From positions 1-36,985 of the forward strand of contig WBXI01000013.1 of NCBI GenBank assembly GCA_008933025.1: a stretch of DNA of 36,985 nt, read 5' to 3'. Shown in pieces: positions 1-36,985 of this stretch. The DNA is from Verrucomicrobiota bacterium (GTDB lineage Bacteria > Verrucomicrobiota > Verrucomicrobiia > Limisphaerales > UBA9464). The translations under genes and the position numbers were made by a program. The notes under the pieces were generated by a model. The model saw only the letters and a list, made by a program, of their open reading frames with translations. It did not search any database and was not told the DNA's origin. How positions within the stretch are numbered: position 1 is the stretch's first letter; each line of letters starts with the position of its first letter.

Positions 1-287
1 ACAAGAAAGAGGCCATATCAGCGGTGTCGCGGCCTTCCGAAGGCCTTGCCACCGCAGTCCGAAGGCGCTGCGCGCGGAAGACACGCCGAGCGGTTCCCCG
101 CGCGGAGCGCCGTCGGAGTGCGGGGGGTAGGAGCGTCAGCGACGCCCACCCCGCTGTGCGACAGGGCCCGACCAACCCCGTTGCCACGCCCAGTTTCGAA
201 AGCGGGGTCGCGATGTTCCCAACCCACCGAAGGGCCCCACGAAACCCGAAGTTGCGACGACGGCATGCCCCTGTAAGGTCGCCGTCG
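1..287. other. Left-edge non-coding stretch before the efflux operon
   Basis: I see no convincing gene here. Open frames cross it on both strands, but they are Arg/Pro-rich and have no recognisable domain. A short near-perfect palindrome at 31-45 (GGCCTT, a 3-base spacer, AAGGCC) could be a hairpin. It is too short, and has no T-run, to call a terminator. The stretch presumably holds the promoter of the efflux operon, but I found no clear -35/-10 pair. Confidence 0.5.
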
Positions 288-788
288 ATGTCCGCGCAGT
301 CCCACGCTCTACGGCCGGCCCCATGGGTCCGGTGCGTCGCCGCGTTCGGATTGGCGGCGTACCTTGCCGGTCTGGGTTGGCTCGCGACGCTGTTCACGAC
401 GGCCCTTGCCCTCTGGGACGGCGGCCATCGGGTCCGTATCGAGGCCGGCACCCGCGGCATCCGCGTCGTCCTCAGCCACGATGGCCAGCATCGCCCGGAC
501 CGGCCCCACCAACTTCTCGGTTCCGCCCTGACGGCATTCGCCGAACCGACCTCCCCGGCGGCCCCGGATCACGTCATCGAACTCGGCCCGGGCGGCGGCA
601 TCGTCGCCCGTCTCGATGCACCCGGCCGGATCCGGGAGCCCGGGGTTGCTTCCGGGCCCGTCGCGTACCTCCCGACGGCCTGGGCCCCGGCGATGCCTTC
701 CGGTCCTCCGAACGCGGGACCGGACCGTTCGCGCTTCACGACCGCTTTCTCCGTCCGGGTGGCCCGCACGCACGTGCTGCGTTGCTGA
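288..788 (+). CDS. Small one-helix membrane protein at the head of a heavy-metal efflux operon
   Basis: The 166-residue product starts at the ATG at 288. An upstream in-frame extension is Arg-rich with no domain, so I reject it. Residues about 12-37 form one hydrophobic segment that reads as a signal anchor or uncleaved signal. After it come a short beta-like stretch (HRVRIEAGTRGIRVVLSHDG) and a His/Pro/Asp-containing region, which would lie in the periplasm if the N-terminus is inside. Small proteins of this layout are known to me at the front of CzcCBA-type operons in Verrucomicrobiota. A metal-binding or accessory role is inference from position and the histidines. It lies 109 bp upstream of the outer-membrane component. 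Another open frame at 323-901 overlaps it but lacks the membrane segment and any domain. Confidence 0.55.
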   Translation: MSAQSHALRPAPWVRCVAAFGLAAYLAGLGWLATLFTTALALWDGGHRVRIEAGTRGIRVVLSHDGQHRPDRPHQLLGSALTAFAEPTSPAAPDHVIELGPGGGIVARLDAPGRIREPGVASGPVAYLPTAWAPAMPSGPPNAGPDRSRFTTAFSVRVARTHVLRC

Positions 789-897
789 GGGTCCGGGGCT
801 TCCATCCCCACCGGTTTTCCGGATCGCCCCCGCCCGCGGATTCCCGGGTCGTTTCCCGTCGGATCCCACCGTCCGTATCCACCGATTGTCCCCGTCC

Positions 898-2178
898 ATG
901 AACTCACTGCTCTTTCGATTGTCCCTGATCGCCGGCCTTGCCCTGGCCACCGTTGCCGCGGATCCGGCGCCGGCCACGCCGGATTCCCTCGTCGCCGAGG
1001 CCCTGTCCCACAACGCCGAGCTGGGCTACTACACCGCCCAACTCGAGGCCGCGCGGGCCGAAACCAAGACCGCGGCCCGTCTGGCCCCACCCTCCGTCGA
1101 TCTGCAGGGCGGCCAGATCCGCAGCAAGAACCTCGACCATTCGCTGGCGGGCGAGGGAGCCCTGTGGTCGGCCAGCATCCGGCAGACCTTCGAATGGCCG
1201 GGGCGGCTGTCGTTGCGCAAGGCGATCGCCAACCAGGACGTGGCGCTCGCCACCCTGGGCCTCGGCGCGTTCCGACGGGAATTGGCGGGCAAGGTCCGCG
1301 AAACGGCGCTTGGACTGTCCGGCGCCGAGGAGAAAGCGCGGGTCGCCCGCGGCGTCGCCGACCGGTTCCGCGCGTTGCGGGACGTGTTGGTCCAGCGCGA
1401 TCCGGCAGGCATCGCGCCCCAACTGGAAGTCCGCATCCTCGAGGCCACGGAACTCACGATGCGTCGGCGCGCCGCCGATTTCGAACGGACGGCGACGGCG
1501 GAACGCGTCGAGTTGAACCTGCTGCGGGGTGCCGCGCTGGACGCGTCGCTGGCCGTGGCGCCCGTCGAGCCCTCCTTGCCCGCGCGGCCGGCCCTTGCCG
1601 ACCTGATGGCCGCGGCGAACACCAACAATTTCGAATTGCGGACCCGCGCGGCGGAACTGGCCCAGCAGGGATTCCGCGTGGACCTCGCGCGCAACGAACG
1701 CTGGCCGGCCTTCCAGGTCGGTCCGTCGTTCGCCCGCCAGGAAGGGAGCAGCCTCGACCAGAGCATCGGCATCGGGCTTTCCTTTCCCCTGCCCCTCTGG
1801 CGCAACCGCGACTCCAACGTCGCCGCCGCCGAAGCCCGGCGCCAACAGGCCGCGGCCCTGCTCGAGACGTCGCGGCGCGAAGTCGAGCGCCGCGTGGTGA
1901 CGGCGGCCCGCGGCTATGATTCGCATCTCGCGGAACTGGCGAACTGGCGTTCCGACGCCGTCGGCCATTTCGCCGGGGCCGCCGAGCTTGCCGACCGTCA
2001 TTACCGGCTCGGCGCCGTGCCGGCCACGACCTACGTCGAGTTGCAGAAGCAGTACCTCGACGCCGTCGAAGCCCTGCTCGACACGCGGCGTGCCGCCCTC
2101 GCGGCGGCCGTGGAATTGGAACAGGCCACCGGCCTGAACGTGATCGGCCCCGCGAACGCCCAGCCCCCGCGCCCATGA
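898..2178 (+). CDS. TolC/CzcC-family outer-membrane efflux protein
   Basis: This 426-residue protein has a Sec signal peptide at residues 1-21 (MNSLLFRLSLIAGLALATVA) followed by the two repeated halves of an outer membrane efflux protein. The long amphipathic helices are rich in Ala, Glu and Arg. The strand signatures typical of the beta-barrel are visible, for example SIRQTFEWPGR near residues 90-100 and GIGLSFPLPLW near 290-300. In tripartite efflux systems this protein forms the channel through the outer membrane and docks on the inner-membrane pump. The ATG at 898 is chosen because it puts a good signal peptide at the N-terminus; the open frame extends to 616 without any plausible content. 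Its stop overlaps the start of the RND pump (ATGA at 2175-2178), so the two are translationally coupled. The CzcC subfamily is inferred from the neighbouring pump. Confidence 0.88.
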   Translation: MNSLLFRLSLIAGLALATVAADPAPATPDSLVAEALSHNAELGYYTAQLEAARAETKTAARLAPPSVDLQGGQIRSKNLDHSLAGEGALWSASIRQTFEWPGRLSLRKAIANQDVALATLGLGAFRRELAGKVRETALGLSGAEEKARVARGVADRFRALRDVLVQRDPAGIAPQLEVRILEATELTMRRRAADFERTATAERVELNLLRGAALDASLAVAPVEPSLPARPALADLMAAANTNNFELRTRAAELAQQGFRVDLARNERWPAFQVGPSFARQEGSSLDQSIGIGLSFPLPLWRNRDSNVAAAEARRQQAAALLETSRREVERRVVTAARGYDSHLAELANWRSDAVGHFAGAAELADRHYRLGAVPATTYVELQKQYLDAVEALLDTRRAALAAAVELEQATGLNVIGPANAQPPRP

Positions 2179-5100
2179 TCGAACGCATCCTCGAATTCTC
2201 CCTGCGCCAACGGACCGTCGTCCTCTTGGCCGTCGCGGGCCTCCTGGGCATCGGCATCTGGTCGGCGCGCGAACTGCCCATCGACGCCGTCCCCGACATC
2301 ACCCAACCGCAGGTCCAGATCAACACCGAGGTCCGCGCCCTGGCCCCGGAAGAGGCGGAGATGCTGGTGACCCGCGTCCTGGAACAGGAACTCGCCGGTC
2401 TCCCGCAATTGTCCGAGATGCGCTCCCTCACCAAGTTCGGGCTCTCGCAGATCACCCTGCAGTTCGAGGACGGCGTCGACATCTACCGCTGCCGCCAACT
2501 GGTGGCCGAACGGATCCAGACCGTGCGCCAAAGCCTTCCGCCGGGCGCCGAACCGGGGCTGGCGCCGATCACCACCGGTCTGGGCGAGATCTTCTACTAC
2601 ACGCTGGCATGGCGGGACGACGCCACCAACCGCCCGCCGGACGCCTTCACCCGGTTGCTCGAACTCCAGGAAACCCAGGAGTACGTCGCCAAGCCTTTCC
2701 TCCGCGCCACCCCGGGCGTCGCCGAGATCAATTCGATCGGGGGGTTCACCCGCCAGATCGTCGTCCAACCCGACCCCGACCGTCTTCGCGAGGCCAACCT
2801 CACCTTCGCCGAACTCGCCGCCGTCATCGCGCGCAACACCGACAACGCCGGCGGCGGCATCATCCAGCGGGGCGGCGAGCAACTCGTCGTCCGCGCCGCC
2901 ACGAAGCCCACCACGCTCGACGAGATCGCCGACCTGCCCGTGAAATTCGCCGCCGGTGTCCGTCCCCTCCGCGTGCGCGACCTCGCCGTCGTCCGCATCG
3001 ACTCGATGCACCGCACCGGGGCCGCCACGGAAAACGGCGCCGAGTCCGTCCTCGGCACCGTGATGATGCTCATGGGCGAGAACAGCCGCATCGTGGCCCA
3101 CCGCATCGGGCTGCGCATGGACGAACTCCGCTCCCGGTTGCCACGCGGCATCGAGGTCCGCGTGCAATACGACCGCTCCAATCTCGTCGACCGGACGGTC
3201 GCCACCGTGAAACGGAACCTGTTCGAGGGCGCGATCCTGGTGGTCGCGGTCCTGTTGTTCCTCTTCGGCAACGCGCGGGCCGCCCTCATCGTCGCGTGCG
3301 CCATCCCGCTCTCCTTCCTCGCCGCCATCACCGGCATGGCCCGCTTCGGCATCTCCGGCAACCTCATGAGCCTCGGGGCGGTCGACTTCGGCCTCATCAT
3401 CGACGGCGCCGTGGTGATCGTGGAAAACGTCGTCCGCCAACTCGCCCACCGCCAGCATCACCTCGGCCGTGTGCTCACGGTCGAGGAACGCCACCGCATC
3501 GTGCTGACCGGCGCGAAACAGGTGGGCACGCCCGTCTTCTTCGGCGTCCTCATCATCACCATCGTCTATGTCCCCATCCTCGCCCTCGCCGGCGTCGAGG
3601 GGAAAATGTTCCGGCCGATGGCGCTGACCGTGATGCTCGCGCTGGGCGGCGCGCTGGTGCTGGCGCTGACCTTGATGCCGGTCCTCGCGTCCTTCTTTCT
3701 CGGCGGGAAAATCGAGGAGAAGGAAAACGCAGTCATGCGCTGCCTCCAACGCGTCTACGGACGCGTCCTCTCCGTCGGGATCGCCCACCGCCGGTCGGTG
3801 GCCGCGGGTGCCGTCGCGCTGTTCGCCGCCGGCATCGGGTTGTTCTTCCGCCTCGGCGCGGAATTCGTCCCCCAGCTCGACGAAGGCTCCACCACCTTCG
3901 CCCTCTACCGTCCCGTCGGCCAGAACCTCGCTGCCTCCATCGCCGACCAGATCCAGACCGAGAAACTCGTCCGAGCCCGGTTTCCCGAGGTCACCAACGT
4001 CTTCGCGCGCATCGGCACCGCCGAGGTCGCGACCGATCCCATGCCGCCCAACGAGGCGGACTTCTACCTGTCCTACGCGCCGGCGGGAAGTTGGCGCAAG
4101 GTGGACGGACGCCCGATCTCCAAGGGCGCGTTGGTCGACGAGATCCGCAAGGCCATCGAGGGGACGTTCACCAACACGACCGCCATCGCCTCGCAACCCA
4201 TCGCCATGCGGTTCAACGAAATGCTCGAGGGCGTCCGCGCCGACCTTTCCATCAAGGTTTTCGGACCGGATTTCGACGTGCTCGACGCGACCGCCGCTAA
4301 GATCAAGGCCCTGCTGGAACCGCTGCCCGGCCACGAGGAGATCGAGCACGAGACCGATGGCCGCACCTCCATGCTCACCATCACGCCGCGACGGGACGCC
4401 CTGGCGAGGCGCAATCTCGCCTCGGGCGCGCTGAACGACGCCATCGCCGTCGCGCTGGCCGGCGAGACCGTCGGATCCTTTGCCCACGGGAGCCATACCC
4501 ACGAGATCGTCGTCCGGCTCCGCGGCGACCTGCGCGACGACACCGCCCGGATCAAGGCACTGCCGATCCGTGTCGGCGAATTCGGCCTGGCATCCCTCGG
4601 CGACCTCGCCGACATCACGACGGTCCAATCCGTGCAACCGATCCGCCACGAGGCCGGCCGGCGGCGGGTCGCGCTGCTCGTCAATCTCAACACCCGCGAC
4701 GTCGAGGGTTGGGTGCGGAACGCCCAGTCCATCCTCCGCGAGAAAGTCCCCCTGCCCGATGGCTACATCGTCGAGTTCGGCGGCCAGTTCCAGCGACTCC
4801 AGGACGCCCGCGCGCGCCTCGCCGTCGTCGTGCCCGCGACGCTCGTGCTGATCTTCGTCATCGTGTTCATCGCCTTCGGCAGCGTGCGGCAGGCCCTGCT
4901 GGTCTATTCCGGGATTCCCCTCGCCATGACCGGCGGCGTCATCGCCCTCTGGTGCCGCGGCATGCCGTTCAGCATCACCGCCGCCGTCGGTTTCATCGCC
5001 CTCAGCGGCGTCGCCGTCCTCGACGGCGTCGTCATGGTCAGTTGCTTCAACCGGCTCCGCGAGGAAGGCCTCGGTCTCCTCGAGTCGGTCCGCGAGGGCG

Positions 5101-5345
5101 CGTTGAGCCGCCTGCGTCCCGTCCTCATGACCGCCCTCGTGGCGTCGCTCGGGTTCGTGCCGACCGCCATCGCCACCGGCGCCGGGGCCGAGGTCCAGCG
5201 CCCGCTGGCAACGGTCGTGATCGGGGGAATCCTGAGTTCGACGCTGCTGACGCTCGTCGTGCTGCCGGTCCTCTACGCCTGGTTCGAGAAGGAAAAACGG
5301 GAACCGGAAGCCGGCGAAGCCGCGCCGGTCGTGTCCGCCCACTGA
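2175..5345 (+). CDS. czcA: Heavy-metal efflux RND pump, CzcA/CusA family
   Basis: This 1056-residue inner-membrane proton/metal antiporter matches the usual length of HME-RND pumps. It has a first membrane helix near residues 12-30, a large periplasmic porter loop, a central helix bundle (about 335-540), a second porter loop, and a second bundle to about residue 1040. The proton-relay motif in helix 4 is intact: D404, D410 and E417 within DFGLIIDGAVVIVEN, spaced as in CzcA. The porter segments TDPMPPNEAD and EGVRADLSIKVFG are closer to CzcA/CnrA than to CusA. I would therefore favour a divalent cation (Zn, Co, Cd, Ni) over Cu/Ag, but the sequence does not prove the metal. The gene overlaps the outer-membrane gene by 4 bp. 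No membrane-fusion (CzcB/CusB) adaptor follows; the next gene is on the opposite strand. Confidence 0.92.
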   Translation: MIERILEFSLRQRTVVLLAVAGLLGIGIWSARELPIDAVPDITQPQVQINTEVRALAPEEAEMLVTRVLEQELAGLPQLSEMRSLTKFGLSQITLQFEDGVDIYRCRQLVAERIQTVRQSLPPGAEPGLAPITTGLGEIFYYTLAWRDDATNRPPDAFTRLLELQETQEYVAKPFLRATPGVAEINSIGGFTRQIVVQPDPDRLREANLTFAELAAVIARNTDNAGGGIIQRGGEQLVVRAATKPTTLDEIADLPVKFAAGVRPLRVRDLAVVRIDSMHRTGAATENGAESVLGTVMMLMGENSRIVAHRIGLRMDELRSRLPRGIEVRVQYDRSNLVDRTVATVKRNLFEGAILVVAVLLFLFGNARAALIVACAIPLSFLAAITGMARFGISGNLMSLGAVDFGLIIDGAVVIVENVVRQLAHRQHHLGRVLTVEERHRIVLTGAKQVGTPVFFGVLIITIVYVPILALAGVEGKMFRPMALTVMLALGGALVLALTLMPVLASFFLGGKIEEKENAVMRCLQRVYGRVLSVGIAHRRSVAAGAVALFAAGIGLFFRLGAEFVPQLDEGSTTFALYRPVGQNLAASIADQIQTEKLVRARFPEVTNVFARIGTAEVATDPMPPNEADFYLSYAPAGSWRKVDGRPISKGALVDEIRKAIEGTFTNTTAIASQPIAMRFNEMLEGVRADLSIKVFGPDFDVLDATAAKIKALLEPLPGHEEIEHETDGRTSMLTITPRRDALARRNLASGALNDAIAVALAGETVGSFAHGSHTHEIVVRLRGDLRDDTARIKALPIRVGEFGLASLGDLADITTVQSVQPIRHEAGRRRVALLVNLNTRDVEGWVRNAQSILREKVPLPDGYIVEFGGQFQRLQDARARLAVVVPATLVLIFVIVFIAFGSVRQALLVYSGIPLAMTGGVIALWCRGMPFSITAAVGFIALSGVAVLDGVVMVSCFNRLREEGLGLLESVREGALSRLRPVLMTALVASLGFVPTAIATGAGAEVQRPLATVVIGGILSSTLLTLVVLPVLYAWFEKEKREPEAGEAAPVVSAH

Positions 5346-5415
5346 CCGCGGGGGGATGGGCCCCGGGCTCCCGGGTCTTCGGACCCGCCGACCGCTCGCC
5401 GGCCCCGCGACCCGT

Positions 5416-5456
5416 CCGCCGTCCCCCGACGGCGGCTGCCGGCTGGCAGCCGCCGT
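5416..5456. terminator. Strong bidirectional hairpin between convergent genes
   Basis: A perfect 12-bp stem (ACGGCGGCTGCC, loop GGCT, GGCAGCCGCCGT) lies at 5429-5456 between the converging RND pump and ThuA genes. An alternative 8-bp stem (5416-5423 with 5428-5435, loop CCCC) shares bases with it, so only one can form at a time. Just upstream, 5372-5387 forms a small 6-bp stem with a UUCG tetraloop. No T-run follows, so I infer intrinsic termination or transcript protection from structure and position only. Confidence 0.65.
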
Positions 5457-5490
5457 TCCCCGTCCTTTGCCGGCGGGGATTGCCGCGCCC

Positions 5491-8400
5491 CTACTTCCCG
5501 GCGGACCAGAACAGCGCGTTCTTGATCAACCGTTGGTAGGCGGGATGGCTGTGGGCCTGGCCGTCGTGGCCCAGGGTGATCGCCGCGATCCGCGCGTTGG
5601 GATGCTGGACGACGAAGATCATCGGATACGTCTTGTCGCGCTGTTTGGAATGGGCGGTCGCGAGCACCTTGATGGGCGTGCCCTTGGGATCGGGCTCGAA
5701 ATAGTAGAGCTCGTCGCTGAGCGTGAACTTCGCCGGCAACCCCTGGGTGAGCGGATGGTCGGGATCGGTCACCGTCACCTCGAACTCGCCGTAGCGGTCG
5801 TGTCCACGGGATCCACCGCCCGCGAGTTCGCGGTTGTACGCCGGCCAATCCTTGTCCCAGTTGTACCAGAGCGCCGGGTGCACGATCAGCATTCCCTTGC
5901 CCGCCGCCGCGTGCGCCAGCACCGCCGCCCGCGTGGCCTCGTCCCCGAACGGTTTGTTGTTGCTGAGGTACAGGACATCCACGCCCCGGATCGCGTCCGC
6001 GAGGTCGCGGGTGGCCTCGGTGTAGTTCGCCGAGACCCGGCCGGTGCCGTTCAACGTCGCCACGTCCGCGAGGTTGAAGAACCGCTGGAAGTCGTGGGAA
6101 GAACCGCCGCCCACGATCAACGTGCGGAGCCCCGGTCCCCATTGGAAGACCGGCGGGGCCGCGGGAACCGGCGCCACGGCGGGCGAGAGCGAGGCCCCGT
6201 TCGGGCCGGGGCTTTCGGCGGTGATGCCCACGAAGGTGGTGGCGACGACGGTATTGAGGCTCTCGAGCGTGATCGACTCGACGACGCCGGTTCCCTTGAC
6301 CGTCTTGGTGAAGGCGCGGATCTGGCGGCCATGGTTGGCGAGGTCCGGCACCTCGCGCGAACCCGGCACGTCGAAGCGCCCGATGTAATCGGCGATCTCG
6401 ACGCCGTTGCGGAGCACGAACTCCTCGGTGGCGCCGCCGGCGAAATGCACCGTCACTTTGGCGACGGGCAGACCCTTGCTGCTTTCGCCGCCGTAGGGAT
6501 AGGCCCAGCCGCCCACGCCGCCGAGGAAGTGGAGCCGGCCCACCGGGATCCCGACCTTGATCTCGACCTTGCCGGGATACTTCGGCGCCAATCCCGCCGT
6601 GCCCTTCAGCACCAGAAGATTGTTTCCCGTCGGGCTCTTGCGCGTGCTGACGACTTCGAACGGCACGTCGCCCACCTTCACGGTGCCCTGCTTCTTGAAA
6701 CGCACGCTTTCCTCCTTGGCCTCCTCGCTGGCGTAGATGCCGCGCTGGTTGTTGACGTTGAAAGCCGCGGAGAGATCGAGGATGCGGTACCGCGCCTCGT
6801 CCGCACAGAGATAGGCCAACAGGTCGCGGAGCCCGTCGGCTCCCAGGGCCTCGAAACCCTCGGGCATCAGCGAGCGGCCGGTCGAGGCGCGCGATTTGAT
6901 GTTGTCCTTGCGGATCGTGTAGTCGCCCGCGGCATCGCGCAGCAGCAGTTCCGCGTTGTTCTCGCGCTCCACGATGCCGCCGTAGGTGAGGTCGTCCTTG
7001 GTCTCGATGCTGACCGCGACGAAGTTCGGCTCGACGAAGCGGTTCGGGTCCACGACGTGGACGAGCAATTCCGCGGCGCCATGGGCTCCCATGCCGGTGA
7101 GGTTCGGGGCGAGGTTGCGGCCGTCGGTCTTGAACTGGTGGCACCCGGCGCAGTTGGCGAGGAACGCCTTCCGGCCGTTCTCGGGATTGCCGGGTTTCTC
7201 GACCTCGGGCCGGAGCCGGGCGATCAAGGCCTCCTTCTCCTTTTGTTCCGGCCCCTTCAGCCGGTCGATGACCTCGTTGGCGCGCGCGGCCACCGGTTTG
7301 TCCGCGTGCGTGCGCAGCCGGTACAGGAGCGCCGGCCCGAGCTGCAGGGGCGTGATCTTGCCGTCGGACATGGCCTGGACGAGCGCGAGCGACCAGTCGC
7401 CGCGTTTGGCGATCGCGCCGAAGAGCGCCTCGTGCAGTTCCTCGGGAACCCGCCCGTAGGCCGCCACCAATTCACCGCCCACGGCGGGATCGGCCGTCGC
7501 GCCCAACGCGTCGATGACCCGGCGCTGCAACGCGACCGAGGAAGTGGACCCGATGAGTTTGGCCACCGCGGGCACCACGCCGGCGTCGAGCTTGCGCACG
7601 CCCAGGAGGTTCACCGCGACCTGGCCGCGTTGCCCGTCGTCGAGCGACGCATCCCCGAGCCGGGTGCCGAGTTGGACGATGACCGGCCCGAGTTCGGAGG
7701 CCAGCGCGCCGCCCTTGTCCCAGCGCGCGACCAACGGCAGCAAGGCGCCCGGAAGGCTGGGCCGGCTGGACTTCAAAAGCCGGCCGAAGGCCGCCTGCAA
7801 ACCGGCGTCCCACGCCGGCACGACGTCCGCCTTCAACACCGCCGCGAGCGTCCCGATCGCGCTTTCCTTGAGGCCGTCGAGCGAGTCGGGCTGGGCCGCG
7901 AGCAGGCGGACCAAGGCCGAAGCCTGGGCCGCATCCTGCCGGTTCGCGAGGGAGCGGGTGACGTGGCCCACGAAGTCCGCGACGAACGCGGGGTCCTTGG
8001 CGCGGAACGCCGCCTCGAGGAACATCCGCGGGTTCCCGGCGGCGACGCCGAGGGCCGCCGACTGCAGGTACTTGTCCCCGAGCGACGGCCAGAGCGCGAC
8101 GAGGTCGTCGGCCAGTTCCGGCGTCGGGACCAGGTTGCCTTCGGCCATGAGGGCTTGGATCCGGACCCGGGGATCCGTCGCCGCCCTGGCGCTGCCGCGG
8201 ACGGAAGTTCCCACGGGGTCGCTCGCTTTGGCCGGCGACTTTTCCTCGGCGACGATGCGGAGCGCGTTCTTCACGACGACCGGGTCGCCGGAATCGATGG
8301 CCGCCACGAGTTGGGCGGGGGCGAGGCTCCCGAGGTTCCTGAGCGTCCACAGGGCGTGGATGCGTGCCAATGCGGGAGACGGGCCGCCGGCCGCGGCGGC

Positions 8401-10599
8401 CAAGGCCGCGTCCGCGGGCGCCCGGCGCGGACCCTGCTCGGTCAACAACCGTTGCGCCGTGCCGCGGACCCAGCCGTTCGGGTGGCCCAGCAAGGCGACG
8501 AGCTCCGAGGCCGAGGCGCCGTCGAATCGCCATGCCGGCAGCGGCTTCGGCTGCTTGTGCTGCACGCGCCAGACGCGGCTGAAATGGTGGTCGCGATCGG
8601 GACGGGTCGCCGCGTTGCGCGCGCCGTGCGCGGGTCCGCGGGTGTCGTTGTGGATCGCCGCCTGGTTGTAGAAATCGACGATGTACAACGCGCCGTCCGG
8701 CCCCACGCGTTCGTGGACCGGCCGGAACCAGAGGTCCGAGCCGGCGACGAATTCGGTGTCCTCGCGGCCGGCTTCCTTGCTGGCCACATAGGTGGCGCCC
8801 AACGGACGCAGCAGTTCGTTGTGGACGAGGCTCATCGTCGTCTCGGAGGTGAAGTGGGAGCCATTGTAACGGTCGGGCCACGCGCCGCCGTTGTAGATGC
8901 AGCATCCCGCCGCCGCGGTGAAGAAGCCGACCCAATCGATCTGCACGTAGGCGGGCCGGGTATGGTGGACCGCCGGGGCGATCTTCTGGTGGTCCGGCAC
9001 GACCCATGACGCGCGGATGCCGCCGACGTTGCCCTTCGCAAGGGTCTTCTCCGGCATCACCACGTGGAGGAAGTGCTCGCCGCACGTCGCCGTGGTGTAG
9101 AAGGCCTCGCCGTCCGGCGCGAAATCAAAGCCCCAGGTGTTGCATGATCCGGACGCGAACTGTTCCACCGCGCTGCCATCGGGTCGGAACCGGATGACGC
9201 CCGCCGTGATGCGGCCGAATTCCTTCCCGGCCGGCGTCTTCGGGGAACCGGCGCTGTAACCCACCGCGCCGTAGATCCAGCCGTCCATGCCCCAGCGGAA
9301 ATTGTTGATCACCGCGTGGGTGTCGAACGTGCCGAACCCGGTGTAGAGCGTGGTCTTCTCGCTCCCCTCGACCATGTCGCACTTGCCGTCGCCGTTCGTG
9401 TCCCGGAGCCAAAGGATGTCCGGCGCCTGGGCCACGATCACGCCGTCCTTGTGGAATACCAGCGACGTCACCAACTCGAGTCCGTCGGCAAACACGTGCT
9501 TCCGGTCCATCACGCCGTCGCCATCGGTGTCCTCGAGCCACGCGATGCGGTCCCGCGCCGGGCGATCCTCCTTGTCGGCGGTCGTGCCGGGAGTGCGGAC
9601 GTTCCACCCGGCGATGGGTTTGTCGTTTTTGTTGATGGTCCGCCCGTTCGGATACTCCGGCGTTTCGGCCACCCACAGGCGGCCCTTCGTGTCCCAGTCG
9701 ATGGAGATGGCCTTTTCGACGAGCGGTTCGGAAGCGACCAAACGGATGTCGAACTCGGGATGGACGGCGATTTTTTCGGCGGCCTTGGCGGGGGCGATGG
9801 GACCGCCCTCGGGATAGCGGAGGGAGGCCAACTCTTCCGGCCGGCAGAACTCGTCGACGTCGGCGCGTTGGGCCGTCCACGCGATCGCGCGCATGAGGAT
9901 GGCCCGGTAATGCGGGGTCTGGAACGAGGCATACTCGTGGCCCGGCAGGCTGACGATCGAGCGGTAGGGTTTGGAGCCGCCGTCCCACGTCTTCTCGTAG
10001 GTCCAGATCTGCGGGGCGATGACGAACACGCTGTGGAAACTCGTCGCCAACACCCGCGCGTCCGGCGCCATGTCGAGGTCGTAGTAGATCTCGTCCTTCC
10101 AATCGAAATTCGAGAGTCCCTTCATCACCGGGTGGTCGGGATTCACCACGTACTCGCCGACCTCGCCCTCGTACCACTTCGTCTTCCGGTCGCCGTCCCA
10201 GCGCCACGCGCCGCCGGTCACCTTCTTCGCGAATTCATGCTGGTTCCCCGCCACGATGCCGTCGTGAAGGACGACCAGGCCGCCGCCGCGCCGGAGGAAC
10301 TTCTCGAAGTCGGCGCGCTGGGCGCCCTCGATCTTCATGCCGTCGGCCGCGAAGACCACGAGGACGTCCGTCTTCTCCAACTGGGCCGGGGTCGGGAACT
10401 CCATGGCCCCGTCGGCCTGGATGCCGCGGTCGGCGAGGAGTTTGGTGTATTCGCCGAGAAACCGGGGATGGTCGTGCTGGTTGGGGCCGTGGGTCTTGAT
10501 GCCCGCCCGGATGAAGACCCGGAGCGGATCGCCGGCCTGACTGGTCCAGACGAACAACAGGGCGAGAACGACGCCGAGAGGGCGGAAGCGCGTGATCAT
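5491..10599 (-). CDS. Giant secreted ThuA / PVC-type haem-binding CxxCH / HEAT / ThuA protein
   Basis: This protein has 1702 residues from the ATG at 10599. It was chosen because it begins with a signal peptide (residues 1-22, MITRFRPLGVVLALLFVWTS); a longer frame upstream is a shadow. The order is a ThuA-like domain (about 25-240), a beta-propeller of the membrane-bound-dehydrogenase / PVC type (about 270-690), HEAT-like helical repeats (about 700-1080), a c-type haem domain (C1150-A-G-C-H1154, with M1245 in SLMPEG as likely second ligand), and a beta-rich stretch (about 1290-1470). A second ThuA-like domain follows (about 1488-1702, starting TLIVGGGSSHDF). Such proteins are frequent in Planctomycetes and Verrucomicrobiota, often near sugar-processing genes. 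ThuA domains resemble class I amidotransferase folds and occur in sugar utilisation. A periplasmic redox step on a carbohydrate is the likely role, but the substrate is unknown. It is divergent from a Gfo/Idh/MocA gene. Confidence 0.9.
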   Translation of the reverse strand: MITRFRPLGVVLALLFVWTSQAGDPLRVFIRAGIKTHGPNQHDHPRFLGEYTKLLADRGIQADGAMEFPTPAQLEKTDVLVVFAADGMKIEGAQRADFEKFLRRGGGLVVLHDGIVAGNQHEFAKKVTGGAWRWDGDRKTKWYEGEVGEYVVNPDHPVMKGLSNFDWKDEIYYDLDMAPDARVLATSFHSVFVIAPQIWTYEKTWDGGSKPYRSIVSLPGHEYASFQTPHYRAILMRAIAWTAQRADVDEFCRPEELASLRYPEGGPIAPAKAAEKIAVHPEFDIRLVASEPLVEKAISIDWDTKGRLWVAETPEYPNGRTINKNDKPIAGWNVRTPGTTADKEDRPARDRIAWLEDTDGDGVMDRKHVFADGLELVTSLVFHKDGVIVAQAPDILWLRDTNGDGKCDMVEGSEKTTLYTGFGTFDTHAVINNFRWGMDGWIYGAVGYSAGSPKTPAGKEFGRITAGVIRFRPDGSAVEQFASGSCNTWGFDFAPDGEAFYTTATCGEHFLHVVMPEKTLAKGNVGGIRASWVVPDHQKIAPAVHHTRPAYVQIDWVGFFTAAAGCCIYNGGAWPDRYNGSHFTSETTMSLVHNELLRPLGATYVASKEAGREDTEFVAGSDLWFRPVHERVGPDGALYIVDFYNQAAIHNDTRGPAHGARNAATRPDRDHHFSRVWRVQHKQPKPLPAWRFDGASASELVALLGHPNGWVRGTAQRLLTEQGPRRAPADAALAAAAGGPSPALARIHALWTLRNLGSLAPAQLVAAIDSGDPVVVKNALRIVAEEKSPAKASDPVGTSVRGSARAATDPRVRIQALMAEGNLVPTPELADDLVALWPSLGDKYLQSAALGVAAGNPRMFLEAAFRAKDPAFVADFVGHVTRSLANRQDAAQASALVRLLAAQPDSLDGLKESAIGTLAAVLKADVVPAWDAGLQAAFGRLLKSSRPSLPGALLPLVARWDKGGALASELGPVIVQLGTRLGDASLDDGQRGQVAVNLLGVRKLDAGVVPAVAKLIGSTSSVALQRRVIDALGATADPAVGGELVAAYGRVPEELHEALFGAIAKRGDWSLALVQAMSDGKITPLQLGPALLYRLRTHADKPVAARANEVIDRLKGPEQKEKEALIARLRPEVEKPGNPENGRKAFLANCAGCHQFKTDGRNLAPNLTGMGAHGAAELLVHVVDPNRFVEPNFVAVSIETKDDLTYGGIVERENNAELLLRDAAGDYTIRKDNIKSRASTGRSLMPEGFEALGADGLRDLLAYLCADEARYRILDLSAAFNVNNQRGIYASEEAKEESVRFKKQGTVKVGDVPFEVVSTRKSPTGNNLLVLKGTAGLAPKYPGKVEIKVGIPVGRLHFLGGVGGWAYPYGGESSKGLPVAKVTVHFAGGATEEFVLRNGVEIADYIGRFDVPGSREVPDLANHGRQIRAFTKTVKGTGVVESITLESLNTVVATTFVGITAESPGPNGASLSPAVAPVPAAPPVFQWGPGLRTLIVGGGSSHDFQRFFNLADVATLNGTGRVSANYTEATRDLADAIRGVDVLYLSNNKPFGDEATRAAVLAHAAAGKGMLIVHPALWYNWDKDWPAYNRELAGGGSRGHDRYGEFEVTVTDPDHPLTQGLPAKFTLSDELYYFEPDPKGTPIKVLATAHSKQRDKTYPMIFVVQHPNARIAAITLGHDGQAHSHPAYQRLIKNALFWSAGK

Positions 10600-10953
10600 A
10601 ATTCGCGGTGGCAAAGCTGTGGAAGGAACCCTAGCCACGACCACCGGAGGGCCAAACAAATTCATCGCCAGCCGTGCCGTCCACGGGCACCGGTTCCCAT
10701 GCCGCCGAATCCCGGGTGCATCGCGACCGTGTTGTCGACGCCAGCGGCACCCACCGGCCCGCGCCGGGGTCTTCGCGACGGCATGGAAAGCGGGAGGGGA
10801 ACCGGCGGATGCGCCGTCCGGGTTCCGACGTGACCGACCGTGCGGCACCCCCGGGGCGGGCGCGATCGCGACACCGGCAGGATGCACCCGCGACTTCCCC
10901 ACGGGCGGCTTGAAACATCGGGCCCGAGATCCGAAACTGCCCGCGACCCCATC
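10600..10953. other. 354-bp divergent intergenic region
   Basis: This region separates the minus-strand ThuA/cytochrome gene from the plus-strand Gfo/Idh gene, so it should contain both promoters. On the plus strand a candidate TTGAAA (10910-10915), a 17-bp spacer and GAAACT (10933-10938) lie 15 bp before the downstream start codon; the -10 is a poor match. I see no convincing operator, riboswitch or small gene. Open frames crossing it carry no domain. Confidence 0.4.
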
Positions 10954-12036
10954 ATGAAGAAACCCCGCATCTGGCGCGTCGCCGGCATCAACTTCGACCA
11001 CTTCCACATGGGCGACCTTCTCCGCATGGCCGCCGAACATCCCCGGGTCGAACTCGTCGGGATCGCCGACGAGCAACCGGCCCGCACCGCGGAAGTCGTG
11101 CGCAAACTCGGCATCCCGCGCGACCGCGTCTTCGCCGACCACCGCGCGTGTCTCGAGAAGACCAAACCCGACGTGGTCATCCTGTGCCCGGCCGCGTCCC
11201 GGCACGGCGAATGGGTCCGCAAGGTCGCGCCCCACGGCGTCCACATCATGGTGGAGAAGCCCTTCGCCGCGTCGCTCCGGGAAGCCGACGGCATGGTGCG
11301 CGCCATGCCCAGGGACCGCACGCTGATGGTCAATTGGCCGCTGCAATGGGTCGCCTCGCACCGCAAGGCCCACGAACTGGTCACGGGGGGCCACATCGGC
11401 GAGGTGCTGAACGTCTGGCATTTCGGCGGCAACCGCGGCCCGCTCTGGCACGGCGCGGACAAGGACGAGAAGACGCCCGCGCAGGTCGCCGCGGAGAAGC
11501 CCAAGTCGTGGTTCTACAAACGGGCCCACGGCGGCGGATCCCTCCTCGACTACCTCGGCTACGGCACCACGCTCGGCACCTGGTACCAGGGTGGGCGTCG
11601 CCCCCTCGAGGTCACCGCGGTCGTCGACCGTCCCCCGGGACTCGAAGTCGACGAACATTCCGTCGTGGTGGCGCGTTACGCGCACGGCCTTTCCAAGTTC
11701 GAGACGCGCTGGGGCACCTTCACGGATCCGTGGACGATCCCCCCGCAACCGACCTGCGGCTTCGTCATCGCGGGCACCGAGGGCACGATCAGTTCCGGCG
11801 ACTACGACGACCATGTCACCGTGCAGACGCGGCGCCGCCCCAGGCCGCATGCCCTGGCCGCGCCCGCCCCGAAGGCACCGCACCGGAACCCGGTGGAATA
11901 CCTCCTGCACTGCCTCGAACGCGGCGAGCCACTCGAGGGACCGGTGTCGATCCCCGTCAGCCGGATCGGCCAGGAGATCGTGGACGCCGCCGTCCGCAGC
12001 GCGCGCACCGGCAGGACGGTGCGGCTTCCGGCGTGA
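10954..12036 (+). CDS. Gfo/Idh/MocA-family NAD(P)-dependent oxidoreductase
   Basis: This 360-residue protein is the usual length for the family. Residues 1-120 form a Rossmann fold and the rest the alpha/beta substrate domain. The family hallmark E101-K102-P103 (VEKPF) is present; its lysine is catalytic in characterised members. The second hallmark region, GGGSLLDYLGYG, lies in the C-terminal domain. The N-terminal dinucleotide loop is unusual: instead of a GxGxxG pattern the sequence reads VAGINFDHFHMGD, with an inserted His/Phe-rich turn. There is no signal peptide, so it is probably cytoplasmic. It likely oxidises or reduces a sugar, inositol or related polyol, but the substrate cannot be read. 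Its stop overlaps the GTG start of the CotH gene (GTGA), indicating a translationally coupled pair. It faces away from the ThuA/cytochrome gene, a common pairing in sugar catabolism clusters. Confidence 0.9.
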   Translation: MKKPRIWRVAGINFDHFHMGDLLRMAAEHPRVELVGIADEQPARTAEVVRKLGIPRDRVFADHRACLEKTKPDVVILCPAASRHGEWVRKVAPHGVHIMVEKPFAASLREADGMVRAMPRDRTLMVNWPLQWVASHRKAHELVTGGHIGEVLNVWHFGGNRGPLWHGADKDEKTPAQVAAEKPKSWFYKRAHGGGSLLDYLGYGTTLGTWYQGGRRPLEVTAVVDRPPGLEVDEHSVVVARYAHGLSKFETRWGTFTDPWTIPPQPTCGFVIAGTEGTISSGDYDDHVTVQTRRRPRPHALAAPAPKAPHRNPVEYLLHCLERGEPLEGPVSIPVSRIGQEIVDAAVRSARTGRTVRLPA

Positions 12037-13421
12037 AGCCGCCGCCGTTGCCCCCGTCCCGGAAACGCCGGATCGTCCGGCGGACGATCTGGGGGCTCTT
12101 CGCGCTGGTCGTCGTCCTGCGCTACGGGGTCTTCCGGGGGTACTACGAGGCATACGACCGCGAGAAGCGCCTGGAGGCACGGTTGGCCCGCGAACCGCGG
12201 ATGCCCGCCGATCCGCGGCAACCCCGGGGTCCGGGCGGGCCGCCCGGGGGGCGGCGCGAACGGACGCCGCTGGTCGTGCGTCCCGCTGTCTCGGAAGTCC
12301 CGCCGGATTTCCCGAGGCTTCGCATCCGGATCGCGGACGCGGACGTCGGGGTCCTGCGTGCCTACCGTTGGAATGGTTGGGGCGGGCAAAGCATGGAACG
12401 GCCGAGCGTGGCGGCGACCGTCGACGACGGCCACACCGTGTATTCGAACGTCTGGCTGCATCCCAAGGGTTCGGCCGGGAGTTTCCGGCGTTTCGACGAG
12501 AAACCCGCGTTGACCCTGGATTTCTCGAAGGCGATGCCGCGACGCGAGTTCGCGGGATTCCGGAAGATTTCCCTCAACAACTCGGCGCAGGATCCCAGCT
12601 ACGCGAGCGAGATCATCGCGCGCGAACTGTTCGCGGCGGCGGGGATCCCGGTGCCCGGGGCCTCGCACGCGACGGCCATCGTGAACGGGCGGGACCTCGG
12701 GCTCTTCGTGATGACCGATGGCTGGGGAAAGCCGTTCCTGCGGCGCCATTTCACCGATGTCGGGGGCAACCTGTACGACGGCGGCTTTTGCAGGGACATC
12801 GACGACGGCATCGAGGTGAATTCGGGCGACGATCCGGACGACCATTCGGATCTCGAGGGTTTGCTGGCGGCGGCGGCGGCGGAGCCGGCGGGCCGGATGG
12901 AGCGCATGGGCCGGGTGCTGGACGTGGACCGGTTCGTGCGGATGGCGGCGCTCGAAACCCTGGTCTGCCACTGGGACGGCTACACGATGAACCGGAACAA
13001 TTACCGGGTGTTCCACGATCGCGCGGCCGGCCGGATGGTTTTCATGCCGCACGGCATGGACCAGATGTTCGGGATCCAGCGTTCGACGCCGTCGGCACCG
13101 ATCGTGCCGCATTGGCGGGGGTTGGTGGCGCGGGCGGTGCTGACGTTGCCGGAAGGTCGCCGGCGCTATCTCGGCGAACTGGCGACATTGCACACCAACC
13201 TGGTGCTTCCGGACACGCTCACCCGCCGCGTCGCCGAACTGACGGCCCGACTCCGGCCGACACTCGCGGCCTACGGTCCCGATTTCGTCGAGCGGCAAGA
13301 GGCCGCGGCGCGGCGTCTCTCCCAACGGATCGTGGCGCGCGCGCGGAGCGTCGACGACCAATTGGCGGGACGCCCCGCGGCACCCTCCCCCCCGGCACCC
13401 TCCGAAGGCCCCGGTCGATAG
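12033..13421 (+). CDS. CotH-type kinase-fold membrane protein
   Basis: This 462-residue protein starts at the GTG at 12033, which overlaps the previous stop by 4 bp. I prefer this to any internal start because it gives a basic N-terminus (RKRRIVRR), a membrane helix at about residues 18-33 and no gap. The rest looks like the CotH kinase family. A nucleotide-lobe segment reads GRDLGLFVMTDGWGKPFLRR. The C-lobe reads LETLVCHWDGYTMNRNNY (D315) and is followed by FMPHGMDQMFG (D343), where the paired acidic residues match the positions that bind metal and ATP in CotH proteins. CotH of spore coats phosphorylates secreted proteins. The bulk of this protein should face the periplasm, so an extracytoplasmic protein kinase role is possible but unproven. 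The C-terminal tail is Pro/Ala-rich. The gene is co-transcribed with the oxidoreductase. Confidence 0.82.
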   Translation: MKPPPLPPSRKRRIVRRTIWGLFALVVVLRYGVFRGYYEAYDREKRLEARLAREPRMPADPRQPRGPGGPPGGRRERTPLVVRPAVSEVPPDFPRLRIRIADADVGVLRAYRWNGWGGQSMERPSVAATVDDGHTVYSNVWLHPKGSAGSFRRFDEKPALTLDFSKAMPRREFAGFRKISLNNSAQDPSYASEIIARELFAAAGIPVPGASHATAIVNGRDLGLFVMTDGWGKPFLRRHFTDVGGNLYDGGFCRDIDDGIEVNSGDDPDDHSDLEGLLAAAAAEPAGRMERMGRVLDVDRFVRMAALETLVCHWDGYTMNRNNYRVFHDRAAGRMVFMPHGMDQMFGIQRSTPSAPIVPHWRGLVARAVLTLPEGRRRYLGELATLHTNLVLPDTLTRRVAELTARLRPTLAAYGPDFVERQEAAARRLSQRIVARARSVDDQLAGRPAAPSPPAPSEGPGR

Positions 13422-13466
13422 CCGGCGGACGGCGGCGACCACGCGACCGGGTGGGCGGGCGGCGTC

Positions 13467-13484
13467 GGAGGTTTCTCCTTTTTT
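13467..13484 (+). terminator. Weak T-run hairpin after the CotH gene
   Basis: GGAG, loop GTTT, CTCC is followed directly by six T residues (13479-13484), 46 bp after the CotH stop. The stem is only 4 bp, so this is a tentative intrinsic terminator. Its T-run is the longest in this GC-rich stretch. The rest of the gap to the kinase start holds nothing recognisable. Confidence 0.35.
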
Positions 13485-13645
13485 GTGAAAGAAAGGCCGG
13501 CGCCGTGCGAACGTGTCCCCGTGCAGGAACTGGATCGTCCCGCCGGCTCGGGAGAGAAGCCCGGCGCCACCCGGTCGAGGACCCCGGTTCCGCTCCATCC
13601 ATGGGCGTGCGTGCCCCGCACCTTTTGACCGTCCCGCCCCAGCCC

Positions 13646-16600
13646 ATGCCCCATCCCGATTCCCTGCCCTCTTTCCGGACGCCGTGGGGATCCTCCACGA
13701 CCCCGGGTGGGGCGACGACCGGCGACGAAACCGCGCCTCCGGTCTTGGTGCCCGACCACGTGCTGATCCGGCGCGTCGGGCGCGGCTCGTATGGCGAGGT
13801 CTGGCTGGCGCGGAATGCGCTGGGTCTGCATCGCGCCGTCAAGATCGTCCGCCGGAGCGCGTTCGACGACGATCGTCCCTTCGAGCGGGAGTTCGCCGGG
13901 ATCCAGCGCTTCGAGCCGGTGTCGCGCCGGCACGAGAGCCAACTCAACATCCTGCACGTGGGCCGTGGGCCGGGTTACTTTTACTACGTGATGGAGTTGG
14001 CCGACGACATGGGCGGCAATCCCGTCGGCGACGAGGCCTGTTACAGCCCGCGTTCGCTGCGCAGCGAACTGCTGCTCCGCGGCCGGTTGCCGGTCGACGA
14101 ATGCATCCGACTGGGCCTCGCGTTGACCACGGCGCTCGAGCACCTGCACCGGCATGGACTGGTCCACCGCGACGTCAAGCCCTCGAACATCGTCTTCGTG
14201 AACGGCATTCCGAAACTGGCCGACATCGGACTCGTCGCCCGGGCGGAACAAACCATGTCGTTCGTGGGCACCGAAGGCTACCTGCCGCCGGAAGGGCCGG
14301 GCACCGTGCAGGCGGACCTCTACAGTCTGGGAAAGGTGCTCTACGAGATCGGCACCGGGCACGACCGCCAGCAATTCCCGGAATTGCCCACCGGCGTGTC
14401 GGAACTGCCCGACCGCGCCGCCTTGGCCGAGTTCAACGAGGTGCTCCTGCGCGCCTGTGCTCCCGACGTGCGCCAGCGCTACGCGTCGGCCGCGGAAATG
14501 CACGCCGACCTTGCCTTGCTCCAGAGCGGCAAGTCCGTCGCGCGGATGCGCGCGGTGGAGCGTCGGCTTCGCGTGCTGGGGCGGGGCGGCGTGTTCGTCA
14601 CGGGCATGGCCGTCCTGGCGGCGGCGGGCTTCTTCTACCAGCAGGCACAAACCCGCGAGGCCCGCCGACTGGCAGGGGAAAACCGCGCCCTCGCGGACGA
14701 GAAAAGCCGCCTCGCCTCGGCAAACGCCTCCCTGTCGGAAGAGCATCGCGAACAACTCGTCCGACTCCGGGTCGCCAACGGCGTGCGCCTCCAGGATGCG
14801 GACGACGACTCCGGCGCGTTGCTGTGGTTCGCCGACGCGCTGCCGTTGGTGGCCCACAAGCCGGCGGAAGAGGCGGTCCACCGCATCCGCATCCGGCAGG
14901 CGATCTTGCAGGGTCCGCGCCTCCTGTGGGTGCTCGCGCACGACGCGAACGTGATTTCCGGGGCGTTCAGCCCGGACGGACGGCGCGTGGTCACCGCCAC
15001 CCGCCCGGGCGAGATCAACGTTTGGGATGCCGACTCCGGCATCCGCCGCCTCGGCCCCGTGAATACCGGCCGACGCATCGCCAGCGTCCAGTTTTCGCCC
15101 GACGGAAAGCGCCTCGCGGTCCGATCCTGCGGCGAGCAGAGCTTTCCCCGCGATCAACCGGACGGCGGCGGGTCCGCCGAAGTCCTGGACGCCGCCACCG
15201 GGAATCCCGTGTTTCCGCCGGTCGGGAATGCCGTCCATGCCGCTTTCAGTCCCGAAGGCCGCTGGCTGGCGGTCGCGAGGAATGACTTCGGGATCGACGT
15301 GCTGGATGCGGCCACGGGACGCCAGCTCGCGGCGCTGCATGGGCACACCGGGCCCTGCTCCATGCTCGCGTTCAGCCGCGATGGCTCCCGGTTGGCTTCC
15401 GCGGGTCGCGACCGGACGGCGAGGGTCTGGCGGATTCCCTCGGGAGAGCCGGAGGGAGAACCGATCCGACTGGTGCGGGAAGCGACGCGCGTGGTGTTCA
15501 GCCCGGACGGCCGCCGGTTGGCGACGGCGGCGACCGACGAAGGCCCGGCCCACCCTGAAAGTCTGGGATCCGGGCCACCGGTCGTGCAGACCTGGCACGT
15601 GGCCGGGGGACGGGAAATCGGGAGACCCCTGCCGATCAGCGGTGCCCTCTACGCGCTGGCATTCGACGAATCGACCGGGACGCGGTTGATCACGGGCGAC
15701 AAGAATCCCTGGCTGAACGTCTGGGATCCGGGCCACGGCGAGACGGTCCTTCCGCCGCTGCGGTTCGCGAACAGCGTGGCGCGGTGCTGGGCATTCGGCC
15801 CCGACGGATTGCGCCTCGCCGCCGGCAGCGCCGATGGAACCGCCCGGGTCTGGAACCTCGAGACCGGCGAGCCCTTGACCCCGCGTCTGCTCCACCTCGG
15901 ATGGGTGGAATCGGTGTCCTTCAACCCGGACGGTACCCGACTGCTCACCACCAGCGACGACGGCACGGCCAAGCTATGGGATCTTGCCGGGGGGCTGCCC
16001 GAGGGGAAAAGTCCGCTCACGCTCGAAGGCACGCTACCCGACGCACCGACGGAATACTTCCCCCACGCCGTCGGCGCCGACGGCGGTCAACTTCTGGTCG
16101 GAGCGATCCGCGGCGGATGGATCGTGCCCGTGGCGATCGGACTCGAATCCATGGTCGAAGAGATCCTGCCGCCGCCCACGGCAGCCACGCTGAACGCGCT
16201 CGTCGTCGCCGGCCACCGGGGCCGCCGGTGGGCGACCGCCGAGGGCGTCTTCGATGCCCCGAAGGCCAACCACGCCGTCGTGCTCTGGCAGCACGACGGG
16301 TCCGGTTGGTCGAACCTCCTGCTGGATCACGCCAATCCCGTCCGGGCGCTGCAATTCAACGACGACGACTCGCTGCTCCACACGCTGGGGAACGACGGCA
16401 TGTTGCGGAGTTGGCGGACGTCGGACGGGGCCTTGGTCCGGGAAGACAGCCTGCCTGCTTCCTACGCGCTGGCCGCCGCGATTTCCCGGGACGGCCGGCG
16501 CGTGTCGTATCTGGACAACGACGAAAACCTGCACCTGTTCTCCACCGCTGACACCCCCGGGGCGATCGGGCCAATCCAGACCGCGATGAATTTCGGCGCC

Positions 16601-17968
16601 TTCAGTCCCGACGGCACCCGACTGGCGACGGTGGGACCGGATCAACGCGGCCACTTATGGGACCCCCGGACCGGCCGGGAGACGGTGCCTTCGTTCAAGC
16701 ACGGCGGGAATCTCCTCTGGATCGAGTGGAGCCCGGATGGCCGTCGCCTCGTCACGGCGGGGCTCGCTCCGACCGCGGTCATCTGGGATGCGGCGACGGG
16801 GAAGCCCCTGGCCGGGGCGAACCTCGGAGAGGGCGCGCTCAGGGTGGCTCATTTCAGTCCCGACGGACGCTTCGTCGTCGCACGCAACGACGACCGCTTT
16901 GTCCGGGCGTGGGATGCGACCACCGGGGAACCGGTCACCCCGTTGCTGCGCCATGCGGGAAACGTCCATGCGGCCATCATAACCTCCCGGTCGCGACTGG
17001 TGACGGCGAGTGCGCCGAACCGGATCCAATCGTGGGATCTCCGGCCCACCGAGCTTCCGGCCGCGGCCGTGGCGGCCCTCGCCCAGTTGGGGGCCGGCCG
17101 CAGTCTGAATCCCGCCGGCGGCATGCACACGTTGGCCGCCCCGGAATTGGCCGAACTCTGTGCGGTCCTGCGCTCGAACCAACCGTCCCTTTTTGCCATC
17201 GACGCGGCCGACGTCGTCCGCTGGCACCGCGGGCAGATCGACGACCTCGACTCGCTGACCCGGGTCCGGGCGGCGGCCTTCCACTTGGCACGGTTGGAGA
17301 CGCTGCGGCCGGCGGATCCGGAGTGGACCGGCCTGCGGTCCCGGATCCAGGCCCGTCGGGTGCCCGAGCGGGATCCCGCCACGCCGGCCAACGCCCTCGA
17401 TCTGTCGGCGTTCTATACCCATTCGTTCGGTATCCTGCCGCGGGGGGAATTCGCCGGGCTTCCGCGCGGATGGCAGGCTTTGGGCAAAACCTCCTTCGAT
17501 CTGCGGGGCATCGTCCGGCTCGAAGCCGGGAACCATGCCGAATCGGACCGGGCGAACGGACGCCAGGCGTCGGCCTCGTTCCCACTCCCCGAAGCCACCG
17601 ACATCCCGGTCCTTCGACGCTGCCGGCGACTGCACTTTCTCCAAGCGGTGGACGGACCGCGTGTCGAGACGGGCGACGAGGTTGCCCGTTGGCGAATCCG
17701 CTTCGCCGACGGCAGCGCGAGGGAATTTCCCGTCGTTTACGGCGAGCACGTGGAGGATTGGTGGGCGGCCACCGACCGGAAACAGCAAGTCCGCCAAGCC
17801 ATCGTCGCGTGGGAAGGCAAACGTCCCGAACCCAATGCCCACCAGACCATCCGCCTCTACCAATCCACTTGGGAAAACCCGCTGCCGGAGGTGGCGATCC
17901 ACCATCTGGACTTCGTGATCGGCAAGATCGGCGTCCGTCCGTTCGTCGTGGCCGTGACCGCGGAATAG
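13646..17968 (+). CDS. Transmembrane Ser/Thr protein kinase with double WD40 propeller
   Basis: I chose the ATG at 13646 (1440 residues); an in-frame ATG at 13601 is also possible. The kinase domain (about 35-300) has the glycine loop GRGSYGEVW, K66 in AVKIV, and the catalytic loop HRDVKPSN with D176. The metal-binding triplet is D193-I-G instead of DFG. A membrane helix (about 313-336) and a short coiled coil (about 340-378) follow. Next come 14-15 WD40-like blades (about 430-1135) with repeated FSPDGxRL and VWDxxTG strands, enough for two seven-bladed propellers. After a helical spacer, residues about 1250-1440 form a beta-rich C-terminal domain of unknown function. With the kinase in the cytoplasm, the propellers would be periplasmic and could act as a sensor or docking surface. 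It lies upstream of an FHA-phosphatase gene. Confidence 0.92.
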   Translation: MPHPDSLPSFRTPWGSSTTPGGATTGDETAPPVLVPDHVLIRRVGRGSYGEVWLARNALGLHRAVKIVRRSAFDDDRPFEREFAGIQRFEPVSRRHESQLNILHVGRGPGYFYYVMELADDMGGNPVGDEACYSPRSLRSELLLRGRLPVDECIRLGLALTTALEHLHRHGLVHRDVKPSNIVFVNGIPKLADIGLVARAEQTMSFVGTEGYLPPEGPGTVQADLYSLGKVLYEIGTGHDRQQFPELPTGVSELPDRAALAEFNEVLLRACAPDVRQRYASAAEMHADLALLQSGKSVARMRAVERRLRVLGRGGVFVTGMAVLAAAGFFYQQAQTREARRLAGENRALADEKSRLASANASLSEEHREQLVRLRVANGVRLQDADDDSGALLWFADALPLVAHKPAEEAVHRIRIRQAILQGPRLLWVLAHDANVISGAFSPDGRRVVTATRPGEINVWDADSGIRRLGPVNTGRRIASVQFSPDGKRLAVRSCGEQSFPRDQPDGGGSAEVLDAATGNPVFPPVGNAVHAAFSPEGRWLAVARNDFGIDVLDAATGRQLAALHGHTGPCSMLAFSRDGSRLASAGRDRTARVWRIPSGEPEGEPIRLVREATRVVFSPDGRRLATAATDEGPAHPESLGSGPPVVQTWHVAGGREIGRPLPISGALYALAFDESTGTRLITGDKNPWLNVWDPGHGETVLPPLRFANSVARCWAFGPDGLRLAAGSADGTARVWNLETGEPLTPRLLHLGWVESVSFNPDGTRLLTTSDDGTAKLWDLAGGLPEGKSPLTLEGTLPDAPTEYFPHAVGADGGQLLVGAIRGGWIVPVAIGLESMVEEILPPPTAATLNALVVAGHRGRRWATAEGVFDAPKANHAVVLWQHDGSGWSNLLLDHANPVRALQFNDDDSLLHTLGNDGMLRSWRTSDGALVREDSLPASYALAAAISRDGRRVSYLDNDENLHLFSTADTPGAIGPIQTAMNFGAFSPDGTRLATVGPDQRGHLWDPRTGRETVPSFKHGGNLLWIEWSPDGRRLVTAGLAPTAVIWDAATGKPLAGANLGEGALRVAHFSPDGRFVVARNDDRFVRAWDATTGEPVTPLLRHAGNVHAAIITSRSRLVTASAPNRIQSWDLRPTELPAAAVAALAQLGAGRSLNPAGGMHTLAAPELAELCAVLRSNQPSLFAIDAADVVRWHRGQIDDLDSLTRVRAAAFHLARLETLRPADPEWTGLRSRIQARRVPERDPATPANALDLSAFYTHSFGILPRGEFAGLPRGWQALGKTSFDLRGIVRLEAGNHAESDRANGRQASASFPLPEATDIPVLRRCRRLHFLQAVDGPRVETGDEVARWRIRFADGSAREFPVVYGEHVEDWWAATDRKQQVRQAIVAWEGKRPEPNAHQTIRLYQSTWENPLPEVAIHHLDFVIGKIGVRPFVVAVTAE

Positions 17969-18211
17969 GGCCGGTGCGAACGGGACGTTGATCCCCGGTG
18001 CATCCCGGGGAGGCCGTGACCCCGGGCTGGTTCGCGTGCCGACGGCCCGGTTTCGCCCCGACCCCGTTGGCAACCGCGGCAAAGGACACCGGCAATCCCC
18101 GGACCCGCTCTGCGCACTTGCCGTTCGGGTCGGCGCGGGCGCAGCGTAGCGGGCACGCGATCCACGGCCCGGCGACGACCGCCGGGATCGGGGCTCCGGC
18201 ACTCCAATCCG
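17969..18211. other. Gap between kinase and FHA-phosphatase genes
   Basis: These 243 bp contain no recognisable gene, no T-run hairpin and no clear promoter. The two flanking genes point the same way, so they could be one transcript or separate units. Confidence 0.4.
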
Positions 18212-19840
18212 ATGGCCACACTCCACGTCCTCGAGGGTCCCGCCCCCTACCCGGGGCTGACGTTCGAACTCCGGGAAAACGTCCCGGACATCGGGCGCTC
18301 GCCGGATTTGGGCATCGTGCTCGCCGACCGCGGCGTGAGCCGTCGCCATCTCCGCGTGGCGCGGCAGGGAGACCGGTGGTTGGCCGAGGACCTTGGCAGC
18401 AGCAACGGCACCCACGTGAACGGGCTGAAGATCCTCCAACCCGTCCCGCTCCGGTCCGGGGACCAGATCCAGGTCGGCCCGTTCGTGCTCGTGTTCTCCG
18501 ACGGCGCCGCGGGCGAGGCCGATCCGATGATCCTGAGCATGACCCAGGTGGGCGGGGATTCGGACGAGATCTTCCGCGACGCCTCGGGCCGGCGGTTGCG
18601 GGCGATCATGGACCTGACCCGGAGCCTGGGCGGCGAGGCCGAGCCGGGAGCCTTGTTCGACCGACTCGCGGTGCATCTCTTCCGGTTGTTCCCCTCGGCC
18701 GACCGCATCCTGATGGTGGACGTGGCCGCGGACGGACCCCGGGTGGCGGGCGCCCGGATGCGCGACGGCAAGGCCGCGTCGAACCGCACCTTCAGCCGCA
18801 CCTTGCTGCGCCGCGTGACCACGGAAAACATCGGCGTCGTGGCGTCGATGCAATCGGACGCGGAACGCGAGGGGCATTCCCTGTACGAGATGGGCGTGCA
18901 GTCGTTCGTGTGCGTGCCGCTGCAGGACGAGGACGGGAAACCATGCGGCGCGTTGTTCGCGGACCGGTTCCGTCCCGGACCGCCGTTCAGCCACGAGGAC
19001 CTCATGCTGCTGACGACGATCGGCATCCAGATGTCGACGAGCCTGCAGGTCGGGCGGATGCATGCCCGGTTGATCGACCAGGCACGGTTGCAACGGGACG
19101 TGGCGGTCGCGCGGGAGATCCAGCAGGGGTATCTGCCGGACCTCGCGGCGACCGGCCTGCCGGCGGGATACGAGATCGCCGCGATGCTGGCGCCGGCGCG
19201 GGAGGTGGCCGGCGACTTCTACGACCGGTTGGCGTTGGCCGACGGGCGGATGTTGCTGGCGGTGGGCGATGTCGCCGGCAAAGGGATTCCGGCGGCGTTG
19301 TTCCTGACTTCGGTCCGGGCGCTGTTGCGGCATTTTGCCACCACGATCGCGGATCCGGGCGAACTGTTGCGGGCATTGAACGACGCGGTGGCGGCGGACA
19401 ACCCGAACATGACCTTCGTCACGCTCGCGCTGGCCGCGGTCGAACCCGGTGTCGGCCGGATGGTGGTGGCCACGGGCGGCCACCCGCCCCCGATCCGATT
19501 CGGGGTCGGCCGGGCGGCGGCGCCGCTCCGGCACCGGCATGGCCCGCTGGTCGGGTTCGACCGTGCGACCTCGGCGTACCCGACCACGGTGGTCGACCTC
19601 GCGCCCGGGGAGACCTTGCTGTTCTACACCGACGGCGTGACCGAGGCGCCGACCACGGGGGCGAAGCCCGGCGAGGAATTCGGCGTGCGACGGCTCAACG
19701 AATTCCTCGCGGCCCAACCCGCCGGCACGTCGCTCGACCGGATCCACGGCAGCCTGTGCGCGGAGCTGGAACGGTTTTGCGGGACGAAGGTGATGGAGGA
19801 CGACGTCACGTTGCTCTCGATCCGGCGGCGGGAGGAATAG
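18212..19840 (+). CDS. FHA-GAF-SpoIIE protein serine phosphatase
   Basis: This 542-residue cytoplasmic protein has three domains. An N-terminal FHA domain (about 5-95) carries G28-R29-S30, S43-R-R-H46 and G62-S-S-N65-G-T67, the residues that read phosphothreonine in characterised FHA domains. A GAF-like domain (about 135-290, QSFVCVPLQDEDG) follows. The C-terminal PP2C/SpoIIE phosphatase domain (about 315-540) has the metal-binding aspartates D335 (GDFYD), D353 (GDVAGKG) and D530/D531 (EDDVTLL). The parts suggest an enzyme recruited to a phosphorylated partner by FHA and tuned by a small ligand or partner at GAF. SpoIIE-type phosphatases often act on anti-sigma antagonists, but none is encoded here. 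The kinase just upstream is the natural candidate for producing the FHA ligand; this is inference from adjacency. Confidence 0.93.
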   Translation: MATLHVLEGPAPYPGLTFELRENVPDIGRSPDLGIVLADRGVSRRHLRVARQGDRWLAEDLGSSNGTHVNGLKILQPVPLRSGDQIQVGPFVLVFSDGAAGEADPMILSMTQVGGDSDEIFRDASGRRLRAIMDLTRSLGGEAEPGALFDRLAVHLFRLFPSADRILMVDVAADGPRVAGARMRDGKAASNRTFSRTLLRRVTTENIGVVASMQSDAEREGHSLYEMGVQSFVCVPLQDEDGKPCGALFADRFRPGPPFSHEDLMLLTTIGIQMSTSLQVGRMHARLIDQARLQRDVAVAREIQQGYLPDLAATGLPAGYEIAAMLAPAREVAGDFYDRLALADGRMLLAVGDVAGKGIPAALFLTSVRALLRHFATTIADPGELLRALNDAVAADNPNMTFVTLALAAVEPGVGRMVVATGGHPPPIRFGVGRAAAPLRHRHGPLVGFDRATSAYPTTVVDLAPGETLLFYTDGVTEAPTTGAKPGEEFGVRRLNEFLAAQPAGTSLDRIHGSLCAELERFCGTKVMEDDVTLLSIRRREE

Positions 19841-19851
19841 GCACCGCCACC

Positions 19852-19880
19852 TTGACGCTGCCGCGGGGGACTGTTAACTG
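19852..19880 (+). promoter_or_regulatory. Candidate promoter with very short leader for the TPR lipoprotein
   Basis: TTGACG (19852-19857), a 17-bp spacer and TAACTG (19875-19880, within GTTAACTG) end only 8 bp before the start codon at 19889. The -35 matches the sigma-70 consensus at five of six positions; the -10 matches poorly. Transcription would start almost at the ATG, giving a leaderless or near-leaderless mRNA, which fits the lack of a Shine-Dalgarno sequence. Confidence 0.45.
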
Positions 19881-19888
19881 CGGCGCCA

Positions 19889-21970
19889 ATGCACGTCGCC
19901 AACGATGGTCGGTCGGTCGTCGCCGCCGGGCCCACGCTGGCGTTCCGGATCGCGGTGGGGGCCACGGTGGCCCTGCTGCTCGCCGGTTGCCAACCCTCCG
20001 GCCCGGAGGCGCTGGTCCGCGGCGACCAGGAATTGCAGGCCGGCCATCCGGCCGAGGCGATCCGCCTGCTCGAACTCGCCGCCACGAAACTGCCCACGGA
20101 CGCCCAGACCTGGAACCATCTCGGGCTCGCCTACCACGCCGCCGGCAGGCTCAACGACGCCCAAAAGGCCTACCTGCGCGCGCTGAACTTCAACCGCAAC
20201 CTCGCCGACGTTCAGTACAACCTCGGCGAGTTGCACGTCGATTTCGGCAATGGCCGCGAGGCCGAGGCCGCCTTCCGCGCGTACCTCAACGCCTCGCCCG
20301 ACAACGCGCGCCACACCGGCGCCTGGCGTGGACTCGGGCAATCCCTCGTTCTCCAACGTCAGTTCGCGGGTGCCGAGACCGCCTTCGGCAACATCCTGCG
20401 AATCGACCCCAACGACGCGGATGCCTGGAATCGGCTCGGCCTGGCCCGCGTCCAGATCCGCCACTATCGCGATGCCTACCAGGCTTTCGGCCAAGCGGCC
20501 CGACTCGATCCGACCCTTGCGTCCGCGCACCTGAACCTAGGCGTCACCGCGCAGCAGTACCTCGGGGACCGGAAGGCCGCCCTCCAGCATTACCGCGATT
20601 ACCTCGCGTCGAATCCGGCCGACGCCGACGCGGTGCGCCGGACGGTCCACGAGCTCGAGGTCAAACTCGGGCTGGTCCGTCCCGAAGTGCCACCGGCCCC
20701 GACGAACACGCCGCCAGCCACCTTGGCGCGGGGCACGGCCAACGAGACCGGCGCGCGCGTCGCTCCCACGAACCGGCCCGCGCCACCGTCGACGGTCGCC
20801 GCTCCCACCAATGCCCCGCGCGTGGAAGCGCCGCGCACCCCGGCGCCGCCCGCCGTCGCGCGGACCCCGAAGCCGACCCCGGTCCCGCCGCCGGCCGTCG
20901 CCACCAATCCGCCGCCGGCACTCGTGCTGCGGCCGACGAATCCGGTCGTCGTCCCCCCCGCGGTGGCCAAGCCCGTGGCCGTGGAAGTCGCCGCGCCCGT
21001 TCCCGAACCCGCGAACCCGGTGTTGCAGGTGGTCCGGGTCGACGACGAACCGCCGCCCGTGGTGGCGCGCGACGTCGCGAAGCGCGCGCCGACCGGGCCG
21101 GGTCCGGCGCTCCCGGCGGCCCGTCCGCCGGACACCCTGTTGGCACCGCCGGCCGTCCTGCCCCCCGCGCCGGCGGCACCGGTCCCCGCGGCCGAATCCA
21201 CGGTGGTTTCATCCGACACCACGACCGTTCCGGAATCGGGTCCGGGCGAAGGCAAACGTGGATTCTGGCAGAAGGTGAATCCGGTGGGCTGGGGGAACCC
21301 GGTCCGCTGGTTCAAGAAGGATGCCTCGAAGCCCGAGGTGGCGGCGCCGAAACCGACCCCGGTGGCGGTCGCCAAGGTCACGGTGCCGGCCCGGCAGTTG
21401 CCCCGGGTGACCCCGCTGGAATTGCCGCCCGTCGCAAAACCGGTGTTCGCGCGCTACGAACCGGCGCGACCGAAGCTCGCCGCCACGGGAAACCGGGCCG
21501 AGGCAAACGCGGAGTTCCAACGGGGCGTCGCGGCCCACCAACGGCACGATCTCGACGCCGCCATGGCCGCCTACCGGAAGGCGGTGCAGACCGACCCCAG
21601 TCATTTCGAGGCCCAGCACAATCTGGCGGTGGCAGCCCTCGAGCGGAACGACATGCCCACGGCGTTGCTCGCCGGGGAATCGGCGGTGGCCCTCGACCCG
21701 GCGTCCGCCAACGCCCGTTACAATTTCGCGGTGGCCTTGCAGCGGTCGCGGCACCCGGTGGATGCCGCGGAACAATTGACGGCCGCCGCCCAAGCGCGGC
21801 CCAACGACGCCAACGCGCACCTCGCGCTCGCGGCGTTGTATGCCGGGGATCTCGAGGACGCCGCCCAGGCGCGCCGCGAGTACGAACGGGTCCTTGCCCT
21901 CTCGCCGGCGCACCCGCAGGCGGACAACATCCGGCGTTGGCTGGATCGCAATCCGGCGGGGGCCCGCTGA
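19889..21970 (+). CDS. TPR lipoprotein with a long Pro/Ala-rich linker
   Basis: This 693-residue protein has a lipoprotein signal: a hydrophobic stretch ends in L-A-G-C with the lipidated cysteine at C34. Residues about 36-250 contain five to six tetratricopeptide repeats (for example TWNHLGLAYHAAGRLNDAQK). A linker of about 290 residues then follows, very rich in Pro, Ala, Thr and Val. It contains an isolated aromatic motif, FWQKVNPVGWGNPVRWF (W460, W468, W474). Residues about 510-690 hold a second set of three to four TPRs. TPRs bind proteins, and the linker could span the periplasm or peptidoglycan. Being downstream of a kinase and an FHA-phosphatase suggests a scaffold for the same system, but the intervening promoter candidate allows separate control. 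It ends 16 bp from the convergent GrpE-like gene. Target and role are unknown. Confidence 0.88.
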   Translation: MHVANDGRSVVAAGPTLAFRIAVGATVALLLAGCQPSGPEALVRGDQELQAGHPAEAIRLLELAATKLPTDAQTWNHLGLAYHAAGRLNDAQKAYLRALNFNRNLADVQYNLGELHVDFGNGREAEAAFRAYLNASPDNARHTGAWRGLGQSLVLQRQFAGAETAFGNILRIDPNDADAWNRLGLARVQIRHYRDAYQAFGQAARLDPTLASAHLNLGVTAQQYLGDRKAALQHYRDYLASNPADADAVRRTVHELEVKLGLVRPEVPPAPTNTPPATLARGTANETGARVAPTNRPAPPSTVAAPTNAPRVEAPRTPAPPAVARTPKPTPVPPPAVATNPPPALVLRPTNPVVVPPAVAKPVAVEVAAPVPEPANPVLQVVRVDDEPPPVVARDVAKRAPTGPGPALPAARPPDTLLAPPAVLPPAPAAPVPAAESTVVSSDTTTVPESGPGEGKRGFWQKVNPVGWGNPVRWFKKDASKPEVAAPKPTPVAVAKVTVPARQLPRVTPLELPPVAKPVFARYEPARPKLAATGNRAEANAEFQRGVAAHQRHDLDAAMAAYRKAVQTDPSHFEAQHNLAVAALERNDMPTALLAGESAVALDPASANARYNFAVALQRSRHPVDAAEQLTAAAQARPNDANAHLALAALYAGDLEDAAQARREYERVLALSPAHPQADNIRRWLDRNPAGAR

Positions 21971-21986
21971 CGCGGTCCACCGGCCA

Positions 21987-22820
21987 TCACGACGCGCTCG
22001 CGGGCCCGGAATCTTCCGACCCACCGGCATCCGCCGTCGTCGGGGGGATCTCGACCTGGACGATGATGGGCCGCACGGGCAGGCCGCGGATGGTGTAACC
22101 GCAGGCGATGGTCCCGGCGACCCGCGCGTCGGGCGCGGGCGGTTCTCCATCGGCGGTCTGGTGGAACTCGGGATTGAACGGTTCCCCCGGCTGCGCCTCG
22201 TGGGAGACGATGCCGACGCGGCGCACGGCATCGAGGCAAGTGGCCCGAAAATTCCCGAGCTGCTGGGCGAGCTCGGGTTGGCCGGACCGGAGCCCGGCAA
22301 GAAAGACCGCGTAGTTGTGGTCGAGCAGGTGGCAGATGACCTTGAAGGATTCCTCCTCGCCGCGCCGGAGTTTGTCGACCTCGAGCCGCAACGTCTGGCG
22401 TTCCTGGTCGTCGCGTTTCTGGATGAACTCCATGAAGGCGCGGCGCTCGGCGTGCATTTCGTCCATGAGGGACCGGGCGGCCTCGTTGGCCAGACGCAGG
22501 GACTGCTGGCTGGCGGCCATCTGGTTGCCGGACGCGACGACGGAATCGGCGACGCCGCCGAGTTGCCGGATCTGGGCCAGGGTGTTCGCCAGGCCGGCTT
22601 GCTCGAGCAACTTCAGGCGCCCTTCGTGCTCCCGCAGGAACGGGGTGACGAGGATCCAGGCCCCGATGGCGACGGCCGCGGCCAGCACCGCGCCCAAGCC
22701 CAGACTCCAGGGCAACTCGCCCGAGTGGGCCATCCAGGCCAGCACCGCGGCCGCCGCCAGGACGCAGAAATCACCCAGCAGAAAAGGCCATTTGGCAATC
22801 GACGGCGACGAGTCGGACAT
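21987..22820 (-). CDS. Membrane-anchored coiled-coil protein with GrpE-like C-terminal domain
   Basis: This 277-residue protein uses the ATG at 22820; the longer open frame adds residues without sense. It has two membrane helices (about 11-32 and 38-61), a long charged coiled coil (about 65-165, including MDEMHAERRAFMEF), and a C-terminal beta-rich section. That section (about 195-260) resembles the GrpE beta domain: VRRVGIVSHEAQPGEPFNPEFHQ, then VAGTIACGYTIRGLPVRP, parallels the GrpE pattern of a Gly, a PxxH stretch and a GY..... RP end. GrpE releases nucleotide from DnaK. A membrane-tethered version would place that activity, or a divergent binding role, at the inner membrane facing the cytoplasm. 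I infer the fold by pattern only. No dnaK or dnaJ is nearby. It lies downstream of pyruvate kinase with a hairpin between. Confidence 0.72.
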   Translation of the reverse strand: MSDSSPSIAKWPFLLGDFCVLAAAAVLAWMAHSGELPWSLGLGAVLAAAVAIGAWILVTPFLREHEGRLKLLEQAGLANTLAQIRQLGGVADSVVASGNQMAASQQSLRLANEAARSLMDEMHAERRAFMEFIQKRDDQERQTLRLEVDKLRRGEEESFKVICHLLDHNYAVFLAGLRSGQPELAQQLGNFRATCLDAVRRVGIVSHEAQPGEPFNPEFHQTADGEPPAPDARVAGTIACGYTIRGLPVRPIIVQVEIPPTTADAGGSEDSGPASAS

Positions 22821-22827
22821 GGGGCCG

Positions 22828-22856
22828 AGGTTACGGACCGGCCGGAGCTTTGGAAA
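22828..22856 (-). promoter_or_regulatory. Candidate promoter for the GrpE-like gene
   Basis: On the minus strand TTTCCA (22851-22856), a 17-bp spacer and TAACCT (22828-22833) end 7 bp before the start codon at 22820. The geometry closely repeats that of the TPR lipoprotein promoter candidate, which is the main reason to list it. The hexamer matches alone are modest. Confidence 0.35.
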
Positions 22857-22914
22857 GCATCCCGGCACGGCCGGCTTGTGGTCCACGGGGCGCACGCGAC
22901 ACCGCCCCCGGGGT

Positions 22915-22944
22915 CCGCCGTCCCACCACGCCCGGGGACGGCGG
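22915..22944 (-). terminator. GC-rich hairpin directly after pyruvate kinase
   Basis: A perfect 10-bp stem (CCGCCGTCCC with GGGACGGCGG, 10-base loop) begins 2 bp after the pyk stop codon on the minus strand. No T-run follows, so termination strength is uncertain. It separates pyk from the GrpE-like gene, which has its own promoter candidate. Confidence 0.5.
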
Positions 22945-22946
22945 GT

Positions 22947-24356
22947 TCAGACCACGTGCATCTTCACGGAGTCCACCTCGCGGTCGTTGGAGGTCGCGTG
23001 GGGCACCAGGATCACCACCGTATCCCCGCGCTTCAGCCGGTGCCCACGCATGAGGCGAAGGATGGCCCCGTCCACGGAGCCGTCGGGATCGTCGTGCGAG
23101 GACGGCAACACGATCGGGGTCACCCCGCGCAGGAGTTTCAACTGCGCCGCGAGGGGTTCGCGGTCGCAAAACGCGTAGATCGGCGAGAACGACGGCCTCA
23201 TCCAACTGGTGTAGCGGGCCAACTTGCCGTTCCTCGTGAACACCAGGATCGCCGCCGCCCGCAGATTGTCCGCGAGCATCACCGCGCTCCGGACCAATTT
23301 CTGCCGCGGTTGCGTCAGCTCCGCCTCGGCATGGTATCCGGCCCCGCCGCTGCGCTCGATCCGCCGCGCGATCCGGTCCATCACCTCGACGCACGCCATG
23401 GGTTGGCGTCCCACCGTGGTCTCGCCGCTCAGCATGATGGCATCCGCCTGCTCGAACACCGCGTTGGCCACGTCGGTGATCTCCGCACGCGTCGGTAGCG
23501 GGTTCTCGATCATGCTTTCCAGCATGTGCGTCGCCACGATCACCGGCCGGCCGATCCGCTGGCAGGTCTTCACGATCCGCCGCTGGATGATCGGCAACTC
23601 CTCGTACGGGCATTCGATTCCCAGGTCGCCCCGCGCCACCATCACCGCGTCGGAATCCCGCGCGATGGCCTCGAAATGGTCCACCGCGAACTGGTGCTCG
23701 ATCTTGGCGACGATCTGCGGCGGGTGCGACGTGCCGTGGAGGCAGGCGCGCAACATGGCGATGTCCGCCGGGTCCCGGACGAAACTCAGCGCGACGTAAT
23801 CCACGCCGAGTTCGAGCCCAAGCTTCACGTCGGCGCGGTCCTTTTCGGTCAGGGCCGGGAGGCTGACGCGCACGCCCGGCAGGTTGATGTGGCGCCGGCT
23901 ACCGAGGCCTCCCACGGTCATCACCTCGCATTCGACCCGGTCCGGATGGGTCGCCACGACCCGCATCTTCATCTCGCCGTTGTCGATGATCAGCGTGTCG
24001 CCCGCCCGGACGTCGGTGACGAAGTCGGGGTAATTGACGCTCGTGCCTTTGGTGCCCGGCGGGACCACCGCGTCGCCCACGGTGAAGACAAAGCGTTCGC
24101 CCGCCGCGAGCGGGATGCGTTCGGGAACGTCCCCGGTGCGAATGGACGGGCCCTGGGTGTCCATGAGGATGCCCGGGATCAATCCGCGTAGGCGTCCGAG
24201 TCGGCGGATCTCCGGGACCACGCGCCGCACCCAGTCGTGGCGGGCATGGCTCATGTTGAGGCGAAAGATGTCGACGCCCGCGTCCAGCATCTTGCCCAGC
24301 ATTTCCGGGGATTCCGTGGCTGGCCCGAGGGTGGCAATGATCCGAGTCTTGCGCAT
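22947..24356 (-). CDS. pyk: Pyruvate kinase
   Basis: This 469-residue protein is the normal length for a bacterial pyruvate kinase. The enzyme converts phosphoenolpyruvate and ADP to pyruvate and ATP, the last step of glycolysis. The barrel starts at the N-terminus (RIIATLGPATES, then FRLNMSHA with R32 and N34). The catalytic and metal ligands are in place: K218 and E220 in AKIEHQ, D244 in ARGDLG, and T276 in ATHMLESM. PTRAEITDVANAV and MLSGETTVG complete the signature. The B-domain lies at about 75-160, and the C-terminal regulatory domain at about 340-469. One difference from most members is D66-T-Q68-G-P in place of the usual DTKGP. It starts 190 bp from the divergent metalloprotease gene. 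With pyruvate carboxylase elsewhere in the window it sits at the pyruvate node. Confidence 0.96.
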   Translation of the reverse strand: MRKTRIIATLGPATESPEMLGKMLDAGVDIFRLNMSHARHDWVRRVVPEIRRLGRLRGLIPGILMDTQGPSIRTGDVPERIPLAAGERFVFTVGDAVVPPGTKGTSVNYPDFVTDVRAGDTLIIDNGEMKMRVVATHPDRVECEVMTVGGLGSRRHINLPGVRVSLPALTEKDRADVKLGLELGVDYVALSFVRDPADIAMLRACLHGTSHPPQIVAKIEHQFAVDHFEAIARDSDAVMVARGDLGIECPYEELPIIQRRIVKTCQRIGRPVIVATHMLESMIENPLPTRAEITDVANAVFEQADAIMLSGETTVGRQPMACVEVMDRIARRIERSGGAGYHAEAELTQPRQKLVRSAVMLADNLRAAAILVFTRNGKLARYTSWMRPSFSPIYAFCDREPLAAQLKLLRGVTPIVLPSSHDDPDGSVDGAILRLMRGHRLKRGDTVVILVPHATSNDREVDSVKMHVV

Positions 24357-24546
24357 CGGGGGCGGAGGCTACCAATGCGCCCGCGAAGGAACAGGCTTTG
24401 TATGGACGCCCGTTGCCGGCGGGGGCCATGGCCGCCGAGGCCCGGTGGATTCCACCCCCTTCGACGGTCCGCCCGGCGACTACGGCGGCCACGGGAAGAC
24501 CAGAGTCCGGTTTGCACGAAGCCCGCCGAAGGCGCACGCTCGATCC

Positions 24547-25653
24547 ATGGGTTGGTCCTTCCCGATCGGTCGCCTTTTCGGAACCCAGGTGCGTCTCCAC
24601 CTGACGTTCCTGCCATGGCTCGCGTTCTGGGCCTTCTCGGGCTGGCAGGAATCCGGCGATCCCCGGGCCGCGGTCCACGCCGTCGTGGTCATCGTCGCGC
24701 TGTTTGCCTGCGTGCTGCTCCACGAGTTCGGCCACGTGCTGATGGCGCGCCGGTTCGGCATCCGCACCCGCGACGTCACCCTGCTCCCCATCGGGGGGGT
24801 CGCGAGCATGGAAAGCACCGGGAACAACCCGCGCGAGGAACTGCTGATCGCGGTCGCGGGTCCGGCCGTGAACGTCGTCATCGGGGCGGGGTTGGCGGCC
24901 TGGATGGGCTTCCGTCGGACGGGATTCGAGTCCCTCGACCTCGACGGGCTCCAGGGCGATCTGGTCCCCATCCTCCTTGCCGCGAACGTCTCGCTCTTGC
25001 TGTTCAACCTGCTCCCCGCCTTTCCCATGGACGGCGGCCGGGTGCTGCGGGCGCTCCTGTCGTGGCGCGGCGACCGCGTCCGCGCCACCCGCATCGCGGC
25101 CGTGATCGGACGGGTCATGGCCATCCTGTTCGCCGCGGCCGGCCTCTACCTCCCCGGCAACAATCTCCTGCTCTTCATCGCCATCTTCGTGTGGATCGGG
25201 GCCGGTCGCGAGGCCGCCGCGGCCCAAACCACGTCCATCGTCCACGGCGTCCCGGTCCGTTCGGCGATGCTCACGGATTTCCGGGTGCTGGGGCCTTTCG
25301 ACACCCTGGACGATGCCTCCCGGGCGGTATTGGCGGGCTCCCAGCGGGATTTTCCGGTCGTCGCCCAGGACGAACTCGTCGGCTTGCTGCGCCACGAGGA
25401 TCTCCTGCCGGCGCTCCGCGACCGCGGACCCGAGACGTTGGTGCGGGAGGTCATGCGCACCCGGTTTGCCACGGCCTCGCCGGACGCGGCCCTGGAAACG
25501 GTCCTGCGCGCGATGCAGGAGGCGGAAGACGGCACGACCACGGTGCCAATCGTCGACCATGGCCGCGTGGTCGGCCTGGTCACGGTGGAGAACCTCGGCG
25601 AATTCGTGTCGCTCGCCGCGGCATTGGGCCGACGCCCGCGGGCGCGGGGTTGA
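24547..25653 (+). CDS. Site-2-type M50 membrane metalloprotease with CBS domains
   Basis: This 368-residue protein starts at the ATG at 24547; the longer open frame upstream is unlike any domain. It has about six membrane helices in the first 220 residues. The zinc motif H59-E60-F-G-H63 sits in the second hydrophobic segment, and the third ligand lies in FPMDGGR (D162), as in SpoIVFB/Rip-type proteases. Residues about 235-355 form a pair of CBS domains, which bind adenine nucleotides in characterised proteins, so activity may follow energy state. The family cuts transmembrane substrates such as anti-sigma factors or pro-sigma factors; the target here is unknown. No anti-sigma gene is adjacent. 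Its stop codon TGA abuts the stop of the convergent repeat-protein gene, with no intervening base. Confidence 0.92.
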   Translation: MGWSFPIGRLFGTQVRLHLTFLPWLAFWAFSGWQESGDPRAAVHAVVVIVALFACVLLHEFGHVLMARRFGIRTRDVTLLPIGGVASMESTGNNPREELLIAVAGPAVNVVIGAGLAAWMGFRRTGFESLDLDGLQGDLVPILLAANVSLLLFNLLPAFPMDGGRVLRALLSWRGDRVRATRIAAVIGRVMAILFAAAGLYLPGNNLLLFIAIFVWIGAGREAAAAQTTSIVHGVPVRSAMLTDFRVLGPFDTLDDASRAVLAGSQRDFPVVAQDELVGLLRHEDLLPALRDRGPETLVREVMRTRFATASPDAALETVLRAMQEAEDGTTTVPIVDHGRVVGLVTVENLGEFVSLAAALGRRPRARG

Positions 25654-28116
25654 TCATTCGGCGGGTTTCAACAGGCGCGCGACGACCTCCGGCGGCAGGG
25701 AACTTCCGCGGATGGCGGCGGCCGCGCGGGTGGGTTCGTGGCGGATCCAGTTCCGCGCGGCGGCCTCGAGTTGGGCGACACGCTGGGCATCGTCGGCAAT
25801 CGCGCCGGCCCAGGTCCATGCCACCTCCGGTTCCTGGTCGGCCATCTGGCCGGCGAAGGCGACGATGGCCGACTGCCGCGATTCGCTTTCGTGCAATCCG
25901 TTCAGCCATGTGGCGGTGGCCGCGGGATCTTCCCGGGCCCATTGGGCAACCAGGGTGGTCTGGGCGTTCGCACGCACGGGGCCCTCGGGGAAAGCAGCGA
26001 TCCATCGCGCCGCGGCCCGGGGATCGGCGCGCGCATAGGTTCCCATGATGGCGGCCACCGCCTGTTCCTGTGCCGCGCCCGCGGGCAATTCGGCGACATA
26101 ACGGGCGGCCTCCTGGGGCGATTGCCCGGCCCATGCGCCCAGCGCGCTGGCCAACGCGGCCGAACGCCCGTCGCCCGCCGGCAAGGATTGGGCCCACGCG
26201 ACCGCCCCCGCCGAATCCGTGGCGGCCCAGCGCGCCGCCAGCGGTTCGTAGAGCGCATCGCGGCCGACGTCGTCGGGAAGCTTCCCGAGAAAAGCCACCG
26301 CCGCCTGGAGATCCTGCGCCGCCCAGTTGCCGAGCACCCCGCGCAGCATGTCGCCGCGCGATTTGCCCGGACCCAACTCGAGCGCGAATTCCGCGGCCTT
26401 GCGCGGATCGGCGTTGCCCCAGCGATCGGCGAGGGTCCCCAGCATCCGGTCGCGCGCCTCGCCCGGGGGCAATCCCAGGGCGTAGGCGCCGGCTTCCCGG
26501 GGATTCTGGGTGGCCCATTGCTGCGAGACCTGCGCCATCGCCACGTCGCGCGCGCGCCCCTCCGGCAACTGCCGGGCCCACGCCACCGCCGTGTCGGCAT
26601 CGATGTCCGCCCAACGTCCGGCGAGATCGCCGACCAATTGCTGTTGCGACTCCCCCGCGGGCAAACCGACGAAGAAATCGGCGAGATGCCTCGGGTCGAT
26701 TTCGCGCATCTGCCACAGGAGGTTTCGCAATCCGTCGCGCCGGAGGGCATCCGGCGGGAGTTGCTTCGCCCAACCCAGCGCGCCGTCCGGATCCTGGGTC
26801 ACCCAACGCTGCAGCAATGCGTTGACGGCGGCGTTCCTCCCCTCGCCCGCGGGCAACTGCAAGGCCTGGGCCGCCGCCGCCTGGGGGTCCGACTCGACCA
26901 TGCCTCCGACCACTCCCGCCAGTGCCTGCGAACGGGCGGGTCCCGGCGGCAGCGCCTGCGCCCACGCGAGCGCCGCCCGGGGATCCTTGCGGGCAAATTC
27001 CGCGCCCACGTTCTGGAAAGCCCAGGCACGGTCCGCGCCCGGTTGTTTGATCGACTTCAGCAACTCCGCGGCGGCCACCGGATCGGACCCCGCCAAACCC
27101 TGCGCCAGCGCGTCCTCGGCAATCGCCCGATCGTTCGGGTTGGAAATCCGCTCCAAGGCCGCCCGGGCGCCCTCGGGATCGCGGTCGGCGAATCCCTGGA
27201 ATATGGCCTGCAACGCCCCCGTGCGCTCGTTGCCGCCCGGCAACTGGTAGACCAAATCCATCGCCACTTTCGGGTCCTGCCCCGCCATCCGCTGCACGGC
27301 ATCCCGCATCGCGCGACGCTTGATGCTCCCGTCGGGCAGTGCCCGCACCCATTCCACCGCGGCTTTCGGGTCGTCGCCCGTCCACGTTTGGAGCACGCGG
27401 GCCAACCCTTCGTCGACGCCGCTCGCCGAACCCTCGGCCAAGGCAAGTTTCGCCGCCTGCCGGGGATCGCTCGAGGCAAGGGTTTGCAGCACGAGGTTCC
27501 GTGCCGCGCGCCGTTGCCCCGGCGGCAGCGACTTCAACCGCTCGAACGCCGCCTTGGGGTCCACCTCCGCCAACCCCGCGAGAAGGGCCGGCATCAATTC
27601 GCGCCGGTCGACCGCGGACGGCAATGCATCGATCCACGCCTGTGCCGCGTGGACGTCCCGCCGGGCCAATTCCCTCAACGCCTCGCGGCAGACACCGATC
27701 CGTTCCCGTGGGTTCTTGAAGCGCCGCGCGTACTGGAGGACCGCGTCCGGATCCTGCAATGCCCATCCCTCGACGGCCAGGTACAGGAATGCGTCGCGAA
27801 GCGCGGGAGGAAGGATCCGCTCGGACACCTCGATGGCGCCCGGAACGTCGCCGGGTCGCAACGACCGCGCGAGGTCCCGGAGTTTCTGCCAGCGCCGTTC
27901 GGGCGAATGGCGCAGGACGGCGCGCAGTTCCGCTTCCAGATCGCGGCGCAGGCCCGAGGCGCCACCGGACAGCGGGACCACGACGCCGGTCGCGCCGGTG
28001 GCCCCGTTGGAAACCGATGCCGTTGCCGTCGCGGGAATCGCGTGGTGTTGTCCGACCCAAAAGCCGGCACCGCCCGCCATCATTGCGGCCACCAAGGCCA
28101 CGACCCCGGTTCGCAT
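25654..28116 (-). CDS. Exported protein of about 23 short W/DP helical repeats
   Basis: This 820-residue protein starts at the ATG at 28116, with AAAGG about 7-11 bp upstream as a possible ribosome site. Residues 4-22 form a signal or anchor helix (GVVALVAAMMAGGAGFWVG). From about residue 80 to the end the sequence is about 23 consecutive units of 31-33 residues. Each reads roughly D-P-x-x-A-x-x-W-A-x-x-L-P-x-G-x-x-R-x-x-A followed by a second helix ending W-A-x-x-D. This is an alpha-hairpin solenoid, distinct in pattern from TPR (W/A/P positions) and HEAT. Arrays of this kind recur in Verrucomicrobiota proteins of unknown function. Binding of another protein or of a long polymer in the periplasm is the natural inference. 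There are no Cys residues, catalytic motifs or haem sites. It is divergent from the hydrolase gene and convergent with the metalloprotease. Confidence 0.85.
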   Translation of the reverse strand: MRTGVVALVAAMMAGGAGFWVGQHHAIPATATASVSNGATGATGVVVPLSGGASGLRRDLEAELRAVLRHSPERRWQKLRDLARSLRPGDVPGAIEVSERILPPALRDAFLYLAVEGWALQDPDAVLQYARRFKNPRERIGVCREALRELARRDVHAAQAWIDALPSAVDRRELMPALLAGLAEVDPKAAFERLKSLPPGQRRAARNLVLQTLASSDPRQAAKLALAEGSASGVDEGLARVLQTWTGDDPKAAVEWVRALPDGSIKRRAMRDAVQRMAGQDPKVAMDLVYQLPGGNERTGALQAIFQGFADRDPEGARAALERISNPNDRAIAEDALAQGLAGSDPVAAAELLKSIKQPGADRAWAFQNVGAEFARKDPRAALAWAQALPPGPARSQALAGVVGGMVESDPQAAAAQALQLPAGEGRNAAVNALLQRWVTQDPDGALGWAKQLPPDALRRDGLRNLLWQMREIDPRHLADFFVGLPAGESQQQLVGDLAGRWADIDADTAVAWARQLPEGRARDVAMAQVSQQWATQNPREAGAYALGLPPGEARDRMLGTLADRWGNADPRKAAEFALELGPGKSRGDMLRGVLGNWAAQDLQAAVAFLGKLPDDVGRDALYEPLAARWAATDSAGAVAWAQSLPAGDGRSAALASALGAWAGQSPQEAARYVAELPAGAAQEQAVAAIMGTYARADPRAAARWIAAFPEGPVRANAQTTLVAQWAREDPAATATWLNGLHESESRQSAIVAFAGQMADQEPEVAWTWAGAIADDAQRVAQLEAAARNWIRHEPTRAAAAIRGSSLPPEVVARLLKPAE

Positions 28117-28362
28117 GGTGATTCGCCTTTCCCGATTCCCCGTCACCCCTGCGGGTGCGTCCCGGTTGGCGCGCCATGGAACGGGCGCCTTGCCGGACGC
28201 CCGATCATTCGCGCGATTTCGCGCCGGCGGCAAGATTCGTGACGTCCCCGCGGGCGAGCAGCAGCACCGCAGGGGTGCCCCGGGCGGGGGCAGGATCACG
28301 ATGCGCCCGGCGCGTTCCATCCTTGCCGGCTTCCCCGCCGTGCGTTGCAGTCTCGCCACTCC

Positions 28363-30375
28363 ATGAGAAACCCCGCGCTCGCCCTCTTGCTGGGCTCGTT
28401 GCTCTTCCCGGCGGCCCGCGCCGACGGCTTGGCCGACAACCGACCCGACACGGTGCGGCGCCAACCGCCCGCCGGCATCAAGATCGCCGATTCGGACCGC
28501 CGGGAACTCGCCGGCGAAGTCGAGAAACTGGGCGTCGATCTCGCCGCGGCTGCCCGCGAATTCGGGGACAAGCCGACCCTGGCAGCCCGGTTGCCCGACG
28601 TCCGCGTGTTCCACAAAGCCGTCGATTGGGCGCTGCGATACGACGAAATCTTCCGGACCAACGAGGTCGCCTCGGCCCGCGCGGAATTGCGCGTCGCCAA
28701 CGAGCGCCTGGCCGCTTTGCGGGCCGGACAGATCCCGTGGCAATCGGCCACCGGGCTGGTGGTGCGCGGCTACACCTCGCGCATCGACGGCTCGGTGCAG
28801 CCCTACGGACTGGTGGTGCCGCCGTCGTACACGGCGAACAGCGGGCGCCGTTGGCGCCTGGATTTCTGGTTCCACGGACGCGGCGAGACGCTCACCGAAC
28901 TGTCGTTCATCCAGGATCGCCTCCGCAATCCGGGCGAGTTCGCGCCGGCCGACACGATCGTCCTCCATCTCTACGGGCGCTACTGCAACGGATCGCGTTT
29001 CGCGGGCGAGACCGACTTCTTCGAGGCCCTTGCCGACGTGCGGAAGCTGTATCCGATCGACGAGGACCGGATGGTGGTGCGGGGGTTTTCGCTGGGCGGC
29101 GCGGCCTGCTGGCACATGACGACCCACCATGCGTCGCTTTGGGCGGCGGCCGCGCCGGGCGCGGGTTTCAGCGAGACCGCGGACTTCCTCAAGGTCTTCC
29201 AGAAGGAGACGCTCCAACCCCACGAATGGGAGCAAAAGCTCTGGCGGATGTATGACTCGACCGCGCAGGCCCTCAACACCCGCATGGTCCCGCTCGTGGT
29301 CTACAGCGGCGAGGACGACAGCCAGATCCAGGCCGCCCGCGCGATGGAGAAGGCCATGGCGGCCGAACATCTCGAGATGACCCATCTCGTCGGGCCCAAG
29401 ACGGGCCATCGCTACGAACCCACCACCAAGGCCGAGCTCAACCGGCGCATCGACGCGCTCGCCATGCATGGCCGCGTGCGGGTCCCGCGCGAGGTGCATT
29501 TCGTGACGCACACCCTGCGGTACCCGCGCCAGGCCTGGGTGCAGGTCGATGCCCTCGGCGAGCACTGGGAACCGGCCCGGGTGGACGCGACGCTCGTCGG
29601 GCAGGGGGTTCGCGCCAGTCTGGCGAACATCACCGCGGTCACCTTCGACATCGGCCCCGGCGAGGCTCCGTTCGACCCCACGCGACCGGTCGAAGTGCGG
29701 ATCGGCGACGACACCCTTTCGGGAGGCAAGGCGGGTTCGGACCGTTCGTGGCACGCGTCGTTCCATCGCGGCGACGGCGGGCACTGGGAAGCGGGGCCTT
29801 TCCCGGGAGGGAGTCCCCGCAAACGCCACGGACTGCAGGGACCGATCGACGACGCGTTCATGGATCGATTCCTCATGGTGTTGCCCACCGGCACGCCGCT
29901 GAACGAGAAGGTCGGTGCATGGACCGCGGCGGAATCCGCGCATGCGATCGAGCATTGGCGCCGGCATTTCCGGGGCGAGGCACCCGCGAAGAAAGACAGC
30001 GAGATCTCCGACCGGGACATCGCGGAATCCAACCTGGTGCTGTGGGGCGATCCCCAAAGCAACCGGTTGCTCGCGCGGATCGCGGACAAACTGCCGGTGA
30101 AATGGACCGCGGCGGGCGTGGTGGTGAAGGACAAGACCTATCCGGCGGACCGCCACGTGCCGGTGCTGGTCTTCCCGAACCCCCTGAACCCGGAACACTA
30201 CGTCGTGGTGAACAGCGGGTTCACCTTCCGCGAGTACGACTACCTGAACAACGCCCGGCAGACCTCGAAGCTGCCCGACTGGGCGATCATCGACATCGGC
30301 ACGCCGGCGACGTCGCGCTTCCCCGGGGAAATTCCCGCCGCGGGATTCTTCGGGGAAAGCTGGGAGTTGAAGTAG
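28363..30375 (+). CDS. Secreted alpha/beta-hydrolase of the prolyl oligopeptidase-like type
   Basis: This 670-residue protein has a signal peptide at 1-20 (cleaved near ARA/DG). The ATG at 28363 is preferred to an in-frame TTG at 28345. An N-terminal helical part (about 25-125) precedes an alpha/beta-hydrolase core (about 135-355). Its likely triad is S243 in the nucleophile elbow GFSLGG, D318 or D319 in YSGEDDSQ, and H349 in KTGHRYEP. Residues about 370-450 look like a beta-rich module, and 500-670 a further domain, including a NPLNPEHYVVVNSGFTF stretch. Such proteins are often annotated as periplasmic peptidases or esterases, but the substrate cannot be read. Acting outside the cytoplasm, it might release sugars, acyl groups or peptides. 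It is convergent with the aminotransferase, with a two-tier hairpin between. Confidence 0.85.
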   Translation: MRNPALALLLGSLLFPAARADGLADNRPDTVRRQPPAGIKIADSDRRELAGEVEKLGVDLAAAAREFGDKPTLAARLPDVRVFHKAVDWALRYDEIFRTNEVASARAELRVANERLAALRAGQIPWQSATGLVVRGYTSRIDGSVQPYGLVVPPSYTANSGRRWRLDFWFHGRGETLTELSFIQDRLRNPGEFAPADTIVLHLYGRYCNGSRFAGETDFFEALADVRKLYPIDEDRMVVRGFSLGGAACWHMTTHHASLWAAAAPGAGFSETADFLKVFQKETLQPHEWEQKLWRMYDSTAQALNTRMVPLVVYSGEDDSQIQAARAMEKAMAAEHLEMTHLVGPKTGHRYEPTTKAELNRRIDALAMHGRVRVPREVHFVTHTLRYPRQAWVQVDALGEHWEPARVDATLVGQGVRASLANITAVTFDIGPGEAPFDPTRPVEVRIGDDTLSGGKAGSDRSWHASFHRGDGGHWEAGPFPGGSPRKRHGLQGPIDDAFMDRFLMVLPTGTPLNEKVGAWTAAESAHAIEHWRRHFRGEAPAKKDSEISDRDIAESNLVLWGDPQSNRLLARIADKLPVKWTAAGVVVKDKTYPADRHVPVLVFPNPLNPEHYVVVNSGFTFREYDYLNNARQTSKLPDWAIIDIGTPATSRFPGEIPAAGFFGESWELK

Positions 30376-30378
30376 GCG

Positions 30379-30440
30379 GGCAAGGGACGGGTGCGATGGG
30401 GCAAGGGAGAACGGTCTCCGCTTGCCCCCGTGCCCTTGCC
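30379..30440. terminator. Two-tier hairpin between convergent genes
   Basis: Three nested arms pair here: GGCAAGGG (30379-30386) with CCCTTGCC (30433-30440), GGGGCAAG (30398-30405) with CTTGCCCC (30421-30428), and GGAGA (30406-30410) with TCTCC (30415-30419) around the loop ACGG. It lies between the stops of the hydrolase and the aminotransferase. It can fold on either strand, as expected for a shared terminator. Confidence 0.6.
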
Positions 30441-30462
30441 TCCTCGTCCCCCCGCCCGCGCC

Positions 30463-31551
30463 TCAGAGCTTGGCGAGCGCGCCGTCGAGGATCGCGATGA
30501 GCGCGCCGATGGTGGCCTCGGTCTCGTCGCCCATGTTCGAGATGCGGAACGTGGTGCCCTTGATCTTGCCGTAGCCGCCGTCGATCAGGATGCCCTGGTC
30601 CTTCACGAGCTTCTGGAACTTGGCGACGTCGATCACCCGGCCTTCCGGGCGGGCGCCGTTGTTCACGCAGACGAGCGTGCGCGACTCGAAGCCGGGCTCC
30701 GGGAACAGCGTGAAGCCGTTGCGCGCGGCCCAGTCGCGGAGCATCCCGTTGGTGCGTCCATGACGCGCGTAGCGCGCCTCGAGACCCTCGGCGAAGAACT
30801 CGTCGAGCTTCGACGACAACGCGTAGATGTGCGGGATCGCCGGCGTGCTGGGCGTCATGCTGTCCCTCGCGTTCTTCTCGAACTCCACGAAGTCGAAGTA
30901 ATAGCCACGATCCTTGGCGGTCGCGGCCTTCGCGAGCGCGGCGGGCGACGCCACGAACACGGCGAGCCCCGGGGGCAGCGCGAACGCCTTCTGGGTTCCG
31001 GCCAGCAAGACGTCGATGCCCAGCGCGTCGAAACCGAGCGGCACCGCGGTCATCGAACTGACGGCGTCGACGATGAACATCACGTCGGGATATCTGGCCT
31101 TGAGCGCGGCGACGTCGGAGAGCGGGCTCATGGTGCCGGTGCTGGTCTCGTTGTGGATCAGCGTGAGCGAGTCGAACTGGCCCGTGGCCAGCTTGGCGTC
31201 GATCTGTTCGGCGCGGATCGGGGAGCCCCAGGGAACCTGAAGGGCGTCGGCTTCCTTGCCGCAGCGTTTGGCGACGTCGAACCACTTGTCGGAAAACGCG
31301 CCGCACATGCAATTGAGGACCTTTTTCGAGGTCAGGTTGCGGAGGGCCCCTTCCATGACGCCCCAGGCGCTGGAAGTGGACAGGTACACGAGTTGGCGGG
31401 TGCCGAGCAGCGTCTGGAGCTGGGGCTGGATGCGCGCGTACAGGTCTTTGAACCCTTGGCCCCGGTGGCCGATCATCGGCCGGCAGAGCGCCTCGAAGGT
31501 CTTGGGGCTCACTTCGACCGGACCGGGAATGTGCAGCTTGATGTGTCCCAT
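30463..31551 (-). CDS. PLP-dependent class V aminotransferase (alanine-glyoxylate type)
   Basis: This 362-residue cytoplasmic enzyme is of usual length. The Schiff-base lysine is K188 in LLAGTQKAFALPPG; upstream, IVDAVSSM supplies the Asp that contacts the pyridine nitrogen. The N-terminus IPGPVEVSP and the HNETSTG motif are typical of the serine-pyruvate / alanine-glyoxylate / phosphoserine branch. It would transfer an amino group between an amino acid such as Ser or Ala and a 2-oxo acid such as glyoxylate or pyruvate, but the exact pair is uncertain. The start at 31551 is the first sensible Met; further upstream the open frame continues into the next gene's shadow. It is divergent from the dihaem cytochrome gene by 136 bp. 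Confidence 0.9.
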   Translation of the reverse strand: MGHIKLHIPGPVEVSPKTFEALCRPMIGHRGQGFKDLYARIQPQLQTLLGTRQLVYLSTSSAWGVMEGALRNLTSKKVLNCMCGAFSDKWFDVAKRCGKEADALQVPWGSPIRAEQIDAKLATGQFDSLTLIHNETSTGTMSPLSDVAALKARYPDVMFIVDAVSSMTAVPLGFDALGIDVLLAGTQKAFALPPGLAVFVASPAALAKAATAKDRGYYFDFVEFEKNARDSMTPSTPAIPHIYALSSKLDEFFAEGLEARYARHGRTNGMLRDWAARNGFTLFPEPGFESRTLVCVNNGARPEGRVIDVAKFQKLVKDQGILIDGGYGKIKGTTFRISNMGDETEATIGALIAILDGALAKL

Positions 31552-31687
31552 AAATCGGGCCGGCACGGTTCCAAAAGGGCTGGGGCCGCGCAAGCGGCGA
31601 AGGGCGGGACCTTGGGCGGGCAATCGCCGCGCCATGAATCCGCTCCCTCGCCGCCGCGGCGAATGCCAACCTGCCCCCGCGCGCCGC

Positions 31688-32521
31688 ATGAACATCCAGG
31701 CTCCCACGCACAACCCCCACGCCGGACCGCGCCGGGTTTGCGCCGCCATCGCCGGCCTCGCGGTGGGCGTGCTCGCCCTTGGGGCGGGACCCGACACCAA
31801 CGCCCCGGCCGGCCGCCTGCCCGATCCCGACCGGGAACTGGTGCTCCAGGGACGCTACGTCTACGAACGGAATTGCCAGGCATGCCACGGGCGTTGGGGC
31901 GACGGACGCGGCGAGCTGGCCAGGGACATGTTTCCCAAACCGCGCCGCCTCACGGCCGGCGTCTTCAAATACCACACGTCGCCTCCCGGAAAACTACCCA
32001 CCGACGCCGATCTCGAGCGGATCCTCCGCGGCGGCCTCGCCGGCACTTCCATGCCGGCATTCGTGGCCATGCCGGACCGGGACGTGCGTGCCGCGATTGC
32101 CTACGTGAAGACCCTGTCGTCCCGCTGGCACTGGGCCACCAACCACGCGCCGTCGATGGAACTGCCGCCGGTCCCCGGTTGGATGAACGGGGATTCCGAG
32201 CGCGTTCCCCACGCCGCGTCGGGGGCCGCTCGCTTCGCCGTGTTGTGCGCGCCCTGCCACGGGCCCGCGGCCGACGGGAAAGGTCCGGATGCCGCGCGGT
32301 TGGTGGACCAGTGGGACCAACCCGCCCCACCGGCCGACCTGCGCCAACCGTCCGCCCGTTCCGGGCCCGGACCGAAGGACCTCTACCGGGCGATCCTCAA
32401 CGGGATCGACGGGACGCCGATGGCGTCGTTCGCGGCGACGACGACCGAGGAACAGCGTTGGGATCTGGTGGCGTTCATCCTGCGACGCCGCGAGGAATTC
32501 GCGAGGGAATCGAACCCGTAG
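31688..32521 (+). CDS. Dihaem cytochrome c, secreted
   Basis: This 277-residue protein has two class I cytochrome c domains. Haem 1 attaches at C63-x-x-C66-H67 (CQACHGRWGDGRG), with M122 as likely sixth ligand (GTSMPAF). Haem 2 attaches at C187-x-x-C190-H191 (CAPCHGPAADGKG), with M245 (GTPMASF). Residues about 16-34 form a hydrophobic signal or anchor (VCAAIAGLAVGVLALGAG). An in-frame ATG at 31634 would add an Arg-rich head and is less likely. It should work as an electron carrier in the periplasm, as in the caa3-oxidase and alternative complex III systems, but its partners are not in this window. It could also serve the haem domain of the ThuA protein. It converges with pyruvate carboxylase across 40 bp, where only a weak 5-bp stem is seen. 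Confidence 0.9.
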   Translation: MNIQAPTHNPHAGPRRVCAAIAGLAVGVLALGAGPDTNAPAGRLPDPDRELVLQGRYVYERNCQACHGRWGDGRGELARDMFPKPRRLTAGVFKYHTSPPGKLPTDADLERILRGGLAGTSMPAFVAMPDRDVRAAIAYVKTLSSRWHWATNHAPSMELPPVPGWMNGDSERVPHAASGAARFAVLCAPCHGPAADGKGPDAARLVDQWDQPAPPADLRQPSARSGPGPKDLYRAILNGIDGTPMASFAATTTEEQRWDLVAFILRRREEFARESNP

Positions 32522-32561
32522 GGTCCGAAGCCCTCCCCCTTTCGGTCCGCGCTCCCCGGCC

Positions 32562-35500
32562 CTAGGCCCGCAACCGCACCAGCAGGTCCTTGCTCTCCAC
32601 GGTGTCGCCCACCTGGGCCGACAACGCGTCGACCACGCCGTCGACGGGCGCGGTGACGGTGGTCTGCATCTTCATGGCTTCCATCATGAGCAGGCGGTCG
32701 CCCTTCGCGACTTTTTGCCCGACGGTGACCGAGATGCTCGCGATGAGGCCCGGGATGGGCGCGCCGACCTGCAGGGGGTCGGCAAGGTCCACCTTCGGCC
32801 GCGTCTTCACCTGGGGCGCGACCTTGCGGTCGGTGATGTGGGCCTCGCGGGTGATGCCGTTCAGTTCGAAATTCACCGTGCGGCGGCCGTCCTTGTCCGG
32901 CTCGCTCACATTGATGAGCTTCACGATCAGGGTCTTGCCCACCTCGATGCGGACGCTGATCTCCTCGCCGGTCCGGAGCCCGTAGAAAAACGTCGGCGTC
33001 GGCAACACGCTGGTATCGCCGAACTCGCGCTGTTGCTTGGCGAACTCGAGGAACACCTGCGGATACATCAGGTACGAGAACACCTCGTCGTCGGTCGCCG
33101 CGCGCTTGAGTTTGCCGGCGAGTTCCTCGCGCAACTTGTCGAAGTCGGCGGGAACGGCGACGGCACCGGGCACGACGCCCTTCTCGTAGTTGCGGCGGGC
33201 CTCGGCGGCGCGTTTCTCGCCCAGGACGACCCGGGAAACATCGGCGGGCCATCCACCCTCGGGCCACCCGAGCCCGCCGGACAGCATGTCGACCACGCTC
33301 TCGGGAAACGGCGTCACGCCGGGCTCGAGATTGACGACGTCCGCGGGCCGGATGCCGCGGCTGAAGAGGAACAGCGCCATGTCGCCGACGACCTTGCTGG
33401 ACGGGGTGACCTTGACGATGTCGCCGAACAGTTGGTTGACCTCGGCGTAGGTGCGGGCGATCTCGGACCAGCGGTGGGAAACCCCCATGCTGGCGGCCTG
33501 TTCCTTGAGATTCGTGTACTGGCCGCCCGGCATCTCGTGCAGGTAGACCTCGGCGGAACCCGTCTTGGGCGCGGTGTCGAACGGCGCGTAGATCTCGCGG
33601 GCCTTCTCCCAGTAATCCGCAAACTCGTTGAGCGTCGCCACGTCCAGCTTGGTGTCGCGCGGCGCGTGCTGCAGCGCGGTCGCCACCGAGTTCAGGTTGG
33701 GCTGCGAGGTGCTGCCCGACATCGACGCCACGGCGAGATCGACGATGTCGACCCCGGCATCGCAGGCATTGAGCACGGCGGAGGCCTGGACCCCGGCGGT
33801 GTCGTGGGTGTGGAAATGGATGGGCAGGCCGACCTCGTCCTTCAGCGCCTTCACCAGACGCCGGGCGGCAAGGGGACGACACAGTCCGGCCATGCCCTTG
33901 ATGGCAAGGACGTGGGCGCCCATGCGTTCGAGTTCCTTCGCCAGCTTCACGTAGTACTTCAACGAGTACTTCTCGCGGGAAGGGTCCAGGATGTCGCCGG
34001 TGTAGCAGATGGCGGCCTCGCAGACGGCGTGGGTGCCGCGGACCGCTTCCATGGCCACGCGCAGGTTCCGCAGGTAGTTGAGCGAGTCGAAAATCCGGAA
34101 GATGTCCATGCCCGCCGCCGCCGCGTGGTGCACGAATCCGGCGACGACGTTCTCGGGATAATTCGAGTAGCCGACGGCGTTGGAACCGCGGAAGAGCATC
34201 TGGAAACAGATGTTCGGGATGCGCTGGCGCAGGTCGCGCAGGCGTTCCCAGGGATCCTCGCCCAGAAAACGCATCGAGGTGTCGAAGGTCGCACCACCCC
34301 ACATCTCCAGCGAGAACAACCCCGTCTTCGCGTCGCCCAACCGCTGCGCCAGCGCGTCCGCGCACGCCAGCATGTCGTAGGTGCGCACCCGCGTCGCCAT
34401 CAGCGACTGGTGCGCGTCCCGGAACGTCGTGTCGGTCACCAGCAACCGCTTCTGGCGCCCGATCCATTCCGCGAACTTCTCGGCGCCCATCTCCAGCAAC
34501 AGATCGCGCGTGCCCGGGGGAATCGGCGCGGCGGGATCGGACTTGGGGACTACCGGCAGGTCGAACGGCTTGGCGGGACGGTAACCCTTCGCGTGCGGGT
34601 TGCCGTTCACCAGGACGTTGCCGATGAAATTCAGCAGCTTGGTGGCCCGGTCGCGCTTCGGTTTGAACGCGAACAACTCCGGCGTCGTGTCGATCAGCGT
34701 CGTGGTGGCCTGGCCGGAACGGAACGTGCCGTTCCCGATCACGTTCTCGAGGAACGGGATGTTGGTCTTCACGCCGCGGATGCGGAATTCCGACAACGCC
34801 CGGTGCATGCGGTCGCAGGCGATCGGGTAGCTCTGGCCGCTGGCAATGACCTTCACCAGCATGGAATCGTAGAACGGCGTGATGACCGCGCCCGAATAGC
34901 CCATGCCACCGTCGAGCCGGATGCCGAACCCGCCCGGCGAGCGGTAGGCGAGGAGCTTGCCGTAGTCCGGGGTGAACTTGTTCTCGGGATCCTCGGTGGT
35001 GACGCGGCACTGGATGGCGTAGCCGTTGCGGGCGACCTGGTCCTGGAGCGGCATGCCGACTTCCGGCGAATGCAGCGCGTGGCCGCTGGCAACGAGGATC
35101 TGGGCACGGACCAAGTCCAGGCCGGTGATCACCTCGGTGACCGTGTGCTCGACCTGGATGCGGGGGTTCATCTCGATGAAGAACCACTCGTGGCGGTCGA
35201 GATCGTAGAGGAACTCGATGGTGCCGGCGTTGTCGTACCGGATCTCCCGCGCCATGCGGGCGGCGGCGTCGCACAACTCCTTCACCACCCCGTCGGGGAG
35301 CCCGAAGCTGGGGGCGACCTCGACGACCTTCTGGTGCCGGCGTTGCACCGAGCAATCGCGCTCGTGCAGGTGGATCACGTTCCCGTGGCGGTCGCCGAGG
35401 ATCTGGACCTCGATGTGTTTCGCGCGCGGAATGTATTTCTCGAGGAAAACCGCCGGATTGCCAAAGGCCCGTCCCGCCTCCGCCTGCGCTTCGTCGAGAA

Positions 35501-36086
35501 GGTTGGACAGATCCCCGGGCTTCGGGACCACCCGCATGCCGCGCCCGCCGCCGCCGAACGCCGCCTTGATGATCAGCGGGAATCCGATCTGGCGCGCGAC
35601 TTTCATCGCCTCGTCCCGGTCGGTGATCGGCTCCTCGGTTCCCGGGAGCACCGGCACGTTGATCCGCTGGGCCAACGCGCGCGCCGCCGTCTTGTCGCCC
35701 ATCATCTCCAGCAACTCGGGCCGCGGGCCGACAAAGGTGATGCCCGCGTCGCCGCACGCCTTCGCGAACGCCGCGTTTTCGCTCAGGAAACCGTACCCGG
35801 GATGGATGGCGTCCACGCCGCTGGCCTTGGCGATGGCGACGATCCCATCGATGTCGAGGTAGGCGGCGACCGGACCGCGCCCCTGGCCGACGAGGTAGGC
35901 CTCGTCCGCCTTGAAGCGGTGCATGCAGAAGCGGTCCTCCTGCGCGAAGACGGCGACGGTGCGGACGCCGAGTTCGTTGGCGGCGCGGAAAATCCGGATC
36001 GCGATCTCGGACCGGTTCGCGGCCATCAGTTTCCGGAATGGTCGACGACCGGCGGCGGCGGGTTCTGAAGATTGGCGGTGCGACAT
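32562..36086 (-). CDS. pyc: Pyruvate carboxylase
   Basis: This 1174-residue single-chain enzyme matches the length of the alpha-4 type. It carboxylates pyruvate to oxaloacetate with ATP, bicarbonate and biotin, refilling the TCA cycle. The biotin carboxylase part (about 18-470) has the ATP loop GGGGRGM and EMNPRIQVEHTVTE. The carboxyltransferase part (about 545-830) has TTFRDAHQS, the carbamylated lysine K730 in AIKGMAG, and HFHTHDTAG. The biotinyl part ends the protein with MEAMKM, biotin on K1139. The ATG at 36086 is preferred because an upstream extension lacks family content and a promoter candidate lies just ahead of it. A first few residues (SHRQSSEPAAAGRR) are a non-conserved head. It is transcribed alone and convergent with the cytochrome. 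Confidence 0.97.
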   Translation of the reverse strand: MSHRQSSEPAAAGRRPFRKLMAANRSEIAIRIFRAANELGVRTVAVFAQEDRFCMHRFKADEAYLVGQGRGPVAAYLDIDGIVAIAKASGVDAIHPGYGFLSENAAFAKACGDAGITFVGPRPELLEMMGDKTAARALAQRINVPVLPGTEEPITDRDEAMKVARQIGFPLIIKAAFGGGGRGMRVVPKPGDLSNLLDEAQAEAGRAFGNPAVFLEKYIPRAKHIEVQILGDRHGNVIHLHERDCSVQRRHQKVVEVAPSFGLPDGVVKELCDAAARMAREIRYDNAGTIEFLYDLDRHEWFFIEMNPRIQVEHTVTEVITGLDLVRAQILVASGHALHSPEVGMPLQDQVARNGYAIQCRVTTEDPENKFTPDYGKLLAYRSPGGFGIRLDGGMGYSGAVITPFYDSMLVKVIASGQSYPIACDRMHRALSEFRIRGVKTNIPFLENVIGNGTFRSGQATTTLIDTTPELFAFKPKRDRATKLLNFIGNVLVNGNPHAKGYRPAKPFDLPVVPKSDPAAPIPPGTRDLLLEMGAEKFAEWIGRQKRLLVTDTTFRDAHQSLMATRVRTYDMLACADALAQRLGDAKTGLFSLEMWGGATFDTSMRFLGEDPWERLRDLRQRIPNICFQMLFRGSNAVGYSNYPENVVAGFVHHAAAAGMDIFRIFDSLNYLRNLRVAMEAVRGTHAVCEAAICYTGDILDPSREKYSLKYYVKLAKELERMGAHVLAIKGMAGLCRPLAARRLVKALKDEVGLPIHFHTHDTAGVQASAVLNACDAGVDIVDLAVASMSGSTSQPNLNSVATALQHAPRDTKLDVATLNEFADYWEKAREIYAPFDTAPKTGSAEVYLHEMPGGQYTNLKEQAASMGVSHRWSEIARTYAEVNQLFGDIVKVTPSSKVVGDMALFLFSRGIRPADVVNLEPGVTPFPESVVDMLSGGLGWPEGGWPADVSRVVLGEKRAAEARRNYEKGVVPGAVAVPADFDKLREELAGKLKRAATDDEVFSYLMYPQVFLEFAKQQREFGDTSVLPTPTFFYGLRTGEEISVRIEVGKTLIVKLINVSEPDKDGRRTVNFELNGITREAHITDRKVAPQVKTRPKVDLADPLQVGAPIPGLIASISVTVGQKVAKGDRLLMMEAMKMQTTVTAPVDGVVDALSAQVGDTVESKDLLVRLRA

Positions 36087-36101
36087 ACGGCGCGGGCGCA
36101 C

Positions 36102-36131
36102 CTTATAACGGCACCGGCGGGAAACTGGCAA
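36102..36131 (-). promoter_or_regulatory. Candidate sigma-70 promoter of pyc
   Basis: On the minus strand TTGCCA (36126-36131), a 17-bp spacer and TTATAA (36103-36108; TATAAG one base further) lie 16 bp before the start codon at 36086. The AT-rich -10 stands out in an otherwise GC-rich stretch. No Shine-Dalgarno sequence is visible between it and the ATG. Confidence 0.6.
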
Positions 36132-36151
36132 AGGAAAGAACCGCGGCCCCG

Positions 36152-36201
36152 AAAAACACACGGCCCGGAGTGCCGTCGCCCTGCCCAGCACGGCATTCCG
36201 G
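36152..36201 (-). terminator. Hairpin with T-run after the zinc-ribbon gene
   Basis: On the minus strand an 11-bp stem (36191-36201 with 36165-36175, one G-T pair) with a 15-base loop is followed after a few bases by TTTTT (36152-36156). It lies 33 bp after the zinc-ribbon stop and upstream of the pyc promoter candidate, so the two genes look like separate transcription units. Confidence 0.6.
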
Positions 36202-36233
36202 CACCGGTCGCGGTCCACCGCCCCACGACGCCC

Positions 36234-36452
36234 CTATTTGGGCGGCATGAACCAATGGATGTAGCCGCAGCGACTGCAGATCATGCAGTAGCCTTGGCTG
36301 TCGGACCACTCCGGGTTCAACCCGCCGATCAGGGCGGTATCGAAGTGTGTCTTCCGACGGTGGAAGGACTCGTGGGAACACATGAGGCACTTGAGGTGGA
36401 CGCCCGCAACCTCCACCGATTCCGGTTGGGTTCGCAATTGGGTAAGCGGCAT
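36234..36452 (-). CDS. Small zinc-ribbon protein
   Basis: This 72-residue protein has two CxxC knuckles, C22-x-x-C25 and C59-x-x-C62, with an extra C56. That is the spacing of a zinc ribbon. The conserved middle FDTALIGGLNPEWSD and the end CGYIHWF resemble the small family of predicted nucleic-acid-binding Zn-ribbon proteins found across bacteria. Binding of nucleic acid is a family guess. It would be cytoplasmic; there is no membrane segment. It is short, but composition and the Cys pattern support it as real. It precedes pyc but is separated by a terminator-like hairpin. Confidence 0.8.
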   Translation of the reverse strand: MPLTQLRTQPESVEVAGVHLKCLMCSHESFHRRKTHFDTALIGGLNPEWSDSQGYCMICSRCGYIHWFMPPK

Positions 36453-36702
36453 GGCTGGAGACAGGTCGGCCCGGGCTTCGACGCCATCCGTCGGGACGGC
36501 ACGTTCCGGGGCATTGATTCGGGGACGCTCCTAACCAACCACAGCGAACCCGCCTTGGGAAGCCCCGACTCCCCATCGAACCAACCAAGCGGCCGACCCC
36601 AACACCGCGATGGCGCGACCCCGCCACGGCAATGTCCCGCAGCGCCCTTTCCTTCGCGTCCGTTCCACGACAGGCTTCGGCGGCCGGAGCGAGATTCCAC
36701 CC
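36453..36702. other. Gap between the zinc-ribbon and acyltransferase genes
   Basis: This 250-bp divergent region should hold the promoters of both neighbours. I see no clear -35/-10 pair, no strong hairpin and no domain-bearing open frame. Confidence 0.4.
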
Positions 36703-36863
36703 ATGTCCGCGAACACGAACGCATCCCCCGCCCCGGGTCCGGGATCCCGGATCGCGGGCCTCGATTCGATCCGGTTTGCCTGTGCGCTATGGGTTTTCTG
36801 GTCGCATCTGGGCGTGCTGGAACTTCCCGCATGGGTGGACCGGGGCTCGGCCCTCGGAATCGC
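36703..36863 (+). pseudogene. Acyltransferase-3 family gene, interrupted after about 54 codons
   Basis: Reading from the ATG at 36703 gives an N-terminus with the motif IAGLDSIRFACALWVFWSHL. This is the start of OafA-type membrane acyltransferases: first helix with the conserved His after it. These enzymes move acetyl or other acyl groups onto cell-surface sugars. The match ends near residue 54 (SALGIAG), where the sequence becomes the end of an IS256-like element. The remaining reading frame to the window edge has no acyltransferase features. I infer gene disruption by insertion. The alternative is an old gene remnant. Either way, the rest of the gene would be outside the window. Confidence 0.68.
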
Positions 36864-36985
36864 GGGGCCGCGCAATTTTCTTTCTGTAATTTCGGCGGGC
36901 ATTAGTTCGTGGATGGATTTGAGGGGACCATGCCGAGGTAGATTTTTCCGGTTTCCCATTCCTCGGAGATCTCGGCCAGGAGGGC
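36864..36985 (-). mobile_element. End of an IS256-like insertion sequence, running off the window
   Basis: The transposase C-terminus (36902-36985) and about 38 bp beyond its stop form the terminal part of an element. On the minus strand the end reads AATTACAGAAAG, then AAAATTGCGCGGCCCC, a plausible terminal repeat whose outer edge I place at about 36864-36866. This edge coincides with the loss of the acyltransferase reading frame. The other end, its inverted repeat and the target duplication lie outside the window, so the family call rests on the transposase tail and the position of the end. Confidence 0.72.
36902..36985 (-). CDS. IS256-type transposase, C-terminal fragment
   Basis: Only the last 27 codons lie in the window, on the minus strand, ending with TAA at 36902-36904. 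They read ALLAEISEEWETGKIYLGM followed by a short Pro/Ser/Asn tail. The EISEEWETGKIYL segment is typical of the extreme C-terminus of IS256-family transposases, DDE enzymes that move the element. The catalytic domain is outside the window, so activity cannot be judged. Confidence 0.75.
   Translation of the reverse strand, partial: ALLAEISEEWETGKIYLGMVPSNPSTN

Follow-up and report, generated by a model that had tools for sequence, protein, structure and literature searches.

A 32-residue W/DP repeat protein of Verrucomicrobiota, predicted to form a membrane-anchored periplasmic alpha-solenoid

Helical repeats are known in several unit lengths: 34 residues in TPR, about 35 in PPR, 36 or more in Sel1-like repeats and longer still in HEAT. 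Long helical-repeat proteins act as assembly scaffolds in the periplasm of Campylobacter, where the flagellar motor protein PflA carries 17 TPRs and PflB combines TPRs with a transmembrane motif (PMC11870540). Membrane-coat-like alpha-solenoid proteins have also been reported in PVC bacteria, in Verrucomicrobia as well as Planctomycetes (PMC2799638). Here we analyze a repeat protein encoded in a stretch of 36,985 nucleotides (referred to as the window) on contig WBXI01000013.1 of a Verrucomicrobiota bacterium. The gene and the parts of its product are listed in Table 1.

Table 1. Position of the repeat protein gene within the window, and the protein parts distinguished in this study.
Feature	Position	Strand	Description	Basis
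Complete W/DP repeat protein gene	25654..28116	(-)	820 aa; ATG at 28116, stop codon 25656-25654	Translation; codon-position substitution pattern; orthologs
N-terminal transmembrane segment	28051..28107	(-)	Residues 4-22, GVVALVAAMMAGGAGFWVG, glycine-rich, after MRT	Hydropathy; flanking charge in 39 relatives
Linker	27946..28050	(-)	Residues 23-57, predicted disordered, rich in A/T/S/G/P	pLDDT <50 at residues 1-56; alignment variable and gapped
N-terminal helical region ahead of first regular unit	27850..27945	(-)	Residues 58-89	Model helices 60-67 and 72-85
22 tandem units	25738..27849	(-)	Residues 90-793, period 32	Self-comparison; unit alignment; helix pattern of the model
C-terminal half unit and cap	25657..25737	(-)	Residues 794-820 (27 residues), EPTRAAAAIRGSSLPPEVVARLLKPAE	Alignments; C-terminal ends of relatives

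The original prediction, made from the window's letters and its reading frames, described about 23 tandem copies of a 31-33-residue unit, divergent in sequence and strict in frame. Our count comes to 22 full units plus a half unit with the cap. Units start at residues 90, 122, 154, 186, 217, 249, 281, 313, 345 and 378, and thereafter each 32 residues up to 762; twenty of them have 32 residues, one has 31 and one 33, and 19 of the 21 spacings are exactly 32 (the remaining two being 31 and 33). Taking the window protein together with the collected relatives, a spacing of 32 occurs in 635 cases, the next most frequent value being 31 (48 cases). The mean BLOSUM62 self-score is +0.738 at lag 32 and does not exceed -0.56 at any of the other lags between 20 and 49, against a highest score of -0.44 among 200 shuffles. 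Identity between units averages 24.8% with a maximum of 47%, compared to 9.4% (maximum 10.8%) for shuffled sequence.

A consensus over 155 units from eight orthologs bears out the proposed core D-P-xx-A-xx-W-xxx-L-P-x-G-xx-R-xx-A, with D1 at 69%, P2 at 81%, A5 at 82%, W8 at 46% (plus F/Y/L), L12 and P13 both at 66%, G15 at 51%, R18 at 77% and A21 at 53%. Beyond that core, the unit is closed by a second conserved tryptophan (W29, 59%) and an alanine (A30, 61%). We looked for a tandem repeat of the 32-residue unit at the DNA level and found none left; the unit duplications are therefore old.

In the AlphaFold2 model each unit consists of a 9-residue helix, an LPxG turn and a 17-residue helix, with DP marking the tight turn into the next unit. 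These alternating helices are predicted throughout residues 60-815, and the model contains no strands. Mean pLDDT is 81.6 overall and 88.3 over the last 13 units (residues 378-820), which agrees with the solenoid anticipated from sequence. The model was built from an input of eight sequences and its pTM reaches only 0.53 (whole protein) and 0.67 (residues 378-820), making the overall superhelix geometry unreliable. Taken together, a long rod-like or spiral two-helix alpha-solenoid is well supported by prediction. Profile searches of the protein and its orthologs found no catalytic or other domain besides the repeats. The C-terminal cap carries a motif, S-x-LP-x-E-V-x-x-RLL, that recurs at the C-terminal end of close relatives.

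Of the eight other genomes of the genus, five contain a full-length ortholog (44-67% identity), and further orthologs occur in two other genera of the family (35-42% identity, one of them cut by a contig end). They measure 824-832 aa, have the same unit number and show almost no gaps within the array; this nearly gapless conservation at the protein level persists down to 42-44% identity, in line with the suggested selection for a solenoid. For the five orthologs within the genus, 18-20 of the 22 units find their best match at the corresponding place in the array, indicating that fixation of the array preceded the radiation of the genus and that no re-shuffling followed. In the most distant ortholog this correspondence holds for only 7 units.

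Searched with a profile made from eight sequences at a threshold of E 1e-10, 61 of 288 Verrucomicrobiota genomes contain relatives, many of them in several copies. In a contig collection covering all phyla, a narrow pattern matched only in Verrucomicrobia (divergent members elsewhere could escape this pattern), and no match was obtained in plasmids, phages or viral contigs. The named family members stem from Verrucomicrobia metagenome assemblies, and no description of such a repeat family in Verrucomicrobia turned up in the literature searched. The genome of the window itself carries a paralog (G000:C26:6190-8526, locus L022), a 778-residue open frame directly downstream of accB-accC; the same arrangement is seen in two further loci of the genus, L025 and L026.

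Assignment of the gene to the minus strand follows from two observations: substitutions between orthologs are most frequent at codon position 3 (0.488 in the closest pair, with 0.255 and 0.163 at the other two positions), and the antisense frame, although open at the window locus, gains stops in six of seven orthologs. The antisense open reading frame, chosen by a GC-frame gene caller at this locus, was rejected on the codon-position evidence. The repeat gene converges on an M50 protease/CBS gene at one end and diverges from a gene for a prolyl-oligopeptidase-family hydrolase at the other, and is therefore probably transcribed alone. A search for a sigma-70-like promoter at the gene was negative, and no Rfam elements were found within the window. 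In close relatives, pyruvate kinase and M50 protease genes adjoin the repeat gene. Nonetheless, no operon partner is conserved across genomes: pyruvate kinase, M50 protease, accB-accC and sulfatase-like neighbours are not kept more widely.

Several other genes of the region may be recorded here. Pyruvate kinase (22947-24356, minus strand) and pyruvate carboxylase (32562-36218, minus strand) lie on opposite sides of the repeat gene. A TPR protein of 693 aa (19889-21970, plus strand) is encoded directly downstream of an FHA-GAF-SpoIIE phosphatase-type protein (18212-19840), and 616-5345 (plus strand) encodes an outer-membrane efflux protein and, behind it, an AcrB-family RND pump. Two orthologs are followed, downstream and on the same strand, by a gene whose product of 750-790 aa contains an EF-hand-like segment (L017:11563-13812, plus strand; L019:6240-8612, minus strand).

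Nearly all relatives have a transmembrane segment at the N-terminus. Among 39 family proteins the net charge is higher before than after this segment in 27, equal in 10 and lower in 2; start codons and segment boundaries were set by a simple rule for this count, and individual rows may be off. Under the positive-inside rule the bias in 27 of 39 points to a cytoplasmic N-terminus and a periplasmic solenoid. Hence the solenoid is probably periplasmic and anchored in the inner membrane by its N-terminus, a topology call that rests on charge statistics with ties in 10 of the 39. The protein had been described as exported; given its N-terminal membrane anchor, it is more aptly called tethered to the membrane than freely exported. 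In one short relative (L044:6613-7572, minus strand) a lipoprotein-like N-terminus, LLSLLAVLSCSCGE, replaces the transmembrane anchor, and this would fit the same, periplasmic side for the solenoid.

We compared the window protein and its orthologs to Pfam, NCBIfam and PADLOC, and the window protein also to PHROGs. No match at E 10 was obtained for the window protein in Pfam or NCBIfam, and with a period of 32 the repeat indeed fits neither TPR nor HEAT spacing. Two matches to PHROGs of unknown function (E 6e-4 and 2e-3) span 17 and 59 residues. Searches of PDB sequences with the window protein, the proteins A1, A3 and A4, one distant relative and an idealised consensus returned nothing significant, the best (non-significant) leads being the designed protein C5HR2_4r (E 0.019), TON_1535/3zpj (E 0.033) and pre-mRNA-splicing factor 6 (E 0.041). 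Structure comparison yielded generic solenoids only (PPR, HEAT/ARM).

The right-handed two-helix solenoids of the TPR/PPR class share with our protein the tandem helix pairs and a similar unit length (34-35 against 32 residues), but differ from it in helix lengths (here 9 residues for the first and 17 for the second), in its predicted periplasmic site and in its signature, DP..A..W...LPxG..R..A, which is neither that of TPR nor that of PPR. We rejected TPR since 20 of 22 units have 32 rather than 34 residues and no Pfam TPR profile matches the window protein at E 10; among the orthologs the best TPR match is TPR_16 at E 0.03. PPR was rejected by sequence as well, the unit having 32 instead of 35 residues and no PPR profile matching the window protein, the orthologs or ten distant relatives. 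HEAT/ARM solenoids (importins, SF3B1, condensin) take many of the top places in the Foldseek ranking, but at overall TM-scores of only 0.14-0.47 and a very high rmsd; the unit found here is shorter, and HEAT/ARM was discarded because no profile matches the window protein (one ortholog has HEAT at E 0.097). For Sel1-like repeats (SLR, PF08238) an idealised consensus array reaches 27.1 bits (E 5.7e-6), short of the 30.7-bit cut-off, around W..DP..A..W, but the real protein and its orthologs are without match, and the 32-residue unit lacks the long inter-repeat loop. The profile of OloA from the Olokun defence system (PADLOC PDLC03925) matches weakly, at E 2.6e-8 for the window protein and in seven of eight orthologs. 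It was rejected: about 120 of the profile's 596 positions are aligned, at 19-32 bits, and the profile matches unrelated ORFs at similar scores. No defence neighbourhood was seen around the repeat gene. Overall, the W/DP repeat family appears to be unnamed in the searched databases, while its fold itself appears to be an ordinary alpha-solenoid.

The structural ranking raises the question whether the solenoid could bind nucleic acids in the manner of PPR proteins, with its repeats in the cytoplasm. PPR structures do score best, namely the designed PPR 5i9d (Z 14.4, rmsd 18.2 over 333 residues) and PPR10 (Z 11.8, rmsd 27.5 over 509 residues). However, according to the structure tool's own calibration a Z near 14 is common for unrelated helical models, and both rmsd values are very high. 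Since in addition the charge pattern predicts a periplasmic solenoid, the repeats are acidic (calculated pI 5.1-5.8) and PPR profiles do not match, we consider nucleic-acid binding highly unlikely.

A periplasmic role seems more plausible. The periodicity, the anchor segment and the unit number fixed in orthologs can be read from the sequences themselves; fold and topology are predictions, and protein binding and a scaffold role are inferred. We think it reasonably likely that the window protein is a scaffold, a periplasmic alpha-solenoid anchored in the inner membrane and binding partner proteins along its surface. One N-terminal helix would hold the protein in the inner membrane, leaving the N-terminus on the cytoplasmic side, and a flexible 35-residue linker would lead into the periplasm. 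There, 22 stacked helix pairs would provide a long superhelical surface, closed by the C-terminal cap, whose most likely task is to bind extended peptides or partner proteins, one or more, and to keep them close to the membrane in the manner of periplasmic TPR scaffolds. A scaffold best explains the combination of a tethered periplasmic solenoid, a fixed unit number, no enzymatic domain and no operon partner. As no partner gene is conserved nearby, nothing points to a specific complex, and the modest conservation at surface-type unit positions (identity 0.23-0.40) makes no single defined binding site evident. The Campylobacter scaffolds are comparable in being long helical-repeat proteins of the periplasm, in the case of PflB with a transmembrane motif (PMC11870540). 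They differ by having true TPRs and additional beta elements, and no sequence relationship to the window protein is shown. Foldseek does list a structure of the Campylobacter periplasmic scaffold (9hmf_K), with an E (0.005) that is non-specific; flagellar genes were not recognised in the neighbourhood of the repeat gene.

The unit number, fixed in orthologs at 44-67% identity, together with the recurring cap motif might also suit a periplasmic ruler or tether, whose solenoid spans part of the periplasm and sets the distance from the inner membrane to the cell wall or outer membrane and whose cap contacts an envelope polymer or outer-membrane protein. Yet paralogs in the phylum differ widely in unit number (about 6 to 22), no peptidoglycan- or outer-membrane-binding domain was found, and a fixed unit number could equally follow from a fixed partner, which leaves a ruler unlikely. 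Binding of a polysaccharide or other envelope polymer, for substrate capture or degradation, is suggested by shorter relatives of 474-490 aa located immediately downstream of a sulfatase-like gene (L043:2911-6370, L046:3998-7399 and L058:4465-7748) and by the frequency of tryptophan, which makes up 3.0% of the window protein. This sulfatase linkage is confined to one genus, however, and the tryptophans occupy unit positions 8 and 29 and probably serve there in helix packing. Given also that no carbohydrate-binding domain is present, we regard a polymer-binding function as quite improbable, and the protein-binding scaffold remains our preferred reading.

Some distant relatives bring the membrane-coat proteins into view. 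The ELYS profile PF13934 exceeds its cut-off in three of ten of them (L049, L055 and L056; E 2.6e-8 to 4.4e-9), and when genomes were searched with PF13934 the matches were weak, several of them falling in recognised members of the W/DP repeat family and none in 14 control genomes. In view of the precedent of membrane-coat-like proteins in PVC bacteria (PMC2799638), the solenoid might be a divergent bacterial counterpart of the helical domain of ELYS-type nucleoporins or membrane-coat proteins. Nonetheless, the window protein is without ELYS match even at E 10, and the scores of the relatives are sums over repeats in which single stretches reach 17-22 bits and coverage is at most about 120 of the 220 profile positions. 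The reported PVC proteins have an N-terminal beta-propeller (PMC2799638), whereas the window protein has a transmembrane segment and a disordered linker instead, with neither a beta-propeller nor a strand in its model. Convergence of the motif (W-x-x-D-x-x-x-A) is likely. Considering the low single-stretch scores, the partial coverage and the missing match in the window protein, the ELYS resemblance is probably convergent, and a common origin must be judged extremely improbable.

On a wider scale, one might picture a phylum-wide Verrucomicrobiota family of 32-residue W/DP repeats: tethered periplasmic solenoids of about 6-22 units, multiplied as envelope-organising scaffolds and possibly sharing ancestry with the ELYS helical domain. 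In this full form the picture is speculative and very unlikely to hold. If the ELYS likeness were true ancestry it would bear on the debate over coat-like proteins in PVC bacteria, but evidence for such ancestry is at present weak. The family is large in Verrucomicrobiota, yet unnamed in Pfam, NCBIfam and solved structures. Its strict 32-residue consensus would be a natural template for designed repeat proteins, and the family as such offers a testable handle on envelope organisation in Verrucomicrobiota.
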